Source: Geobacter sp. (GTDB lineage Bacteria > Desulfobacterota > Desulfuromonadia > Geobacterales > DSM-12255). Taken from it: 64,000 nucleotides of DNA. Under the pieces are notes generated by a model. That model did no database searches. It saw nothing but the letters and a program-made list of their open reading frames with translations, and was not told where the DNA came from. Location: positions 1 to 64,000 of the forward strand of contig VFJK01000018.1 in NCBI GenBank assembly GCA_009886125.1, in the 5' to 3' direction. A program made the position numbers and the translations under genes. Positions 1 to 64,000 of the stretch are shown one piece after another (positions within the stretch are counted from its first letter, which is position 1; every line of letters starts with the position of its first letter).

Positions 1-312
1 CAGGCCTCCATAGCATCTCCCTATCCAGGGACCGAATTCTATGACCTCTGTCTGGAAAACGGCTGGATCGCTTCGGACTCTTTCCTGGATGATTCCGGTC
101 ACCAGAAGTGCGTGATAAACTATCCGGATCTCTCTTCGGCCGAGATATTCGACTCGGTCGAGCAGTTCTACAACAGGTTTTATTTCCGCCCGAAGTACAT
201 CCTTCGCAGTCTGGTAAGGTTGATCGTGGATTCGTCAGGGAGAAAGAAGCTTCTGCGGGAGGCCCGGCAGTACCTTTCCCACATGAAGAGACGAAGGGAA
301 GGTACTCCCTGA
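1..312 (+). CDS. hpnJ: Hopanoid-associated radical SAM protein HpnJ, C-terminal end (partial)
   Basis: The frame is open from base 1 to a TGA at 310-312, giving the last 103 residues of a protein that begins outside the window. It contains ASPYPGTEFYDLCLENGW, the distal part of a B12-binding/radical SAM enzyme where the family has a conserved PYPGT turn, followed by a basic helical tail (HMKRRREGTP). I recognise this as HpnJ, a radical SAM enzyme tied to the side-chain modification of bacteriohopanepolyols. The cobalamin and CxxxCxxC regions lie upstream and cannot be checked here. An hpnK homologue lies about 47 kb away in the same window. The subfamily name is from pattern memory; a generic B12-binding radical SAM protein is the alternative. 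Confidence 0.7.
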   Translation, partial: QASIASPYPGTEFYDLCLENGWIASDSFLDDSGHQKCVINYPDLSSAEIFDSVEQFYNRFYFRPKYILRSLVRLIVDSSGRKKLLREARQYLSHMKRRREGTP

Positions 313-362
313 ACAGTTTTTCAGGGCTCATGACAGGTCAGACTCCTGGAGTGGAAAGTACT

Positions 363-1286
363 TCAGCAGGTAGAGTGCTGCCCAGGGGTCGGCGCTAACG
401 GTTTGAGCTTCTTGAGGATCGAAAGGATCAGGGGTGTGCTGTCTCCGGCTATCTGACGGATAAGTTCGAGAAGGGTCTCAGGCAGGGGAGCATACACGGT
501 CATCTCCTGCTCAGTCGTAGGGTGGGGGAAGGTCACCGCAAAAGCGTGCAGCGCATGACCGCCCAGACCTTTGACCAGCATCCCGCCATAGCGTCTGTCG
601 CCAAGAACCGGATGCCCGCAGCTGCTGAAGTGCTTCCGTATCTGATGCATCCTTCCTGAAACCGGGTAGACGGCTGTGATGGCATCGTGCTCCCCCTGAA
701 AGATCCTTCGATATGCGGTCAGAGACTCCTTCCCTTCAAGCGGGATATCTATCTCCCCCTCTTCAGCAATCTTTCCTTCGACAACGGCAATATAGACCTT
801 GCCAAGACCCTTTTCACGGATGAACCGTCCGAGTATTCCGGCGGAAGTCGGACTTTTTGCCAGGATGACCGCTCCGGAGGTGCCGCGATCCAGCCGGTTC
901 ACTGGCCGTAGTTTGCACGGGGTCCCCCGTTTGATCATGTAATCTTCGCAAAACGTTACAAGGTCCATCTCTGAATCCTCGGCATTGTTGTGTACCGCGC
1001 GCCCTGGGTTTTTATTGACTACAGCCACCATGTCATCTTCGTAGAGTATATCGACGTCAGGGCGGGATGTCCCCAGAAGAGCTGCACTCCTGCTGCTCTC
1101 CTTGATGGTGATTTTGTCATTGTGAGAGATCAGTGTCACCTGTGAGGCAGGTTCTCCGTTGAGGAGAATATGATTACTCTTTAGCAGCTTCTGCATGTAG
1201 CCGCGTGTTGCTCCGGGCATCAGGTTGTGGAGAAAGCTCTCAACCTGACGGCAGTGATCGGTAAGTGTTGCAGTGAAAGAGAGCAT
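363..1286 (-). CDS. RluA-family pseudouridine synthase
   Basis: The 307-residue protein starts with an S4-type RNA-binding segment (about residues 25-65, ending in a LLNGEPASQ turn) and continues into a pseudouridine synthase catalytic domain. The catalytic motif reads PVNRLDRGTSGAVIL, where Asp is the expected nucleophile; the family usually has HRLD, so an Asn replaces the first His. Length and order match RluC/RluD-type enzymes that convert uridines in 23S rRNA. The target position cannot be told from sequence. An SD (GGAG) lies 7 nt before the ATG, inside the end of the upstream 88-aa gene, so the two are probably translated from one message. Confidence 0.88.
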   Translation of the reverse strand: MLSFTATLTDHCRQVESFLHNLMPGATRGYMQKLLKSNHILLNGEPASQVTLISHNDKITIKESSRSAALLGTSRPDVDILYEDDMVAVVNKNPGRAVHNNAEDSEMDLVTFCEDYMIKRGTPCKLRPVNRLDRGTSGAVILAKSPTSAGILGRFIREKGLGKVYIAVVEGKIAEEGEIDIPLEGKESLTAYRRIFQGEHDAITAVYPVSGRMHQIRKHFSSCGHPVLGDRRYGGMLVKGLGGHALHAFAVTFPHPTTEQEMTVYAPLPETLLELIRQIAGDSTPLILSILKKLKPLAPTPGQHSTC

Positions 1287-1289
1287 CTA

Positions 1290-1556
1290 TTACTCCAGAA
1301 AGGATTTTACAACGGGTATCATGCCGCCTTCAGCCGATTGTATTGCTGTTGCCCGCTCTTCAGCAGTCAGGAGCTGCTTCAGCATCTTCTTGGCCTTTTT
1401 CCTGTTTCCGGCGATTGTTTCAGACATCTTGCAGAGTATCCCGACCGGGACGCCGTTTCTGAAGCCCTGTACAAGCTTTTCTATCTCTTCAAGGCGCTGC
1501 TTGTCACTCCAGGTTTTGAAAAGAGCTGCACCGAGATCGTTGTTGGAATCAAGCAT
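1290..1556 (-). CDS. Conserved hypothetical protein, 88 aa
   Basis: The frame could open at a TTG at 1592, but a strong GGAGG sits just before two consecutive ATGs at 1559 and 1556. I place the start at 1556, which has the better spacing (about 5 nt). The protein is soluble and mostly helical (MLDSNNDLGAALFKTW at the front, MIPVVKSFLE at the end) with no motif I recognise. It ends 3 nt before the pseudouridine synthase start, so it is the first gene of a two-gene operon. No function is proposed. Confidence 0.7.
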   Translation of the reverse strand: MLDSNNDLGAALFKTWSDKQRLEEIEKLVQGFRNGVPVGILCKMSETIAGNRKKAKKMLKQLLTAEERATAIQSAEGGMIPVVKSFLE

Positions 1557-1631
1557 CATCCCCTCCGAAGTTCTATAGTAATGATTCGGCAATCTATCAG
1601 CAGAGCAGTGCTAATGCAAACGTGAAATCAA

Positions 1632-1660
1632 TTGACAGCTGAGTGACTGCAAGGTAATAA
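1632..1660 (+). promoter_or_regulatory. Sigma-70 promoter for the PfkB kinase gene
   Basis: TTGACA (1632-1637), 17 bp spacer, TAATAA (1655-1660). Transcription would start near 1667, about 25 nt before the ATG at 1692, which has GAGGAG as SD. Confidence 0.6.
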
Positions 1661-1691
1661 ATTGGGTTGATTTCAATGTGAGGAGAATAGA

Positions 1692-2609
1692 ATGAGCATT
1701 CTTGTTGTCGGATCAGTAGCGATAGACTCGGTAGAGACCCCGTTCGGCGTCGGGGAGAACGTGCTTGGCGGGTCAGCCACCTATTTCTCGACCTCGGCCA
1801 GTTTCTTTACCGATGTCAATCTTGTGGGGATCATTGGCGATGATTTCCCCCAGGAGCATATCGACTTCCTGAAATCCCGGAATATCGATCTGCGCGGACT
1901 TGTCAAGGCGGACGGCAAGACCTTTCACTGGAAGGGAAAGTACGGGTACGATCTCAATGAAGCACAGACCCTCGATACCCAGCTGAACGTGTTCCAGACC
2001 TTCAGGCCGCAGATACCTGTTGAGTACGCTGACACAGAGTATCTCATCCTTGCCAATATCGATCCTGAGCTACAGCTCGAAGTGCTTACCCAGGTAAAAA
2101 ATCCGCGCGTCATAGCCTGCGACACAATGAACTTCTGGATCTCATCCAAACCGGAAGTCCTCAAGCAGGTCATTGCCAAGGTCGATTTCTTCATCATCAA
2201 CGAAGGTGAGGCACGGCAGCTTTCCGGTGAAGTAAACCTGGTGAAGGCTGCGAAGGCTATCCTGGCGATGGGTGCGAAAAATCTTATTATCAAGCGCGGT
2301 GAGTACGGCGTGCTGCTCTTTACCAAAGATTCTATTTTTGCCGCACCTGCGTATCCGCTGGAGAAGGTCTTTGATCCGACCGGGGCTGGCGATACCTTTG
2401 CCGGCGGCTTCATGGGCTATCTGGCGAACACCGGCAATATTTCGGATGAAGGGATCCGCCAGGCAATCATCTTCGGCAGCGTCATGGCTTCGTTCAATGT
2501 CGAGGACTTCAGTCTCGACCGTTTGAGAACTCTCCAGTACAGCGAAATAGATGCCCGCTACCGGAGCTTCAAAAGGATGACCCATTTTGAGACGGTTGAG
2601 CCGACGTAA
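1692..2609 (+). CDS. PfkB-family sugar/nucleoside kinase
   Basis: A 305-residue ribokinase-fold kinase that transfers phosphate from ATP to a hydroxymethyl group of a sugar or nucleoside. The N-terminal GGSATYFSTSASFF segment corresponds to PfkB signature 1. The C-terminal FDPTGAGDTFAGGFMGYL is PfkB signature 2, with the anion-hole GAGD and its catalytic Asp. GAGGAG precedes the ATG by 6 nt and a consensus promoter lies just upstream, so this is a single-gene unit closed by a terminator at 2658-2691. The substrate is unknown; adenosine-kinase-like and ribokinase-like members share this size. Confidence 0.9.
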   Translation: MSILVVGSVAIDSVETPFGVGENVLGGSATYFSTSASFFTDVNLVGIIGDDFPQEHIDFLKSRNIDLRGLVKADGKTFHWKGKYGYDLNEAQTLDTQLNVFQTFRPQIPVEYADTEYLILANIDPELQLEVLTQVKNPRVIACDTMNFWISSKPEVLKQVIAKVDFFIINEGEARQLSGEVNLVKAAKAILAMGAKNLIIKRGEYGVLLFTKDSIFAAPAYPLEKVFDPTGAGDTFAGGFMGYLANTGNISDEGIRQAIIFGSVMASFNVEDFSLDRLRTLQYSEIDARYRSFKRMTHFETVEPT

Positions 2610-2657
2610 TCCTGTTCCTAAAGCCCACTGTCAGCAAGTGATAGGGGGCACACAATC

Positions 2658-2691
2658 AAAAAAGGCCGCCAACTTTCTGGCGGTCTTTTTT
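2658..2691. terminator. Bidirectional rho-independent terminator
   Basis: GGCCGCCA and TGGCGGTC pair as a stem (2664-2685, one G-T wobble), flanked by an A tract on the left and TTTTTT on the right. It ends the PfkB gene and could serve the convergent minus-strand gene. A very similar hairpin occurs at 14796-14830. Confidence 0.88.
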
Positions 2692-2730
2692 GTGTAATAT
2701 TTACTGAAAGCAGGACGCAATCCGGCTTCG

Positions 2731-3564
2731 CTACCCGATTGGCCCGAAAGCAACGGCACCTTCGCTGTCCGGATCAGAGCGGAAGAGTTCGTCCTGCTCT
2801 TTCTTTGCCGCCCGAAGAATGCCAACGAGTTCCTTGATGTCAGCATTATCAGGCAAAGATTGTAGATACGGTTCGATTACCGCAAGAGCTTCATCAAAAC
2901 GTTCTAGCCTCATCAGTGCAAATGTTATAATGGCCGATGAATCGAGAGTCTTCTCGCTGTACTTCCCATAGATGCCTTCCATTATCAACAGAGACTTATG
3001 CCCTTTCTCTTCAGCAGATCGATAATCATTTATATTCCACAGCAGATCACTTCCTTCAGTGAGCAAAAGTTCTGAAGTGAAATGCTCCCTAGCACGCACC
3101 ATTAAATCATTACCGTCATCAGTTGTTGGCTTGAGAGTGACTTCCACCTTTTCAAAGAAACACTCGCTCTCCCGTACTGTTTTTTCTTCCGGGATGTGAT
3201 CCCGTATGACAGCGAGAAATCCCTTTTCTGAGGGGGTAAGGGTCAGGTGAGAAGGCGGCTGTTTTTTATAGCGGGTTGTTGGATAGATGACTTCAAAGTT
3301 GGTTGGTGAGACCCGTCTGAATTCAGCGGTGCTTGTCCCTTTTCCATAGAACCAGCCAGATAAAGCACTCTCCGTGGGTCCATCAAATACCAGGATAATC
3401 TCAAATAAATCCGGCTTATTTTTGCATGATTTGTCGATGGTAATGGTGGTAGAAGTGCCTTTGAATGCTTTTGATTCGGCGTACGCAGCACTGGAGCAAA
3501 AGGCAAGCACCAAAGCCGCAACAGCGGTCAAAGAGCACCGAGACGATTTGATATACGCAATCAT
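2731..3564 (-). CDS. Exported hypothetical protein with TPR-like C-terminus
   Basis: I use the ATG at 3564, because it places a classical signal peptide first (basic MIAYIKSSR, a hydrophobic core, then an AYA cleavage site); the longer frame from 3618 would overlap ssb further. The mature protein is about 250 residues. Its middle is beta-rich. The C-terminal part has paired helices resembling TPRs (EKTLDSSAIITFALMRLERF and FDEALAVIEPYLQSLPDNA). It overlaps neither neighbour domain-wise but begins 14 nt past the ssb stop codon, so it may be co-transcribed with ssb. No SD is convincing. Function unknown; periplasmic location is inferred from the signal peptide. Confidence 0.6.
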   Translation of the reverse strand: MIAYIKSSRCSLTAVAALVLAFCSSAAYAESKAFKGTSTTITIDKSCKNKPDLFEIILVFDGPTESALSGWFYGKGTSTAEFRRVSPTNFEVIYPTTRYKKQPPSHLTLTPSEKGFLAVIRDHIPEEKTVRESECFFEKVEVTLKPTTDDGNDLMVRAREHFTSELLLTEGSDLLWNINDYRSAEEKGHKSLLIMEGIYGKYSEKTLDSSAIITFALMRLERFDEALAVIEPYLQSLPDNADIKELVGILRAAKKEQDELFRSDPDSEGAVAFGPIG

Positions 3565-3577
3565 GATACGTTTCTTG

Positions 3578-3970
3578 CTAAAAGGGCGGTTCATCAAAAT
3601 TGCCGAATGAATCGACATCGAATGATGTATCTGCCTTGCCCTTAGGTGACAACATCTGCATCGTATCGCCTACGATCTCGGTAGTGTAGCGGTCTTTCCC
3701 GTCTTTGTCCTGCCACTTACGTGTCTGGATGCGGCCCTCAATGTAGACCGTCTTCCCCTTAGCCAGATATTCCCCGGCTATCTCAGCGAGTTTGCCCCAC
3801 AGGACAATATTGTGCCATTCGGTTCGCTCCTCCCATTCGCCACTCTTGTTTTTGAACTTCTCACCTGTTGCCAGTGAAAAGGTTGCCACGCTCTGGCCGG
3901 AAGTTGTTGAGCGAATTTCCGGGTCTTTGCCCAGGTTGCCGATAATCATTGCCTTGTTGAGTGATGCCAT
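3578..3970 (-). CDS. ssb: Single-stranded DNA-binding protein
   Basis: A 130-residue OB-fold protein beginning [20 protein letters not shown], the standard SSB N-terminus, and ending in the acidic FDEPPF tip that recruits repair and replication proteins. The start at 3970 is chosen because AAGGAG lies 7 nt upstream; an in-frame ATG at 4000 would add ten residues absent from the family. The gene sits in an accessory block next to a DUF1848 gene rather than with replication genes, so it may be a second, island-borne SSB. Whether the genome has another copy cannot be seen here. Confidence 0.93.
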
Positions 3971-4045
3971 GGTCGTAATCTCCTTGATATATATGGCCAT
4001 TCTACTGGAATACCTCCCCCGAATAGCGTCCCAGGTCCATTCTGT

Positions 4046-4108
4046 TTATTTAGTCAGGCAGCGCAAGACAATCCAAACTACCGCCACTAAAATCATTACC
4101 GATACCAT
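4046..4108 (-). CDS. Possible 20-aa hydrophobic peptide coupled to the DUF1848 gene
   Basis: An ATG lies one base past the TAA of the DUF1848 gene, with GAGGAGG (part of that gene's last codons) 7 nt before it. It encodes MVSVMILVAVVWIVLRCLTK and stops. The peptide is one hydrophobic segment with a basic tail, typical of small membrane peptides. The strong SD and exact spacing argue for translation; size alone argues for caution. Confidence 0.4.
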   Translation of the reverse strand: MVSVMILVAVVWIVLRCLTK

Positions 4109-4109
4109 G

Positions 4110-5099
4110 TTATGCCTCCTCGTAGCTGAATGATGACTGTTGGCAGTCGTCGCACTTCTTCTTTTTATGCAGTGACGTCCGGATCTCAATCTGCCCTTCA
4201 TGGCGGCCCAACAGTGCAGGGCTGTCCGGGAAGTGCTTCAGGTAATTACTCTTGATCATTCCTTCGTTGAAGTTGGCGTAGCAATAGGCGCATTTGAAGT
4301 GGCAGGTATTGTAGATGCCCATATCAACCGACTCTACACAACCGCAGGCCTGTCGCTGGTTCTTGTCCTTTTTGTCAGAGGAATCCGCTGCGAACAGTTG
4401 GCGGATCAGATCACCATCGATGCAGGCGCCATGCTCGATACCGAAAGCGTTTAAATCAACATCTTCACTACAGGAAAAGATCTGTAGGCCATGACGGTCA
4501 GAGATGGCCTTGAATCCTGTAGCAACGTGATCCAGGTCAGATTTGCATTGTGGCGCAGTAATATCTGCCAACGAGATACCGGTTCCTGCAAGAGCCGCGT
4601 TCAATCGCCCCTGTTCTTTGCCGTAGAAATCATAGAAGCTGAACACCAGCCTACGGGTGGCGTCCTGCAGTTGTCCGGCAATTTCCTCTGCCTGCTCCAG
4701 ATGCCACGAGACTGGTGTGGCACTTGAAAGAATGACCGGGTCATAGCGCCAGACAACCCGTTCCGAACCGATCCGTCCTGCCAATTCCAGAAAAGTTTCG
4801 ATTCGTTCCTGCAGAGATGGCACGTGAGGTTCAAATGTTTTGCCGTAAGGATTCAGAGTGAACTGGAAATAGTACTTCAACCCCAGTTCGTCCAGTTCAT
4901 CCAGATGTTGCATCAGTGGCCGTGGGTTCTTGGTCCAGAAGCAGATGGCATCAACGTCTTCAGGTTTCAGACTGAAACCGGAAACTTGATTGTTGTTGAA
5001 TGGGTTGACCCGGTAGAAATATCCCTCCCGTACCCGTTTCATGAACCAGTCGGCATAGAAGGCCGGGATGTCGGTGCGTCTGCTGGCGGAAATAATCAT
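4110..5099 (-). CDS. DUF1848 family protein
   Basis: The 329-residue protein opens with MIISASRRTDIPAFYADWF, the hallmark of DUF1848, and carries AICFWTKNPRPL shortly after. Near the C-terminus the sequence CHFKCAYCYANF gives a CxxxCxxC cysteine triad like that of radical SAM enzymes, with further cysteines near the end (KKKKCDDCQ). From family knowledge the fold resembles SPL-type radical SAM proteins, but the triad is distal rather than N-terminal, and no reaction is established. GAGGT lies 6 nt before the ATG, inside the last codons of the upstream gene, so the two are coupled. Confidence 0.85.
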   Translation of the reverse strand: MIISASRRTDIPAFYADWFMKRVREGYFYRVNPFNNNQVSGFSLKPEDVDAICFWTKNPRPLMQHLDELDELGLKYYFQFTLNPYGKTFEPHVPSLQERIETFLELAGRIGSERVVWRYDPVILSSATPVSWHLEQAEEIAGQLQDATRRLVFSFYDFYGKEQGRLNAALAGTGISLADITAPQCKSDLDHVATGFKAISDRHGLQIFSCSEDVDLNAFGIEHGACIDGDLIRQLFAADSSDKKDKNQRQACGCVESVDMGIYNTCHFKCAYCYANFNEGMIKSNYLKHFPDSPALLGRHEGQIEIRTSLHKKKKCDDCQQSSFSYEEA

Positions 5100-5102
5100 G
5101 GT

Positions 5103-5981
5103 TTACCTCGCTATTTCAAGAATCATATGGTGGAAATGAACTTTATATTTGGGTTGAAGATTGCCTTCTCCGGTGAAGAGATGCTGTTGCATGACCTGCG
5201 GCAATCTGAAGTTCGGCATGATGGATTGTGCCTCGGCGACCGGCCTGGCTTTAGTCAATCCCTTGTCGAACAGGGAGCAGGAAAGATCGTTCATTAACAC
5301 CTTGACCTCATCGTAATTGTTCTCGACGAACACCAGATAGCGGCACTTAGAGCGCTTGATCAGCCGCTCAAACGTATCGAAGGCTTTACTGCGGTTTGCG
5401 TAGACTTCGGTCAGGAAATTCTGGCCGATGATGATGTCCATGTCTGCCACACCGCAGGTACACTCACGGGCAAGACATTCTACCACATCACAGGGCCTGC
5501 TGTTCAGAGTGAACCTGGTATGACCCGACTTGTAGCTCGGCATCATTGACGGCACGAGTCCCTGCTGAATCTGGTTCCAGGCGGGCTGACGATCGAACGC
5601 CGTTGCTTCGACACGGGCAAGACGGGGTACGCGCTTTTTGAGGTATGCTGCCAGTCCCAGCGCTTCCGGGCACGGACCGCCGCCAAAGAAGGCAGCTTTG
5701 AGCGTACCGGTTTCAAAAAGCGAGTCCGGCAAATACGCGGCTTCCAGCACATGGTAAATCGGTTCAATGTAGTAGGGGAAGTATGCCAGCAGATACGCCG
5801 CCCGGAAATCGGTTTCGTTATAGGGGATTGTCTGCCCGATGGGCTTTTTGTAAAGTCTGCGGATTCGGGACACGTGCTGTCGCATATCAACAGCCGCAGA
5901 TGTCATCATGGATTCAGGGATATTACTGTTGCGGCAGTACCAGTTGAAAGCCTGTTGTACGGGGTTGTGAATCGGGAACAT
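5103..5981 (-). CDS. Rossmann-like protein, possible SAM-dependent methyltransferase
   Basis: A 292-residue protein with AAFFGGGPCPEALGLAAYL (about residues 95-113), a glycine-rich loop after a beta strand as in class I methyltransferases. It is followed by VEATAFDRQPAWNQI, where an acidic residue ends strand 2, and DMDIIIGQNFLTEVYAN at strand 4. These are what one expects of a SAM-binding fold, but the signature is not close enough to name a family. AAGGAG lies 9 nt before the ATG. It heads a cluster with the DUF1848 gene, only 3 nt apart, suggesting joint action. A structural, non-catalytic Rossmann protein is the alternative. Confidence 0.6.
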   Translation of the reverse strand: MFPIHNPVQQAFNWYCRNSNIPESMMTSAAVDMRQHVSRIRRLYKKPIGQTIPYNETDFRAAYLLAYFPYYIEPIYHVLEAAYLPDSLFETGTLKAAFFGGGPCPEALGLAAYLKKRVPRLARVEATAFDRQPAWNQIQQGLVPSMMPSYKSGHTRFTLNSRPCDVVECLARECTCGVADMDIIIGQNFLTEVYANRSKAFDTFERLIKRSKCRYLVFVENNYDEVKVLMNDLSCSLFDKGLTKARPVAEAQSIMPNFRLPQVMQQHLFTGEGNLQPKYKVHFHHMILEIAR

Positions 5982-6137
5982 GCCGTGTCTCCTTGATCAG
6001 GAAGCCAGTAATTTCGGCTTCTGATGTAAGACACGGCAGCGAAGAGGATATTTTCAAAAAGTCAGAATAATTTTTTCATCGAATATAATTATTTCCCATA
6101 GAGCATTGAAGATAAACAGTTAACGGCCTCGTTGATA

Positions 6138-6437
6138 CTAAACTGATGCGGTTATTATGTTCTTAAAAGTGAATTGGAGGTCATCTCCTTCAGCAAATGG
6201 TATTGCCTTATCGCTTGTGAATGGCTCTATAAAATTAATGCTACCAGTAAATTCATCAAATTCGGGTGAAGGAAGTTGAGTTATTTTGGTGCTCACACGA
6301 TATTGTTCCCATTTTAGAGTCACTTCATTGCCTACAGCAAGATTTAACGGTTTCATCGCTTCCGACAATTCATTGAAAGAAACGAACGGGCCGCATCCAT
6401 TAGTAACTGTGAAGCCCAGTTCAGTTGCATTCTTCAT
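6138..6437 (-). CDS. Hypothetical protein, 99 aa
   Basis: GGAGG lies 6 nt before the ATG at 6437. The 99-residue product is soluble, acidic and apparently beta-rich, with no motif I recognise. It is the last gene in the minus-strand run after the TPR-CHAT gene, 130 nt from its stop codon, and the run ends here. It could be a substrate, regulator or effector of the upstream proteins or an unrelated neighbour; the sequence does not say. Confidence 0.6.
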   Translation of the reverse strand: MKNATELGFTVTNGCGPFVSFNELSEAMKPLNLAVGNEVTLKWEQYRVSTKITQLPSPEFDEFTGSINFIEPFTSDKAIPFAEGDDLQFTFKNIITASV

Positions 6438-6469
6438 TATTACCTCCGAAATTTATATGGTCTGACCAT

Positions 6470-6568
6470 CTAATACCACAAACAATACAAAACTCGCAAC
6501 TCCACCGCCCAGAAGTTTTTCGATACCCTTATTATTGCCGCTTCGGCGATGAATTTCCTGTTTGCCAT
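6470..6568 (-). CDS. Possible 32-aa micro-ORF coupled to the TPR-CHAT gene
   Basis: The ATG overlaps the stop codon of the TPR-CHAT gene as TAATG, with GGAGGG immediately before it, a standard arrangement for coupled re-initiation. The product begins MANRKFIAEAAIIRVSKNFW and ends LYCLWY, basic then aromatic. The GGAGGG also encodes the terminal Gly-Gly of the CHAT protein, so the SD may be fortuitous. Confidence 0.25.
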   Translation of the reverse strand: MANRKFIAEAAIIRVSKNFWAVELRVLYCLWY

Positions 6569-9500
6569 TACCCTCCATTCCCAATCAGAATAAACGGTGC
6601 CCAAAAATATGGATGGGTGAAGTCGTGCCCTTCTTCTGAAGTAATTTTCCCGTTAAGCAGGCAGAGCTGCGCCTGCTGCAACGCCTCCGCTTTTGTCATT
6701 CCCGCTTCCCGCAAACGGTAGAACTCCCGCATCAACATACTGGTACTTTTGTCCTCCACTGGCCAGAGGGTCGCCATGACCGTCTTTGCCCCCTGCATCT
6801 CACCAAGATAGCCGATGCCGTCAACCATGCGCCCCTTTGTGCTGGCTGTGCCGAGACCGGTACTGCAGGCGGAGAAGGCAACCAGATCTACCCCCTTGAA
6901 CAGTGTCGGCATACATCGCAATTCGTCCATTCGTATCTTGCTGCCATCGCCGAGGAGCAGGTAGGACATGGTTTCATTGGCTGGATTCAGTTCAAAATGG
7001 CTGGCAATGTGGACGGCCTTGTAGCCTCCCTTTAGGTGTGATTCCATGGCGTCACGGGTAAATGCTTCGTCCAGCAGGATATCACCTGGGATGACACCGG
7101 TAGGTCTATCCATACTGATGATGCCTTCCAGTTCTTCCTTAACCCCCTCAAGTGCAGGGTGCCCGTCATGCTTGAGTGTTACACCCATACCTAGACCATT
7201 CCAATTTACGTGTGACTGCTGGCCGATGGTACTGTTGGTGGTGATGCAGACGTTCCGGAACTTTTCAAGAACGAACTTTTTGCCGTCATGCAGCGCAGCA
7301 AGCGGAAGGAGCCGCAGTACACCGTTCAGCATCCAGAGGATGGTGGTATAGCCGCCAGAAAGCAGTTCTTCTTCCATTGGCCGGATGATGATGTCGTACA
7401 GTTCTTGTGATAAGGCAATGCGGTCGCGGTGTGCCGAGTCTTCCCGATCTAAGAGGAGTTCCCTGAATTTGAGAACCTTGATGCCTATGTCTACGGCTTT
7501 ATGATCGGCTGAAAATGCCTTGCGTCCGTGACGAGTTGCCATGATCGTATGAAAGCTGTCCTCCGCCGTGACGGTAGAGACTGCGACCGTATTCGCATCT
7601 GAATCCGTCATATTGATAAGCTTGTATGAGTCCTGGTCTATTTGTGTTACTTCCCGTGGAGGCAGTGCTTCATGGAGATTGTCGAGGAACTCCGAAAATT
7701 CCCGATTCACCTTTTTGAGTTGTTCCCTGACTTCTGTCAATTCCTGATTTTGTTTAGGGGTGCGGTCCTTAACCTGCTTCAAACTCTCTTCTTGCTTACC
7801 TAGAGCTGACAGAGAAGTGCCAAGCTCATCGAAACGCACGACAAGCTGTGCTTCGTCATAGTTATAGGAGATGGTGCGGGTTGCAATGTCTGTTTGCCGG
7901 TCCCTGCGGAGTAGTTCAAATTGCTCCTTCTCTTTGAGCATGCCCATAACGAATTCGGCTTCGCCGTAACGACCCGCATTTATTAACATCTCGGCAAGTT
8001 CGTCGTAATCATCCGCTATGGATTTATCAAAAGAGAAAAGAGCTTCCTTGGCGATGCCTGAGACATTCTGTCGAACTTTTTGGAAGATGTTTATAGATCG
8101 TTTTTTGAGAAGAATTGCTACATCCATATTCTTATTTTTAGCAGAGAGTTGTGCAAGGGTATTTAGGCATAAGGCAATGCTCGGGTGATCTGATCCAAAC
8201 TTCTGTTCTTTTATTTTTAGCGCCCTTTGACAATATTGTTCTGCTTCGGCAAAGCGTCCGGTTTTCAGTAAAAATGCAGCAAGATTGTTGAGAGTAGCGG
8301 CGGTTTCTGGATGATCTAGGCCAAGCTTCTGTTCATTGATCGCCAGTGCGCGCTGATAATAATGCTCTGCCTCTGCTTGACGATTGGTCGCGCTATATAC
8401 TGACGCCAAATTTATAAGTGTAGTAGCTGTATCCGGATGATCTGCTCCTCGTAATTTCTCTTTGATGGCCAGAGAGCGCAGATTAAAGTTCTCTGCTTCA
8501 ACATAGCGATTCGTTGCCTGAAATATTACTGCAAGGTTGTGGAGACAATGAGCAACATTAACTTGATCGGGGCAACTGGAATTTAAGCGAATCTCCAGTG
8601 AACGTTGTAAATAAATCTCAGCTTCGGCATATAGAGCGATTTCGAAGTATACCATTGCTAGGTTGTTCAGACTGGCGGCGATGGCGCTGTGATTAGGTTC
8701 TATCGCTTTTTCTCTTATTGACAGTGCCCGTCGATAATATTGCTCTGCTTCGTTATAGCGACCGGTCTCATCACATATAATCGCAAGTCTATCCAGATTA
8801 TCTGCAACTTCTGGGGCATCCAGGCCAAGTTGCTGTTCCCTGATTGATAAGGTTTGTTGGAATATGCTCTCAGCCGAAGCATAGCGAGCAGTAGCAGTGA
8901 AAATCTTTGCCAGAAAGTAATTGCTATTGATGATATCCGGATGACCAGAACCAAGCATTTTTTCTCTGATAGCCAGTGACCGCTCGCAAAAACTTTCAGC
9001 CTCTGCATAGCGAACGGTTTTCTCGTATATTACTGCCAAATTATACAGAATCGCGGCGACATCAGAGAGATTCTTGTCTAACGAGTTTTCAAGTATCATA
9101 AGCGCATGCAGAAAAAAATTTTCTGACTCGCGAATTCGATCAGTGAAAAAGTATACTGAAGCCAGACCGCTCATGGAGATGGCTGTTTCAGGGTGATCAA
9201 GACCTAACAACTGCTCCCTGATAGCTAGCGCACGCTTATAAAAGTTTTCTGCCTCAACATAGCTCTTGGTGCTTTCGTAAACTTTTCCCAGACCATTCAG
9301 GCTAGTCGCAGTTTCTAGGTGAATAGGACCAAGTGATTGTTCTCTTATCGCAAGTGAAAGCTGGAAATACTTCTCTGCCTTATCATAACGACTGGATCTC
9401 TCATATACATCTGCCAGATTGTACAGAGCTGAAGATTTATCCAAAAGATCAAAGTCATTCAATTTATCTATGATCGACAGCGAATAAAGATAGTATCTTT

Positions 9501-9756
9501 CAGCCTCGGCATCTCGGCCAGTATTACTGTATGCAGCCGCCAAGTTTACTAGGCAAATGGCTGCTACCTGGCTCTCCGCGCCAAAGGTTTTTTCGACGTT
9601 CGGGATAAGGTCAAGCCATAATTTCTCGGCGCTTATATAGTCACCAGAATCTTGAACATCTGTTGCGACATTAATAAGTTGCACTAGGCTTTCACTATAT
9701 TTTTTGAGGCTGCCTAGTCCTTTTCTATTGGATGTGCGTCGTTGATTGCGGTGCAT
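6568..9756 (-). CDS. TPR-CHAT cysteine protease
   Basis: This 1062-residue protein has about twelve consecutive 42-residue kinesin-light-chain-type TPRs (roughly residues 30-545; a typical unit reads AEAEHYYQRALAINEQKLGL). A coiled, charged linker follows, then a C-terminal CHAT (caspase-like) domain. The catalytic dyad is visible: His in VHIASHFELN (about residue 920) and Cys in AFSACSTGLG (codon at 6865-6867). The protein ends HPYFWAPFILIGNGG, as CHAT domains usually do. I take the ATG at 9756, 2 nt past the TIR stop, with AAAGG before it, rather than the overlapping TTG at 9762. TPR-CHAT proteins are regulated proteases; in type III-E CRISPR, Csx29 is one. The CHAT part is visibly more GC-rich than the TPR part. 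Confidence 0.93.
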   Translation of the reverse strand: MHRNQRRTSNRKGLGSLKKYSESLVQLINVATDVQDSGDYISAEKLWLDLIPNVEKTFGAESQVAAICLVNLAAAYSNTGRDAEAERYYLYSLSIIDKLNDFDLLDKSSALYNLADVYERSSRYDKAEKYFQLSLAIREQSLGPIHLETATSLNGLGKVYESTKSYVEAENFYKRALAIREQLLGLDHPETAISMSGLASVYFFTDRIRESENFFLHALMILENSLDKNLSDVAAILYNLAVIYEKTVRYAEAESFCERSLAIREKMLGSGHPDIINSNYFLAKIFTATARYASAESIFQQTLSIREQQLGLDAPEVADNLDRLAIICDETGRYNEAEQYYRRALSIREKAIEPNHSAIAASLNNLAMVYFEIALYAEAEIYLQRSLEIRLNSSCPDQVNVAHCLHNLAVIFQATNRYVEAENFNLRSLAIKEKLRGADHPDTATTLINLASVYSATNRQAEAEHYYQRALAINEQKLGLDHPETAATLNNLAAFLLKTGRFAEAEQYCQRALKIKEQKFGSDHPSIALCLNTLAQLSAKNKNMDVAILLKKRSINIFQKVRQNVSGIAKEALFSFDKSIADDYDELAEMLINAGRYGEAEFVMGMLKEKEQFELLRRDRQTDIATRTISYNYDEAQLVVRFDELGTSLSALGKQEESLKQVKDRTPKQNQELTEVREQLKKVNREFSEFLDNLHEALPPREVTQIDQDSYKLINMTDSDANTVAVSTVTAEDSFHTIMATRHGRKAFSADHKAVDIGIKVLKFRELLLDREDSAHRDRIALSQELYDIIIRPMEEELLSGGYTTILWMLNGVLRLLPLAALHDGKKFVLEKFRNVCITTNSTIGQQSHVNWNGLGMGVTLKHDGHPALEGVKEELEGIISMDRPTGVIPGDILLDEAFTRDAMESHLKGGYKAVHIASHFELNPANETMSYLLLGDGSKIRMDELRCMPTLFKGVDLVAFSACSTGLGTASTKGRMVDGIGYLGEMQGAKTVMATLWPVEDKSTSMLMREFYRLREAGMTKAEALQQAQLCLLNGKITSEEGHDFTHPYFWAPFILIGNGG

Positions 9757-9758
9757 AT

Positions 9759-10529
9759 TCAACCTTTTGGAGTTTCGACATTACTCATACTCAGTAATTC
9801 GTTGTTTGCATGCCAACCTTTCCAACCTCGTTGCATTATTTCAATCATACCACTTACTCTAAATACCTTGGGAATGCGCGCTTCTAGCACTTTGTCGGCG
9901 TCTTTATCGCGAGAGGCTTTGACGTTTTTTTGTGACATCCAGAATAGCCCTTCAACCTTTGGAGCATAACACTCCAATAAACCCGTCGGGCTAATTGCTC
10001 TAAAATATAGCTTATCGCCGATGTCAAAATATTGCTCAACGGCGCCATCTAGATCAGATACTTCCAGCCACTCACCAGGTATTGGATAGCGCCACGGTTT
10101 CAGGAATTCAGTCTCTACTAATGGTGGAAAAGCACTGTTCGCGACTTCCCAAGCAACAGACTTGACTGTATATCCATCAAGAAAGAGTCCGTTCTTATTA
10201 CGAAGTTCATCTGGATAGTTAGATGGGTTTGTTCCTGTTATGAAAATAGGCATGATTTTTTCGTTACCCGCAAAGGGTACTATCTTTGCTAGGGCAAGTC
10301 TCAACTCCCGGTGCTGTCCTTCAGCATTCGAAGTGTTATCCGAGACTACGAAAATTACTAGATCAGATTCAGCAAGTTTCGATTCAATTTCTTGCCATGC
10401 GTCAACAGCTAATGTTCGGTCTATAGAATAAACCCAGGCTCTTACTCCATAGCGGCCAAGGCGATCACGAAGATTCTCCACGATATCGTAATCGGCATCT
10501 GCATAGCTGATAAATGCATTGTATTTCAC
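9759..10529 (-). CDS. TIR-domain protein
   Basis: The 256-residue protein starts MKYNAFISYADADYDIVENL, a standard TIR strand A and box 1. It continues through a SDLVIFVVSDNTS strand and a QHRELRLAL helix where the family carries its NAD-hydrolysing Glu. The TIR fold covers about residues 1-125. The rest (from FPPLVETEFLKPW) is beta-rich, with no recognised domain. Bacterial TIRs act either as NADases or makers of NAD-derived signals in defence, or as adaptors. AAGGAGG lies 6 nt before the ATG. The TPR-CHAT gene follows after 2 nt, so the two proteins are made together. The sequence is AT-rich for this genome, as in acquired genes. Confidence 0.9.
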   Translation of the reverse strand: MKYNAFISYADADYDIVENLRDRLGRYGVRAWVYSIDRTLAVDAWQEIESKLAESDLVIFVVSDNTSNAEGQHRELRLALAKIVPFAGNEKIMPIFITGTNPSNYPDELRNKNGLFLDGYTVKSVAWEVANSAFPPLVETEFLKPWRYPIPGEWLEVSDLDGAVEQYFDIGDKLYFRAISPTGLLECYAPKVEGLFWMSQKNVKASRDKDADKVLEARIPKVFRVSGMIEIMQRGWKGWHANNELLSMSNVETPKG

Positions 10530-10562
10530 AGAAACCTCCTTATCGTTAAAAAAAATTGGCAG

Positions 10563-10576
10563 GCAACCAAGGTTGC
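10563..10576. promoter_or_regulatory. Inverted repeat upstream of the TIR gene
   Basis: GCAACC-AA-GGTTGC, a perfect 6+6 inverted repeat, lies in the 97-nt gap between the BRO-N gene and the TIR start, 34 nt before the ATG. It could be an operator or a minor RNA hairpin. I found no convincing promoter next to it. Confidence 0.3.
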
Positions 10577-10626
10577 AAGTTCAACCTAAACCATTCCACA
10601 GCCATTAAGATTAAGAAACGACGGTG

Positions 10627-11460
10627 TCACAATAAGTTCTTCTTCCCCTTAACCGTCAACTCCTTGAAATTCTCCCCTGTTACCACCGGCTTCCCCGACC
10701 GCTTTTCAATATCCCGACGCGTGCTGCCAGCAACCGCGCCACCTTCCTGGGCATCCTGCTTCAGCGGTTCAAGCCCCTGTGAATTTCGGTCACGATGCAG
10801 CTTGGTGGTGGTTGCTTCGCCGAGCATGGTCAGGATCAGCTCGATATCGGTCATGTGGTCGCGCAGATTCTCCCTTGCCAGACCCTTCACCTGTTTGTAT
10901 TCATCCACTTTCAGATCAAACGCCCCTTGCATGATCTCATTGGTCAGCAGCGCATATTCCAGGCTGGTTCTGGCGCCACGGTTTTTCCACTCGTCGGTCA
11001 AATCCTGGCGGACGGCAATGCCGCGCATCCGTTTGTCAATCCACTCCTTCGGATACCCCTTTTTCTCATACAGCGCCTGCATTCGCTCCATGGAAAGCTC
11101 GGGATTTTCGATCTCCTGAATTCGTTCGTGGCCCACTTTGGCCAACCAGAGTTTGAATGGTTCTGCGCTGGGAGAAGGAATAGATTGAATGATACGAAAT
11201 AGACCTACAGTGCTGGCACAATTCATCTTCTGTTTGCCACCTTCTGTAGAAAGCAAAAGGGGGGTGACAATTTGTCCCCACCCTTTCGATAACTCATTGT
11301 CACGCTTACGCATTTTTTTTATGTAGTCGTTTGCGTTCGAGGTGTTTGTCAATACAACTATAACGTCTGCAACAGAAAACCACCATTCGCCTTCATGAAT
11401 GGTTTTTCGGATATGCTTTCCTTCAAATACGGCAACATTCATTAATCCTGATTTTGTCAT
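10627..11460 (-). CDS. BRO-N domain protein (phage-antirepressor type)
   Basis: The 277-residue protein begins with a BRO-N domain at about residues 8-110: VAVFEGKHIRKTIHEGEWWF, SVADVIVVLTNTSNANDYIKK and LFRIIQSIPSPSAEPFKLWL are its conserved blocks. The C-terminal half is helical and charged and ends in a lysine-rich tail. BRO-N proteins bind DNA and are common in phages as antirepressors. Stand-alone chromosomal copies with this long C-terminus resemble DinD-like proteins. AAGGAG lies 9 nt before the ATG. Its position between the sigma-like pair and the TIR/TPR-CHAT pair suggests a regulatory or sensing role in that cluster; that is inference. Confidence 0.85.
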   Translation of the reverse strand: MTKSGLMNVAVFEGKHIRKTIHEGEWWFSVADVIVVLTNTSNANDYIKKMRKRDNELSKGWGQIVTPLLLSTEGGKQKMNCASTVGLFRIIQSIPSPSAEPFKLWLAKVGHERIQEIENPELSMERMQALYEKKGYPKEWIDKRMRGIAVRQDLTDEWKNRGARTSLEYALLTNEIMQGAFDLKVDEYKQVKGLARENLRDHMTDIELILTMLGEATTTKLHRDRNSQGLEPLKQDAQEGGAVAGSTRRDIEKRSGKPVVTGENFKELTVKGKKNLL

Positions 11461-11497
11461 AAAGCTGCGCTCCTTGGTTATCTCACAAGCTTGCGAT

Positions 11498-12631
11498 TTA
11501 TTTAATTCCCATGGTGATGCGTAAACTCAAGACGTTATCAACCAGGCTCAGCTGCAACCCAGTTATCTGCGATGTCACAAGCTCAGAGAACAAAGGTTCT
11601 GTTACGGCAATTTTATCGGCGGTAACACCAATGAAACCTGCATCCGCAGCATCAACCCCATTCAGAATCACCCTCACCTCCGGCAACTCAACCGGCTTAT
11701 CTCGCAACCACTTCAGCGTTACGGTCAAGGTATCGCCAACAACCTTCAAATCGACAGGAACAACCGGACAGTTCTCCTCAATCAATTTCTTCTGCCCGTC
11801 CGTCAACTTGGCCGCTTCAGGTTTTGATGGGCCACTGCGAGTAACCAACGCCGGCTTATACGTCCCCCGCAGCAGATCCAGCGTCCCGGTGGCAATATCA
11901 AGCACAAAATCTTTTGCACCACTTATCGCCAGTTTCAGCCCCGGTATCAGCTCAAAAGCTTCTTGTGCGGCACTCTCCCACTCCTCCACCAACTCAGCCA
12001 CCGCCGGCACCGCCACAAACGCCCCGACCTCAACCTCCATGATGCGGAAAAACGAAAGAATCGAACCTTCCGGTGCCGGTTCATGGGATGCACCTGAAGC
12101 GGCAAGCACCTGCTTGAACTCTTCCGTATTCACTCCTCCCAGACACATTTCAAAGCGATCGTCCTTGAGCGAATAGCAGTTCCACCCCTCGGCAAACCCG
12201 TACTGCTCACCCAGCAAAATATCGCCATTGCCCATCAACCGGGCATCATTGAACAGTTGCGCTACCCGCCAACCCGAAGTTCCATCGACCTTCTCCAGCA
12301 GCATAACGCTGGGCGGCTTGCTGAAACGGCCATCATCACCCCAGCCGCCAAACTCACGCTTGAGCGTCCAGACCTGTCCGGCGTGTTTATCTGTGCCGAC
12401 CCCTGGTTTCATGGCCAAAGAAGCGAACCTTTCCTTCATAACCTTCCAGGCGTTGCGCTCTTCCTGTTCCATAGCGCGCTTATCCCGGCAGACATGGCAG
12501 ATTGCCAGATGCTTTTGCAGGTTTTCATCCGGTTCAGAACTCTGCAGCGTTTTGCTATCCGGACAGGTACGCAGTTCAAAGGCGGTCTGCCAGGCCAGTT
12601 TCAGTTTGATATCGTTATTATGGTTGCTCAT
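11498..12631 (-). CDS. Anti-sigma-like protein with zinc-finger (zf-HC2/ZAS) N-terminus
   Basis: The first 50 residues contain C23, then HLAICHVC with H41, C45 and C48. This is the C...HxxxCxxC pattern of zinc-binding anti-sigma factors. There is no transmembrane helix after it, unlike most ZAS anti-sigmas. Instead about 320 residues of mixed sequence follow, with a WRVAQLFNDARLMGNGDILL block, a helical stretch near 215-260 and a beta-rich end. The gene overlaps the upstream sigma-like gene by ATGA, the usual layout of ECF sigma/anti-sigma pairs. It is therefore likely a cytoplasmic anti-sigma. The long soluble C-terminal part would be a natural target for a regulatory protease such as the CHAT protein encoded 1.7 kb downstream. 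Confidence 0.7.
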   Translation of the reverse strand: MSNHNNDIKLKLAWQTAFELRTCPDSKTLQSSEPDENLQKHLAICHVCRDKRAMEQEERNAWKVMKERFASLAMKPGVGTDKHAGQVWTLKREFGGWGDDGRFSKPPSVMLLEKVDGTSGWRVAQLFNDARLMGNGDILLGEQYGFAEGWNCYSLKDDRFEMCLGGVNTEEFKQVLAASGASHEPAPEGSILSFFRIMEVEVGAFVAVPAVAELVEEWESAAQEAFELIPGLKLAISGAKDFVLDIATGTLDLLRGTYKPALVTRSGPSKPEAAKLTDGQKKLIEENCPVVPVDLKVVGDTLTVTLKWLRDKPVELPEVRVILNGVDAADAGFIGVTADKIAVTEPLFSELVTSQITGLQLSLVDNVLSLRITMGIK

Positions 12632-13728
12632 ACTTCTGTCCCTTTCCTGCTATCACGGCACGCTGGATCATTTTTACAAAAGCCGATCACTTTTTCGTAG
12701 AACATGAAAAACTCCTCTTCATCCACTTCGGCAAACTGCTTGAGTGACGGTGGTCCCCAGAGGCTCCATTTCCGACGGATGACTTCAAGACCGTTTTTTA
12801 CATGGTAGTGTAGCTTGCTCGGATTGCTCTCGCCGATTTGAGAGCAAATCACCTCGTACGTCAGGTCATCTTCAAGCTTAAGTACAATCAGCAGTTTCTG
12901 CTTGTCGCTCAACTCACTTACGCAATCCCTGGCAAGATCATCAAGCTGGCTGTCGATAACATCCATCTCCAGTATGGGCAGTTGCCGTCTCCAGACATCG
13001 TCATTACGGCTGTCCAGTGCAGTCAGCAGGCGGTCCCCGATAGCTTGCGGATCGCCATCTTCGTCATGAGTAACATCAAACGAGGCTTCCGGAGATTCAG
13101 AAATCAGGAGGGGATAGACGGTTGTCGCATAACGCACCAGTTCACGCACCGGCAGGAGATATTCGGCCAGAACCGCCTTGAGCGTTTCATCCCAGAAATG
13201 TCGTGACAATGTGAGAATGGCCGGTTTGCCGTGGATGTCTCGAAACGCCACGGCCGGTGCCAACCATCCTGCATAGCTTTGCGCGATAAGGCTGTCCGGG
13301 AGAAATTCCAGAGATGGAGTGTCTGAATAGGCGTAATAAGAGCCTTTCCGGCCCTTGCTCTCAAAACGGACACTATTGTCCTCGGAGAGCACGGTTCTTA
13401 CATGTCGGTAATACGCATGGAAAGGGCTGGAGTCCCGGCGCTTATCCAGGCAGAAGTCGATAAATTCCTGCGACAGGAATGCCATGAAATCATCTTCGTC
13501 ACCGGAAATTAGCAGCGTGGTGGCTTTCAGAGCTATTTTGTCAGACCGTTCCTTGATGAAATCCCAGAGCTGATTTGTGACAGCTTCCAGATAGTCATTC
13601 CGGTCGAGGTAGGCATCATCGAGCTGTAGCGAAAGACGTTCTGCCCGCTTGATCACCTGCCTGGCGCAGCCCTTGAGTACGGCATAGCACTCCTGACTTG
13701 AGAGCCATCCCTGAAATGCATCATTCAT
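12628..13728 (-). CDS. Sigma-70-family (ECF-like) RNA polymerase sigma factor, divergent
   Basis: I start at the ATG at 13728, which has GGGGAG upstream; a longer frame opens at 13779. The product has 366 residues. Residues 272-321 (LSDKQKLLIVLKLEDDLTYE through SKLHYHVKNGLEVIRRKW) are a sigma region 4 helix-turn-helix, with its LTYEVICSQIGES turn. An N-terminal block (FMAFLSQEFIDFCLDKRRDS, then YYRHVRTVLSED) fits region 2. A linker of about 150 residues separates them and a 45-residue tail follows region 4, both longer than in ordinary ECF factors. It overlaps the 145-aa gene by 8 nt upstream and the zinc-finger gene by 4 nt downstream. Promoter specificity is unknown. Confidence 0.75.
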   Translation of the reverse strand: MNDAFQGWLSSQECYAVLKGCARQVIKRAERLSLQLDDAYLDRNDYLEAVTNQLWDFIKERSDKIALKATTLLISGDEDDFMAFLSQEFIDFCLDKRRDSSPFHAYYRHVRTVLSEDNSVRFESKGRKGSYYAYSDTPSLEFLPDSLIAQSYAGWLAPAVAFRDIHGKPAILTLSRHFWDETLKAVLAEYLLPVRELVRYATTVYPLLISESPEASFDVTHDEDGDPQAIGDRLLTALDSRNDDVWRRQLPILEMDVIDSQLDDLARDCVSELSDKQKLLIVLKLEDDLTYEVICSQIGESNPSKLHYHVKNGLEVIRRKWSLWGPPSLKQFAEVDEEEFFMFYEKVIGFCKNDPACRDSRKGTEV

Positions 13729-14158
13729 ATCCGGCTCCCCTTTTGTGAAGATTACCGACAATGTCTTCCGCTGCAACAAGGCCGCGAACAGGCAGTCTGT
13801 CTATCTCGCGACTGGAACCGTTCAAATTGAATGATAATGAGTGCAGAATGTAGCTGTTCTTGTCTATCGGTATCCGTGAAGGTGGAGTCATGGCTCCCTT
13901 GCGAATATAGCTGGAGTTTTGGCTGTTGTATTCCTGACTTGAACAGGGGCAGAACGTGAATGAATCCCGCTCGATCTTTCGGAGCAGAAAAACCGGATGT
14001 GTTCGTGCAGAGTCACGAATGATGAATCGGCCACTGGTTAATCGCCCGATATCGAAATTGTTCATTTCTGAAAAGAGCAGATTCTCTTTCCAGCCGGCAG
14101 ACGAGGAGTAGTCCTCTCTCAGTATGTCGTTAATCCGCAAAAAACCTTTACGGCTCAT
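13721..14158 (-). CDS. Unknown 145-aa protein heading the sigma-like operon
   Basis: The ATG at 14158 has GGAGGGC directly upstream; a longer frame from 14179 lacks this. The product is soluble. Its middle has alternating hydrophobic strands (HPVFLLRKIERDSFTFCPCS) that could form a small beta barrel, and a conserved-looking end (LPVRGLVAAEDIV). I do not recognise a family. It overlaps the sigma-like gene by 8 nt, so it is the first gene of that operon and may modulate it. A faint resemblance to SH3-like toxin folds is not enough for a name. Confidence 0.6.
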   Translation of the reverse strand: MSRKGFLRINDILREDYSSSAGWKENLLFSEMNNFDIGRLTSGRFIIRDSARTHPVFLLRKIERDSFTFCPCSSQEYNSQNSSYIRKGAMTPPSRIPIDKNSYILHSLSFNLNGSSREIDRLPVRGLVAAEDIVGNLHKRGAGYE

Positions 14159-14321
14159 ATGCCCTCCAGTAGCGTCCATTCAAAAGCCGCAGCTGCATTT
14201 TAGTACAAGACGATATGAAGTCACTAAAATTCCGTGAAAATTATTTAAAGATTTGAAAATTTGCTCGTCAGTGCCGTGGAATCAAAACATGGATGAGAAA
14301 CAGTACAAGGAGAGATAAACC
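14159..14321. promoter_or_regulatory. Divergent control region between sigma-like operon and metallopeptidase gene
   Basis: This AT-rich 163-bp gap must carry the promoters of both the minus-strand sigma-like operon and the plus-strand metallopeptidase gene. On the minus strand a GGAATT followed 15 nt later by CGTC (between about 14204 and 14228) resembles an ECF-type promoter, which would fit autoregulation. No clear sigma-70 promoter stands out. The match is weak and unproven. Confidence 0.3.
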
Positions 14322-14741
14322 ATGAGCGACAACAGCCGAAAAATAGAACTGCCTGAAGGTCAGCTAATGGAAGCAAGGGGCAAGCCGTTCAAGTCAGAGA
14401 TCATTCCCGATTCTTTCTGGCTCGGAGGACTGCAGATCGATGTAGTTATAGATGAAAACCTCTTAAAATCCAGAAAGCTCCTTGGTGAGGCTCAGTATCC
14501 AGCACAGAGGATCGTCCTTGATTCGGGTCTACTCAAACAGCAGCTAAGCGAGCAGAACTATTATCACGAACTGGTCCACTGGATATTGTATGTAATGAAT
14601 GAAGATGTGCTACGTGACAACGAGAAGTTTGTCGACGTGTTCGCTACCTTCCTGCATCAGGCAAGGGTAACGGAGCAGAGGAGTGCAGTTTCGGCTAATG
14701 AAACTGATGATACTGAGCAGCAGAGGGTACAATTTTCATGA
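14322..14741 (+). CDS. Small HExxH metallopeptidase (ImmA/IrrE-like)
   Basis: The 139-residue protein carries YYHELVHWILYVM, a zinc-binding HExxH motif at residues 82-86 on a predicted helix. A downstream helix (NEKFVDVFATFLHQA) can supply the third ligand. This is the minimal architecture of ImmA/IrrE-type peptidases, which cleave repressors in response to DNA damage or signals. AAGGAG lies 9 nt before the ATG. It is divergent from the sigma-like operon and shares its control region. It could process a component of that operon; the sequence shows only the fold and position. Confidence 0.7.
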   Translation: MSDNSRKIELPEGQLMEARGKPFKSEIIPDSFWLGGLQIDVVIDENLLKSRKLLGEAQYPAQRIVLDSGLLKQQLSEQNYYHELVHWILYVMNEDVLRDNEKFVDVFATFLHQARVTEQRSAVSANETDDTEQQRVQFS

Positions 14742-14795
14742 TCTTTAAGTGTGGATTTGAAGAAAAAATGTAAAGAGATGCTTCGTCAGCAAACG

Positions 14796-14830
14796 AAAAA
14801 AAGGCCGCCAGATACTGGGCAGCCTTTTTT
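14796..14830. terminator. Bidirectional rho-independent terminator
   Basis: An A7 tract, GGC-C-GCC, a short loop, GGC-A-GCC and T6 form an imperfect stem between the convergent metallopeptidase gene and ndk. It is nearly the same sequence as the hairpin at 2658-2691 on the other side of the accessory island. Confidence 0.85.
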
Positions 14831-14856
14831 GTATTGCGACGAATTTCAAGAAGCTA

Positions 14857-15270
14857 TCAGACCAGTTCAAGCCCGCTGAAGAAGTAGGGGATCTCGAATG
14901 CTGCCGTCTCGGTTGCATCGGAGCCGTGAACGGTATTCTCTTCGATGTTTTTGGCGAACTCCTTGCGGATTGTTCCGGCATCGGCGTTGGCAGGGTTTGT
15001 GGCTCCCATCAGAGTGCGCCAGTCAGCAATGGCATTCTTTTTCTCAAGGCAGAGGAGGACGACCGGGCTGCGTGACATGAAGGTGCAGAGCTCGCCGAAG
15101 AAGGGGCGCTCTTTGTGGACATAGTAAAAACCTTCTGCCTGGGCACGGCTGAGCTGCATCTTTTTCATGCCGACGATCCTGAAACCGGCGGTCTCGATCT
15201 TCTCAAGGACCTTGCCGATCAGGTTGCGCTCGACAGCATCAGGTTTGATAATTGCAAATGTTCTTTCCAT
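14857..15270 (-). CDS. ndk: Nucleoside diphosphate kinase
   Basis: A 137-residue enzyme that moves the gamma phosphate of ATP onto NDPs through a phosphohistidine. It starts [20 protein letters not shown] and carries the active-site segment [12 protein letters not shown], where His is the catalytic residue. The ATG at 15270 has GGAGG 7 nt upstream. The length is normal for the family. It lies at the edge of the accessory island with its own terminator at 14796-14830. Confidence 0.98.
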
Positions 15271-15298
15271 ATAAAGCCTCCGGAGGTTGTTTTTTAGC

Positions 15299-15332
15299 AA
15301 AAAAATGGCTCGCAGTTACCCGCGAGCCATTT
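15299..15332 (-). terminator. Rho-independent terminator of the small lipoprotein gene
   Basis: AAATGGCTCGC and GCGAGCCATTT form an 11-bp perfect stem (15303-15332), and on the minus strand it runs into a T tract. It separates the lipoprotein gene from ndk. Confidence 0.85.
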
Positions 15333-15355
15333 CATTCTCAAAAAGAGAGTTTCAA

Positions 15356-15568
15356 TTATTTCTTTACTGGAGCAGCAGGAGCTTTTTCTACAGGAGCAGC
15401 AGCAGGTGCTGCAGCAGGAGTCTGCTTGGATGTTGACTGACCCATTACCGGAGCAGCAGGGGCAGCAGGAGCTGCAACAGGAGCAGGAGCTTCTTCTTTT
15501 TTCTTGCAGCCAGCAGCGAAAGCAAGAGCCAGGGACAGGCAAAGTGCGAGAGAAATAGTCTTTTTCAT
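15356..15568 (-). CDS. Small Ala/Pro-rich lipoprotein
   Basis: The 70-residue product has a lipoprotein signal peptide ending LAFAAGC, so the mature protein is anchored by a lipidated Cys and is only about 50 residues. What remains is three lysines followed by low-complexity Ala/Pro repeats (EEAPAPVAAPAAPAAP). The repeats look like an extended linker rather than a folded domain. A weak GAGGT lies about 10 nt before the ATG. Function unknown; an envelope spacer or cell-wall-associated peptide is possible. Confidence 0.75.
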   Translation of the reverse strand: MKKTISLALCLSLALAFAAGCKKKEEAPAPVAAPAAPAAPVMGQSTSKQTPAAAPAAAPVEKAPAAPVKK

Positions 15569-15683
15569 TTGATACGTACCTCTTTCCTTTTGTTATTAAC
15601 CTCTGTCTTGAACAGGGTATTATTCAATCGAATAGGGATAATATTCCTGTGTTATGAGCCATGTCAACACTTTTTTCGAAAAA

Positions 15684-17111
15684 TCAGAGATTGAAGCAGA
15701 CAAACTTGATATTCGTCATCTCCTCCATCGCAAACCTGATCCCTTCACGTCCCAGCCCGCTCTCCTTGTTGCCACCGTACGGCATATGGTCGACGCGGAA
15801 AGTCGGCACGTCATTGATGATGACGCCACCGACATCAAGACGCTTTACTGCCTGAAAAGCCTTGTTGATATTATTGGTATAGATACCGGCCTGGAGGCCG
15901 TACACTGAAGCATCAGCCATATCAAGCGCTTCCTCGAAGCTGTCGAACGGGACGATCGAGACAATCGGCGCGAAGACCTCGGAACACATCACCTGCATAT
16001 CAGGTGTGACCCCGGTCAGGATCGTCGGCTCAAGGCAGTTGCCGATCCGATTGCCGCCGGTCTCGATCTTCGCTCCGAGACCTTTTGCTTCTTCAAGCCA
16101 GTCAAGTGCCCGCTGAAGTTCGACATTGCTGATCATCGGGCCGATATCGCACCTGCGGTCCATCGGGTCACCGACAATCAGCTGCCCGGTTGCGGCGACA
16201 AATTTTGCCAGGAATTCATCATACAGTCTCCGGTGCACAAAGATGCGCTGCACCGATATGCATACCTGTCCCGAGTTGGCGAAACTTCCCATGACGCAGC
16301 GGGGAATTGCCTTGGACAGATCTGCGTCTTCATCGATGATGGTCGGGGAGTTGGACCCCAGCTCAAGGGTGACCCGTTTGAGCCCGGCAAGAGCTTTTAT
16401 GCCGCGCCCGACCGCCGGGCTGCCGGTAAAGGTTATCATGGCCAGCCGTTCGTCCTGCACAAGCTGATTCCCGACCACTTTCCCGCTGCCGATAACGACA
16501 TTCATCACTCCGGCCGGGAGTCCGGCCTCTTCCAGCAGTTCTGCCATCTTGAGCAGAGAGAGCGGTGTTTTCGTTGCCGGCTTTACTACCAGGGAATTGC
16601 CTGCGGCAATCGCCGGGGCAACCTTGTGGGCAACCAGGTTCATCGGGAAGTTGAACGGCGTTATCGCGCCGATGACTCCGATCGGAACCCGAAGATAAAA
16701 GCCGAAGCGTCCGGCAGATACCGGTGAGGCATCCATCGGTATGACTTCCCCATGCTCATTGCGGGCTTCGAGAGAGGCAAACCGGAAGGTTTCGGCGGTT
16801 CGCTCAGCTTCCGCCAGCGCATACTTCCAGGACTTTCCGGCTTCGCGGGCAATAATCCCGGCGATCTCCTCCTTGTCCCGGAGCATGAATCCGGCAGTTT
16901 TTTCAAGTATCTCTGCACGTTGCCATGCCGGCAGGGCAGCGTTTACCTTGAACCCTTTCTGTGCAGCTGCCACAGCCTTTTCCACAAGCTCGGCGGTGGC
17001 CTCCGGAACGGTCCCGATCAACGTATCATCAAAAGGGTTCAGGACTTCGATGCCTGCAAGGTCATCACCTGTCCATTCACCGCCGATCAGCACCCTGTAA
17101 CGTTTAGCCAT
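15684..17111 (-). CDS. NAD(P)-dependent aldehyde dehydrogenase
   Basis: I use the ATG at 17111, which has GGGAGGA upstream and gives a normal 475-residue length; the open frame extends about 97 residues further without family sequence. The protein has the conserved Asn in ITPFNFPMNLVAHK, the catalytic Glu in LELGSNSP (a Ser replaces the usual second Gly), and the catalytic Cys in NSGQVCISVQR. It ends ESGLGREGIRFAMEEMT. It oxidises an aldehyde to the acid in the cytoplasm. The nearest subfamily by feel is the lactaldehyde/glyceraldehyde-phosphate group. The substrate is not determined by sequence. Confidence 0.9.
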   Translation of the reverse strand: MAKRYRVLIGGEWTGDDLAGIEVLNPFDDTLIGTVPEATAELVEKAVAAAQKGFKVNAALPAWQRAEILEKTAGFMLRDKEEIAGIIAREAGKSWKYALAEAERTAETFRFASLEARNEHGEVIPMDASPVSAGRFGFYLRVPIGVIGAITPFNFPMNLVAHKVAPAIAAGNSLVVKPATKTPLSLLKMAELLEEAGLPAGVMNVVIGSGKVVGNQLVQDERLAMITFTGSPAVGRGIKALAGLKRVTLELGSNSPTIIDEDADLSKAIPRCVMGSFANSGQVCISVQRIFVHRRLYDEFLAKFVAATGQLIVGDPMDRRCDIGPMISNVELQRALDWLEEAKGLGAKIETGGNRIGNCLEPTILTGVTPDMQVMCSEVFAPIVSIVPFDSFEEALDMADASVYGLQAGIYTNNINKAFQAVKRLDVGGVIINDVPTFRVDHMPYGGNKESGLGREGIRFAMEEMTNIKFVCFNL

Positions 17112-17235
17112 ACATCCTCCCTTAATGATATCTGCTTGCCAACAGCTTGAACAATATATTACATTGAGCCCCTCATCATCAACAATTAAACTATTGTCTG
17201 TGACCGTCCATCTTCTCCCTGTGTCGGGAACCACT

Positions 17236-18132
17236 ATGCACCCTCCGGTTGTAGCCATCAAGGCAGATGTGGATACATATGAAGGTACCCGCGATAACGT
17301 CCCGCGTCTGCTCGACATTTTCGAGCATTTCGGGATCAGGGCGACATTCTTCTTTTCGATGGGTCCTGACAATTCAGGAAAGGCTGTACGACGGATCTTC
17401 ATGCAGAAAGGTTTTCTGAGGAAGGCGATCCGGACCAGGGGGTTGTCATCGTGCAGCCTCAGATCAATGCTGTACGGAACGCTCCTCCCCGCTCCGCTGA
17501 TTGCCGCGTCATTCCCTGAGATCCTGCTTGAAACAGAGAGAAGAGGCCATGAGACAGGGATTCATAGCTGGGATCATGTCAAGTGGCAGGATCTTCTCCC
17601 CTGGCTGCCAAAGCCGGTTACCGCCATGGAGCTTGGCAAGGCAGGGAGCCAGTTCGAAAAAATATTCGGAAGACGGGCCCGGAGCAGTGCTGCTCCGGGG
17701 TGGATCGTCTCGAAGGACTCTCTGGAAGTGCAGGATGCGATGGCCCTTCAATACTGCAGCGACAGCCGCGGGAGTTACCCGTATTATCCGGTCATGGGCG
17801 GAAGAAGGTTTCGTACGCTGCAGATCCCGACAACGTGGCCGACTCTGGACGAACTTTTCGGCGAAGACGGGATATCGTCTGAAGCTGTTATCGATCATTA
17901 TCTCTCCCTGTTGCGCTCCGGCCTCAATGTGCATAACATTCATGCCGAGATGGAGGGGGGAATCCAGTCTGAGCTGTTAATTGCCCTGCTGGAGAAGCTG
18001 ACAGCGGCGGGAGTACGCTTCGTGACTCTCTCAGAGGCTGCGGAGGAGTTCGGTTCATCGTCTCCTGACTGCGCAGTCGGGATGGGTGAACTGCCGGGGA
18101 GAGGGGGAACGGTTGCCATACAGCGATTGTGA
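17236..18132 (+). CDS. ArnD-like polysaccharide deacetylase family protein
   Basis: From the ATG at 17236 the 298-residue protein starts MHPPVVAIKADVDTYEG, with the family's first metal Asp in the DVD motif, then RATFFFSMGPDNSGKA, as in ArnD-type NodB domains. A second metal site is visible as HETGIHSWDHVKW. ArnD removes the formyl group from undecaprenyl-phosphate-Ara4FN during lipid A modification. No other arn genes are nearby, so the exact substrate is uncertain. The SD is weak and the frame is open upstream to 17125, so the start is a judgement. It overlaps the next gene by 47 nt. Confidence 0.8.
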   Translation: MHPPVVAIKADVDTYEGTRDNVPRLLDIFEHFGIRATFFFSMGPDNSGKAVRRIFMQKGFLRKAIRTRGLSSCSLRSMLYGTLLPAPLIAASFPEILLETERRGHETGIHSWDHVKWQDLLPWLPKPVTAMELGKAGSQFEKIFGRRARSSAAPGWIVSKDSLEVQDAMALQYCSDSRGSYPYYPVMGGRRFRTLQIPTTWPTLDELFGEDGISSEAVIDHYLSLLRSGLNVHNIHAEMEGGIQSELLIALLEKLTAAGVRFVTLSEAAEEFGSSSPDCAVGMGELPGRGGTVAIQRL

Positions 18133-18376
18133 CAATGCAGCGATCTTTGAGCCGAAAGTCAGGTTCTTCAGGGTGGGCCGCCGTGACCTGGTATATCTCA
18201 AATTTGTTCTTGAAGCGTACGAAGGTATGTCGACCCTTTCCACCGTGGAACCGAAAGGGGTTATTGTCAGGCTTTCGGTCCCTTCCGGATTTGAAGAGGA
18301 TATGCGGAAAATCATAGGCGAGTTGTCCAGGGAAATACCTCTTACTGAAGTCGAGTTCGAGCAGGGAGAGCACTGA
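18086..18376 (+). CDS. DUF4911 family protein
   Basis: The recognisable part is FVLEAYEGMSTLSTVEPKG followed by VIVRLSVPSGFEEDM and an IIGELSREIPL helix, which matches the short DUF4911 domain. The listed start is a GTG that gives 96 residues and overlaps the deacetylase gene by 47 nt; a later start is possible. It ends one base before the tldD start codon, so it sits tightly within a deacetylase-DUF4911-tldD operon. Function unknown; small cytoplasmic protein. Confidence 0.7.
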   Translation: MNCRGEGERLPYSDCDNAAIFEPKVRFFRVGRRDLVYLKFVLEAYEGMSTLSTVEPKGVIVRLSVPSGFEEDMRKIIGELSREIPLTEVEFEQGEH

Positions 18377-18377
18377 A

Positions 18378-19760
18378 ATGCTAGAAGGGATGAATACCAA
18401 AGCCATACTCAGGAAGGCGCTTGCAGCCGGCGGCGAGTTTGCCGAGATCTACCTGGAGGAGGGCTGCTCTACACAGATCATTGCCGAGGACGGCAGGGTC
18501 GAAAAGGTCCTCGCTATCTCCGACAGAGGGGTCAGTATCCGCGTCATCAGCGATTTCAGGACTGCATTCGGTTATACCAACGAGGTGACTGAAAGAGCTC
18601 TCCTTGAACTTGCCGAGTCTGTCAGCAGGGGGGTAAAAAACGGGCTTTTCGGGCAGGCTGTCGTTACAGCTTCGCGCTCTGTCGCTGCTGCCGAGTCGAT
18701 ACGGCTCCATCCATCCTCTATCCCGCTTGAAAGCAAGGTTGCGATTGTCGTTGAAGCGGAGAAAGCTGCCCGGGGGTTTTCACCATCAGTCCGTCAGGCA
18801 ATGGCGGTGTATCGTGACGGAGTGGCAAAGATCCAGGTGGTGAACTCTCTCGGCGAGTTTGTCGAGAGCGGCAGGATCGGGACGATGTTCGCGTCGCAGG
18901 TCGTGGCGGAGGATTCAGGAGTCCTACAGACCGGGTATGAGTCAGCCGGTGCCTGCCGCGGATTCGAGCTGTTTGACGAAAAGAGTGCTGTGGATATTGC
19001 CCTTGCTGCTGCCGGTCGAGCGGTGATGATGCTGAAGGCGGACCGGGTCCGCGGCGGGAGGATGCCGGTTGTCCTCTCATCGGAAGCTGGCGGGACAATG
19101 GTCCATGAGGCTATCGGTCATGGACTTGAGGCGGATCTTGTCCAGGGTGGTATCTCTGTCTACCGGGGGAGGATCGGCGAGCTGGTCGCTTCAAAGCTGG
19201 TAACGGTGATAGATGATGCGACACTGCCGTATGCCCGGGGCTCTTTTCCATTTGACAGCGAAGGGGTTCCGGGACAAAAAAACGTCCTGGTCGAAAACGG
19301 GATCTTGAAAGGGTATCTCTATGATCGACTGACGGCGATGAAGGACGGAGTCGCCTCCACCGGCAACGGTCGTCGGGAGTCATATCATGCCCGGCCGATC
19401 GTCCGGATGACGAATACCTTGATTGCTCCCGGCACGACTCCACCCGGCGATATCGTCAAAACTGTCCCGAACGGGCTTTTCGTCAGGAAGATGGGGGGCG
19501 GGCAGGTGAATACGGTGACCGGTGAGTTTATGTTCGAAGTCTCGGAAGGGTATCTGATCAAAAACGGCTTCGTCTGCGAACCGGTGAGAGGTGCCACTCT
19601 TACGGGGAACGGTCCGGATGTCCTGAAGAGCATCATGATGGTCGGAACAGATCTCGGATTCGGCATAGGGACCTGCGGAAAAGACGGGCAGGGTGTTCCG
19701 GTCGCCGATGCACAGCCCACGCTTTTGATCAGCGAGATGACAGTAGGCGGTGCGGTCTAG
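18378..19760 (+). CDS. tldD: TldD/PmbA-family metalloprotease, TldD type
   Basis: The 460-residue protein carries the TldD zinc-binding motif MVHEAIGHGLEADLV (HExxxH), the third ligand coming from a downstream Cys in this family. The N-terminal EIYLEEGCSTQIIAEDGRVE segment is also typical. TldD pairs with TldE (PmbA) to degrade unfolded peptides and mature some modified peptides. No tldE is next to it, though a partner may lie elsewhere. The ATG at 18378 follows the DUF4911 stop almost directly, with AGGGAGAG upstream; an in-frame ATG at 18390 is an alternative. Confidence 0.93.
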   Translation: MLEGMNTKAILRKALAAGGEFAEIYLEEGCSTQIIAEDGRVEKVLAISDRGVSIRVISDFRTAFGYTNEVTERALLELAESVSRGVKNGLFGQAVVTASRSVAAAESIRLHPSSIPLESKVAIVVEAEKAARGFSPSVRQAMAVYRDGVAKIQVVNSLGEFVESGRIGTMFASQVVAEDSGVLQTGYESAGACRGFELFDEKSAVDIALAAAGRAVMMLKADRVRGGRMPVVLSSEAGGTMVHEAIGHGLEADLVQGGISVYRGRIGELVASKLVTVIDDATLPYARGSFPFDSEGVPGQKNVLVENGILKGYLYDRLTAMKDGVASTGNGRRESYHARPIVRMTNTLIAPGTTPPGDIVKTVPNGLFVRKMGGGQVNTVTGEFMFEVSEGYLIKNGFVCEPVRGATLTGNGPDVLKSIMMVGTDLGFGIGTCGKDGQGVPVADAQPTLLISEMTVGGAV

Positions 19761-19831
19761 CCGGATGGGCCTGTACCTTGCATACACCGGTGTGCAGTTA
19801 CGGCACGAGATGTAATCCTCAGGAGCTTTTT

Positions 19832-21880
19832 TTGTCACATAAGAAAGTCGCCATAAATCCGGTAGATATCCTTGACTCGCTACGGTCGTACTCGTTCACC
19901 GCTCCGTTCACTCTTGCTATTTTCTCACAGGGTGAAGGGGTGATCGCAAAGAACATATCGTCCGGGCAGCTGTGCGGCATCTGCGGCGCAACAGCAGAGT
20001 GCGGTAAAAGCTGTACTCTGCCGGTTGACGATCTTGTCCGTGAGGCTCTTGCCAGAGTGGTGCCGGTGATCGGCCGCTGCCCGCTCGGGCTGCTCGGCTT
20101 TGCTATCCGCTTTCCGGATCCTGCGATGTCGAACAGGTGCCTCATCGCCTGGGGGGTAAGGACCAGCTCCATAAATCTTTTTTATCTTGAGAGTATGAGC
20201 AGGTCTACCGGCATAAAACCTTTTACGATCCTTGACCGTCTAGGGAGCCTTCCTGTTGTCGAACTGGATGATGTCCGTGAAACAGCGGACAGGGTACACC
20301 GCATACTCCCTTCGATCCTCAGTTCGAATGTCCACAATCATGTCCTTGAAGCAACAGTATCCCGCCTTAACTCTGTCGTCGGCATCTCGACACAGCTCGA
20401 CCGGGGGAAGAACCTGGATGAAGTCATTTCACTTCTCAGTGAATCATTCGGGGTGCTTTTCGACTGTCAGCAGATCGCCGTCGCTATTTCCGGGCACGAA
20501 GGCGAGTCTTTTTCAGTCAGGGGGACCTGGGGGCTGCCGTCTGATCTGGGGCAGACGTCAAGTGTTCTTATGCACAAGCTGATGGAGGAGAATCCGGGGG
20601 AACGGGCGCCCCGGCTCATAGCGGAGACGGGCGAATTTTTCCAGACTCTCGGAGCGCAGAGCGCCACATTTTTACCCCTGATGGCAGGGACTGAACTGCT
20701 TGGCTGCATACTCCTGCCGGATCTGGAACTTCAGCCCCGGGACGCACTGCTTGCAGAGATTTTGACCGGAAGGGCTGCATCACGCCTGATGCAGCTCAGG
20801 AACGAGGCGAATCACTACTCGGGCTCTTCTCTTCCGGCACGGCTGATCGCCATGACAAACTCCATGCTTGAGGTCAGGAGTGTTGAAGAGCTGTACTCCC
20901 GCATTCTGAGCACTGCTGCGGAGTTTCTCGGGGCATCTGCCGGTTCGCTCATGATCTTTGATGAGTCAGGGTACTCGTTGAGGATCGTTGCTTCCCTCGG
21001 GCTGAATGAACAGATATCTAAAAGCCTGTCTATCAAGATCGGAGAGGGTATCGCGGGAAAGGTCGCAGCCACCGGTTCGCCGATAGTCGTGAATGACATC
21101 GAGACGGACAGCCGGGTCGCCACGACAAACAGGCCGCGGTACCGGACAAAATCATTTATCTGTATTCCGTTCTGGCAGGATCAGAAGATCATCGGGGTCC
21201 TGAACCTCTCCGACAAGGAGGGGAATGATATCTTTACCGAGAGTGATCTTCAGCTTCTGGCCCTCCTGCTAGGTCAGGCCGGAATGGTGATGGAGCGGAC
21301 GCAGTCGCGGCAGCAGACGGAGATGCTGATACATCTCTCGGCAGTAGATTCGGCGACAAACCTCTACAACCGTAGTTTTCTCGATAAGAGGCTGAGCGAA
21401 GAGGTGAACAGGAGTCAGAGGCAGGACCTCAAGTTTACGGTTGTCCTGGTCGAACTCGACCACCTGAATCTGTATGCGTCGATCTGCGGATCGGCGGCAG
21501 CTTCTGCCGCCATCAAAAAGACCGTCGCAGCGATCACCCGCTCTGCCCGGCAGATGGATGTTGTCTGCAGTTTCAACAGTGAGACCTTCTGCATCATTCT
21601 CCCGGGGACGATCAAGACCGACGCTGTTCCGGTGACTGACCGGATACGGAAAGCAACAGCACGGATGAAGATTCCCGGGGTGGACAGCCTCCCTTCAGGG
21701 AAACTCTCTGCGAGTATCGGGCTTGCCATGTATCCTGATGATGGCGATAGCAGTGACGGACTTCTTGCCGCAGCAGCTGAAGCGCTGTTCAAGGCAAAGG
21801 CTGAAGGGCGCGACTGTGTCGTCCTGCATGAGCCGCCCCCTGAAAACGAGGACTCGATCCAGACGGTAGCAGCCTCCTGA
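19832..21880 (+). CDS. GAF-domain protein with degenerate GGDEF domain
   Basis: I start at the TTG at 19832, because AGGAG lies 6 nt upstream; a TTG at 19778 lacks an SD. The product has 682 residues. The N-terminal region has a cysteine cluster (C48, C51, C57, C61) that could hold a metal centre. A GAF-like region and then a clear GAF domain (GEGIAGKVAATGSPIVVNDI) follow. The C-terminal fold starts DSATNLYNRSFLDKRL, as in diguanylate cyclases, but the GGDEF signature reads CSFNSETFCIILP, so both glycines and the Asp are lost. It is probably a cyclic-di-GMP-pathway relative without cyclase activity, acting as a sensor or binding partner. Confidence 0.85.
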   Translation: MSHKKVAINPVDILDSLRSYSFTAPFTLAIFSQGEGVIAKNISSGQLCGICGATAECGKSCTLPVDDLVREALARVVPVIGRCPLGLLGFAIRFPDPAMSNRCLIAWGVRTSSINLFYLESMSRSTGIKPFTILDRLGSLPVVELDDVRETADRVHRILPSILSSNVHNHVLEATVSRLNSVVGISTQLDRGKNLDEVISLLSESFGVLFDCQQIAVAISGHEGESFSVRGTWGLPSDLGQTSSVLMHKLMEENPGERAPRLIAETGEFFQTLGAQSATFLPLMAGTELLGCILLPDLELQPRDALLAEILTGRAASRLMQLRNEANHYSGSSLPARLIAMTNSMLEVRSVEELYSRILSTAAEFLGASAGSLMIFDESGYSLRIVASLGLNEQISKSLSIKIGEGIAGKVAATGSPIVVNDIETDSRVATTNRPRYRTKSFICIPFWQDQKIIGVLNLSDKEGNDIFTESDLQLLALLLGQAGMVMERTQSRQQTEMLIHLSAVDSATNLYNRSFLDKRLSEEVNRSQRQDLKFTVVLVELDHLNLYASICGSAAASAAIKKTVAAITRSARQMDVVCSFNSETFCIILPGTIKTDAVPVTDRIRKATARMKIPGVDSLPSGKLSASIGLAMYPDDGDSSDGLLAAAAEALFKAKAEGRDCVVLHEPPPENEDSIQTVAAS

Positions 21881-21883
21881 AAA

Positions 21884-21917
21884 TAAAAAAGGCCGTCGAG
21901 AGATTCGACGGCCTTTT
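21884..21917. terminator. Bidirectional rho-independent terminator
   Basis: GGCCGTCGA and TCGACGGCC pair perfectly (21891-21913) between an A tract and TTTT, between the convergent GAF/GGDEF and cyclophilin genes. Confidence 0.88.
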
Positions 21918-21940
21918 GCAATAGCTCCGAGCAGACGCTG

Positions 21941-22453
21941 TCAGAGCGCGCTTGCTTTGGTTATGAACACCGCTTCAACCGGCACATCGGCATGACCTGC
22001 CTTGTTGCCTGTCTTGACAGCCTTTATCGCTTCGACAGTCTCCATACCCTCAACGACCTGCCCGAAAACAGCATACCCGTAATCTTCCGGTCTTTTCCCT
22101 TTGTAGTCCAGGAAGGCGTTGTCAGCGATATTGATGAAAAACTGCGAGGTCGCACTGTCCACAACCGCTGTACGGGCCATTGCCAGAGTCCCTGTCAGGT
22201 TCTTCAGGCCGTTTGCCGCTTCATTCTTGATGGCGAATTTTGTCTTTTTCGGCTGCATATTCTCATCCATTCCGCCACCCTGGATCATGAATCCGTTGAT
22301 AACGCGGTGGAAAATCAGCCCGTCATAGTGTCCTTCAGCAACGTAATTGAGGAAGTTCTTCACCGAAATAGGTGCTTTCTCCTTGAAAAGTTCGATGGTG
22401 ATGTTTCCTTTCGAGGTCTCCAACAGTACGCGAGGGTTCGGTTCGCTGCTCAT
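21941..22453 (-). CDS. Cyclophilin-type peptidyl-prolyl isomerase
   Basis: A 170-residue cyclophilin. It has the core blocks YDGLIFHRVINGFMIQGGG, GTLAMARTAVVDSATSQFFI and the YAVFGQVVEGMETVEAI end. The FHR motif carries the catalytic Arg and SQFFI the substrate-binding Phe. No signal peptide is visible, so it is the cytoplasmic (PpiB-like) type, a general folding catalyst. AAGGAG lies 7 nt before the ATG. Single gene. Confidence 0.95.
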   Translation of the reverse strand: MSSEPNPRVLLETSKGNITIELFKEKAPISVKNFLNYVAEGHYDGLIFHRVINGFMIQGGGMDENMQPKKTKFAIKNEAANGLKNLTGTLAMARTAVVDSATSQFFINIADNAFLDYKGKRPEDYGYAVFGQVVEGMETVEAIKAVKTGNKAGHADVPVEAVFITKASAL

Positions 22454-22588
22454 ACATGCTCCTTTGCAGATAAAATTTCCCTACTATTACCACAAACCGA
22501 CCGGCAAAGTCTATATCGAGGTTTACAGCGGGCAGCTGCTGATATATCCTTTTATGGTTTTGGCTGTCAATCCATCTGGAGATAACCG

Positions 22589-24073
22589 ATGAAAAAATTA
22601 CTGATAACAGCGGCACTCCTTGTATCAGCGTCGCAGCTTTACGCGGAAGGCCTTGCAGAGAGGGTCAAGGAACATACGTTCCCAAACGGGCTGAAGCTTC
22701 TGATGGTGGAGCGCCATACTTCGCCCACAGTGGCGGCCTGGATACGCTTCAAGGTCGGCAGCGTCGATGAGCGGAGTGACGAGCGGGGGCTGGCCCATCT
22801 TCTGGAGCATATGCTTTTCAAGGGGACGAAAACCCTCGGTACGACAGACTTTGGCAGGGAGAAACCGCTTCTCGATAAAATAGAGGCAGTTGCGCAGCAG
22901 CTGATGGACGAAAAGGCAAAGCGGGCGAAAGGTGATACTGTCCGTATCGCCCGTCTTGAAAAAGATCTGACTGATCTTGAAAAAGAGGCCGGGAAGTATG
23001 TCGTAAAAGAGGAGTTTGCCCAGATCTACAACCGTAACGGCGGCGCGAACTACAACGCCTACACCAGCAAGGACGGGACAACGTATCTGATCAGTCTCCC
23101 TTCCAATAAGCTGGAACTATGGGCGGCCATAGAGTCGGACCGGATGCAGAACGCCGTGCTGAGGGAGTTTTACACGGAACGTTCAGTCGTCATGGAAGAG
23201 CGGCGGCGCTCGTATGAGGCCGAGCCGGAGGGGAAGCTCTGGGAGACTTTCCTCGCCAGTTCGTTCAATGCCCACCCGATGGGACAGCCGGTTATCGGCT
23301 GGATGTCGGATATTGAAAACCTCTCCCGGACCAAGGCTGAAATCTTCCTGAAGCGCTATTATGCACCCAATAATGCGATCATTGCGATTGTCGGTGATAT
23401 CGATCCGGAGAAGACCATAGCGCTGGTCGAGCGCTACTTCGGCCAGATCCCGCCGGGGACGCCTGTCCCTCCGGTGGCTGTCTTGGAGCCGGAGCAGCAG
23501 GGTGAAAAGAGGATAGAAGTTGTCGGCGATGCAGGCGCAGAGCTGATGATCGGCTATCACAAGCCGACCCTTCCCCATCGGGACGATCTGGTTTTTGATG
23601 TGATCGATATGATCCTCTCTGACGGCAGGACCTCACGGCTCCATAAGAAACTGGTGGTGGAAAAACAGCTGGTCACCGGAGTCGGGGCGTTCACGGCGCC
23701 GGGGCACCGTTATCCGAATCTTTTCATTATCAGCGGAACGCCGCGCGAGCCGCACACGGTTAAAGAGGTGGAAGAAGCGATCTATGCGGAGCTGGAAAAA
23801 CTCAAAAACGAGCCGGTGACAGCCCGGGAGCTGCAACAGGTCCTGAACAAGCTCGAGTTTGAAGAGGCGCGGCAGATGACCTCCATTGGGGGCCTGGCGC
23901 GGAATCTGACCGAATATGAAGCGATTGCCGGCAGTTGGCGCTATCTCATCGAGCATCGTAAGGAGGTTACCGGCGTGACGCCGGAGGATATTCAGCGGGT
24001 GGCCCGGAAATATCTGACCAGGGAGAACAGGGTCGTCGGATTCATCACCAAGCAGGAGGTGGCCAAACCATGA
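22589..24073 (+). CDS. M16-family zinc metallopeptidase, catalytic subunit
   Basis: The 494-residue protein has a signal peptide (MKKLLITAALLVSASQLYAE) and then the inverted zinc motif HLLEHMLFKGT with H70, E73 and H74. The third ligand Glu is in WAAIESDRM about 90 residues on. A charged, coiled-coil-like insertion (about residues 95-135) sits between them. It is a periplasmic peptidase of the PqqL/YmxG type. The next gene overlaps by ATGA and encodes a second M16 protein without the zinc site, so the pair probably forms a heterodimer. GGAG lies before the ATG. Confidence 0.93.
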   Translation: MKKLLITAALLVSASQLYAEGLAERVKEHTFPNGLKLLMVERHTSPTVAAWIRFKVGSVDERSDERGLAHLLEHMLFKGTKTLGTTDFGREKPLLDKIEAVAQQLMDEKAKRAKGDTVRIARLEKDLTDLEKEAGKYVVKEEFAQIYNRNGGANYNAYTSKDGTTYLISLPSNKLELWAAIESDRMQNAVLREFYTERSVVMEERRRSYEAEPEGKLWETFLASSFNAHPMGQPVIGWMSDIENLSRTKAEIFLKRYYAPNNAIIAIVGDIDPEKTIALVERYFGQIPPGTPVPPVAVLEPEQQGEKRIEVVGDAGAELMIGYHKPTLPHRDDLVFDVIDMILSDGRTSRLHKKLVVEKQLVTGVGAFTAPGHRYPNLFIISGTPREPHTVKEVEEAIYAELEKLKNEPVTARELQQVLNKLEFEEARQMTSIGGLARNLTEYEAIAGSWRYLIEHRKEVTGVTPEDIQRVARKYLTRENRVVGFITKQEVAKP

Positions 24074-25491
24074 AACTGCGATCCTTTATTCTTGCCGGTA
24101 TCGTCTCGCTCCTGGCGCTGACAGCCTGTTCTACTCCTCAAAAAGCGGTTGTCGACCCCCGCGGGCTGACTTTCGCCCCACTCAATTTTACCCTGCCGAA
24201 GAGTGATCATCTGACCCTCAAGAACGGGATGAAGGTCTATCTCCTGGAAGATCACGAACTTCCCATTGTTAACATGACGGCCCTCATCGCCACCGGTACT
24301 ATCTATGAACCGGCGGCGCTGACCGGCCTTGGCGGGCTGACCGGGGTCATGCTCCGCAGCGGCGGAATCGAGTCGCTCAAGCCCGATCAGCTTGATGCCG
24401 AGCTGGAGTTCATGGCCTCGGGGATAGAATCCGGTATCAGCGAGGATTCAGGCACCGTCTCCCTGAGCACCCTGACAAAAAATCTCGACCGGACTCTGCA
24501 GCTTTTTGCCGACGTCATCATGAAGCCGGGGTTTGATCAATCCCGTTTGAATCTGACTATCAACAATACCAAAGAGTCGATACGCCGCCAGAACGACGAT
24601 CCGAAGGGGATTGCCGGCCGCGAGTACCGCAGTGCTCTCTATGCCGATCACCCGCTTGGCCGTGTAGCAACCCTTGAGTCGGTCTCAAAAATCTCCCGCG
24701 ACGAGATGATCAGTTTCCACCGGCGCTATTTCAGCCCAAAGGCGGTCATTCTTTCAGTCAGTGGTGATTTCAACCGGGCAGAAATTATTGGGAAACTGGA
24801 AAAGCTGTTTGGCGGCTGGCAAGCTGAAACCGGGAAACTCCCCGCAGTCAGCACTCCGGACACTACTCCGAAAAAACAGACGCTGCTGGCCAGAAAACAG
24901 GTGAGCCAGTCGGTTATCCGCATGGGAAGCCTGGGTATCGACAAAAATAATCCCGATCAGTATGCAGTCAGGGTCATGGATTACATCCTCGGCGGCGGTT
25001 TTACCTCGCGCTTGACCCAGGAGGTCCGCTCCAATCAGGGGCTTGCCTATCATGCCGGCAGCCGCTTCGACATCGGCCGACGTTTCCCTGGCATCTTCTC
25101 GGCCGAGACCGAGACCAAAGCGGGCTCCACCGTCAAAGCGATCAAGCTGATTGAAGAGATCATTGCCGGCATGACCAAGGAGCAAGTTAGCGAAGAAGAG
25201 CTGAAACAGGCGAAGGAGTCGATCATCAACTCCTTCATCTTCGGCTTTACCATGGCCAATTCAATTGTCACCCAGCAGGCGCGACTTGATTATTACGGTT
25301 TCCCCGAAGGCTACCTGGAGAATTTCCGTGATAACATCGCCAAAGTGAGTAGAGAAGATGTCTTGGGGGTGGCAAAAAAATATCTGCATCCGGAAGCTCT
25401 GACCATCATGGTGGTCGGCGATGACAGTAAATTCGACCAGCCGCTCTCGACTCTGGGCGAGGTGAGGGAGATCAAGCTGGAAACAAAATAA
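24070..25491 (+). CDS. M16-family peptidase-like lipoprotein, non-catalytic partner
   Basis: The 473-residue protein begins with a lipoprotein signal (SLLALTACSTPQ). At the place where the active partner has HxxEH it reads GLGGLTGVMLRSGG, so it cannot bind catalytic zinc. It keeps the rest of the M16 fold, including the second-half block YILGGGFTSRLTQEVRSNQG and its Arg. Many M16 peptidases pair an active half with such a substrate-binding half. The 4-nt overlap with the upstream gene supports a one-to-one pair in the envelope. Confidence 0.92.
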   Translation: MKLRSFILAGIVSLLALTACSTPQKAVVDPRGLTFAPLNFTLPKSDHLTLKNGMKVYLLEDHELPIVNMTALIATGTIYEPAALTGLGGLTGVMLRSGGIESLKPDQLDAELEFMASGIESGISEDSGTVSLSTLTKNLDRTLQLFADVIMKPGFDQSRLNLTINNTKESIRRQNDDPKGIAGREYRSALYADHPLGRVATLESVSKISRDEMISFHRRYFSPKAVILSVSGDFNRAEIIGKLEKLFGGWQAETGKLPAVSTPDTTPKKQTLLARKQVSQSVIRMGSLGIDKNNPDQYAVRVMDYILGGGFTSRLTQEVRSNQGLAYHAGSRFDIGRRFPGIFSAETETKAGSTVKAIKLIEEIIAGMTKEQVSEEELKQAKESIINSFIFGFTMANSIVTQQARLDYYGFPEGYLENFRDNIAKVSREDVLGVAKKYLHPEALTIMVVGDDSKFDQPLSTLGEVREIKLETK

Positions 25492-25514
25492 CACCGAGGA
25501 ATAAGGGGGTCTTT

Positions 25515-25622
25515 ATGGCTGAGTGGAAATGCAGTTCCTGCGGCTTTACCAAGGAGGGGCGGTGCAAGCCCCAGAACTGTCCGCAGTGCCAGGAGAAGGG
25601 GAAGTTCGAGAAGCAGGGATAG
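25515..25622 (+). CDS. 35-aa zinc-ribbon/rubredoxin-like protein
   Basis: A short gene with GGGGG before the ATG encodes MAEWKCSSCGFTKEGRCKPQ followed by NCPQCQEKGKFEKQG. The two CxxC pairs (C6/C9 and C22/C25) make a single small metal knuckle. I recall similar rubredoxin-like peptides in Geobacter. It lies 23 nt after the M16 pair and is followed by a strong hairpin, so it may be the last gene of that operon. Zinc or iron binding is inferred from the cysteines only. Confidence 0.8.
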   Translation: MAEWKCSSCGFTKEGRCKPQNCPQCQEKGKFEKQG

Positions 25623-25628
25623 AGTTTG

Positions 25629-25668
25629 AGACAGAAGGCTGAAGCGTTATTGCTTCAGCCTTCTGTCT
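25629..25668. terminator. Long perfect hairpin, probable terminator
   Basis: A 17-bp perfect stem (AGACAGAAGGCTGAAGC against its complement) with loop GTTATT separates the zinc-ribbon gene from hicB. There is no T tract after it, so termination is likely but not of the canonical type. Confidence 0.65.
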
Positions 25669-25678
25669 ATTATAACGT

Positions 25679-26014
25679 TTAATGGGCTACAGCCTGATTC
25701 AGGGTTTCCGCCACGAACCGGTTCAATGTCATGCCGTGCTGCGTTGCAGCAATCATTACCCGTTCATGCAGCTCAGGCGCAATCCGTACGTTGAACGATC
25801 CCTTGAACGGTTTCTCCGGCTCGCGGCCCAACTCGGCGCAGGTAGCCAGATAATCGTCCACCGCTTCATGAAATGCAGCCTCCAGGGAATCGGCATCCTG
25901 CCCTTCGTAACTTACCAGAGCTCTGATAAATTCGATCTTGCCATAAAAAATCCGGTCGTCGGAATTGTAGTGCACCGAGCCAAAGTACCCTTTATGCTTG
26001 ATCATGTCTTTCAT
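25679..26014 (-). CDS. hicB: HicB-family antitoxin
   Basis: The 111-residue antitoxin has a partial RNase-H-like HicB fold (GYFGSVHYNSDDRIFYGKIE, then LEAAFHEAVDDYLATCAELG). It ends in a ribbon-helix-helix DNA-binding part (GSFNVRIAPELHERVMIAAT). It neutralises HicA and represses the operon. The gene overlaps hicA by 4 nt (26011-26014) in the common toxin-first order. The palindrome at 26296-26315 is its likely operator. Confidence 0.92.
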   Translation of the reverse strand: MKDMIKHKGYFGSVHYNSDDRIFYGKIEFIRALVSYEGQDADSLEAAFHEAVDDYLATCAELGREPEKPFKGSFNVRIAPELHERVMIAATQHGMTLNRFVAETLNQAVAH

Positions 26015-26265
26015 ATCAAACCTTCCTTTTTAAGAAACTCTGCGATCTGTTCGACCTGATAGCGCTTCAAAATCGGTGTAGGATGCGGTTTATGCAGGAT
26101 AACCGGCGGATGGTGCGCATGAAGAAACTTGACCCGCGAACCACCTGTTCTGCCGCCGCTTCCCAATTCATAGCCAAAACCTTCAAGCAGGCTCTTCAAT
26201 TCTCCCCAGGAGAAATCAGCCGGTTTCGACAAAAATCTTTGCAGCAGTTTTTCCCGTTTACTCAT
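26011..26265 (-). CDS. hicA: HicA-family mRNA interferase toxin
   Basis: An 84-residue double-stranded-RNA-binding-fold toxin: MSKREKLLQRFLSKPADFSW, then GGRTGGSRVKFLH, and an ILKRYQVEQIAEFLKK end. It carries the GSR variant of the usual GSH motif, which I know from many members with this LKRYQVEQI tail. Histidines that could serve catalysis are still present (LHAHHPPVILHKPHP). It would cleave mRNA during stress. It is first in the operon, directly downstream of the operator palindrome. Confidence 0.9.
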   Translation of the reverse strand: MSKREKLLQRFLSKPADFSWGELKSLLEGFGYELGSGGRTGGSRVKFLHAHHPPVILHKPHPTPILKRYQVEQIAEFLKKEGLI

Positions 26266-26295
26266 GTTGATACCTTACCGTTCTTTTACATCTCT

Positions 26296-26315
26296 TGCAA
26301 CTAAATTTAGTTACA
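26296..26315. promoter_or_regulatory. Palindromic operator for hicAB
   Basis: AACTAAATTTAGTT (26299-26312) is a perfect 14-bp palindrome, extended by outer TG/CA to 20 bp with one mismatched pair. It lies 31 nt upstream of the hicA ATG, where the ribbon-helix-helix of HicB should bind. Confidence 0.65.
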
Positions 26316-26343
26316 TTTGGCGGCATGATTTACCCTATTAAAT

Positions 26344-26381
26344 AAAAAGCCCCGTCAGATCAGTTCTGGCGGGGCTTTTTT
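26344..26381. terminator. Rho-independent terminator
   Basis: AAAAAGCCCCGTCAGA and TCTGGCGGGGCTTTTT pair over 16 bp with one wobble, with A and T tracts at each side. It sits at the 3' end of the XRE regulator gene and upstream of hicA. Confidence 0.88.
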
Positions 26382-26399
26382 ATTGAACTTTTTCGATTC

Positions 26400-26741
26400 T
26401 CAACCGTCATGTTTTGTCGCGTTGGTGGTTATCTTGAGGATGCTTTCCTGCACATCCTTGTTGGGGATGGCCCGGTAGGAGTCGAGGAGGAGTTTTTCGG
26501 AGGTATCCAGTGGCAACACTTCCTCGCCGGACATAAAGAACTCCTGAACCGGCACGGAGAGAGCGTTTGCAGCCAATTGGAGCTTTTCTGAATTCATCAT
26601 GTTTTTGCCGGATTCGTATTTGAGTAATTGCCCTCTCGTAACTCCCACAAGTTCAGCCATCTTCTCCTGGCTGATTTTCGCCCGCTCCCGCAACTCTTTC
26701 AATCTCTTGCCTATTTGTTCCGTCGTGCGAATCGTTGCCAT
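26400..26741 (-). CDS. XRE-family transcriptional regulator
   Basis: A 113-residue protein from the ATG at 26741 (GAGGGG upstream; longer frames exist). A Cro/C1-type helix-turn-helix covers about residues 8-62: IGKRLKELRERAKISQEKMA, then ELVGVTRGQLLKYESGKN. A short helical tail follows. It is divergent from the mod/res genes, and an inverted repeat lies between the two (26791-26829). This is the layout of controller proteins of restriction-modification systems, so it probably sets the timing or level of mod/res expression and its own. Confidence 0.88.
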   Translation of the reverse strand: MATIRTTEQIGKRLKELRERAKISQEKMAELVGVTRGQLLKYESGKNMMNSEKLQLAANALSVPVQEFFMSGEEVLPLDTSEKLLLDSYRAIPNKDVQESILKITTNATKHDG

Positions 26742-26790
26742 AAGCCCCTCATTTGCGAAGGAGCATACCTTGTAGCGGTTAGCAGCGAAA

Positions 26791-26829
26791 TACACCTGAA
26801 GCACACATTTATAGTATACTTGAGGTGTA
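26791..26829. promoter_or_regulatory. Operator between XRE regulator and mod genes
   Basis: TACACCTGAAG (26791-26801) and CTTGAGGTGTA (26819-26829) form an 11-bp inverted repeat with one mismatched pair and a 17-bp spacer containing TATAGTATACT. This is a plausible two-half-site operator with -10-like elements inside it, in the divergent region. Confidence 0.6.
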
Positions 26830-26903
26830 CAAGCAGGGCATATCTGTGGTATTTGTTAGCGGCTTCTACTCTCGCAACTCGAAAGTTATGGTCGCAAAAC
26901 GAA

Positions 26904-29189
26904 ATGAACAGACTGACCGAACAAGACCGAATTGAACTGATCCGCCTCCTGCAATCAGGCGAACCGATACCCATACAGTGGCGCGGGAAGCTGTTTCCTG
27001 GCGGAATGCAGAGTGTGGAGATTGGCAAGGAATACCGGCTGGAATATGCCGGGAAGATGAAGCGGGAACAGGTGCTGGCGGAGACGCCGGCGGCACCGTG
27101 GCAGTTGGTGCGCCGTTTTGCCGAGGATCGGCCCCATGGCGACGGCTGGCGCAATCTGCTTGTCTGGGGGGATAATCTTCTGGCGCTGCGCGAACTCCTG
27201 GCTGACCAGCAGGGGCCGAATCGCTACGGCACCAAAAACAAAATCAAGCTCATCTACATCGATCCCCCGTTTGCCACCAAGCAGGACTTCATGAAGGATG
27301 AAGAAAAGGCATATCGCGATAAGGTACTAGGCGCTCAATTTATTGAGTTTTTGCGAAGACGATTGATTTTGCTCCGCGAGCTCTTGGCAGATGATGGCAC
27401 AATTTACGTACACTTAGATTGGAAAAAAGGACATTACATAAAAGCCGTTTTAGATGAGGTATTCGGAGAAACAAGGTTTTTCAATGAGCTGGTATGGCGG
27501 TATTTCGGCTTTAAAAGATCTACGGCGAGGAACTTTCCCAGAAAGCACGATGTGATCTTTGCATATGGAAAGAGTGAAGATAAAAGTAGAATCTGGAACC
27601 CAGTATTCCGGGCATACTCAAAAGAATACTTAGCTCGCTGGAAGGTCGATGCAGACGGTGAACTCTACAGGGATGACGTCAATCCGACTGCAGGTGGAGC
27701 CCGTACTATCTGGCTCAAGGACATGAAAGGTGATTTGGTTGAATCTGTTTGGAGTGATATTCCTCCAGTTAATCCCGTGGCGTCAGAGAGAACAGAATAT
27801 CCTACACAAAAGCCAGAACAACTTCTTGATCGTATTATCCGTGCGTCTTCCAATGAAGATGACATAGTCCTAGACTGTTTTGCTGGCAGTGGCACGACAG
27901 CTGCCGCAGCGGAAAAACTTGGCCGGCGTTGGATTGCTATGGATTGCGGTAAGTTGGCAATATACACCATTCAAAAACGCCTATTTTCACTAATCAACAC
28001 CATTGGAGCTGGGAAAAAAGACGAAAAACTCGTCCACGACCGAGTGGAAGACTGGGATGACCACATAAAGAAAACCCCCGGCATCCTCCTCCTCACCGAA
28101 AAAGCTAAAAAAGGCGAATGCGAGGTAACCCTTGACCTGCTGGCCGACCTTGCTACGCTGATCGCCAAACACGACCTCCTCAAGAAAGGCTCGCACCTTT
28201 CCATCGCCTGCCCGGAAGACAAACTTCACATCCCGCCTGACCGGTTGGACGATGTCCAACCAGACAACGGCCCCGGCGAGAAGAGCATTACTGTTGAAGG
28301 TCAGGAATTCCGAATTTCCCTGATTGTCCCTAAAGACAAGCCGGAGAAGGAAAAACCGCTCCCGCCGAAGGAGTTTGCCCTCTACCGCGCCGGTCTCTAC
28401 GACATGGAGGCGCTGCGGCGGATGCCGTGGCAGGAGTACCGCCCCTTTGTCCTCAAGCTCTTCGGCGTCCGCGAGGAGGCCCACAACCGCTACGGCATGC
28501 AACTGGACGGCTACATCGGCACCCATTCCACGCTCATCTGGAACTATCCTGATCATCCCACCCTGACCCTTGATTACGGCTATGTGGAGAACCTCCATCA
28601 GAACCTGCGCGGCAAGAAGGGGGAACGGTTCTATGTCATTGCGCCAACAGTGGCTATGGACTTTGCCGAGGATGAAAGAGAGCATGGCGGTGCAGTCTAC
28701 GCCTTTCTCAAGGTGCCGATCTCCGTCATCATGAAGTTGATTCAGGCGCACGAGCCGGGAGCGCTCAAACAGCCGATGAGTGAAGCGGATGTGAACAATG
28801 TTATCGACGCGATCGGTTTTGATTTCATCTCCCAACCGGTGGTGCGCTACAGGGCCAGTATCAAAACCCGCGATCTGTTCCCAGAACTTGTGGTGGAGTT
28901 GAGCGAATTCCGCGCCAAGACCCTGACCACCGATCCGGAGGATTTCGCCAATTTCGAGACCTTTTCCATGGCCATGGTGGATCTCAACTATGACGGCGAT
29001 GTTTTCCGGCTGGATCGGGTTTACTGGGGCGAGGAGCTGCTGAAAGAAGCAGGCGGGCTGGAGAAGGCGAAGATCCTGGAAATCCGCATCCCCGAACAGG
29101 CGTTCAAGGGGGAGAAAATGATGGTCATCCTCTGTGACCGCTACGGGAACGAAAAGACGCTGGTCTTTGGCAAGGGGGATTTCCGATGA
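26904..29189 (+). CDS. Type III-like DNA methyltransferase subunit (Mod)
   Basis: The 761-residue protein has LIYIDPPFATKQDF (motif IV DPPF at residues 120-123), followed about 200 residues later by DCFAGSGTTAAAAEKLG (motif I, from residue 324). This order is that of beta-class adenine or N4-cytosine methyltransferases and of type III Mod proteins. A region of about 400 residues follows, longer than in minimal enzymes. The ATG at 26904 has no clear SD. Bases about 27310-28070, which encode the motif IV-motif I interval and probably the target recognition region, are visibly more AT-rich than both flanks. It overlaps res by ATGA. Confidence 0.9.
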   Translation: MNRLTEQDRIELIRLLQSGEPIPIQWRGKLFPGGMQSVEIGKEYRLEYAGKMKREQVLAETPAAPWQLVRRFAEDRPHGDGWRNLLVWGDNLLALRELLADQQGPNRYGTKNKIKLIYIDPPFATKQDFMKDEEKAYRDKVLGAQFIEFLRRRLILLRELLADDGTIYVHLDWKKGHYIKAVLDEVFGETRFFNELVWRYFGFKRSTARNFPRKHDVIFAYGKSEDKSRIWNPVFRAYSKEYLARWKVDADGELYRDDVNPTAGGARTIWLKDMKGDLVESVWSDIPPVNPVASERTEYPTQKPEQLLDRIIRASSNEDDIVLDCFAGSGTTAAAAEKLGRRWIAMDCGKLAIYTIQKRLFSLINTIGAGKKDEKLVHDRVEDWDDHIKKTPGILLLTEKAKKGECEVTLDLLADLATLIAKHDLLKKGSHLSIACPEDKLHIPPDRLDDVQPDNGPGEKSITVEGQEFRISLIVPKDKPEKEKPLPPKEFALYRAGLYDMEALRRMPWQEYRPFVLKLFGVREEAHNRYGMQLDGYIGTHSTLIWNYPDHPTLTLDYGYVENLHQNLRGKKGERFYVIAPTVAMDFAEDEREHGGAVYAFLKVPISVIMKLIQAHEPGALKQPMSEADVNNVIDAIGFDFISQPVVRYRASIKTRDLFPELVVELSEFRAKTLTTDPEDFANFETFSMAMVDLNYDGDVFRLDRVYWGEELLKEAGGLEKAKILEIRIPEQAFKGEKMMVILCDRYGNEKTLVFGKGDFR

Positions 29190-31780
29190 GTGTTACCTTC
29201 CGTATCAGCGATCAGATCCTGAAACTGGATGATGTTAGCGATGCCACGGTCGCGGTGGTGCATAAGTACGACGCTTTCCTCAACCTGCTCCATACCGGCA
29301 ACTACGCCTTTCTGCGCGACGCGGCCCGTGAAGCGCTCCGTTTTCTGGTCTCCGCCAAGTACCCCGATCTGGAACGGCTGGCACGGGAGAATTGGAGTCG
29401 GCCAGAGTTGGCCAAGCGCCATGCCTCCATCGATGCACTGCTGGGTAAAATGCCGCTGCGGGACCGGAAGGCGGCAACGCTGGATATCGCCACCGGCGGT
29501 GGCAAGAGCTTTCTGATGTACGGCCTGGCCGCCATTGCCCTGGCCGAGGGACTGGTTGACCGGGTGTTGGTGCTCTGCCCGTCGTTGACCATTGAAGACG
29601 GTTTGCTGGAGAAGTTCAACGCCCTGGCCGGTAATCAGGAGCTGACGGCCATCATGAAGGAGCTGGGCGCTGTTGTAGCCATTCCGGGGATCAAGCGGGG
29701 TAATGAGACGATTCAGCAGGGCGACATCTGCATCGAAAATATCCATGCGGTCTATACTAATGCCGGTTCTTCCATTGCCGACAGCTTCAAGGGGCATGGG
29801 GGGCGGACGCTGGTCCTGAACGACGAGGCGCACCACCTGTTCAGCCCCGATGACAGCGACGAAAGCTCCATGAAAAAGTGGCTGCAATTTCTGGTCAGCC
29901 CTGAGTACGGCTTCCGCTACCTCATCAATGTCACCGGCACCCCCTACACCGGCAACGACTATTTCCCGGACGTGATTCACCGTTTCGGCCTTAAGCAGGC
30001 TATTGAATCAAAGGTCATCAAGAAGCCGGATTATGTGCTGGAAGAGACCCACAAGAAGCAGAGCTGGGACAAGATCTACGCTGTGCATCAGGAGAATGTG
30101 AAGGAGTATGGCACCAAGCTGCGCCCCATCTCCATTGTCATTACCAAGGATATTGCCGAGTGCGTGGAGCAGTGGCAAAGCCTGGTTGCCTATCTGGTGA
30201 AGAAAGAGAAGATCAACTCCGCCGAGGCTGAGAAAAAGGTAATCTGGGTTACCTCCGGCATCCCATCAAACAAGGCTGCCAAGGCCCGTGTAGAGGCGGC
30301 CTATAGCCCACGGGACAGCAAGGACTCACCCGATAAACGGCGCAAAGAGAACCTGACTGCGCTGAAAAAAGTGGATGATCCGGCCAGTCCGGTGGAGTGG
30401 ATTGTCTCAGTCAGTATGCTCACCGAGGGGTGGGACGTGAAAAATGTTTTCCAGATCGTTCCTCACGATTCGCGGGCCTTCAACTCCAAACTCCTTATCG
30501 CCCAGGTGCTGGGGCGCGGCCTGCGGGTGCCGTCCTGTCTGGAGATACAACCACTGGTGAAGGTGACCAATCACGAAGCCTGGACCGATGAAATTGCCAA
30601 CCTGCTCAAAGACGTTCTGGAAGTGGAGAACACCCTTTCCTGGGGGTTTGACAGCAGGCGGGAGGAATACATTTTCCCGCTCCATAATCTGAGCTATGAA
30701 CTGGTCGAACAGACGGTGGAAACCAAGAAACAGAAGGCGATGGACATAAAGCTGGTTTTGAAGCCCCAGAGCCTAAAGAGTACCGAGTATGTGACCTTTT
30801 CCGAGAGCGGCACGCTGGCAATGGAGATCACCCACGAGAACACCGAAGAGATCGAATATGCGGTCTGCACTTTGCACGATTTCATCAACGAAAAGGACAA
30901 GAAAGTCGGCGAGAAGTGGCCGAAGAACCGAATCAGAAAACTTATCAAGGATGCTCTGATTGTTGGTGGCTATGATGATACTTTCCTGAGCCGGGAGAAC
31001 CTGTCACTGGTACAACAGGCGTTTGGCCCACTTTTCCGGGACACGGACAAAGAACACCCACGCATGACCAATACGGCGAAGTCGCTATTCATGGTCGATT
31101 ACCGGGATTCAATGCGCCAATCATTTTCGGAAAGCCGGGTGAAAGAGAGTGGCGCGGTTTATCATGTGGATGGTGATGTCAAGCCGTTTGGCAAGGATGA
31201 AACCCATCTTTGGGATCAATACTGTAAGTGGGTAAAAATGGCTGAGGCGTTCGGCAATGAAACCCCCGAAAATATCCTTGAGATAACACGGCGGCTACAT
31301 ATGGTTGACGCCAACAGATTTAAAACCCCGTCCAATGTGCTCTATGCCAGCCATGAACCCGAACGGAAATTCAGTGACCTGCTGTTCGAGGTCAGTAGTC
31401 TGATTGAAGCGTTCATCAAGCCGCCGGACCGTGGGTGCTACTCATTTCCCTATTCCTACAAGCCGGCCAAAACCGGCAAAACTCATGCTGTAAATGAATT
31501 CTTCAATCCTGACTATTTCATCCGGCTCAAGGATTCCCACGATGTGATGGTTGTGGAGATCAAGCATGACGGCGATGATTCCAGCCGAAACAAGGCCAAG
31601 TATCGCGATGGCAAGGCGCATTTTGAACGGTTGAATGAGGCACTGGTGGCAGCGGACGAGCCGTGGCGATATCACTTCTATTTTCTGTCACCGGAGGACT
31701 ACACCGGGTTTTTTGATCGGGTGCGGGATGGAAAGTTCAAAGGGTGGAGTGCGGGGTTGATGGTGGAGTTGGGGAAATAG
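29186..31780 (+). CDS. Type III-like restriction subunit (Res), helicase-nuclease
   Basis: The 864-residue protein has a Walker A (IATGGGKSFLMYG, about residue 104) and DEAH-box (NDEAHHLF, residue 213), then a superfamily 2 second half with SMLTEGWDVKNVFQIVPH and VLGRGLRVP. Near the C-terminus a PD-ExK nuclease site is visible: NPDYFIRL followed by VVEIKHDGDD (about residues 775-795). It therefore has all parts needed to translocate on and cut unmodified DNA with Mod. Start overlaps mod by 4 nt. No frameshift is seen, so the system looks intact. Confidence 0.92.
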   Translation: MSVTFRISDQILKLDDVSDATVAVVHKYDAFLNLLHTGNYAFLRDAAREALRFLVSAKYPDLERLARENWSRPELAKRHASIDALLGKMPLRDRKAATLDIATGGGKSFLMYGLAAIALAEGLVDRVLVLCPSLTIEDGLLEKFNALAGNQELTAIMKELGAVVAIPGIKRGNETIQQGDICIENIHAVYTNAGSSIADSFKGHGGRTLVLNDEAHHLFSPDDSDESSMKKWLQFLVSPEYGFRYLINVTGTPYTGNDYFPDVIHRFGLKQAIESKVIKKPDYVLEETHKKQSWDKIYAVHQENVKEYGTKLRPISIVITKDIAECVEQWQSLVAYLVKKEKINSAEAEKKVIWVTSGIPSNKAAKARVEAAYSPRDSKDSPDKRRKENLTALKKVDDPASPVEWIVSVSMLTEGWDVKNVFQIVPHDSRAFNSKLLIAQVLGRGLRVPSCLEIQPLVKVTNHEAWTDEIANLLKDVLEVENTLSWGFDSRREEYIFPLHNLSYELVEQTVETKKQKAMDIKLVLKPQSLKSTEYVTFSESGTLAMEITHENTEEIEYAVCTLHDFINEKDKKVGEKWPKNRIRKLIKDALIVGGYDDTFLSRENLSLVQQAFGPLFRDTDKEHPRMTNTAKSLFMVDYRDSMRQSFSESRVKESGAVYHVDGDVKPFGKDETHLWDQYCKWVKMAEAFGNETPENILEITRRLHMVDANRFKTPSNVLYASHEPERKFSDLLFEVSSLIEAFIKPPDRGCYSFPYSYKPAKTGKTHAVNEFFNPDYFIRLKDSHDVMVVEIKHDGDDSSRNKAKYRDGKAHFERLNEALVAADEPWRYHFYFLSPEDYTGFFDRVRDGKFKGWSAGLMVELGK

Positions 31781-31895
31781 TAAATCAAGGTTAAATCGGT
31801 TATGCCTCGCCAGATGAGAACCTGGAGCGGTTGTTGTGGAAAATCGGTGACAAGAAAGTTGAATTTCTTGCTAAAACATCTGCTGTTCACGGGAC

Positions 31896-31940
31896 TTGAC
31901 ATCACTAATTCCTTACATTATCATTAAATCGTAAGGAATT
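31896..31940 (+). promoter_or_regulatory. vapBC promoter with overlapping operator
   Basis: TTGACA (31896-31901), 17 bp, TATCAT (31919-31924). A perfect 10-bp inverted repeat, AATTCCTTAC (31907-31916) and GTAAGGAATT (31931-31940), straddles the -10, as expected for autoregulation by VapBC. Confidence 0.8.
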
Positions 31941-31954
31941 TGCGTGGAGGCAAT

Positions 31955-32188
31955 ATGAACTCAACTGTAACGGTAAAATATCAAACTACCATTCCCAAAG
32001 CTGTGCGGGAGCAACTGGGCATTGCCATTAATGATGCTCTTGAGTGGGTTGTTGAAAAGGGGAAGGTTGTTGTGTATCCCGTGCACACCAGTTTTCTCGG
32101 ATATCGCGGCAGTGTGAAAACCGGGGCAGGTGATATTGCTGCTGATATTCAGACTGCACGAGAGAGTCGCCTGGAGAAGTATCGGTGA
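31955..32188 (+). CDS. vapB: AbrB-type antitoxin (VapB)
   Basis: A 77-residue swapped-hairpin DNA-binding protein: MNSTVTVKYQTTIPKAVREQ is the AbrB/MazE signature. The C-terminal helix (DIAADIQTARESRLEKYR) would wrap the toxin. GGAGG lies 6 nt before the ATG at 31955; a TTG at 31940 is less likely. It overlaps vapC by 4 nt and binds the inverted repeat upstream. Confidence 0.9.
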   Translation: MNSTVTVKYQTTIPKAVREQLGIAINDALEWVVEKGKVVVYPVHTSFLGYRGSVKTGAGDIAADIQTARESRLEKYR

Positions 32189-32595
32189 AAAAATATATTA
32201 TCGACACCAACGCCCTGATCTCTTTTGTCACTGATAGAAACCCGGCCCAGCAGGAAATTGTTGCTCCGCTTTTTGAAACAGCTTCCCGTTTGAAGTGCAT
32301 CCTTGTATGTCATCAATTCGTTTTGACGGAATTTGTTTTCGTCATGGATAAAGTGTATGGAACGCCAAAAGAGACCATCAACTCCATGCTCCGCGACTTT
32401 GTTGCCATGCCGGGCGTCGAAGTGTGCCAGCAAACTGACTTTACGGTTTTACTCTCCCTCTGGCCGGCGAAAATTGCAGACTTTGGCGACGCGCTGATTG
32501 CCGCAACAGGCAAAGCGATGAAAGGGGCAACCATAGTCACTTTTGATCTGAAGTTTAAATCCGGATTGAAGAAGCTTGGACTGGATTCGCTGTAA
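32185..32595 (+). CDS. vapC: PIN-domain ribonuclease toxin (VapC)
   Basis: A 136-residue PIN-domain nuclease starting at a GTG that overlaps the vapB stop. The acidic metal-binding residues are visible in KKYIIDTNALISFVTD (Asp), FVLTEFVFVM (Glu) and ADFGDALIAA (Asp), with the last Asp in IVTFDLKFK. VapC toxins cut tRNA or rRNA when freed from VapB. All catalytic residues are present, so it looks functional. Confidence 0.92.
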   Translation: MKKYIIDTNALISFVTDRNPAQQEIVAPLFETASRLKCILVCHQFVLTEFVFVMDKVYGTPKETINSMLRDFVAMPGVEVCQQTDFTVLLSLWPAKIADFGDALIAATGKAMKGATIVTFDLKFKSGLKKLGLDSL

Positions 32596-32596
32596 T

Positions 32597-32717
32597 TCCA
32601 ATTCCAGATCAAAGCCCCATCTTCGTTGGCTCGTCTTCGGCTCCTCAACGTACGAATTGTACGCCTCGTCGCCTCAATCCTCGCCGCCTTGATGGCATCT
32701 TTGATTTGGAATCGGTA
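32597..32717. repeat. Dispersed intergenic repeat, copy A (121 bp)
   Basis: The element begins ATTCCAATTCCAGATCAAAG and ends CTTTGATTTGGAATCGG, so its ends are imperfect inverted repeats. The block GTTGGCTCGTCTTCGGCTCC is shared with the shorter copy at 62284-62362. It contains a small palindrome (CGTACGAATTGTACG). It sits directly after vapC at the end of the accessory block. Confidence 0.8.
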
Positions 32718-32753
32718 TAACTGCCCTATTGCTGCACCCAGCTTCGCAGTTCT

Positions 32754-32795
32754 TGAAACAGAAAAGCCCGCTTTCGCGGGCTTTTCTGTTTCAAG
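32754..32795. terminator. Bidirectional terminator, 19-bp perfect stem
   Basis: TTGAAACAGAAAAGCCCGC and its exact complement enclose a TTTC loop (32773-32776). It ends the isochorismatase gene on the minus strand and anything reading past vapC. Confidence 0.85.
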
Positions 32796-32805
32796 TCGGG
32801 ACGGT

Positions 32806-33369
32806 CTACCGCACCAGCTTCGACAGCTTCTTGAACTCCTCCGTCCCGGCCACCTTCAGCAGCTGGAAGAGCGCTGCTTCGGTCGAGGTGATGACGGCGC
32901 CGGCATCGCGGGCGGTCTCCAGCCCGACGAACCAGTTGTCCTTCCTGCGGCTCATGACCGCATCCCTGACGAGGTGCACGATAAAGCCGGCATCGAGCAG
33001 TTCGATGACGGTTTGCAGCACACAGACATGGCACTCCATGCCAACGATGATCACCTGCTTTTTCCCGAGGCTTTTCATCTTTTCGATGAACGCGCTGTCG
33101 CCGCAGCAGCTGAAGGTCATCTTCTCCAGCGCCGGCGAAGACGATCTGCCTTTCAGCTCGGAAAGAGTTTCCCCCAGCCCCTTGACATACTGCTCGGTCA
33201 ACAGTGTCGGGATTTTGAGCTCAGCTGCCGCATCCATCAGTATTCCGGCATTCTTGACCAGATGCTTCAGAACCTTTTCATCCATTGCCTGGCAGAGCTT
33301 CTCTTGGACATCGATGACCACCAGTACCGAATTTCCTGCTTCTAAAAAAAATCTGTCTTTTATTCCCAT
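32806..33369 (-). CDS. Isochorismatase-family hydrolase
   Basis: A 187-residue cysteine hydrolase of the isochorismatase/nicotinamidase superfamily. VLVVIDVQEKLCQAMDE carries the catalytic Asp, and VGMECHVCVLQTVIELLDAG carries the catalytic Cys with its preceding cis-peptide turn. The members I recall with this length and LVRDAV end act on unknown amides or esters. AGGAGG precedes the ATG. Substrate unknown. Confidence 0.88.
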   Translation of the reverse strand: MGIKDRFFLEAGNSVLVVIDVQEKLCQAMDEKVLKHLVKNAGILMDAAAELKIPTLLTEQYVKGLGETLSELKGRSSSPALEKMTFSCCGDSAFIEKMKSLGKKQVIIVGMECHVCVLQTVIELLDAGFIVHLVRDAVMSRRKDNWFVGLETARDAGAVITSTEAALFQLLKVAGTEEFKKLSKLVR

Positions 33370-33413
33370 CTGTTCCTCCTGAAAAATTATCTCAGATTTC
33401 CTGTTATGTTCAC

Positions 33414-34343
33414 TTAACCTACGCCGTCGTTCGAGTTGCCGACGAGATCAATGATGATCTCCGTGCGGAAGAAAGGCTCTTTTGCCAACTCCTTAAGAAA
33501 GATGATGTAGGCCTTCTTTTTATCATCCGAGAATTTTGTTTTTACTGCCGTCTCTTCCTGTGCCGCCGCCATACCGGTGGAAACAGCCTGGGTGAGCTCT
33601 CCATCCATCCCCTGCCTCAGCTGCATGGCAAGAGCAAGGGCCTCATCCTTCTTCCCCTCTTTTTTAAGCTGGTTTATCCTCGCCTTTATCTGCTTGCGTT
33701 CTTCGTCTTTTGCCTGCATTTCCGGATTGTTTTTCCTCTCCTTGCGGGCGGCTTTGGCCTTTTCATTTTTTTCGGCATTGTACTTTCTCTGTTCATCCTC
33801 CACACGTGCCTCAAAAGTCTTCACATGCTTGTCATGGAGTGATTGAATGACCGAGGATTTCTCAAAATAGGCGTCAGCGAGATCCTTGTATTTCTCGCAG
33901 GCGGCATGAAATTCCCGGTCGGTTTCGGTAGCCTGCTGCGGCAGAGACTCCTGCAGTTCCCTGTCCATTTCACTGAAAGCCCTGTCGTGCTCTCTGACTG
34001 AAGATATCTTGACGCATCCGTTTCTGGAAACCTGTTTCCCCTCGAAAGTAAGGGAGACATCCCTGCAGATGGTTCCTGAACTCTCGTCCATCGTAAAAGG
34101 AGTCCCGAATTCCTTCTCATAGTAGGCTTTCACCTGATCGATCGAGTCTTTGGCATAGAAAACCCCGCTGTTTGCCTGAGTGCCGTCCTGGGATTTCGAA
34201 CCGGGATAGGTGCTCGCAACCGGAACCTCTTCAGGCGGCTTCGAACTATTTTCTTTTTTTGAGCCTTTGCCCGCATAAGCGGGAAAAGCCAGGCTGGCCG
34301 TGCATAAACAAATTGCAAGGAATACCATTATTTTTCTGATCAT
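33414..34343 (-). CDS. Exported charged coiled-coil protein, unknown function
   Basis: I use the ATG at 34343 (GGAGGG upstream), which opens with a signal peptide ending FPAYAGKG. The 310-residue product then has a YPGSKSQDGTQANSGVFYAK region, and a middle of about 90 residues made almost only of Lys, Glu, Asn and Ala (ERKNNPEMQAKDEERKQIKA), certainly helical and probably coiled-coil. The envelope location is inferred from the signal peptide. No family recognised. Confidence 0.65.
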   Translation of the reverse strand: MIRKIMVFLAICLCTASLAFPAYAGKGSKKENSSKPPEEVPVASTYPGSKSQDGTQANSGVFYAKDSIDQVKAYYEKEFGTPFTMDESSGTICRDVSLTFEGKQVSRNGCVKISSVREHDRAFSEMDRELQESLPQQATETDREFHAACEKYKDLADAYFEKSSVIQSLHDKHVKTFEARVEDEQRKYNAEKNEKAKAARKERKNNPEMQAKDEERKQIKARINQLKKEGKKDEALALAMQLRQGMDGELTQAVSTGMAAAQEETAVKTKFSDDKKKAYIIFLKELAKEPFFRTEIIIDLVGNSNDGVG

Positions 34344-34401
34344 CCGGCTGTCCCTCCTGTCAAGTTGACTGTCTTCAGCAGCTACTTTGGCCGCAATAAT
34401 A

Positions 34402-35703
34402 TCAGGCTGTTTTCGCGAATGCAACCGGGTCTGTTGCCAGGTCGCAACTCTGTACCGTTCTCAACAGTTCAAGCTGTGTCTTCACACCAGAGAGAGGCTC
34501 CAGTCCAGCCATGAGCAGAAGCGGTCGGAGCGCCTCTTCGGAGTCGCAGCGGGGAAATGCTCCCGCAGAGATAAGGTGAATCAGTTTCATGGTCCGCAGG
34601 GCATCGAACCATTCGTGAAATGCAGCCAGCAATGGTCTGTCGGCTTTTTTCATCCGGGAGATCCGTTCCCAGCTCGAAAGAAACCCTTCCTGGTCAAGAT
34701 ACTGCGAGATCAAGGGTGAAATGTCTTCCGCCCTGTTTCGTATCGTTTCTCCTGAAGCGGTCAGGCATTCTGCTGCCAGATCGAGCCACTCCTTCAGGAG
34801 GGCGAAACATTCCGGCCGGTAAAAGGTTATGGCGCCTTCTTCTCCTGCCAATGCTTTTGAGACGCTTCGCCCGGTGCCGAACGGGACCCGGTGGGATGGT
34901 CGTGCTGAAGGGTAGACCATGGTCCCGCCGACCATCTCTATACCGACGGTCTTCTGCAGCTGCTGCAGAAAGTAGAAATCCTCGCCGGCCTGCCGGCTGT
35001 TCATGCCGCCGCAGCGAAGATACGCGCTGCCGGAGCAGGCCATGGCACTGCCGACAGTATGAAAGGCGTACGGAGATCCGGCATACGAAAGTCCGAGCAC
35101 GTAGGAGCGGAGAAAGAGCTCGTACCGGTTGATGATATCCTGTCCGTTGTACGTCCGGGCCTTTTGATGGCAAAACGGGATGACAGCGCCGCCGGAAGCA
35201 GCTCTGCCGAAATGTCCGACCAGTGCGGGCAGATACTCCGGCCCGACCACTGTATCTGCGTCCAGGGCCACGAGGATCGGTCCGGTCCCGCTCCATGCAA
35301 GGTGCGGCAGTGCAAGGTCAAAACCGATCTTTCGTGCCATCCCCACCCCGCCGTCACGGACCGGAAGCTCCAGTCCGGGGGAGGCGGCATCGACCCATGC
35401 CAGCTGCAGCGGCCAGCGATCCGCCAGGGCAGGGAGCATCTCCAGGGTTGCCCGGTTGTCAGCCTTGTCCTCCGGGGAGGCATCAGGGCGATGATTGACC
35501 ACCACCATAACGAGAAATCTCCGGAGCAACTCAGGAGGGTTGCCTGCCAGGGATTCCAGGGTCGCAGGGAGGTTGCGGCTTTCTGCCAGGGAAGGGATGG
35601 CCACCACACCGGAAAATCCGGAACTGCTGATGTTTGCTATGGACCAGGGTGCCCCGAGTGCTCGTTGGCCGAGATATGCTTCCAGCCGTTTCTTATCCGG
35701 CAT
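34402..35703 (-). CDS. Family 2-like glycosyltransferase
   Basis: A 433-residue protein with GVVAIPSLAESRNLPATLES at the front, as in family 2 glycosyltransferases, and the metal-binding ILVALDADTVVGPEYL (DAD, as a DxD motif). A QAGEDFYFLQQLQK segment corresponds to the ED motif. There is no transmembrane helix of note, so it acts in the cytoplasm or on its membrane face. The start ATG at 35703 has no clear SD and overlaps the end of miaA by 11 nt, which suggests translational coupling. Acceptor unknown. Confidence 0.75.
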   Translation of the reverse strand: MPDKKRLEAYLGQRALGAPWSIANISSSGFSGVVAIPSLAESRNLPATLESLAGNPPELLRRFLVMVVVNHRPDASPEDKADNRATLEMLPALADRWPLQLAWVDAASPGLELPVRDGGVGMARKIGFDLALPHLAWSGTGPILVALDADTVVGPEYLPALVGHFGRAASGGAVIPFCHQKARTYNGQDIINRYELFLRSYVLGLSYAGSPYAFHTVGSAMACSGSAYLRCGGMNSRQAGEDFYFLQQLQKTVGIEMVGGTMVYPSARPSHRVPFGTGRSVSKALAGEEGAITFYRPECFALLKEWLDLAAECLTASGETIRNRAEDISPLISQYLDQEGFLSSWERISRMKKADRPLLAAFHEWFDALRTMKLIHLISAGAFPRCDSEEALRPLLLMAGLEPLSGVKTQLELLRTVQSCDLATDPVAFAKTA

Positions 35704-36631
35704 GATGAACAAAAGACCGGGTTTTCAGGATCGTCATAGCCTGAGCGAAAGGATCGCCTTCTCCGTCAAGCCAGAGTATGGCCGCACCGTTTCGTTCCAT
35801 TTTGCGGAACCAGGTGTCCTGGCGCTTGGCAAAGTCGTGAATGGCGCTGTTCAGCCTCTGGTACATGTCGTTGCGGTTCATCTCTCTGCGCAGATGCAGT
35901 GCGATGAAGCGATACTCAAGTCCGAAATAATCAAGCCGCTCCCACGAAACGCCTGAATCACGGAGCTGCTGGACCTCTTCGATCATGCCGCCGGCCAATC
36001 GCTCCTTCAGCCGGGCGGTTATCCGTTTCCTCAGCGTTGCCCGATCCCATCTGATGCCGAAGATCAACGGTCTGATCTCCGGTAGCGGTTCCGGCAGGTG
36101 CTCGTTCTGGTATTCGCCGATTTCGATGGCCCGGACCAGTCGCTCCCGCTCCAGCAGATCAGTTGTATTGTGAGTCGAGGCTACCGCCCGCAACAGCCGC
36201 TCCCTGAGGGTCTCAAGGGGTAATCCGGCAAGCTCTCTGCGCAGGGAAAGGTTTTCAGGCACTTCAACGAGCCGGTACCCTTTGATGATCGACTCGATGT
36301 ACAGCCCGGTGCCGCCGACCAGAATCGGCAGATGCCCCCTCTGGATGATATCTTCCCATGCCTTCAGGCACTCCCGCTGAAAAGGGAACAGGCTGAACTC
36401 TTCGGAAGGGTCTCGAATGTCGATGAGATGATACGGTACTTCGCCGTACTCGGAGAGGTCCTTGCCGGTACCGATGTCCATGCAGCGGAATACCTGGCGT
36501 GAGTCGGCGGAGATGATCTCGCCCCGGATCTGACGGGCAAGCTGAACGCCAAGAGTCGTCTTTCCGGAAGCTGTCGGACCGAGGACGACAAGGAGATTTA
36601 TCGGCAGAGTGTCGGGATTCATGGCGGTCAT
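35693..36631 (-). CDS. miaA: tRNA dimethylallyltransferase
   Basis: A 312-residue enzyme that adds a dimethylallyl group to A37 of tRNAs reading codons that start with U. LLVVLGPTASGKTTLGVQLA is the P-loop at its front, and EIISADSRQVFRCMDIGTGK, with its catalytic Asp, follows. The length is normal for MiaA. A second in-frame ATG lies 9 nt in (36622); neither has a good SD. It lies between ccdA and the glycosyltransferase gene on the same strand. Confidence 0.97.
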   Translation of the reverse strand: MTAMNPDTLPINLLVVLGPTASGKTTLGVQLARQIRGEIISADSRQVFRCMDIGTGKDLSEYGEVPYHLIDIRDPSEEFSLFPFQRECLKAWEDIIQRGHLPILVGGTGLYIESIIKGYRLVEVPENLSLRRELAGLPLETLRERLLRAVASTHNTTDLLERERLVRAIEIGEYQNEHLPEPLPEIRPLIFGIRWDRATLRKRITARLKERLAGGMIEEVQQLRDSGVSWERLDYFGLEYRFIALHLRREMNRNDMYQRLNSAIHDFAKRQDTWFRKMERNGAAILWLDGEGDPFAQAMTILKTRSFVHHAG

Positions 36632-36652
36632 TGATTATTCACAACGTGGAGT

Positions 36653-37369
36653 TCAGAAACTTATATATTTCTGGATCATGGTCAGTCTGTCGAAGAAGAT
36701 CAGGACGCCGATGATAAAGAGGGAAAGACCGGTGATGATCTCGAACAGGCGGATATATTTTCTGAAGCGATTGAAAAGTGTGAGGAAGCGGTGAGTTGCC
36801 AGAGCGGAGAGGAAAAAGGGTATTCCGAGGCCGAGCGAATAGACGAGAAGGAGAAGGATGCCGCGGTATACCGTGCTTTCGGTTGCGGCCACCATCAGTA
36901 TCGAGGCGAGAATCGGCCCGATGCAGGGGGTCCAGCCGGCGGCGAAGGTTATTCCGATCAGGACACTGCCGAAATAGCCGGCGGGCTTGTGGCGGATATT
37001 GATCCTTTTATCCCCGAGAAGGAGACCGATCGGCAGGATCCCGCTGACATGGAGCCCGAAGAGCATGATGAGCACAGCCCCGATTTTCCGCATGATGGTC
37101 ATGTGTTCACGAAGAAAACTGCCGGCAAAGGTCGCGGAAGCGCCGAGAAGGACAAAGACGAGCGTGAACCCGGTTATGAAAAGAAGGGAGTGGATTATAG
37201 TCCGCTGGCGTACAAGGTGAGTGGGGTGTTCAGCCTGAAGATCGGCAAAGGTGAGGCCGGTGAGATAGGTCAGAAATGAAGGGACCAGCGGCAGAACGCA
37301 CGGGGAGAGGAAGGAGAGGATGCCGGCTGCAAAAGCGCCGAGAAGTGATATGTCGGGAGCGGAACCCAT
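36653..37369 (-). CDS. ccdA: Cytochrome c biogenesis membrane protein CcdA
   Basis: The 238-residue protein has six predicted membrane segments, beginning GAFAAGILSFLSPCVLPLVP with the first redox Cys in SPCVLP, and the second in TFAAGWTPCIGPILASIL. CcdA passes electrons from cytoplasmic thioredoxin to periplasmic partners so that apocytochrome cysteines stay reduced. It shares one base with the tlpA stop codon. The pairing with a lipoprotein thioredoxin and the many c-type cytochromes of this organism fits that role. Confidence 0.95.
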   Translation of the reverse strand: MGSAPDISLLGAFAAGILSFLSPCVLPLVPSFLTYLTGLTFADLQAEHPTHLVRQRTIIHSLLFITGFTLVFVLLGASATFAGSFLREHMTIMRKIGAVLIMLFGLHVSGILPIGLLLGDKRINIRHKPAGYFGSVLIGITFAAGWTPCIGPILASILMVAATESTVYRGILLLLVYSLGLGIPFFLSALATHRFLTLFNRFRKYIRLFEIITGLSLFIIGVLIFFDRLTMIQKYISF

Positions 37370-37902
37370 TAGTTCTTCAGCAGTTCATCCATGTAGGAGA
37401 TGACTTCCGGTGCGCTCCAGTCCATTCCGCCGACAATCTTCTTCCTGATGATCCCCTGCCTGTCGACGATGAAGGTTTCCGGTACCCCTGTTGTGCCGTA
37501 AAGCTGCGAGATCTTTCCTTCTGTGTCAAGGTAAGTCGGCAGACCATTATTCCCCTTGAAGAATTTCTGGACGGCATCCTTGCCCCCCTCGTCGATAGAG
37601 ATGGCAAGCATCCTGAAAGCTTTACCCGCCATAGCACTGTTCAGCTTTATCATGGACGGGATCTCTTCCTTGCACGGAGGGCACCAGGTGGCCCAGAAGT
37701 TCACCAGTACGACTGAGCCCTTAAGGCTGGCGAGGTTCACATCCTTCCCTTCCAGGTCCTTGACCGTGAAGTCCGGAGCAGCAGCTCCTTCGACAGCTTT
37801 CGAGAGCGCTGCAGGAGCTCCTTTGCCGCCACCCTTTTCTTTGCTGCAGGCGGGCAGGATGGCCAGAGTTATCAGGACTGCGAGGAGAATCAGCTTCTTC
37901 AT
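37369..37902 (-). CDS. TlpA/ResA-like thioredoxin lipoprotein
   Basis: From the ATG at 37902 (GGGAG upstream) the 177-residue protein has a lipoprotein signal ending LAILPACSKE. It then has a thioredoxin fold with WATWCPPCKEEIPSM, the CPPC redox motif of TlpA/ResA proteins. It would hold apocytochrome thiols reduced in the periplasm, with electrons from the CcdA encoded immediately downstream (1-nt overlap). It lies 4 nt after ispB, so all three are probably one transcript. Confidence 0.94.
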   Translation of the reverse strand: MKKLILLAVLITLAILPACSKEKGGGKGAPAALSKAVEGAAAPDFTVKDLEGKDVNLASLKGSVVLVNFWATWCPPCKEEIPSMIKLNSAMAGKAFRMLAISIDEGGKDAVQKFFKGNNGLPTYLDTEGKISQLYGTTGVPETFIVDRQGIIRKKIVGGMDWSAPEVISYMDELLKN

Positions 37903-37906
37903 CAAT

Positions 37907-38875
37907 CTATCGCTCCCTTGTGACCACGTAGTCGGCAAGCTTGAAAAGAGCGGCTCGGACAGGTGAGTCTTCGAATATCTCAAGATGTGCTTTGGCAGAG
38001 GCGACATACCCTCGTGCCTTTTCTACGGAATACTCTATGCCGCCGAACTGTTTTACAATGTCAAAGACGATGTCAAAGTCCTCGGGACCCAGGGTCTCTT
38101 TGACGACAATCTCGCTTATGATCTCCTTGTCTTCGTAGGAGCATCTCTTCAGTGACTCTATCAGCGGCAGGGTGATCTTCCCCTCTTCAAGGTCGTGGCC
38201 GATGCTCTTGCCGAACTCTTTCTCGTCAGCCACGTAGTCAAGGGTGTCATCCATGAGCTGGAAGGCTATGCCGAGATCCATCCCGAACGCTGAGAGTGCA
38301 GCTTCCTGTTCCGGTGAGACTCCGCCGATTATCGCACCTGCCTGGCAGGCTGCAGAGAGCAGCACTGCTGTTTTGCAGACAACAACATCGATGTAGCGCT
38401 CTTCGGTGATATCGACATCGCTCGTACAGACCAGCTGCATGACCTCGCCTTCGGCGATACGGGTAGTCGCATTGGAAAGTACGCGCAGGACGTTGAGATC
38501 GCCGTCCGCAACCATAAGTGAAAATGATTTGGAAAAGAGAAAATCACCGACCAGAACGGATGCTTCATTTCCCCAGAGAGTGTTTGCAGAGGCGAGTCCG
38601 CGGCGCATGTTCGCACTGTCGACCACGTCGTCATGAAGGAGAGTGGCGGTATGGATGAACTCGACGACGCTGGCAAGCGGTACGTGACGACCGCCAGCAT
38701 ACCCGCAGAGTTTCGCTGCAAGCAGCAGAAGAGCAGGACGAATCCGTTTGCCGCCGCTTGACAGGACATACTCACCAACTTTCCTGATCAGGGGAACATT
38801 CGATTCGAGATCTTTCCTGAACTGCTTTTCGACGTTTTTCAGATCATCGCCGATGAGGGCGAGCACTGAATCCAT
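37907..38875 (-). CDS. ispB: Polyprenyl diphosphate synthase (octaprenyl type)
   Basis: From the ATG at 38875 (GAGG upstream) the protein has 322 residues. It has both aspartate-rich motifs of trans-prenyl synthases: TATLLHDDVVDSANMRRG and AFQLMDDTLDYVADE. It condenses isopentenyl diphosphate to a long chain for menaquinone or ubiquinone. The residues before the first motif that set product length do not let me name the chain, so IspB is by similarity. It heads the ispB-tlpA-ccdA group. Confidence 0.92.
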   Translation of the reverse strand: MDSVLALIGDDLKNVEKQFRKDLESNVPLIRKVGEYVLSSGGKRIRPALLLLAAKLCGYAGGRHVPLASVVEFIHTATLLHDDVVDSANMRRGLASANTLWGNEASVLVGDFLFSKSFSLMVADGDLNVLRVLSNATTRIAEGEVMQLVCTSDVDITEERYIDVVVCKTAVLLSAACQAGAIIGGVSPEQEAALSAFGMDLGIAFQLMDDTLDYVADEKEFGKSIGHDLEEGKITLPLIESLKRCSYEDKEIISEIVVKETLGPEDFDIVFDIVKQFGGIEYSVEKARGYVASAKAHLEIFEDSPVRAALFKLADYVVTRER

Positions 38876-38986
38876 TCCATAACCTCGCATGTTTTGGGCA
38901 ATACTAGCTAATGGGTATGGTGTTGTCAAAGCATTTCTGGGCGTAAAACTATTGCCTTGAAGCATGGTTTCAGGCTAATTTCAGGA

Positions 38987-39547
38987 ATGACTTCTGCCCT
39001 GACGTATGAAACCCTTGCAAATTATCGTGCATTTCTGGAACGGGTCGATACACTCTGCGCTGAGATAGTCGCTGAATTCTCAGAGGAGATCGCCTGTAGA
39101 GCCGGTTGCAGCGGCTGCTGCCGGCATTTGACCCTCCTCCCGGTCGAGGCGGCGAATCTGGCAGAAGCTGTCGCTCAGCTGTCACCGGAGATACAGGATA
39201 TACTTGCCGGGCGGATCGATTGGCCGGAAGATTCCCCCTGTCCTCTTCTTCTGGACGACTGTTGTCTCGTCTACAGCGCGAGACCGGTTATCTGTCGCAC
39301 CCACGGGTTTCCTCTCCTGACCGACGTGAAAGGGGAGAAAAAGGTGGATTTCTGTGAAGAGAACTTTCGTGGGGTCACTTCGCTTCCCGGCAACCGGGTG
39401 ATCGACCTTGAAGCGTTGAACCGGGCGCTGATAGCGATAAACGGGAAATTTGAGGCTGATCTCCCCGGAGCAGACTTCAGCAAAAAAAGATACAGCCTTG
39501 CCGGGATAATCCGGTTAGCACTAAGGTCACAAAAGGATACCAGATGA
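38987..39547 (+). CDS. YkgJ-family cysteine cluster protein
   Basis: The cysteine pattern is IACRAGCSGCCRHL near the front and CPLLLDDCCLVYSARPVICR in the middle, the hallmark of the YkgJ/FliB-like zinc or iron-sulfur family. I use the ATG at 38987 (186 residues); its SD is poorly spaced and a TTG at 38957 is possible. Family function is not settled. It overlaps the carbonic anhydrase gene by 4 nt, starting a three-gene operon. Confidence 0.8.
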   Translation: MTSALTYETLANYRAFLERVDTLCAEIVAEFSEEIACRAGCSGCCRHLTLLPVEAANLAEAVAQLSPEIQDILAGRIDWPEDSPCPLLLDDCCLVYSARPVICRTHGFPLLTDVKGEKKVDFCEENFRGVTSLPGNRVIDLEALNRALIAINGKFEADLPGADFSKKRYSLAGIIRLALRSQKDTR

Positions 39548-40122
39548 ACTTGTTGAACACGATCCTGTCTGCCAACAGCAGATTCGTACATCCCGGCGCA
39601 TTTCCGCCGCTCCCGAAAAACCCGAAAAAGCAGTGTGCTATCTTTACCTGCATGGATACCAGGCTGGTCGATTTTCTGGAGCCGGCGATGGGGATAAAGC
39701 GCGGTGATGCCAAGGTGATAAAAAATGCCGGGAACACCCTTGTGGACCCTCTTCACGGAGGGGTCATCAGGAGCCTGGTCGCTGCGATCTTTATGCTCGG
39801 TGTTGACGAGATCTTCGTGATCGGCCATGAAGACTGCGGCATGGCGTCGGTAGATCCGGAACAGCTGAAGTCTGACATGCTCGCCCGCGGCGTCTCTGCT
39901 GAATCTATCGAGAGGCACGTGCCCGACCTTGCGCAGTGGATAGGTGCTTTCGGCTGTCCGCATGAAAATGTCGAGGATGTCGTGGGGAAGATCCGCTCGA
40001 ACCCGCTGATCCCGGCTGATGTCCCTGTCCACGGACTTATCTTCTGTCCGAATGACGGACGTCTCGATGTCGTAGTGAATGGTTACGAAGCAGAGCAGTT
40101 CAAGTTGTCCGGAGGAGCATGA
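39544..40122 (+). CDS. Beta-type carbonic anhydrase
   Basis: The 192-residue protein carries the zinc site of beta carbonic anhydrases: AIFTCMDTRLVDFL with Cys, Asp and Arg, and IGHEDCGMASVD with His and Cys. It interconverts carbon dioxide and bicarbonate in the cytoplasm. It is shorter than plant-type enzymes and of the small subgroup found in anaerobes. It overlaps both the YkgJ gene upstream and the hydrolase downstream by 1-4 nt. Confidence 0.9.
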   Translation: MNLLNTILSANSRFVHPGAFPPLPKNPKKQCAIFTCMDTRLVDFLEPAMGIKRGDAKVIKNAGNTLVDPLHGGVIRSLVAAIFMLGVDEIFVIGHEDCGMASVDPEQLKSDMLARGVSAESIERHVPDLAQWIGAFGCPHENVEDVVGKIRSNPLIPADVPVHGLIFCPNDGRLDVVVNGYEAEQFKLSGGA

Positions 40123-40910
40123 TGAAGGTTGCAGTGAACGGTGTCTCTCTACATTATGAAGATGAGGGGGCAGGTACCCCGCTCCTCCTTATTCACGGGT
40201 TTCCTCTCGCTTCGAATATCTGGAAGCGTCAGATAGAGGGACTTAAAAAGGATTTCAGGGTCATAGCTCCGGACCTGAGAGGTTTCGGGCGGAGCGAGGC
40301 CCCTTCAGCTGGATATTCCATGGACAGCTACTCTGATGATGTTGCCGGACTGATGGATCATCTCGGCTTGAGGAGTGCTGTCGTTTGCGGTATGTCGATG
40401 GGTGGATACGTGCTGTTGAATCTCCTCGACCGTTACCGTGAGCGGATAAAAGGGGCATGCTTCATGGTGACGCGGTGCGGAGCGGATGATGCGGACGGGA
40501 AGGCACGGCGCACTGCTCTGGCAGAGGAGGTCATGCGGTCCGGGGTGGATGTCGCGGCTGAGGCATTCGCACGGATACTGTTTGCGCCGGGGGCAGTCGA
40601 AAGAACTCCGGAAATAGCAGCGGAAATTGCTGATCTCATGCTCGGGATGAATAGGGATGGACTTGCCGGCGGACTTGTGGCGATGCGGGAGAGACCGGAT
40701 TACTGCGGCAGGCTTTCCGGATTCAGGCTGCCGGCACTGGTGATCGGCGGGGCGCAGGATCAGGCCATCCCGGTCGAAGAGAGCCGGATCCTTGCCAGAC
40801 TGCTTCCAGATGCCTCTCTGGTTATAATCCCGGATTCCGGGCATATGGTCATGATGGAGCAGCCGGAAGCCGTAAACAGTGCCCTGGCTGGTTTCTTACG
40901 CACTTTCTGA
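40122..40910 (+). CDS. Alpha/beta-fold hydrolase
   Basis: A 262-residue hydrolase with LLIHGFPLASNIWKRQ as the oxyanion loop, GMSMGGYVLLNLL as the nucleophile elbow (Ser), and IIPDSGHMVMMEQPE with the catalytic His. The triad Asp is likely in the VIGGAQDQAIP segment. Two ATGs are adjacent; the second (40122) has better spacing from GGAGGA. It is the last gene of the YkgJ-carbonic anhydrase-hydrolase operon. The substrate is unknown. Confidence 0.88.
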   Translation: MKVAVNGVSLHYEDEGAGTPLLLIHGFPLASNIWKRQIEGLKKDFRVIAPDLRGFGRSEAPSAGYSMDSYSDDVAGLMDHLGLRSAVVCGMSMGGYVLLNLLDRYRERIKGACFMVTRCGADDADGKARRTALAEEVMRSGVDVAAEAFARILFAPGAVERTPEIAAEIADLMLGMNRDGLAGGLVAMRERPDYCGRLSGFRLPALVIGGAQDQAIPVEESRILARLLPDASLVIIPDSGHMVMMEQPEAVNSALAGFLRTF

Positions 40911-41603
40911 AGCGGTCTGGATCGTCGGGCTTTTTTTCAGAAAAACGACAAGTGCTCCATCCCCTCCGAACTGACGGGGGGCGGAAAAGAATTCGATGAC
41001 CATGGCAGCGCCGCTGCCCCGGAGCCACTTTTCAGTGGCTATTTTCAGCACCGGTTCCTCAGGAGAGTGATTGCCTCTGCCGGTGATGACGAGAACCGCC
41101 TGCTGACCTCTTCTGTATGCTCCTTTTAAGAAAGTCTCCAGAGCATGAATCGCTTCGTCCCGAGTAAGCCCGTGCAGGTCCAGTTCATAATCGAGGCGGA
41201 TCGTCCCGCGTCTGAGTTGCTTGATCCGGCTTATTGAACTGGGTTTTGCCGGGGTGGAATCTTCCGGGACAGCATCATGGAACCTGACATCGAGCTTGAG
41301 ATTGCTGATCGTCTCAAGGAAGAGCTTCTGTTCACTCTCCTCGATCTTCCGTACAACTGCTTTCTGAGGGGTGAACGGCTGTTCAGCAGATTGAACAAGA
41401 GGTTTTGAGCCGAATCTCTCCACACCGTTCATTGCAAAAAGAAAAAGCTCCATATCATCCGGTTCCGACTGTTTGGCCGGGGCGGTTTTCTGCGCTTTGA
41501 CAGCAGCAGGTTCAGGAGACACGGATCTTACCCCTTTGAGAGCTGAAAAAGGGGCCGATGCAAACTCCTTCGGTTTTGGCGGTGTATTCTTTGGTTTCTT
41601 CAT
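40896..41603 (-). CDS. Smr-domain protein
   Basis: The C-terminal third is an Smr domain: YELDLHGLTRDEAIHALETF with the DLHG motif, and LVITGRGNHSPEEPVLK with the GRGNHS motif (residues about 145-225). The 140-residue N-terminal part is low-complexity and Pro/Lys-rich at first, then helical. Stand-alone Smr proteins nick DNA or RNA, some of them on stalled ribosomes. Its 3' end overlaps the hydrolase gene by 15 nt. Confidence 0.9.
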   Translation of the reverse strand: MKKPKNTPPKPKEFASAPFSALKGVRSVSPEPAAVKAQKTAPAKQSEPDDMELFLFAMNGVERFGSKPLVQSAEQPFTPQKAVVRKIEESEQKLFLETISNLKLDVRFHDAVPEDSTPAKPSSISRIKQLRRGTIRLDYELDLHGLTRDEAIHALETFLKGAYRRGQQAVLVITGRGNHSPEEPVLKIATEKWLRGSGAAMVIEFFSAPRQFGGDGALVVFLKKSPTIQTASESA

Positions 41604-41637
41604 GCCCTTTAGATATCACGTTTTACGGACAATTTCA

Positions 41638-41667
41638 TTGACAATTGTGCAGGCGTTCCTTTATGCT
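41638..41667 (+). promoter_or_regulatory. Promoter for the SAM riboswitch/metX transcript
   Basis: TTGACA (41638-41643), 18-bp spacer, TATGCT (41662-41667). The RNA would begin near 41674, just before the riboswitch P1 stem. Confidence 0.55.
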
Positions 41668-41687
41668 CCGGGTTAATTAAATAGCCG

Positions 41688-41849
41688 TCTTATCTAGAGT
41701 GGTGGAGGGAAAGGCCCTGCGAAACCACAGCAACCGGTCTCTGAAAGGGGACGCCAGGTGCTAAATCCTGCCCGTTGGGCACAGATGAGATGGGAGCTTC
41801 GAGCGTTCATCTCAGCCCCTTCTCATTAACCAGAAGGGGCTTTATTTTT
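41688..41849 (+). promoter_or_regulatory. SAM-I (S-box) riboswitch with terminator, controlling metX
   Basis: The aptamer (41688-41790) contains AGAGTGGTGGAGGGAAAGGC, then CCCTGCGAAACCACAGCAACC, the conserved core of S-box RNAs. P1 is CTTATCT paired with AGATGAG (41783-41789). Next, TGAGATG (41786-41792) can instead pair with CATCTCA (41808-41814), so P1 and this antiterminator exclude each other. The terminator is AGCCCCTTCT/AGAAGGGGCT (41814-41841), then TTATTTTT. When SAM is high, P1 forms and transcription stops before metX. Confidence 0.93.
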
Positions 41850-42971
41850 ATGTCGGTAGGTATTGTACAGGAACAGACCGTTACGCTGAATGTCGATCTC
41901 AGACTGGAGAGCGGCCGGATACTCGGCCCGATAACCCAGGTGTATGAATCGTACGGGACGCTGAACGCTGACGCGTCCAATGCGATCCTGGTAGCTCATG
42001 CCTGGACAGGCAGTGCGCATCTTGCCGGCCGGAGTTTTGAAGGGGACACGAAAGTCGGCTGGTGGGATGCCATCGTCGGTCCGGGTAAGCTTCTTGATAC
42101 CGACCGCTACTTTGTCATCTGTCCGAATGTCATCGGCTCCTGCTACGGTTCTACCGGGCCGGCATCAATCAATCCAAAGACCGGCAAGCGCTACAATCTT
42201 ACCTTTCCGGTCATAACCGTGCGTGACATGGTCCGTGCCCAGGCACTTCTCCTCGACCATCTCGGGATTAACAAGCTGGTCACCGTGCTTGGCGGCAGCA
42301 TGGGCGGGATGCAGGCACTGGAGTGGGGGACGCAGTTCCCGGACCGGGTCGCGTCGATCATCGCCCTGGCAACCACAGCGGCACCTTCGCCGCAGGCGAT
42401 AAGTCTGAATGCGATTGCCCGCTGGGCGATATTCAACGATCCTGACTGGAAGAAGGGCGAGTATCGCAAAAACCCGAAGGACGGACTTGCGCTTGCCAGG
42501 GGCATAGGGCACATCACCTTTCTTTCGGATGAGTCGATGCAGTCCAAGTTCGGTCGCAGGTACTCTGCGAAAGACGGGTTTTTCGATTTTTTCGGGAAAT
42601 TCGAAGTCGAGCGCTATCTGAACTATAACGGCTACAACTTTGTCGACCGGTTTGATACGAACTCTTTCCTCTATCTGGCAAAAGCGCTCGACCTCTATGA
42701 TGTCTCTCTCGGGTACGAATCGCTCCATGAAGCACTCGATCAGATCCGCTGTCCGGTGCAGCTCTTTGCCTTCAGTTCTGACTGGCTTTATCCTCCGTAC
42801 CAGACCGAAATCATGGCTACTGTGCTCAAAGAGCTGGGGAAGGAGGTGGAGTATCACCTCATTTCATCACCTTACGGACATGATGCGTTCCTGCTCGAAC
42901 ACGAGACCTTTGCCCCACAGTTAAGCGGATTTCTCGAAAAGGTCCAACCGCCCGGCAGACAGAAGCTCTGA
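41850..42971 (+). CDS. metX: Homoserine O-acetyltransferase
   Basis: From the ATG at 41850 the 373-residue enzyme has the nucleophile elbow [20 protein letters not shown] (Ser) and the C-terminal YGHDAFLLE with the catalytic His. It acetylates homoserine in the methionine pathway, which agrees with the SAM riboswitch directly upstream. The only SD, AGAAGGGG, is in the 3' arm of the riboswitch terminator, and the T tract ends at the ATG, so the hairpin would also hide the ribosome site. A succinyltransferase activity cannot be excluded by motif alone. Confidence 0.95.
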
Positions 42972-42981
42972 TCGATGTGAC

Positions 42982-43470
42982 ATGTCTATGACAACGAGAA
43001 TTTGCCGGATCTTATTACTGCTTTGCTTCATCCTCTCTTTTTCCTGCCCGTGCCATTCAGCGGCAGCGTCTTCAGATGGAGGGGATATCCTTGGCCTCTG
43101 GGAGGTTGAGGAGGGGGACGGCAGGATCGAGATATTCCGTTGCGGGAATAAATTCTGCGGCAGGTTAGCATGGATCAAGGAGCCGAACTATCCGCTCGAT
43201 GACAAGGGCGGTATGGGAGGTAAGCCCCTTCTTGACCGGGAGAACCCGAAAAAGGAGCTTAAGGGGCGTCAACAGCTCGGACTTGTGCTCATGGAGGGGT
43301 ATACATTTCGAGGTGACAATCTTTGGGATGATGGAACTATCTACAACACTGAGAACGGCAGGACCTACAAAAGCACTCTTTCCCTGAAGAGCCGGGACCT
43401 GCTGAAGCTGAGAGCCTACTTCGGGATTTCGCTCCTTGGGGGCTCCACAATCTGGAAGAGAGTGAACTGA
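42982..43470 (+). CDS. DUF2147 family exported protein
   Basis: The 162-residue protein has a signal peptide (RICRILLLLCFILSFSCPCH) and then a small beta domain starting DILGLWEVEEGDGRIEIFRC, the DUF2147 signature, with a paired CGNKFCGRL. It ends GGSTIWKRV. DUF2147 proteins are lipocalin-like periplasmic proteins of unknown ligand. It lies 10 nt after metX, so it may share the riboswitch-controlled transcript. Confidence 0.85.
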   Translation: MSMTTRICRILLLLCFILSFSCPCHSAAASSDGGDILGLWEVEEGDGRIEIFRCGNKFCGRLAWIKEPNYPLDDKGGMGGKPLLDRENPKKELKGRQQLGLVLMEGYTFRGDNLWDDGTIYNTENGRTYKSTLSLKSRDLLKLRAYFGISLLGGSTIWKRVN

Positions 43471-43507
43471 CTTTGACTACCAGGGTAATTTGTGAGATAA
43501 ATCTTTT

Positions 43508-44335
43508 ATGCTGAAGCGTCAGACAACCATAAACAGAATATTCAAGCTGAGCGGGATAGGGCTTCATACCGGAAAACAGGTGAATCTGGAATTCCTCCCC
43601 CGGCGCGAATTCGGCATCGCCTTCTGCATCGGCGGCACCATCATCCCTGCCCGCTTTGACATGGTGGCGGATACGCGGCTCTCTACGCAGATAGCTTCTG
43701 ACGGGAACAGCGTGTCGACAATCGAGCATCTTATGGCAGCCTGTTACTTTGCCGGGATCACGAATCTTCTGGTCTATATCGACGGTCCGGAAGTGCCGAT
43801 TATGGACGGCTCTGCGTGGGAGTTCTATCATGAGATGTGGCGGGCCGGTGTCTACGAGTTTCCTGAGACGGGAGTCTACCTGAAGGTCATGAAACCGGTC
43901 GAGGTACGGCATAATGATGCCTGGATAAAGGTCAAACCGCTGAACACGCTGGATATAACCGTCTCGATCGACTTTCGCCCGCCGGTGGGGAAACAGAAAA
44001 AACGGGTCATGGATGTCGAGAACGCCTTCTCCATAATCAATTCGAGGACATTCGTCCTTCAGGAGGAGATAGACGCAATAAAGAAGGCCGGGCTTGCAAA
44101 GGGGGGGTCACTCGACAACGCTGTTGTCATCGGTGACGATGATATCATCAACCCTCACGGGCTGAGATACGGCAAGGAACTGGTGAACCACAAGATCCTC
44201 GATCTGATCGGTGATCTCTATTCATCCGGTTACCGGGTTCTCGGAAAGATCGAGGGGAGCAGAACCGGTCATCATCTGAACAATCTTCTGTTGCAGGAGA
44301 TCTTCTCCTCTCCTGACAACTATGCTATCTACTAA
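43508..44335 (+). CDS. lpxC: UDP-3-O-acyl-N-acetylglucosamine deacetylase
   Basis: A 275-residue zinc amidase of lipid A synthesis, the committed step. It has GIGLHTGKQVNLEFLP at the front, VSTIEHLMAACYFAG with a zinc His, VNHKILDLIGDLYSSG with a His and an Asp zinc ligand, and the general-base His in SRTGHHLNNLLL. It is about 30 residues shorter than E. coli LpxC but all catalytic residues are present. It confirms a Gram-negative envelope with LPS. Confidence 0.96.
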   Translation: MLKRQTTINRIFKLSGIGLHTGKQVNLEFLPRREFGIAFCIGGTIIPARFDMVADTRLSTQIASDGNSVSTIEHLMAACYFAGITNLLVYIDGPEVPIMDGSAWEFYHEMWRAGVYEFPETGVYLKVMKPVEVRHNDAWIKVKPLNTLDITVSIDFRPPVGKQKKRVMDVENAFSIINSRTFVLQEEIDAIKKAGLAKGGSLDNAVVIGDDDIINPHGLRYGKELVNHKILDLIGDLYSSGYRVLGKIEGSRTGHHLNNLLLQEIFSSPDNYAIY

Positions 44336-44724
44336 CCTGCTGCACCGTTGTTCGGCGGCGGTGCAGACAACCTTCCACAGAGTTCGTTGAAAGCTTTCCC
44401 CCCGAGCTTGAGTTCGACCGGCTTCCCGTTATCCTGAAAACCTATAGTCACAATACCTCCCAGAAATTGGTTCTCCATCTCAGCAAAAAGTACTTTTTCA
44501 GGATCGATAAGCAGGTTGCCCGACTGGATGAAACCTCTCCCTTTCAGCTCTTCTACCATTAACTCCTGCTCACTTTTTGTCATTTTCTTGAAAAGCTGTT
44601 TTCTCACTGACGATCCACCGAACCAGATATCGATCATCCGGCTGGTGTCGGTTACCAGCGGATTTTCTGCAGGCGTCGTGAGCTGCGCAGCAATGACGTG
44701 GTTTATATTTATGAATCTGTTCAT
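44332..44724 (-). CDS. Hypothetical protein, 130 aa
   Basis: GGAG lies 6 nt before the ATG. The 130-residue product is soluble, beta-rich in front (MNRFININHVIAAQLTTPAE) and helical in the middle (KQLFKKMTKSEQELMVEELK), ending in a Pro/Gly-rich tail. No family recognised. It is convergent with lpxC, overlapping by 4 nt at the stop codons. Confidence 0.6.
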   Translation of the reverse strand: MNRFININHVIAAQLTTPAENPLVTDTSRMIDIWFGGSSVRKQLFKKMTKSEQELMVEELKGRGFIQSGNLLIDPEKVLFAEMENQFLGGIVTIGFQDNGKPVELKLGGKAFNELCGRLSAPPPNNGAAG

Positions 44725-44772
44725 ATACGCTCCATTATGAATCAGTATGCGAATGATCCGGCAGGGTCAGTT

Positions 44773-46155
44773 TCAGAACTCTGCGTGGCGCGGAGTCCTC
44801 GGGAACGGGATGACATCCCTGATGTTCTCCATGCCGGTAAGGTACATTATTAGTCGCTCAAATCCAAGTCCGAATCCTGCATGAGGAGTCGAGCCCCAGC
44901 GGCGGGAGTCCAGATACCACCAGAGAGCTTTTGTATCAACTCCGGAATCATTCATCTTCAGGGTCAACAGGTCAAGCCGTTCTTCTCTCTGGCTCCCCCC
45001 TATGATCTCGCCGACTTTCGGGACAAGCAGATCCATTGCAGCAACTGTCCTGTTGTCATCGTTCTGGCGCATGTAGAATGCCTTGATCTCTTTCGGGTAG
45101 TTGGTCAGGAAGACCGGACCCTGCACGATCTGTTCAGTTATGTAACGCTCGTGTTCCGACTGCAGGTCGAGTCCCCAGGAGACCGGAAACTGGAATGGAA
45201 CCGGCGCTTTCTCAAGATACCTGATCGCTTCGGAGTACTCCATCATCTCGAAAGGAGAGTCTGCCACCTTTCTGACCCGTTCGAGCAGACCCTTTTCAAT
45301 CTGGCTGTCGAAAAAAGCCATATCCTCGGCGCAGTTTTCGAGGACGTGCCTGCAGAGATAGCGGAAGAACTCTTCTGCCAGCCGGGCATCGTCAATCAGG
45401 TCTGCAAAGGCCATCTCCGGTTCTATCATCCAGAACTCGGAAGCGTGCCTTGTCGTGTTCGAGTTCTCAGCGCGGAATGTCGGGCCGAAGGTGTAGATGT
45501 CCCGGAACGCCTGGGCAAACAGCTCGCCTTCGAGCTGGCCGCTGACCGTGAGGCTCGCCGGCTGAGCGAAGAAGTCGCTGCTGAAATCGACTGCACCATC
45601 AATAACCGGCGGTACAAGCGGGTCGAGAGTCGTCACCCGGAACATCTCGCCGGCGCCTTCACAGTCGCTTGCCGTTATGATCGGGGTATGGACATACAGA
45701 AAGCGGCGCTCTTCGAAGAAACGATGGACTGCATGGGCAAGAGACGAGCGGAGCCTGAAAACTGCCCCGAACGTGTTGCTGCGGGGACGGAGATGAGCGA
45801 TTGTCCGGAGATACTCAAACGTGTGGCGTTTTTTCTGGAGCGGATAGCTCTCATCGGCAGAGCCGACGACTTCGACGTTGTCAGCGGCAAGCTCTACCGG
45901 TTGTCCCTGCGCCGGCGATTCCCGCAAGGTGCCGGTTATGGTGACCGCGCTTCCGGTGGCGATACGGCAGATCCCGGCAAATCCGGGCAGGGAACTCTCG
46001 GCAACTACCTGCAACGGGGCGAGAGTCGATCCGTCGGAGAGAGCAATAAAAGCGACATCTTTACCCGCCCTGAGCGTTCTGACCCAGCCGCTGACCTTGA
46101 CCGGTCCGGAGCTCCCTTTCGACTTTAATAGATCAGCCACTCTTATGCGTGGCAT
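44773..46155 (-). CDS. asnS: Asparaginyl-tRNA synthetase
   Basis: A 460-residue class IIb synthetase. An OB-fold anticodon domain comes first (VKVSGWVRTLRAGKDVAFIA). The catalytic core follows, with motif 2 (FRAENSNTTRHASEFWMIEP) and motif 3 (GFGLGFERLIMYLTGMENIR). It charges tRNA-Asn. The AENSNT loop and the short length separate it from AspRS. GGGAG lies before the ATG. Confidence 0.97.
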   Translation of the reverse strand: MPRIRVADLLKSKGSSGPVKVSGWVRTLRAGKDVAFIALSDGSTLAPLQVVAESSLPGFAGICRIATGSAVTITGTLRESPAQGQPVELAADNVEVVGSADESYPLQKKRHTFEYLRTIAHLRPRSNTFGAVFRLRSSLAHAVHRFFEERRFLYVHTPIITASDCEGAGEMFRVTTLDPLVPPVIDGAVDFSSDFFAQPASLTVSGQLEGELFAQAFRDIYTFGPTFRAENSNTTRHASEFWMIEPEMAFADLIDDARLAEEFFRYLCRHVLENCAEDMAFFDSQIEKGLLERVRKVADSPFEMMEYSEAIRYLEKAPVPFQFPVSWGLDLQSEHERYITEQIVQGPVFLTNYPKEIKAFYMRQNDDNRTVAAMDLLVPKVGEIIGGSQREERLDLLTLKMNDSGVDTKALWWYLDSRRWGSTPHAGFGLGFERLIMYLTGMENIRDVIPFPRTPRHAEF

Positions 46156-46224
46156 AGCAGCTCCCTTCCGGTTGTTTTCAGCACTCTGTTGACCTGTTCC
46201 TTTCTCTCGGTTATATTCCGGTGT

Positions 46225-46590
46225 ATGAAAGTCATTATCGTCGCAGTTCTCCTGGTCCTCCAGACGGCTTCAGCCTGCCTGGCCGCGTTCTACTCGAATA
46301 AATTCGGTGGTGTCGGCATTGACGGGGCCCCCTGGGCTGACGGCAGAATAGTCGTAAAGCAGCTGGTCGCAGGCGGTCCTGCCCAGCTTGCCGGCATAAG
46401 GGTCGGTGATGTGATCACCCATATTGACGGAAAATCCATTGTGGGGAGCAACTTCAAGCAAGTTGTCGAATTCCGGCTGAGAGGCAGAGCCGGGACGACT
46501 GTCCAGATAAAGATCAGACGTCCCGGAGAAATAAAGCCGCACGATTTCAAGATCGTTCGGCGTCAGCTAGCCATCCCGCCCAGGAAATAA
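46225..46590 (+). CDS. Exported PDZ-domain protein
   Basis: From the ATG at 46225 the protein has 121 residues: a signal peptide (MKVIIVAVLLVLQTASACLA) and one PDZ domain, with VKQLVAGGPAQLAGIRVGDV as the substrate-binding strand and GRAGTTVQIKIRRPG as the last strand. It has no protease domain, so it would act as a periplasmic adaptor or binder. The start upstream at 46189 would spoil the signal peptide. Confidence 0.82.
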   Translation: MKVIIVAVLLVLQTASACLAAFYSNKFGGVGIDGAPWADGRIVVKQLVAGGPAQLAGIRVGDVITHIDGKSIVGSNFKQVVEFRLRGRAGTTVQIKIRRPGEIKPHDFKIVRRQLAIPPRK

Positions 46591-46596
46591 ACTGTT

Positions 46597-46977
46597 TCAG
46601 CTCCCGCTGCTTTTTGTGATCATCATCACCCCGACACAGACAAGGATTGTCCCTGCCCACCTTAGAGGCGAGACAGTCTCGCCCAGAAAATACTGTGACA
46701 GAAAGGCGACAAGTACATAGTTGAGAGCCTGCATCGGAAGTGCGACCGAAAGGTCCTCCCAGGAAAGCACTGCAAGCCAGAGGAAGAAGAATATTGCCAG
46801 CATGGCAGTGCCTATCACCAGCTTTGGCGAGGTGAGTGCCTGATACGCAGCAGCGAGGATCCCGCGAAGGTTCATCGCCGAGACATCTCCCATCTCCTTC
46901 ATCCCCTTGGCCAGAAGGATATCCCCGATCGTGCCGGCAATGACCGCAATCAGCATTATAAAAAACGTTTTAAACAT
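46597..46977 (-). CDS. Small EamA/SMR-like membrane transporter
   Basis: The 126-residue protein has four membrane segments, beginning MFKTFFIMLIAVIAGTIGDI and ending LRWAGTILVCVGVMMITKSS, with a conserved ALNYVLVAFLSQYFLGE block, as in half-size EamA or ArnE-type lipid flippases. It overlaps hpnK by 8 nt, with GAGGTG inside hpnK as its SD. Such small transporters accompany hopanoid genes, so it may move a hopanoid or sugar-lipid intermediate; this is contextual. Confidence 0.8.
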   Translation of the reverse strand: MFKTFFIMLIAVIAGTIGDILLAKGMKEMGDVSAMNLRGILAAAYQALTSPKLVIGTAMLAIFFFLWLAVLSWEDLSVALPMQALNYVLVAFLSQYFLGETVSPLRWAGTILVCVGVMMITKSSGS

Positions 46978-47827
46978 CCTTCACCTCATCGCGGTAGTTG
47001 CATAATTGTATGCCCTTCGATCTGATCATATCTCTGACGTTTTGGCTGAGCAGGGCCTCCAGCTCATCTTTCTGCCGGTAACCGGGGAGGTCCGGGCTGT
47101 CGGATTCCGACGGATGGAGATATATCTCTGTAGTGCCGTCCTGGAGGTTTTCAAGGGCTTTCAGGAGATATTTTTCCGTGATCCTGCCGGAGCTCAGCAG
47201 CCCCTTGACTTCTGCTGCAAAGGAGATTCGTCTCCGTTGCAGCTCAGGCTGGCAGCGTTTTGCGAGGCTCCGGAATATGAAGGCATCGACCGCCTTGCCA
47301 GGAGTCCGGGTCGTCGAGATTGAGAGTTCCGGTCCGAGGCGTTCCCGGCTTAACCTGAAGGAGCTGATGCCGTATTTTGGCATCAGGCGGCAGAGTATGT
47401 CGAATACTGTCGGATGCATATGGATATTGACATGCCCATCGATATGGGAAAATTGCAGGCCGGTCTCAAGAAACCTGACGATCTGTGCTTCAATTTCCCT
47501 TTCGAGCTGTTTCTGCAGCGGCTTCAGGAAGAACATCCGCATCCCGGCGAATACCGGGTCTTCCGGGAAGTTGTCCTGCTGGTCGGTCAATGAGGGAAAA
47601 CCTTTATGCTTCAAGGCAGCTCGCCCCTGAACGAGGGTCAGATGCAACCCTACCTGAAGAGCCGGATTCTCTCTTGCAAGCGCTACCGCTTCGTCAAAGG
47701 CTTCTCCCGTCACCATAAGGGAGGCAGAGGTCAGGATGCCTTCAGTCCATCCTTTGATCACTGCCCTGTTCACAGAGCTGGATACGCCGAAATCATCAGC
47801 ATTTATTATCAGTTTTTTGCCGGACAT
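46970..47827 (-). CDS. hpnK: Hopanoid biosynthesis-associated deacetylase HpnK
   Basis: The 285-residue protein is a YdjC/ChbG-type deacetylase: KLIINADDFGVSSSVNRAVI has the first Asp pair, VGLHLTLVQG a His, and FSHIDGHVNIHMHPTVFDIL further metal ligands. HpnK removes the acetyl group from the glucosamine that decorates bacteriohopanetetrol. It overlaps a small EamA transporter gene. The hpnJ end at base 1 suggests hopanoid genes are split across the chromosome here. Confidence 0.88.
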   Translation of the reverse strand: MSGKKLIINADDFGVSSSVNRAVIKGWTEGILTSASLMVTGEAFDEAVALARENPALQVGLHLTLVQGRAALKHKGFPSLTDQQDNFPEDPVFAGMRMFFLKPLQKQLEREIEAQIVRFLETGLQFSHIDGHVNIHMHPTVFDILCRLMPKYGISSFRLSRERLGPELSISTTRTPGKAVDAFIFRSLAKRCQPELQRRRISFAAEVKGLLSSGRITEKYLLKALENLQDGTTEIYLHPSESDSPDLPGYRQKDELEALLSQNVRDMIRSKGIQLCNYRDEVKDV

Positions 47828-47920
47828 ATGTGGAGGGGATTATTACTTAGTCAGGACTCAGGACGCAAGAGGAAATGATTCTGTGTGTCTAATCTAATTA
47901 GCAAAATTAATTATATTCCA

Positions 47921-47949
47921 TTGACAATGGACCCTTATATCCAGATAAT
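47921..47949 (+). promoter_or_regulatory. Sigma-70 promoter for the cytochrome operon
   Basis: TTGACA (47921-47926), 17 bp, GATAAT (47944-47949), in an AT-rich gap. Transcription would start near 47956. Confidence 0.75.
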
Positions 47950-47982
47950 GCCAGTTCATTTTATCATGTGCGGGGGGCCCTT

Positions 47983-48810
47983 ATGAAGCGCATCTTTGTT
48001 GTTATTGTTATAGTCCTCGGTTTTGCCGGGATTGCCTTTTCTGCCGGCGGCGTCAAAAAGAAAAAGGTTCTGGAGCAGGACTTCGGGAATGTCATTTTGG
48101 ATACAAACTCTCTGAAAGCCGGTGTGAACCCAGTTCTTTTCGAGCATTGGGTCCACCGAAAAGCGTTTACCTGTCGGGTCTGTCATGTCGACATCGGCTT
48201 TTCAATGAAGGCAAACGAAGGCGGGATCCGGGCAATTGATAATATGAAGGGGTACTACTGCGGTACCTGTCATAACGGGAAATCATCCTTCAACGGTGGA
48301 GAAAAGCTCTTTGCTTCCTGTAGCGATAAGTTTAACAAGGAGGACATGAAGCGGTGTCTTCGCTGCCACAGTCAGGAAAAACCGGGCCAGGAGAGGGATG
48401 CAAAGCGTGAACAGCGTGAAAAAGCGTTCAGGACTTTTGCCGACACGATGCCGAAAGAGCGGGGCGGAAACGGAATAAACTGGGAGCAGGCGGAAGAGAG
48501 CAAAACAATAACGCTTGTCGACTATATAGAGGGGATCTCTACCAAGCGTCCGCCAATGGCGAATCAGAAGGATTTCACCATTGGGGCCAAGGTTGAGGGT
48601 GTTCCTGAAATAATATTCTCACATAAGAAGCATACTGTCTGGAACGGCTGCGAACTGTGTCATCCTGATATATTCGTCGGTGTCAAGAAAGGTGTCGAGA
48701 AGTACAGCATGATAGACCTCTTCGGCGACAAATACTGCGGAGCATGTCATGGCAAGGTCGCTTTCCCGCAGAGTGACTGCAGAAGGTGTCACACAAAACA
48801 GGTACAATGA
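47983..48810 (+). CDS. Periplasmic six-heme c7-type cytochrome
   Basis: From the ATG at 47983 the 275-residue protein has a signal peptide (MKRIFVVIVIVLGFAGIAFS) and six CxxCH motifs: CRVCH, CGTCH, CLRCH, CELCH, CGACH and CRRCH. They fall into two groups of three, separated by about 100 residues without heme sites, so it is two c7-type triheme domains in one chain. Each group has an upstream His that could be a distal ligand (VHRKAF, SHKKHT). It would carry electrons across the periplasm. ATGA overlap joins it to the next cytochrome gene. Confidence 0.93.
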   Translation: MKRIFVVIVIVLGFAGIAFSAGGVKKKKVLEQDFGNVILDTNSLKAGVNPVLFEHWVHRKAFTCRVCHVDIGFSMKANEGGIRAIDNMKGYYCGTCHNGKSSFNGGEKLFASCSDKFNKEDMKRCLRCHSQEKPGQERDAKREQREKAFRTFADTMPKERGGNGINWEQAEESKTITLVDYIEGISTKRPPMANQKDFTIGAKVEGVPEIIFSHKKHTVWNGCELCHPDIFVGVKKGVEKYSMIDLFGDKYCGACHGKVAFPQSDCRRCHTKQVQ

Positions 48811-49550
48811 TGCAACTTCTTATCCTGCTGATACTGCTCATATCGGTCACTGACGCGTGCTGTTCGAACTTCAATCTCCCGGCACTTCCGCCGAGAGAGC
48901 AGTACGGCACTATCCTTATCGACAGGACTTCAAGCGCTAACGGACAGCAACCGGTAACCTTTTCTCACTGGCTGCATCGGACAAAATTCACCTGCCGAGT
49001 CTGCCATGGCGAGCTGGATTTTCAGATGAAGCGGAATGCCACCGAGATCACTGAGCGGGCAAACAGAAGCGGCAAGTTCTGCGGTGCCTGCCATAACGGC
49101 AAAATAGCCTTCAGGCATAACGGGAACTGCGACAAGTGTCATAACGGGGATATAGGCTATAGCGATAAGAGATTCGATGATTTCATCCTCAAGAATGCCC
49201 TTCCCATGACAATTGCAGGGAACGGCGTGAACTGGGCGACCGGTTTTACAGCAGGAGCAATAAAGCCGGAGACCTATCTCAAGAAAAAATCACAGGATAT
49301 GAACTTTGAGAAAGAGCTGTTGCTGGAAGCTGAGTTGTCCATCATTCCTCCGGCGATATTTCCTCACAAGGCTCATGCTGCCTGGCTGGATTGTGACAAC
49401 TGCCATCCCGACCTCTTCAATATCAAGAAAAAGGGGACTCATTTTTCAATGACCGAAATTCTGAACGGGAATTACTGCGGTGTCTGCCACATTTCGGTCG
49501 CTTTTCCTATGGACGAATGTAAGCGGTGTCACCCCGCAATGAGGGAGTAG
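48807..49550 (+). CDS. Second six-heme c7-type cytochrome, possibly lipid-anchored
   Basis: From the ATG at 48807 (overlapping the upstream stop) the 247-residue protein has a hydrophobic signal ending SVTDACC, which could be a lipobox. Six CxxCH motifs follow: CRVCH, CGACH, CDKCH, CDNCH, CGVCH, CKRCH. Their spacing, and the flanking HWLHRTKFTCR and HKAHAAWLDC segments, match the upstream protein, so the two genes come from a duplication. They probably pass electrons between the inner and outer membrane. Confidence 0.92.
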   Translation: MMQLLILLILLISVTDACCSNFNLPALPPREQYGTILIDRTSSANGQQPVTFSHWLHRTKFTCRVCHGELDFQMKRNATEITERANRSGKFCGACHNGKIAFRHNGNCDKCHNGDIGYSDKRFDDFILKNALPMTIAGNGVNWATGFTAGAIKPETYLKKKSQDMNFEKELLLEAELSIIPPAIFPHKAHAAWLDCDNCHPDLFNIKKKGTHFSMTEILNGNYCGVCHISVAFPMDECKRCHPAMRE

Positions 49551-49552
49551 CC

Positions 49553-49867
49553 GTGAAAAAAACTATCCTTAGGCTGCTTATTGCCCTTTCTGTTCTCAGC
49601 GGTGTCTTTGCCGGGCCGACATCACTTCTGAGCGGCGCCTATGCTGCTGACGAGTCATGGAAATCCGAATTTGAGAAAGTCTGCGGACAGACCGACAATG
49701 CGGCTGAGCTGTCGATCGAAGAGCTGAAAAAATCGCTGGAACTGTGTGATGCGCTCAAGACCAGGATCGAGGCGCTAGATGCCACCCCACGGAAGATATA
49801 CCTGAAGCGGCTTCAGATGTGCCGGAATCTTTTCCAGTTCATGTTGGAGAGCCGGCAGAAAAAGTGA
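49553..49867 (+). CDS. Small exported protein of the cytochrome operon
   Basis: The start is the GTG at 49553, with GAGGGAG upstream, 2 nt after the cytochrome stop codon. The 104-residue product has a signal peptide ending AYAADES and a helical mature part of about 65 residues with three cysteines (VCGQTD, ELCDAL, QMCRNL). There is no CxxCH. It may be a small partner or chaperone of the cytochromes; operon membership is the only support. Confidence 0.72.
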   Translation: MKKTILRLLIALSVLSGVFAGPTSLLSGAYAADESWKSEFEKVCGQTDNAAELSIEELKKSLELCDALKTRIEALDATPRKIYLKRLQMCRNLFQFMLESRQKK

Positions 49868-49876
49868 CCGGTTGTA

Positions 49877-52471
49877 TCATGCCGGCACGAAGGTGAGCGC
49901 CTGACCGTCAGCAGCGAGATCGACCAGGATCCTGCTGCCTTCAACAAATTTCCCCTCCAGAATCATCATCGCCAGCGGATCCTGAACAAGCCGTTGAATC
50001 GCTCTCCTGAGCGGCCGTGCCCCGTATATCGGGTCATAGCCCTGTACGGCGATATATTCGCCGGCCCTGTCGGAAAATTCCAGAGTCAGATGTCTTTCCG
50101 CTGCTCTTTTCACCAGGTCCTTCAGCTGTATCAAAGCGATCTCCCTGATCTGTGCTATCTCCAGCGGGTGATAGATGACCGTCTCATCGATCCTGTTGAG
50201 GAATTCCGGCTTGAAGGTCTCTTTCAAGGCTTCGAGGACCATACTGCGCATCTTTGCATAATCAGTCGTGCCGTACTCTTGGATCAAGTGAGAGCCGACA
50301 TTGCTGGTCATGATGATGACACAGTTCCTGAAATCGACCGTCCGCCCCTGTCCGTCGGTGAGCCGCCCGTCGTCAAGGACCTGTAGGAGCACGTTGAAAA
50401 TCTCGGGATGCCCTTTTTCGATCTCGTCAAAAAGAACGATGCTGTATGGCCTTCTCCTGACTGCCTCTGTCAGTTGCCCCCCCTCTTCATAGCCGACGTA
50501 TCCCGGAGGAGCGCCGATCAGTCGCGATACCGAATGTTTCTCCTGATATTCACTCATGTCAATCCGGACGATCGCCTGGTCATTGTCAAACAGAAGCTCT
50601 GCCAGGGCGCGTGCTGTCTCGGTCTTCCCTACGCCTGTCGGACCGAGGAATATGAAAGAGCCTGTCGGGCGATTGGGATCGGATAGTCCGGACCTGGTAC
50701 GCCGTATGGCATTTGCAACAAGCTTCAAAGCCTCATCCTGCCCGACCACTCTTTTCCTCAGCCGGTCCTCCATCCGTACCAGTTTTTCCGATTCGCTTTC
50801 GATCATCCTGTTGACCGGGATACCGGTCCATTTGGCGACAATGGCGGCGATCATCTCGTCATCGACCTCTTCGGGGAGCATCCTCCCCTCCTGGTGACGC
50901 TTTAATAGCTCCTGCTGGGCTTCTTCTATCTGCTTCTCTATCAGCGGTATATCCCCGTAGCGGACTTCTGCTGTTTTAGCAAGTTCTCCGCTCCGCTCAC
51001 TCTTTTTTGCCTCCTCTTTCTTCTCTTCAAGAGATTTCTTGAGGCTGCTGATCCGGTTGTGCAGCTCTTTCTCGCTTTTCCAGAGGACTTTCAGGGATGC
51101 GGAACGGCTTTTAAGCTCTTCGAGTTCGTCGGCCAGTTTTTTCATACGCTCTTTCGAATGGCTGTCATATTCCCGGATCAGCGCCTGTCTTTCGATTTCA
51201 AGCTGGATGACCCTCCGTTCGAGCTCATCGATTTCCGTCGGCAGCGAGTCGATCTCGATCCGGAGACGGGATGCAGCCTCGTCTATAAGGTCGATCGCCT
51301 TATCCGGCAGGAAGCGATCGGTAATATACCTGTCGGAAAGGGTCGCCGCAGCAATGATCGCACTGTCCTTGATCCTGATGCCGTGAAAGTTCTCATATCG
51401 CTCCTTGAGGCCGCGAAGAATGGCTATCGTATCCTCAACGCCGGGTTCTCCTGCGTAGACCTGCTGGAAACGGCGCTCAAGCGCCGCATCTTTCTCGATA
51501 TACTTCCGGTATTCGTTGAGAGTGGTTGCTCCGATACAGTGAAGCTCTCCCCGGGCAAGGGCGGGCTTGAGCATGTTGGAGGCATCCATCGCCCCTTCGG
51601 CAGCACCTGCGCCTACCAGTGTATGGAGCTCATCGATAAAAAGAATGATCTCTCCTTCAGACTTCTCGACCTCTTTTATGACAGCTTTCAGTCGCTCCTC
51701 AAACTCTCCCCGGTATTTCGCTCCGGCAACCAATGCTCCCATGTCGAGGGCGACCAGGCGCCGGTTTTTGAGTGTTTCCGGGACATCCCCGGCAATGATC
51801 CTCCCGGCGAGGCCTTCGACGATAGCGGTCTTGCCGACGCCGGGTTCGCCGATAAGGACCGGATTGTTTTTTGTCCTGCGGGAAAGGACCTGGATCACCC
51901 GGCGGATCTCGTCATCTCTCCCGATAACTGGGTCCAGCTTCCCTTTTCGTGCAAGGTCGGTCAGGTCCCGAGCGTATTTATCCAGAGCCTGATATTTTTC
52001 TTCAGGATTCTGATCGGTTACCCGCTCATTGCCACGGAGGTCTGCCAAAGCCTTGAGCAGCGATTCACGGCTGACCCCGCTCTCTTTCAGTATTCCGGCA
52101 GCGACTCCGCTTTTCAGCAGGAGATATCCCATCAGGATATGTTCGGTAGAGATGAACTGATCCTTGAGTGCGTCTGCTTCCCGTTCTGCGTTTTCCAGAA
52201 GCCGGTTCGTGTCAGAAGAGAGGTGCGGCTGGCTGCTGCTCCCGCTTACCTGTGAGAGTCTGCCAAGTGACTCTACGACCCTGGCTCGTACAGAAGCCGG
52301 ATCAGCGCCTATCTTCTGAAGAAGCTGCTTGACAAGCCCCCCCTCCTGGTCAAGCAGGGCCAGCAGTAGATGCTCAGGTTCGATTGCGCCGTTTCTGCTG
52401 CGGCTGGCTTCATTGGCAGCTTCAGAGAGAGCTTCCTGGGTCTTTATGGTCATTTTTTCCGGTCTCGGCAT
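49877..52471 (-). CDS. clpB: Disaggregase ClpB
   Basis: The 864-residue AAA+ chaperone has all domains in order. Clp N repeats come first ([20 protein letters not shown]). NBD1 follows, with [20 protein letters not shown] and [14 protein letters not shown], then the long coiled-coil middle domain (about 400-530). NBD2 has [20 protein letters not shown]. It refolds aggregated proteins with DnaK. SD GGAGGGG precedes the ATG. The organism's sigma-32 gene lies nearby at 55.5 kb, but I see a sigma-70-type promoter here and no CIRCE. Confidence 0.97.
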
Positions 52472-52498
52472 GATCCCCTCCAGATAATTACTTCTAAA

Positions 52499-52527
52499 AG
52501 AATAGGTACTGACCCCGGGACTGTCAA
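52499..52527 (-). promoter_or_regulatory. Promoter of clpB
   Basis: On the minus strand TTGACA (52522-52527), 17 bp and TATTCT (52499-52504) form a strong sigma-70 promoter, with start near 52491. No sigma-32 consensus or CIRCE is evident. Confidence 0.7.
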
Positions 52528-52760
52528 GGCAGGTCGCCTAAATAGGCCGCCTGTTCAGTATTTGCACAGCTGTTCATACTTGAACTTTGCAATGATTTGA
52601 GGGGGTTAGGAACTATTCCCTTTTTGCTGTTCACTCACCGATCATCTCCATTACTGGCCGTCGCTTTAAAAACACTGTAATACCAGGTGGTTACCTGCCA
52701 TGAGATCTGGGCACGCATCTGGTAACAAGACAGGTAACAGAGCGGTACAAGGGGGATGCA

Positions 52761-53057
52761 ATGTTACGATATATCTTGATCATGCTTTCAATAACGCTTC
52801 TGGCAGGGTGCAGCGAGCTTCAGGTTATTGGAAATTCAGCTATACGGGAGTTGAAGTCCGACGGGATGAGTGTCGAGATGATCTCCTACAATTATCATCA
52901 GAAGCTTGCTGCCAAAGAGAGAGTCCTGGGTGTCATGATGGCAAAGGCTGATACCGGGAAAGTCATTACAGACGGGAAACTTCTCAATGATGGAAAGAAG
53001 TCCAGAATAGCAAAGTCAAAAAGAGTCAAAGGTTTATGGGAGAAAAACGCGCAGTGA
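52761..53057 (+). CDS. Small lipoprotein, 98 aa
   Basis: GGGGG lies before the ATG. The 98-residue product has a lipobox (ITLLAGCSEL) and a mature part of about 80 residues, helical and rich in Lys (KSRIAKSKRVKGLWEKNAQ). No domain recognised. It is followed 24 nt later by another small lipoprotein gene. Function unknown. Confidence 0.65.
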   Translation: MLRYILIMLSITLLAGCSELQVIGNSAIRELKSDGMSVEMISYNYHQKLAAKERVLGVMMAKADTGKVITDGKLLNDGKKSRIAKSKRVKGLWEKNAQ

Positions 53058-53081
53058 TAACAGTATAAGAAGGAGGATCTC

Positions 53082-53306
53082 ATGAAAACATTAATTATAA
53101 TACTGCTGTCGGCATTAATAGCTGGATGTGGAGATCCTTCTGCCGAGACTACTACTCCACCCAGAACTCAATCCTCTACGCCGAATAACCACACAAGAGG
53201 GACTGTATCAATATCATTCGGAAATCTGAGTTCTGCAGTAGTCTGTCATGACACAAGCGGAATCACCTTCTGTAGATATTCCGGACCAATAACTATGCGA
53301 CACTGA
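53082..53306 (+). CDS. Small lipoprotein, 74 aa
   Basis: AAGGAGG lies 6 nt before the ATG. The 74-residue product has a lipobox (LSALIAGCGDPS), then a Thr/Pro/Ser-rich linker and a short beta-looking end with two cysteines (VVCHDTSGITFCRYSG). Probably in the same transcript as the preceding lipoprotein gene. No family recognised. Confidence 0.6.
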   Translation: MKTLIIILLSALIAGCGDPSAETTTPPRTQSSTPNNHTRGTVSISFGNLSSAVVCHDTSGITFCRYSGPITMRH

Positions 53307-53359
53307 AAAGGAGACGATTAAGGTCAAGTTGCGCAAATATAACTGGTAAAGCTTGATGA

Positions 53360-53575
53360 TTACAGGATGATGTCAAGAGGGCAGGCAGTAACGCATCTCC
53401 CGCATAAGGTACACTTTGCGGGAGTTTTGTTTCGGGAGGTTTTTCTGTGCTGGTAATATTCGAAGCCGTAGAGTTTTTCAGGGCAGGCAGCGATGCAGCG
53501 GCCGCAGCCGCTGCATCGCTCCGGTTCGGTTATCAGAGGTGGTGTGTGTAGCAGGGTTATCTCTTCTTCCCCCAT
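53360..53575 (-). CDS. Ferredoxin-like 2[4Fe-4S] protein
   Basis: The 71-residue protein has two ferredoxin motifs: ERCSGCGRCIAACPEKLYGF and AKCTLCGRCVTACPLDIIL, each CxxCxxCxxxCP, with a basic spacer of about 20 residues. It is an electron carrier. GGAG lies 8 nt before the ATG, inside the end of the upstream 55-aa gene that it overlaps by 19 nt. Confidence 0.88.
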   Translation of the reverse strand: MGEEEITLLHTPPLITEPERCSGCGRCIAACPEKLYGFEYYQHRKTSRNKTPAKCTLCGRCVTACPLDIIL

Positions 53576-53724
53576 AACGGGAGCTCCTGCTGTTTCCAGG
53601 TGGTCCGCAGGTCAAGCGGAAGCGGGAGGTATTGCGGGCATGAAGCAATCAAGGCTACGGACTGCTGCTTGCACTTTCTCCTGCAGGTCCTGCAGAGCTT
53701 GTTTATCTCTTCTTTTACTTTCAT
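53557..53724 (-). CDS. 55-aa cysteine-motif protein preceding the ferredoxin
   Basis: The ORF from the ATG at 53724 encodes a 55-residue protein with LCRTCRRKCKQQSVALIASC near its front, four cysteines that could hold a metal or iron-sulfur centre, and a PLWGKKR tail. Its last 19 bases are shared with the ferredoxin gene in another frame, and its start is 15 nt after the ilvE stop. No strong SD is visible. The cysteine pattern and placement suggest a real gene of the ilvE-ferredoxin group. Confidence 0.55.
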   Translation of the reverse strand: MKVKEEINKLCRTCRRKCKQQSVALIASCPQYLPLPLDLRTTWKQQELPLWGKKR

Positions 53725-53739
53725 AGGTGCATTTTCTGC

Positions 53740-54810
53740 CTAGAGTTTTTTTACCCATCCGAATCTGTCCGGAATGCTTCCCGTCTGGATCCCGGTCAGA
53801 GTGTCATAGAGTTTTTGTGTAAGGTTCCCTACTCCGCCGTTACCTATCTGACAGTTCTCGTCCTTGAAGCAGAGTGCCCCTACAGGGGTTATGACCGCAG
53901 CAGTACCGCTTCCGAATGCTTCTGTGATACTCCCGCTTCTGATATCGGCCAGAATCGTAGCAATATCTGTCTTCCGCTCATCGACAGTGAAACCGAGGTC
54001 TGACGCGAGGCTGAGGACCGAGTTGCGGGTGATGCCGTTCAGGATCGATCCATCCAGGGGTGCGGTCACGATTCTGTTTCCGTAGGCGAAGAACATATTC
54101 ATGGCGCCGACCTCTTCTATGTAGCGCCGCTCGACGCCGTCAAGCCAGAGGACCTGATCGAAACCTTTTTTTTTCGCCTCAAGACCGGCTTTCAGGGAGC
54201 TGGCGTAGTTGCCGCCGGTTTTTGCCTCTCCGGTCCCACCCGGAACAGCGCGGACATATTTGTCCTCGACCATTATTTTTACAGGATTGAATCCCCCTGC
54301 ATAATAGGCTCCGACCGGCGAAAGGATTACGTAGAAGTAGAAATGGTCGGAAGGTTTTACGCCAAGCACAGGTTCGACAGCTATCATCGTCGGACGGATA
54401 TAGAGTGACGTCCCTGCCGACGATGGTATCCAGTCGCGTTCCAGCCGTACCAGCTCTTCAATGCCGCTCAGGAAGAGCTCTTCAGGCACTTCAGGCATAC
54501 AGATCCTGTCTGCTGAAAGGTTAAACCTGCGGGCATTCATCTCAGGGCGGAAAAGAGCGATTGTCCCGTCTTTCCACTTGTATGCCTTCAGCCCTTCGAA
54601 TATTTCCTGTGCATAGTGGAGCACCAGGCAAGCCGGATCGAGCGAAAAAGGTGCATACGGTTCGATCCTTGCGTCGACCCATCCCTGTCCGGACTTCCAT
54701 TCGGCAATGAACATCCTGTCGGTGAAAATCTTGCCGAATCCGAGTTGGGTCTCGTCAGTATACTTCTGTTTTCTACTTTCCTCGGGGAGAGGGAGAACTC
54801 TGATATTCAT
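53740..54810 (-). CDS. ilvE: Branched-chain amino acid aminotransferase
   Basis: From the ATG at 54810 (GGAGG 8 nt upstream) the 356-residue protein is a class IV PLP enzyme. It has the front block LHYAQEIFEGLKAYKWKDG, the PLP-binding Lys in GGTGEAKTGGNYASSL, and ERRYIEEVGAMNMFF, as in the larger IlvE subgroup. It makes leucine, isoleucine and valine from their keto acids with glutamate. Confidence 0.95.
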   Translation of the reverse strand: MNIRVLPLPEESRKQKYTDETQLGFGKIFTDRMFIAEWKSGQGWVDARIEPYAPFSLDPACLVLHYAQEIFEGLKAYKWKDGTIALFRPEMNARRFNLSADRICMPEVPEELFLSGIEELVRLERDWIPSSAGTSLYIRPTMIAVEPVLGVKPSDHFYFYVILSPVGAYYAGGFNPVKIMVEDKYVRAVPGGTGEAKTGGNYASSLKAGLEAKKKGFDQVLWLDGVERRYIEEVGAMNMFFAYGNRIVTAPLDGSILNGITRNSVLSLASDLGFTVDERKTDIATILADIRSGSITEAFGSGTAAVITPVGALCFKDENCQIGNGGVGNLTQKLYDTLTGIQTGSIPDRFGWVKKL

Positions 54811-54904
54811 TGCAAAAACCTCCATGCTCTGCATGCAAACCGTATCGAAGATTTAGCATATAATTGACGTACAGGGCAAGCATTTCGGCAAATTTCTAAC
54901 CTGC

Positions 54905-54933
54905 TTGACAGGAAGGGTGTTAGGACGTAATCT
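54905..54933 (+). promoter_or_regulatory. Sigma-70 promoter for the 151-aa exported protein gene
   Basis: TTGACA (54905-54910), 17 bp, TAATCT (54928-54933), about 33 nt before the ATG at 54966. Confidence 0.7.
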
Positions 54934-54965
54934 ATCACGGTTGAATATTATTATCCGGAGCCGTC

Positions 54966-55421
54966 ATGAAAAAGATCTGCTGGTTATTTCTTCCGATTTG
55001 CCTTCTCTTTGCTCTGTCTGTTTCTGCTGCATCTCTCTTCGCCGGTTATGGGAAACAGCCTTGGGGGATGAGCATGAGCAACGTTACCAAAGCATACCCC
55101 AAAGGGAAGGTAGCAAAGCTCGGGACACAGGATATATACAAGCAGCTGAATCCTTCGAAAGAGATCAGGCAGCGTACCTTTGCTTTTGCGGCAAACAAGC
55201 TTGTAGCTGTTTCAGTTTCAATGGACCCTGAGTATGTCAAGAAGAACGGGGTTGAAAAACTGCTTGCCAAGCAGAGCAAACTTTACGGCGAAGGAGTTAT
55301 CGATCGCACCGGTGCCCCGCATATGGTCACCTACCGATGGCAGGATCAGGCAACACGTATTACCTTTACGTATGCCCCGAAACGGCCGGAGATGACGATT
55401 ATGATGTACGAGAAAAAATAA
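54966..55421 (+). CDS. Exported hypothetical protein, 151 aa
   Basis: GGAG precedes the ATG. The product has a signal peptide (MKKICWLFLPICLLFALSVS) and then GYGKQPWGMSMSNVTKAYPK, a start shared by many small proteins in which a PWGMS-like turn precedes a single helix. The rest is beta-rich, ending TFTYAPKRPEMTIMMYEKK. I do not recognise the family. Location is periplasmic by inference. It is a single gene with its own promoter. Confidence 0.65.
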   Translation: MKKICWLFLPICLLFALSVSAASLFAGYGKQPWGMSMSNVTKAYPKGKVAKLGTQDIYKQLNPSKEIRQRTFAFAANKLVAVSVSMDPEYVKKNGVEKLLAKQSKLYGEGVIDRTGAPHMVTYRWQDQATRITFTYAPKRPEMTIMMYEKK

Positions 55422-55430
55422 TCCAACCCC

Positions 55431-55487
55431 TTGAAACTTAAGAAAAGCGGTGTTATATTGTTAGCACTCCAGTAGATGGAGTGCTAA
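55431..55487 (+). promoter_or_regulatory. rpoH promoter with perfect CIRCE operator
   Basis: TTGAAA (55431-55436), 17 bp, TATATT (55454-55459) is a sigma-70 promoter. TTAGCACTC (55461-55469), 9 bp, GAGTGCTAA (55479-55487) is the exact CIRCE consensus, bound by the HrcA repressor. Transcription would start at about 55466, inside the operator, so HrcA would block rpoH directly. Confidence 0.97.
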
Positions 55488-55520
55488 TTTTTTTGGCGTA
55501 TGTACGGAGGCACTACCGCA

Positions 55521-56375
55521 ATGACCATGAATCTGCCGATTGTAGCTGACAGCTTCACCCTGTATCTTTCCGAGATCCGCAGGTTTCCGCTCCTTGATCT
55601 GGAAGAGGAGAAGAGGCTCGCAATAAGTTTTTTTGAAGAGAATGACATCAAGGCAGCTCATCTGCTGATAACCTCGAACCTCCGATTTGTGGTCAAGGTC
55701 TGCTCCGAATACCGCTCTTACGGCATGAAGATGCTCGATCTGATCCAGGAGGGGAATATCGGTCTGATGATGGCGGTACGCAAGTTCAACCCGTACAAGG
55801 GTATCAGGCTTATCTCTTATGCAGTGTGGTGGATCCGGGCGTACGTACAGAACTTCATCGTCTCCAACTGGAGCCTTCTCAAGATCGGTACAACCCAGGC
55901 TCAGAAAAAGCTGTTTTTCAAGTTGAACCAGGCTAAGAGCGCCATCAAGAGTGTGCTCGGACACGACAACCTCCAGGAAGCAGCGATTGCTCTTGATGTC
56001 AAGGAGTCCGAAGCCAGAGAGATGGATCAGCGGATGAGGGGCGAGTACTCACTGGATGCGGAGCTGGAGGCAGGAAGCGGCCTTACCATGCTTGATTCTC
56101 TGCCTGACGAGCGTCGGAGCCAGGAGGAGCTGCTTTCCGACCATCAGGAGGCGGCTATCCTTCAGAAAGAGATCGCAACGGCGATGGAGAAGCTCAATGA
56201 GAAGGAGCGCTACATCATCGAGCACCGTGTTGCGGCAGAAGAGCCGGAGACCCTTCAGGCAATTGCCGAGCATTTTGCCATCTCAAGAGAGAGGGTGCGT
56301 CAGATCGAGGAGGGGGCACGCAAGAAGTTGCGAAATCTCCTGACCCCTTTAGTCCTTGATGCTGTCGCAGCCTGA
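55521..56375 (+). CDS. rpoH: Heat-shock sigma factor RpoH (sigma-32)
   Basis: The 284-residue protein, taken from the ATG at 55521 (GGAGG upstream), has region 2 (LRFVVKVCSEYRSYGMKMLD, then QEGNIGLMMAVRKFNPYKGI and RLISYAVWWIRAYVQNFIVS) and region 4 (EHFAISRERVRQIEEGARKK). NFIVSNWSLLKIGTTQAQKK is the RpoH box region that follows 2.4. It directs the heat-shock regulon. Control through CIRCE places sigma-32 under HrcA rather than only under chaperone feedback. A terminator follows. Confidence 0.95.
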   Translation: MTMNLPIVADSFTLYLSEIRRFPLLDLEEEKRLAISFFEENDIKAAHLLITSNLRFVVKVCSEYRSYGMKMLDLIQEGNIGLMMAVRKFNPYKGIRLISYAVWWIRAYVQNFIVSNWSLLKIGTTQAQKKLFFKLNQAKSAIKSVLGHDNLQEAAIALDVKESEAREMDQRMRGEYSLDAELEAGSGLTMLDSLPDERRSQEELLSDHQEAAILQKEIATAMEKLNEKERYIIEHRVAAEEPETLQAIAEHFAISRERVRQIEEGARKKLRNLLTPLVLDAVAA

Positions 56376-56394
56376 AAAGCACACATACTGACTA

Positions 56395-56429
56395 AAGTGG
56401 GGAGAGAGATCTCCCCGCTTTTTTTTTTG
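56395..56429 (+). terminator. Rho-independent terminator of rpoH
   Basis: AGTGGGGAGA and TCTCCCCGCT pair with one mismatch, loop GAGA, then nine Ts. Confidence 0.85.
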
Positions 56430-56439
56430 AGGTTATTGC

Positions 56440-57195
56440 ATGTTGAAAACTGATCAGCAGGAGCGATATGCCAGGCATCTGATACTTGAGGATGTCGGCG
56501 AAGAGGGGCAGCAGAAGCTTATTGACGGGAGTGTCCTCGTGATCGGGGCTGGTGGACTCGGCTCGCCGGCCCTGTTTTATCTTGTTGCAGCAGGGGTGGG
56601 GAGAGTCGGAGTCGCAGACAGTGACCGGGTCGAACTCTCAAACCTGCAGCGGCAGGTACTCCACAAAACAGAAAATATAGGAACCCTCAAGGTCGAATCG
56701 GCAGCAGCAGTGTTGTCGCAGCTGAACCCGGAAGTGGATCTGGTCACGTACTCTTCACGGGTTGACCGGGCTAACATCGAAGGACTCATCAGAGAATACG
56801 ATTTTGTCATAGATGCAACTGACAACTTCGAATCAAAATTTCTCATAAACGATGCCTGCGTGTCAAAGGGGACTCCTTACTCTCATGGCGGGATCCTCAG
56901 GTTCAGAGGGCAGACGATAACAGTCATTCCGGGGCAGTCGCCCTGTTATCGCTGCATCTTTCCGGAAGCGCTTGAGGGTGAAGATGCCATCGCCTGCTCA
57001 AAGGCCGGTGTTCTCGGGGTTCTCCCCGGAGTGATCGGCACTCTGCAGGCTACTGAAGCGATAAAGTTTCTTCTCGGAGTAGGGGAACTGTTGACAGGAA
57101 GACTGCTGACCTATGATTCCGCTTCCATGAAGTTCAGGGAGGTCGCAGTCAGGAAGAATCCGGCCTGCCCGGTCTGTGGGGAGCCGCATGTGTAA
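56440..57195 (+). CDS. ThiF/MoeB/HesA-family adenylyltransferase
   Basis: A 251-residue E1-like protein. VLVIGAGGLGSPALFYLVAA is the nucleotide-binding loop, and the Arg of NLQRQVLHKTENIG and the Asp of VIDATDNFESKFLIND are in place. Two CxxC pairs (SPCYRCIFPE and CPVCGEPH) bind the structural zinc, and AIACSKAGVLGVLPGVIG gives the catalytic Cys. It would adenylate the C-terminus of a ThiS- or MoaD-type sulfur carrier. No carrier gene is adjacent, so the pathway is open. Its stop codon lies inside a mobile repeat (57192-57350). Confidence 0.92.
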   Translation: MLKTDQQERYARHLILEDVGEEGQQKLIDGSVLVIGAGGLGSPALFYLVAAGVGRVGVADSDRVELSNLQRQVLHKTENIGTLKVESAAAVLSQLNPEVDLVTYSSRVDRANIEGLIREYDFVIDATDNFESKFLINDACVSKGTPYSHGGILRFRGQTITVIPGQSPCYRCIFPEALEGEDAIACSKAGVLGVLPGVIGTLQATEAIKFLLGVGELLTGRLLTYDSASMKFREVAVRKNPACPVCGEPHV

Positions 57196-57350
57196 GCCTG
57201 GCGGGAGCGCGGCTTACGCTGCATGCCTACGTTTCTGGATTTCAAGTCAGGTCAATTAAGCGTCACAGGTCTTCCGGCTCAGCAGATTCCAGCATTATGC
57301 CAGCGGAGAACTGCGACATTCCGCTTCAGACGCACCCCCGCCAGGCTTAC
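57192..57350. mobile_element. MITE-like element with terminal inverted repeats (159 bp)
   Basis: GTAAGCCTGGCGGGAGCGCG at the left end matches the complement of the right end (GTAAGCCTGGCGGGGGTGCG) at 18 of 20 positions. The interior has no ORF. It lies between two convergent genes and supplies the TAA stop codon of the ThiF gene. No target-site duplication is obvious. A non-autonomous transposable element is the simplest reading; an extended RNA hairpin is the alternative. Confidence 0.6.
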
Positions 57351-57354
57351 GTAG

Positions 57355-58155
57355 TTACAGAATCCCGTAAAGCATCTTAAGCCCTGTTGCGATGAGAAGG
57401 AAGGCAAAGCCTTTTTTCAGCTTCGATACCGGCAGATAGTGAGCCAGTTTTGCACCGAACGGAGCTGTCAGGTAGCTGGTTACGGCGATCCCGGCAAGTG
57501 CCGGAAGATAGATATAGCCGAGACAGTTCGGCGGCAGACCGGGAGCATGCAGACCGTTTGCCACATAGCCGATTGCTCCTGAAAGAGCAATCGGGAAGCC
57601 GATCGCTGCTGATGTGCCGATTGCAACTCGAGCATGAAGGTTGCACCAGACAAGAAAAGGGACAGACATGCTCCCGCCGCCGATTCCGACCAGGCTGGAG
57701 ATGCAGCCTATGAAGGTCCCGGTTCCGAAAAGGCCTGCTCTTCCCGGCACCTGTCGGGACGCTTTTGGCGCACTGTCTGAAAGCATCTGCCAGGCGACAA
57801 AGAACGTGAAGAGGATGAAAAACCCCTTCAGAAAGTTTCCACTCAAACTTGCCGCAAACCAGGACCCTGAAAATGTCCCGACGAGTATTCCCGGAGTAAT
57901 CTGCCTTACTATCGGCCAGTTCACCGCCCCTTTCGCATGGTGAGCCCGAAGGCTGGAGATAGAGGTAAAGATTATGGTCGCAAGTGACGTCCCGAGAGCC
58001 AGATGCTGGATATGCTCCTGCGGAAGATGCTGCAGCGCAAAGGTGAATGTCAGCATCGGAACGATCACGATCCCTCCGCCGACCCCCAGCAGCCCTGCCA
58101 GAAGACCGGCTACAACACCCATGCCGATATAGGTAACCAGTTCAATCATCTTCAC
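57355..58155 (-). CDS. TauE/SafE-family sulfite/anion exporter
   Basis: The 266-residue membrane protein has two homologous halves, each with the family turn: AGLLAGLLGVGGGIVIVPML near the front and FIGCISSLVGIGGGSMSVPF in the middle. Eight or so hydrophobic segments are visible. Members export sulfite, sulfoacetate or other organic anions. The SD is weak. The stop codon lies just beyond the MITE-like element. Confidence 0.9.
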   Translation of the reverse strand: MKMIELVTYIGMGVVAGLLAGLLGVGGGIVIVPMLTFTFALQHLPQEHIQHLALGTSLATIIFTSISSLRAHHAKGAVNWPIVRQITPGILVGTFSGSWFAASLSGNFLKGFFILFTFFVAWQMLSDSAPKASRQVPGRAGLFGTGTFIGCISSLVGIGGGSMSVPFLVWCNLHARVAIGTSAAIGFPIALSGAIGYVANGLHAPGLPPNCLGYIYLPALAGIAVTSYLTAPFGAKLAHYLPVSKLKKGFAFLLIATGLKMLYGIL

Positions 58156-58230
58156 TTCTCAATTCAGTGGATTTGAGGCATAATATCCTCCGTTCTCCTG
58201 TAACTGCAACCAGATTCAAGCGGAGCATTC

Positions 58231-58992
58231 ATGTCATGGGATCCTGAACAGTACCACAAGTTCAAAGCAGAGCGGCTGGCGCCCTTCAATGACCTGTTCA
58301 GCCTTATAAAAATACGTCCGGATATTTCCGTTCTCGATCTTGGCTGCGGAACCGGTGAGCTTGCTCTTGAGCTTTCGAAACGGCTTCCGCAGAGCCGGAT
58401 CACCGGTGTCGACAGCTCTCCCGAGATGCTGGCAAAAGCGAAAGAGCGCTGTGCTGAGAGGGTAAAATTCATTCAGGGGAGAGTAGAGTCCATCTCCGGC
58501 GAGTTTGATCTTCTCTTCTCCCATGCGGTTCTTCATTGGGTGGATGATCATGCTTCGTTGATCCCGCGGTTGTGGCAGCTTGTAAGGCCGGGTGGACAGC
58601 TTGCCGTCCAGATCCCCTCCAATCATCGTCATCCCTCGCATACCTGTATCATTGCTGCGGCATCACAGGAACCGTTCAGGACGGCGCTCAAGGGGTGGGT
58701 CCGTCATTCGCCGGTCCTGGAGATCGATCAGTACGCCCAGCTGCTGTACAGTTGCGGGGCTGCGGATTTCACGGTCCTGGAGAAGGTCTATCCGACCTGT
58801 CTGCCTGAAGCGTCTGCCATTGCAGAGTGGACAAAAGGGACGACACTGGTCCCCTACTTTGAGCGGTTGCCGCAGGACCTTCATGAACCGTTCCTTCAAA
58901 AATACCGGGAGCTGTTGACCGAAGCGCTGCCGGCCGGACCGATCCTCTTTACGTTCCGGAGGGTTCTCTTTGCGGCTGTCAAAACTGAGTGA
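58231..58992 (+). CDS. Class I SAM-dependent methyltransferase, Tam-like
   Basis: The 253-residue protein starts MSWDPEQYHKFKAERLAPFN and has the SAM loop SVLDLGCGTGELALELSKRL, the acidic end of strand 2 in ITGVDSSPEMLAKAKERC, and FSHAVLHWVDDHASLIPRLW, as in trans-aconitate methyltransferase. GGAG lies 6 nt before the ATG. The order and length fit Tam, but small-molecule methyltransferases of other specificities look alike. Confidence 0.85.
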   Translation: MSWDPEQYHKFKAERLAPFNDLFSLIKIRPDISVLDLGCGTGELALELSKRLPQSRITGVDSSPEMLAKAKERCAERVKFIQGRVESISGEFDLLFSHAVLHWVDDHASLIPRLWQLVRPGGQLAVQIPSNHRHPSHTCIIAAASQEPFRTALKGWVRHSPVLEIDQYAQLLYSCGAADFTVLEKVYPTCLPEASAIAEWTKGTTLVPYFERLPQDLHEPFLQKYRELLTEALPAGPILFTFRRVLFAAVKTE

Positions 58993-59020
58993 GTACATTG
59001 GAAAAATGGAGAAAAGAATC

Positions 59021-59542
59021 ATGACCAGATGGTGCCTGACAATTGTTATCTGTATGCTGGCTCTCTCCTTTTCATCAGCGTCTGCCGAGACCTATACCTG
59101 GACGGATGGGCAGGGGACGGTACATTTCACTGAAGATCCGGGGAAAGTCCCTGCAAAGATCCGGAACAAGGCCCGGATTGAGGATGGAGAGGACTCCCCG
59201 GCGGAGAAGCCTGTCTCGAAGGAGCCTTCGGCCAGAATTCCTGATACCCCCCCCCATGCTCTCCCTTCAGGTGTTGACAACGGTAACAGAATCTACGCAG
59301 GCAAAACCTATGACGAGTGGCAGAAGGATCTTGAGGATCGTGAGACGGCCATGATCGCCGCTCGGAAGCGGATTGACGAGATTGCCGGCATGTTGAACAA
59401 GTTTGCTGATAAATGGGATGAACAGAAAAAACTCCTGCTAGAGCATAAGTCGTTGTCGGCACAGTTCAAGGAGATGAAAGCCCAATACTTCCAGCAGGTG
59501 GAGATCGCCAGGAAGGCAGGATTGACGGTCAATCTGCAGTAG
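59021..59542 (+). CDS. DUF4124-domain exported protein
   Basis: From the ATG at 59021 (GGAG upstream; 59006 is an alternative) the 173-residue protein has a signal peptide ending SSASAETYT. A DUF4124 motif follows (TYTWTDGQGTVHFTEDPGKV), then a Pro-rich linker and a coiled-coil C-terminal half from about residue 95 (DEWQKDLEDRETAMIAARKR). DUF4124 proteins are periplasmic and may bind peptidoglycan or polysaccharide. It begins just after the methyltransferase gene. Confidence 0.82.
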   Translation: MTRWCLTIVICMLALSFSSASAETYTWTDGQGTVHFTEDPGKVPAKIRNKARIEDGEDSPAEKPVSKEPSARIPDTPPHALPSGVDNGNRIYAGKTYDEWQKDLEDRETAMIAARKRIDEIAGMLNKFADKWDEQKKLLLEHKSLSAQFKEMKAQYFQQVEIARKAGLTVNLQ

Positions 59543-59623
59543 TGAGCGGTGAAGCGAACAGCCGGGAGTGCAGCGGTGGAGCGAAACGGAAACAGTCTGG
59601 TGCCCCCTGGTTGGAGATCGAGA

Positions 59624-59833
59624 TCAGACGCCTCCCCGATAATGAGTGAGCTTGGCCAGACATAAGGGTATCCTGCTCATAGAAGCAGGATGTTGAACTG
59701 TCTTATGTGTAAAAACCTCTTGAATAAAAGTGCTGGTGCGGATCATTTTTGCAGCCGCCTTCAGTGCCAGTTTAAACTCCACCCATAATCCGAATACGAC
59801 AATTACTAATCCGCACAGTGTAATCAATTCCAT
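59624..59833 (-). CDS. Small membrane protein downstream of lexA, 69 aa
   Basis: AGGAG lies 8 nt before the ATG. The first 25 residues (MELITLCGLVIVVFGLWVEF) form one membrane span; the rest is basic and polar with no motif. It starts 44 nt after the lexA stop codon on the same strand, so it may be co-transcribed with lexA and thus SOS-induced. The second half overlaps an RNA-like hairpin (59670-59691), and could be less constrained. Function unknown. Confidence 0.55.
   Translation of the reverse strand: MELITLCGLVIVVFGLWVEFKLALKAAAKMIRTSTFIQEVFTHKTVQHPASMSRIPLCLAKLTHYRGGV
59670..59691. repeat. Hairpin inside the small membrane ORF
   Basis: ATCCTGCT and AGCAGGAT form a perfect 8-bp stem with loop CATAGA, nested between ACATAAG and CTTATGT arms further out. 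There is no T tract. Possible mRNA structure. Confidence 0.45.
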
Positions 59834-59877
59834 TTTGAGTTCTCCTGATTTTCTTGAGTCTGATCAGCAACTGATCG

Positions 59878-60504
59878 CTACAATTGCCGGTAAATGCCTA
59901 TCACCTTGCCGATTATCGTCAATTCGCCGTCTTCAGGGTGAATTAGGATCGGCTCCATATCCGGGTTCGCCGGTTGCAGGCGAATGTGGTCGTCTTCCTT
60001 GTAAAACCATTTGACGGTTGCCTCACCATCGAGCATGGCGACCACTATGTCCTTATTCCCGGCAGTCGTCTGCGGACGAACCAGTGCCAGATCTCCGTCC
60101 AGAATGCCGGCGTTGATCATGGAATCACCTCTGATCCTCAGGAAGAAGCAGTCAGCTCCCTTGACTGCCATATGATCAACGGAAAAATATCCCTGAATAT
60201 CTTCAATGGCCGTGGAGAGTTGACCGGCACGGACAGTACCGACAATCGGCAGGGAGGTTGAACGGCTGTTCGGTGTAGTCAGAGTGATCCCCCGGCTCAT
60301 GTTGCCCCGTTTGATATACCCCTTACGCTCCAACGCATCGAGATGCTTCATAACCGGCAGGGTGCCGGATACTTTCAGGTGCCCGGCTATTTCCCGCTGG
60401 CTGGGAGGATAGCCGTTACTGTCAGCAAAAGCGGTGACGAACTGCAGCACCTGTCGTTGGCGCTGGGTAAGCTCATTTACCGGATTTCGTGAACAGGTAG
60501 TCAT
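59878..60504 (-). CDS. lexA: SOS repressor LexA
   Basis: From the ATG at 60504 the 208-residue protein has a winged helix-turn-helix (LTQRQRQVLQFVTAFADSNG, then YPPSQREIAGHLKVSG) and a self-cleaving S24 domain. The catalytic Ser is in LRIRGDSMINAGILDGDLAL and the Lys in GEATVKWFYKEDD. The cleavage bond expected at Ala-Gly is visible in VRAGQLS. The start lies within its own operator, and the promoter places the mRNA 5' end at or near the ATG, so translation is likely leaderless. Confidence 0.95.
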   Translation of the reverse strand: MTTCSRNPVNELTQRQRQVLQFVTAFADSNGYPPSQREIAGHLKVSGTLPVMKHLDALERKGYIKRGNMSRGITLTTPNSRSTSLPIVGTVRAGQLSTAIEDIQGYFSVDHMAVKGADCFFLRIRGDSMINAGILDGDLALVRPQTTAGNKDIVVAMLDGEATVKWFYKEDDHIRLQPANPDMEPILIHPEDGELTIIGKVIGIYRQL

Positions 60505-60539
60505 ATGACTACCATAACGGGTTTGCCCGGATACGTCAA
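60496..60539 (-). promoter_or_regulatory. lexA promoter and LexA operator
   Basis: On the minus strand TTGACG (60534-60539), 17 bp, TATGGT (60511-60516). GGTAGTCATATGACTACC (60496-60513) is a perfect 18-bp palindrome that covers half of the -10 and the ATG. It fits the GGTN3CN4GN3ACC pattern. LexA bound here would block both polymerase and ribosome entry. Confidence 0.85.
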
Positions 60540-60563
60540 GAGATAAGATTGTCATTCAAATAA

Positions 60564-60598
60564 AAACGGCGACCTCGATTTTCAGGGAGTCGCCGTTT
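60564..60598. repeat. Hairpin in the lexA/oxidoreductase intergenic region
   Basis: AAACGGCGAC and GTCGCCGTTT pair over 10 bp with a 15-nt loop. An A tract precedes it and there is no strong T tract after it. It could terminate plus-strand transcripts, though no gene ends just before it. Confidence 0.5.
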
Positions 60599-60744
60599 GA
60601 CTGGCGGCAGATGTATGGCCGCCGGGCAGAATCGTATCCGGTTACTGCTCTTTTCCGTGTTGACAGGCCTGGTTCTACGGTGTATCAAATTCGGATGTTA
60701 CAGCAGCGTTTCAGACAATATCCGACAGCATGGGGGGATTTCAT

Positions 60745-61731
60745 ATGAAAGCGGTTCTGATGGAAGGGTTCGGCGGTGTAGAGGTCATGAAGATCGGGGA
60801 GGCTGAAAAGCCTGCGCCCAAAGAGGGGCAGGTGCTGCTGAAGGTGCATGCTACCACGGTCAACCGTCCTGATCTGGTGCAGCGGATGGGGAACTATCCT
60901 CCTCCGGCGGGCGATTCCGAGATCCTCGGTCTTGAGGTCTCCGGAGTGATCGAAGAGCTGGGTGCCGGTGTCAGCGGCTGGAAGGTCGGCGACCGGGTCA
61001 TGACCCTGGTCGGCGGCGGCTCGTATGCCGAGTATGCGGTCGGTTACGCGAGCCATCTTATGCCGATCCCGGCAAGCATGAGCTTCGAGGAAGCGGCCTG
61101 CGTCTGCGAGTCGTATATCACGGCATTCCTCAATATATTCATGGTCGGCGGTCTGAAAGACAACAATACGGTCATCATCCACGGCGGCGGCGGCGGGGTC
61201 AATATGGCCGGTGTCCAGCTCTGCAAGGCGTTGGTGCCGAATACGAAGATCATCGTCACCTCTGCTCCGGACAAGATCGACCGGGTAAAGGGGATGGGAG
61301 TCGATCTGGTGATCAATTTCCGCGAGACGCCCGATTTCACCGAGGTGGTGAAGGAGTTTACCGCTAAAAAAGGGGTCGATGTCATCCTCGATCATGTCGG
61401 CGCCAAGTATCTCGCTCCCAACATGAATTCGCTCGGCTACGCCGGGCGGCTCGTGATAATCGGTGTCATGAGCGGGATCAAGGCCGAGCTCAACCTCGCC
61501 CTGATGATGGTGAAGCGCCAGCAGATCATCGGCTCGGTGCTCCGCTCCCGTCCGGTCAAGGACAAGGGAGATATTGTTGCCGAGTTCACCAGGACAGCCC
61601 TGCCGAAGTTCGCTGACCGGACGATCATTCCGATCATCGAAAAGGTCTTCACGCTTGACGAAGTCGTCGAGGCGCACCGGATGATGGAAGAAGACCGCCA
61701 TTTCGGGAAAATAGTCATTAAAGTCGCATAA
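60745..61731 (+). CDS. NAD(P)H-quinone oxidoreductase, zinc-free MDR family
   Basis: I use the ATG at 60745, with GGGGG about 8 nt upstream. The 328-residue protein opens MKAVLMEGFGGVEVMKIGEA and has TTVNRPDLVQRMGNYPPPAG, the PIG3/quinone oxidoreductase signature. The cofactor-binding block is VIIHGGGGGVNMAGVQLCKA. The zinc-binding Cys and His residues of alcohol dehydrogenases are absent. It reduces quinones or activated alkenes with NADPH. Not evidently in an operon. Confidence 0.9.
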   Translation: MKAVLMEGFGGVEVMKIGEAEKPAPKEGQVLLKVHATTVNRPDLVQRMGNYPPPAGDSEILGLEVSGVIEELGAGVSGWKVGDRVMTLVGGGSYAEYAVGYASHLMPIPASMSFEEAACVCESYITAFLNIFMVGGLKDNNTVIIHGGGGGVNMAGVQLCKALVPNTKIIVTSAPDKIDRVKGMGVDLVINFRETPDFTEVVKEFTAKKGVDVILDHVGAKYLAPNMNSLGYAGRLVIIGVMSGIKAELNLALMMVKRQQIIGSVLRSRPVKDKGDIVAEFTRTALPKFADRTIIPIIEKVFTLDEVVEAHRMMEEDRHFGKIVIKVA

Positions 61732-61753
61732 ACTTTATTACTCACGCGACGAC

Positions 61754-61829
61754 GCGACGAACGCGACGAAAGGCTTTTAAACAAAACATCGGTTCAGGAT
61801 TTTAAGCGTTGCGTCGTTGCGTTCGTCGC
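61754..61829. repeat. Inverted repeat of CGACG/CGTCG units
   Basis: GCGACGAACGCGACGA (61754-61769) and TCGTTGCGTTCGTCGC (61814-61829) are complementary at 15 of 16 positions, with a 44-nt loop. The outer flanks (ACGCGACGACGCG) add further short complementarity. No gene overlaps it. It looks like an interspersed palindromic repeat. Confidence 0.65.
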
Positions 61830-61901
61830 TTAGAAGCGCCTACTTTTGGTGCGTGAAACCGCTTTTTCGGAATAATAGATTTTACTACAGGAGAAATAAC
61901 A

Positions 61902-62285
61902 ATGTCAGACAGCAAGAAACCGGAGATAACCTTCAAATATATCTTCAACTATGCCTACAACCCGGTCTATGTGAACGGAGCCCATGGCGGGCTCTCCCCG
62001 CGCGGGGAGCTGGTGATGAATTTCTATCTGGAGCGTCCGCCGCTGCCGGAAGAGATACGGCACGAGATCAATCCAAATGGTACGATCGGTGCGGTGACTT
62101 CGGAAGAGCCGCATAATCTGGGCACCAGCATGGTCCGCTACATCGACACCGGGGTGCTCCTTAATTATGAATCAGCCCGGAACATCCACTTCTGGATCGG
62201 TGAGAGGCTGAAGGAGATGGAGACAATAGAGAAAGCGAAGGCTGCAATGAACTCTGTAGAGCAGGGGGGCGTACTGACCCACTGA
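61902..62285 (+). CDS. Conserved hypothetical protein, 127 aa
   Basis: AGGAG lies 8 nt before the ATG. The product has KYIFNYAYNPVYVNGAHGGL, then GELVMNFYLERPPLPEEIRH and ends in a Lys-rich helix. The VNGxxGG start recalls small beta-sandwich proteins of the DUF3467 type, but the match is only a resemblance. Soluble; no catalytic motif. Confidence 0.65.
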   Translation: MSDSKKPEITFKYIFNYAYNPVYVNGAHGGLSPRGELVMNFYLERPPLPEEIRHEINPNGTIGAVTSEEPHNLGTSMVRYIDTGVLLNYESARNIHFWIGERLKEMETIEKAKAAMNSVEQGGVLTH

Positions 62286-62362
62286 TTCCGATTCCAGGTC
62301 AAGGCGCTCTCTGCGTTGGCTCGTCTTCGGCTCCTTGACAGCTACCTTGATTTGAAATCGAA
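62284..62362. repeat. Dispersed intergenic repeat, copy B (79 bp)
   Basis: GATTCCGATTCCAGGTCAAG at the left, GTTGGCTCGTCTTCGGCTCC in the middle and CTTGATTTGAAATCG at the right match copy A at 32597-32717. Copy A has a further block of about 40 bp (including the CGTACGAATTGTACG palindrome) that copy B lacks. Confidence 0.8.
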
Positions 62363-62472
62363 AAAACCAAATACTTCCCGTTTCATGGACATCCCTCTAT
62401 TTTCTGTTACAAGAAGATAGAGGGATTGTTGTTTTTCGGGGCATACATTATCAGGATTTCCAAGAGGATGGT

Positions 62473-62952
62473 ATGGGAGAGAGCATTAAACTCCTCTGCG
62501 TTGACGATGAGCGGAATGTCCTGCGGGCAATGGAGCGGATATTCATGGATGATGATTATGAGATCCTCACTGCCGCTTCAGGAGAAGAGGGCCTAACGCT
62601 TTTTGAGGAAAATCCGGGCATACAGGTGGTGATATCAGACTACCGGATGCCGGGGATGAACGGCGTGGAGTTTCTCCGTCAGGTTTTTGAAACGTATCCG
62701 GATACTGTCCGTATCGTCCTTTCGGGCTATGCCGATACCGCGTCTGTCGTAGCTGCCATCAACGAAGGACAGATCTACAAGTTCGTCGCGAAACCGTGGA
62801 ACGATGAGGAGTTGAGGCAGACGGTTGCCAAAGCGGTCGAGAGTTTTGCCCTGCATCATCAGAACAAGGAGCTGGAAAAAGAGCTTGACGATCTGAAGCG
62901 GGAGCTTGCTGCACTCAAGAGCACTCTGGGCAGTCAGGGTCTGTCGAAATGA
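62473..62952 (+). CDS. Response regulator with coiled-coil tail
   Basis: The 159-residue protein has a receiver domain with the acidic pair in KLLCVDDERNVLRAM, the phospho-accepting Asp in VVISDYRMPGMNGVEFL, the Thr/Ser position in IVLSGYADTASV and the Lys in KFVAKPWNDEEL. A coiled-coil tail follows (QNKELEKELDDLKRELAALK). There is no output domain, so it would signal by protein contacts. SD AGAGGA precedes the ATG. It overlaps the GTPase gene by 4 nt. Confidence 0.93.
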   Translation: MGESIKLLCVDDERNVLRAMERIFMDDDYEILTAASGEEGLTLFEENPGIQVVISDYRMPGMNGVEFLRQVFETYPDTVRIVLSGYADTASVVAAINEGQIYKFVAKPWNDEELRQTVAKAVESFALHHQNKELEKELDDLKRELAALKSTLGSQGLSK

Positions 62953-63605
62953 TCGAATACAGCCAGTCGGAAAACAGAATGGTTCTGAAGATAGTCTATT
63001 ACGGGCCGGCGATGTCCGGCAAGACGACCAACCTGCTGACCTTGCACGAGCTTCTGGCAAAGGATGACCGGGGAGACCTCATGGTCCTTGATACGGTGGA
63101 CGACCGGACGATTTTTTTCGATCTTCTCCCGTTTTTCCTTGTTGCGCCAAGCGGGCTGAAAATAAAGGTAAAGGTCTACACCGTTCCGGGTCAGGTGAAG
63201 CATGATGCAACCAGAAAGGCTGTCCTGCAACGGGCAGACGGAGTTGTATTTGTTGCAGACTCGCAGATGGCAGAGCAGATGAATAATACGACCAGCTTCG
63301 AAAATCTCGAGGAGAATCTCTCCCTGGTCGGGATCGATATCGAGAGTGTCCCGCTGGTCATCCAGTTCAACAAGCGCGATCTAGCGGAGATAATCGAATC
63401 AGGAGAGATCGAACGGGTCTGGAGCAGTTCCGGAATCCCTGTTCTCTTCAGCTCGGCAATAAAAGGTGATGGAGTGGTGGAGACATTTGCTGCGATCTCA
63501 GGCCGTGTTTATGAACATCTTGATGAAAAGTTCAGCCTGACCTCCATCCACGGCCTTTCAAAAGAAGCTTTTGTCAATCAGCTGTGCCGTATCGGTCCTT
63601 TCTGA
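62949..63605 (+). CDS. MglA-type Ras-like GTPase
   Basis: A 218-residue small GTPase: P-loop VYYGPAMSGKTTNLLTL, KVYTVPGQVKHDATRK as the switch II area with the DxxG Asp replaced by Thr-Val-Pro, as in MglA proteins, and IQFNKRDLAEI as the NKxD guanine motif. MglA controls cell polarity and motility in deltaproteobacteria. It overlaps the response regulator upstream and is followed by a long ORF running to the window end. The three probably form one polarity or signalling operon. Confidence 0.93.
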   Translation: MIEYSQSENRMVLKIVYYGPAMSGKTTNLLTLHELLAKDDRGDLMVLDTVDDRTIFFDLLPFFLVAPSGLKIKVKVYTVPGQVKHDATRKAVLQRADGVVFVADSQMAEQMNNTTSFENLEENLSLVGIDIESVPLVIQFNKRDLAEIIESGEIERVWSSSGIPVLFSSAIKGDGVVETFAAISGRVYEHLDEKFSLTSIHGLSKEAFVNQLCRIGPF

Positions 63606-63618
63606 TGGAGCGCATGGG

Positions 63619-64000
63619 ATGAACAATCATCGAGAGCAGATAGAGTATCTGGTGGGGCAGGAGCATAATCTCCTGGATCTCTTCCAGAATCCCGAAGTCA
63701 GGGGACTTCTGCGTGAAGCCCTGAGTGCCGGAGCGTTTGAGGTGTTGATACAGCTGGAGGACGGCTCGACAATCTGCTCTGAAGGGAGACAAAGCAGCAC
63801 GTCTGCACAGCGCGAGATCAGACTGCCGCTCTCCCTTGAAGGAGAGAAGATCGGTCATCTTCTGGTCAGGGGGGCAGACGATGATCCGGCTCTAGGCGGG
63901 ATTGCAGCAATACTCCGTTCAGCACTGACGGTGGTGGTCCATAATAATCTCAAACGGATGATGACCGCTGAAATGCATACATCCCTGGTTACCAGGACAT
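63619..64000 (+). CDS. Signalling protein downstream of the GTPase (partial)
   Basis: An ATG at 63619 with GGAG upstream opens a frame that runs to the window end (127 residues seen). It has a helical start (MNNHREQIEYLVGQEHNLLD) and then a GAF-like or sensor-like stretch (REIRLPLSLEGEKIGHLLVR). The last part (HTSLVTRT) could lead into a kinase or methyl-accepting domain. In similar operons I recall a sensor histidine kinase at this place, but no catalytic motif is visible here. Confidence 0.6.
   Translation, partial: MNNHREQIEYLVGQEHNLLDLFQNPEVRGLLREALSAGAFEVLIQLEDGSTICSEGRQSSTSAQREIRLPLSLEGEKIGHLLVRGADDDPALGGIAAILRSALTVVVHNNLKRMMTAEMHTSLVTRT

Follow-up and report, generated by a model that had tools for sequence, protein, structure and literature searches.

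The stretch of DNA analysed here (the window; 64,000 nucleotides of contig VFJK01000018.1 of Geobacter sp.) carries a gene pair, mod and res, which by its testable features looks like a working type III restriction-modification operon (Table 1). In the mod product, these features are the PF01555 domain, DPPF placed ahead of FAGSGTT, a variable region between the two strings, and Mods as the top structural matches. We take DPPF to be motif IV and FAGSGTT to be motif I, the latter presumably having a role in SAM binding. The adjoining Res has a helicase motor and a putative nuclease motif, with its NPD and EIK strings being read, on our assumption, as a PD-(D/E)xK nuclease. Type III systems methylate one strand of an asymmetric site, and their cleavage requires ATP and two sites.

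The best solved relative of the window Mod by sequence is EcoP15I Mod (4zcf; E 3.6e-17). The EcoP15I system is like that of the window in having motif IV before motif I and a Mod together with a helicase-type Res, although the two Mods are 27% identical over the aligned part. For Res, sequence comparison with PDB chains gave no match at E 0.01. The structural model of the window Mod had its top three matches in 6k0w (chain labelled Mod; Z 22.1, rmsd 5.7, 281 residues), 4zcf (Z 21.7, rmsd 3.5, 252 residues), and Mbo45V Mod 7dsu (Z 21.4, rmsd 4.2, 271 residues), all three being tied within 1 Z. The mean pLDDT of the model is 63.8 and falls below 50 at aa 227-301, so that it backs the chassis and nothing firm on the recognition region.

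A relative of the divergent HTH regulator, 36% identical, also sits upstream of mod in a related locus (L005), and the regulator may control the mod-res operon. Toxin-antitoxin-like neighbours are found on both sides: a HicB gene (by Pfam) at 25679-26014 before mod, and an AbrB-like frame (by eye) and a PIN-domain gene (by Pfam) at 31955-32595 after res.

Table 1. Features of the mod-res locus and of loci that hold a Mod head only. Positions are those of the window unless a locus is named.
Feature	Position	Strand	Remarks
Divergent HTH regulator	26400..26804	-	HTH_19, E 6e-13
Type III DNA methyltransferase gene mod	26904..29189	+	761 aa; stop codon within coordinates
N6_N4_Mtase domain (Pfam PF01555)	aa 114-357 of mod product		E 6e-46
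DPPF, taken as catalytic motif IV	27261..27272	+	From translation
AT-rich block, putative imported tract	27297..28028	+	aa 132-375; two-change-point fit
Putative target recognition region	27471..27779	+	aa ~190-292, 103 residues; low identity and long indels
YPTQKP block, conserved	27798..27815	+	From alignment; protein similarity to relatives restarts here
FAGSGTT, taken as motif I	27879..27899	+	From translation; within AT-rich block
Res subunit gene res	29186..31780	+	864 aa; 4 bp overlap with mod
Helicase-type ATPase with ResIII domain	res product		PF04851, E 1.3e-13; nuclease-like string C-terminal
Strings in res	GGGKS 29495; DEAH 29822; TGTP 29933; NPD 31505; EIK 31556
Mod-head remnant, L042	4998-5751
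Mod-head remnant, L041	5001-5351
Mod-head remnant, L044	5001-5399
Mod-head remnant, L045	4933-5139
Mod-head remnant, L043	3641-4518
Mod-head remnant, L040	4992-5783

An earlier note on this DNA had pointed to AT-rich codons at about 27310-28070 of mod between GC-rich flanks, and a sliding-window analysis of GC3 bears this out. In 50-codon windows, GC3 is 0.62-0.76 at window starts 26904-27144, falls to 0.28-0.58 at starts 27234-27984, and rises again to 0.62-0.92 from 28014 onward. When two change points were fitted, with Met and Trp codons excluded, the borders of the block were placed at 27297 and 28028, with GC3 of 0.37 inside vs 0.71 outside and a likelihood ratio of 76 (maximum of 100 permutations, 24). 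The lowest 100-codon GC3 in mod, 0.33, ties for the lowest among 40 long ORFs of the window. The same minimum, to two decimals, is found in a 1062-codon ORF at 6571-9756 on the minus strand, whose GC3 is 0.47. The segment had been described as running between motif IV and motif I. It does start just after motif IV, but motif I is included and the block extends past it. Because the YPTQKP block and motif I fall inside, the AT-rich block is wider than the recognition part: it exceeds the recognition region by about 58 residues on the upstream side and 83 on the downstream side, taking in protein-conserved sequence, and the recognition region makes up under half of it. At residues conserved in all four relatives compared, GC3 is 0.37 in the block without the recognition region (n=90) vs 0.74 in the outer parts of mod (n=250). 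Thus, weak protein conservation was ruled out as the cause of the low GC3, and amino-acid make-up was ruled out as well through a codon-usage correction.

Relatives of the Mod were obtained by whole-protein searches from G039 (L005), Geomonas edaphica (L035, the same locus as L006), Verrucomicrobia MAGs (L034, L036), a Woesebacteria MAG (L039), and a Desulfobulbaceae MAG in which mod is spread over two contigs (L038, L037). For the outer parts (aa 1-113 and 388-761), identity to the window Mod is 65-88% in L005, L006, L034, L036, and L038. At aa 190-292, identity in five same-family relatives is 32-39% by pairwise alignment and 29-39% in a multiple alignment, and the region has 103 residues in the window Mod vs 139-168 in the five relatives, with long indels. 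The parts in between (aa 114-189 and 293-387) show identities of 0.71-0.95 in same-family relatives, with 85-89% at aa 136-189. In L005, identity over aa 1-113, 190-292, and 388-761 is 0.85, 0.36, and 0.81. In the Desulfobulbaceae relative, L038 has 0.88 in the outer part, 0.39 in the centre, and 0.76 in the C-terminal part over the 51 residues up to the contig end, and over aa 432-761 its partner contig L037 reaches 86% identity. An allele comparison for constant flanks with differing centres, proposed earlier as a check, has given that very pattern in the nearest Mods, L005 and L006/L035, whose outer parts are 81-85% identical to those of the window Mod and whose recognition regions are 36-38% identical.

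The loss of similarity goes further at synonymous sites. Codon matches were scored at amino acids identical in the window Mod and a relative, and the excess over chance was compared between aa 136-387 and the rest of the protein. For L038 and L037 together, the excess is 0.43 outside vs 0.03 inside (Fisher p 3e-9); it is 0.24 vs 0.03 for L005 (p 1e-4) and 0.12 vs 0.02 for L036 (p 1e-3). The contrast is weak for L035 (0.22 vs 0.07, p 0.03), and L034 has nearly no excess even outside (0.04 vs -0.04, p 2e-4). The excess outside is thus clear in four of the five relatives (0.12-0.43), and that inside is near chance for all five. Despite its protein identity, the centre of mod has hardly any synonymous ancestry in common with these five. 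The borders are less uniform. The best-fit inner blocks from synonymous matches are aa 91-357 for L005, aa 132-505 for L036, and aa 192-368 for L038, which disagree with the GC3 borders at one end or both; the block of L034 (aa 141-383) is the only one agreeing at both ends, and for L035 the best two-change-point fit lies elsewhere, at aa 700-725.

The recognition region has its closest affinity outside this family. Among the matches listed, its best one in the plasmid collection is 57.5% identical over 113 aa and belongs to a Mod encoded by conjugative plasmids from Rhizorhabdus wittichii and Xanthobacter dioxanivorans (Alphaproteobacteria), and at least 13 records of the collection were matched at E 1e-5 or better. 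A protein identity of 57.5% means that this is not a recent direct transfer. The plasmid Mod is non-orthologous (L061; identity to the window Mod at aa 1-113, 190-292, and 388-761 of 0.33, 0.56, and 0.27). Among 53 other Mods, it is the best partner of the recognition region, with an alignment score of 323 vs 113 for the next, and for the C-terminal part L005 and L006 rank first as partners. No direct donor DNA was found among the matches listed from plasmid, phage, and viral-contig collections and from the genomes of 96 relatives, and the 57.5% match, the best for the recognition region, is one at the protein level only.

The plasmids themselves offer a natural replicate of a centre swap. Identity between L061 and L139 is 95.2% as far as about aa 50 of mod and 90.4% beyond about aa 317, and the stretch between these points gives no blastn match. 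Together with L141 and L142, they are alphaproteobacterial plasmids of one replicon cluster that have the same mod locus with exchanged centres. The mod copy of L141 is annotated as two pieces, and the annotated gene of L142 is without the mod head.

Six other loci carry a Mod head only, with matches of 61-126 aa that are 67-90% identical. A Res tail lies close behind the Mod head in L042 and L043 by tblastn; by eye, a Res-like tail is present in L041, L044, and L045, and none was seen in L040. The core of the operon looks deleted in these loci, with both ends retained and with differing breakpoints, though all of them are MAGs and this may be an artefact of assembly. Further on, L042 (5785-7074) and L045 (5227-6516) also encode a 430-aa ATPase-like protein (AAA by eye) with 97.7% mutual identity, and a fragment between the Mod head and Res tail of L042 (5274-5609) is presumably DUF4276-like.

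We read mod as a mosaic in which a tract of about 730 bp was imported from an AT-richer Mod of the family, probably giving a new specificity, and we put the probability of this reading at roughly 0.86. What is established for the gene is the block with its GC3 borders, the loss of synonymous ancestry shared with several relatives, and a recognition region whose affinity is foreign. The tract, which starts directly behind motif IV and ends beyond motif I, would have come from a Mod of the same family with AT-richer DNA and entered through homologous recombination, with crossovers within stretches encoding conserved catalytic motifs; both this class of donor and the crossover mechanism are what we infer from the pattern. 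It would have brought in a recognition region of the type now also present on alphaproteobacterial conjugative plasmids, and the outer Mod parts and Res would have been retained. With these parts retained, the enzyme would keep its partner, and very probably it reads a different DNA site than before, as far as sequence can tell. Import into the window lineage, rather than into the relatives, is the presumed direction; since the centres of the relatives are AT-shifted too, the exchange seen in any one pair may have taken place in either of its members, and a recent import need not follow from the AT content of the mod centre. The proposal that recognition was replaced by recombination is accordingly kept on the ground of sequence incongruence and synonymous saturation, not of composition.

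Composition had been offered as the sign of import, and this part does not stand, as homologues largely have the same profile. A central GC3 dip as in the window mod is found in L005, L035, and L038, and a weaker one in L034 and L036. When GC3 was compared with an expectation from the amino acids of the region and the codon usage of its flanks, the recognition region fell below expectation in 50 of 54 Mods (mean -0.20), as it did in 19 of 20 groups of Mods with similar recognition regions. By source, these were 36/36 from genomes of the window's phylum, 4/4 from named genome contigs, 8/11 from plasmids, 1/2 from viral contigs, and the window mod; the Mods counted are not independent and are mostly of one phylum. 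Control ORFs in the final run had a mean of -0.008, with 73 of 153 below expectation. In 40 of the 54 Mod genes (16 expected), the 100-codon window of lowest GC3 has its centre within the recognition region.

This collection was built in steps, the first sets being exploratory. A first pattern gave 2 genes. A second gave 26; the length filter left 22, with 21 below the flank mean. Changing the pattern and raising the minimum length yielded 23 genes, and among the 21 analysed, 20 lay below expectation; in the run with the narrower pattern, 143 control ORFs were themselves slightly low (mean -0.043, p 0.003, 30/143 below -0.15). The final pattern gave 47 genes, with 43 of 44 analysed below expectation and controls at a mean of -0.01 (12/116 below -0.15), and with more loci it gave 58 genes, 54 of them analysed. 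Sixteen plasmid regions (L136-L151) were added after the pattern had been seen, nine at first and then seven mostly from AT-rich hosts. From this later set, L138, L141, L142, L148, L149, and L150 were dropped before the count, and the other 10 of 16 satisfied the filter for motif and length. Of these 10, 7 fell below expectation; Curtobacterium (+0.04), Mucilaginibacter (+0.13), and Limosilactobacillus (+0.03) did not.

AT-richness is thus a general trait of recognition cassettes and no signature of one recent event here, and with a shift so general, composition alone proves no single transfer. When cassette GC3 was regressed on the flank expectation, the slope was 0.48 (standard error 0.09) vs 0.97 in the 153 control ORFs. 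Tentatively, and with somewhat less than even odds, recognition cassettes of bacterial DNA methyltransferases may as a class have an AT-lean synonymous composition of their own, with a fixed point near GC3 0.2 and following the host only by about half. Its cause would be either circulation in a shared, AT-rich mobile pool or, in cassettes too unlike other alleles for recombination, evasion of GC-biased conversion.

The same trait feeds the strongest alternative, in which the exchange is old and the cassettes, too divergent to recombine, are no longer reached by GC-biased gene conversion or codon selection and settle by drift at an AT-rich mutational balance. The halved slope agrees with it, as does the finding that cassettes of AT-rich hosts (expectation below 0.35) have no clear dip, 3 of 6 being below expectation. 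Type I HsdS genes are low too, with GC3 below that of neighbouring long ORFs (taken without identification by name) in 23 of 28 usable loci out of 30 (L152-L181). An AT-rich donor pool would give an equal slope, so that pool and equilibrium are inseparable from the slope. What argues against equilibrium as the account of mod is the extent of its block over protein-conserved sequence on both sides of the recognition region, and we hold this alternative to be unlikely, at about one chance in four.

Import of a tract also has to be weighed against the absence of any recombination, with the recognition region evolving fast in place and its composition set by amino-acid make-up, weak codon selection, or relaxed constraint. 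A shift in so many Mods makes a common local cause conceivable, but the shift remains after amino-acid correction, the low GC3 extends to fully conserved residues of the block outside the recognition region, and evolution in place would not bring the recognition region nearer to a non-orthologous Mod than to orthologues; it is thus quite improbable. Least probable is programmed switching of mod within a cell line by silent cassettes, inversion, or simple-sequence repeats. Phase variation is familiar from type III Mods (passages of PMC3311624), but such switching is rejected here: 26904-29189 holds no tandem repeat scoring 30 or higher (three short duplications of 9-12 bp are all in res), no repeat pair was found bracketing the centre of mod, and the recognition region has one copy in the window's own genome, a 192-contig draft, among the matches listed.

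Replacement of the module in mod by import is a known route and fits the exchange described for type III recognition domains. Movement of these domains between non-orthologous Mods was reportedly documented, very likely by Furuta and Kobayashi in 2012, a study that PMC4176335 lists. In the relevant passages on modA genes of Neisseria and Haemophilus, recognition domains are replaced en bloc, some from other species; alleles have conserved 5' and 3' parts with a highly variable centre, and identity extends beyond the domain (PMC3311624). The modA12 recognition domain has lower GC, which was taken as transfer, and DNA uptake sequences were proposed there to aid exchange of these phase-variable genes (PMC3311624). 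As far as these passages go, the window mod is like modA in its constant ends, variable centre, and low-GC recognition domain (modA12), and unlike it in being without a repeat tract and in lying outside Neisseria and Haemophilus, with searched relatives that include a Geomonas edaphica match. According to passages of another study, type III recognition domains move from one gene to another that is not its orthologue, with recombination proposed at the sequences for conserved methyltransferase motifs (PMC3983042). The window mod likewise has a recognition domain in common with a non-orthologous Mod, but that case is from Helicobacter pylori, whereas the window mod shares its domain with alphaproteobacterial plasmids. 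Whole-cassette exchange, and lower GC in one cassette, have thus been described already in the passages of PMC3311624 and PMC3983042, and lower GC of one whole R-M gene pair in those of PMC10273834. A general AT shift of recognition domains does not appear in the passages of PMC3311624, PMC3983042, PMC4176335, PMC10273834, and PMC12707154. Since a low-GC recognition region is so common in the sampled Mods, it is no evidence of transfer by itself, the use made of it in the passages of PMC3311624.

The window mod is a clear case of a retained chassis with a probably changed recognition part, outside the pathogens of those papers. The general AT shift lends itself to testing and has a bearing on the maintenance of bacterial GC content. 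If it does arise through escape from GC-biased conversion, recognition cassettes would be a natural gauge of the effect of that conversion on bacterial genes.
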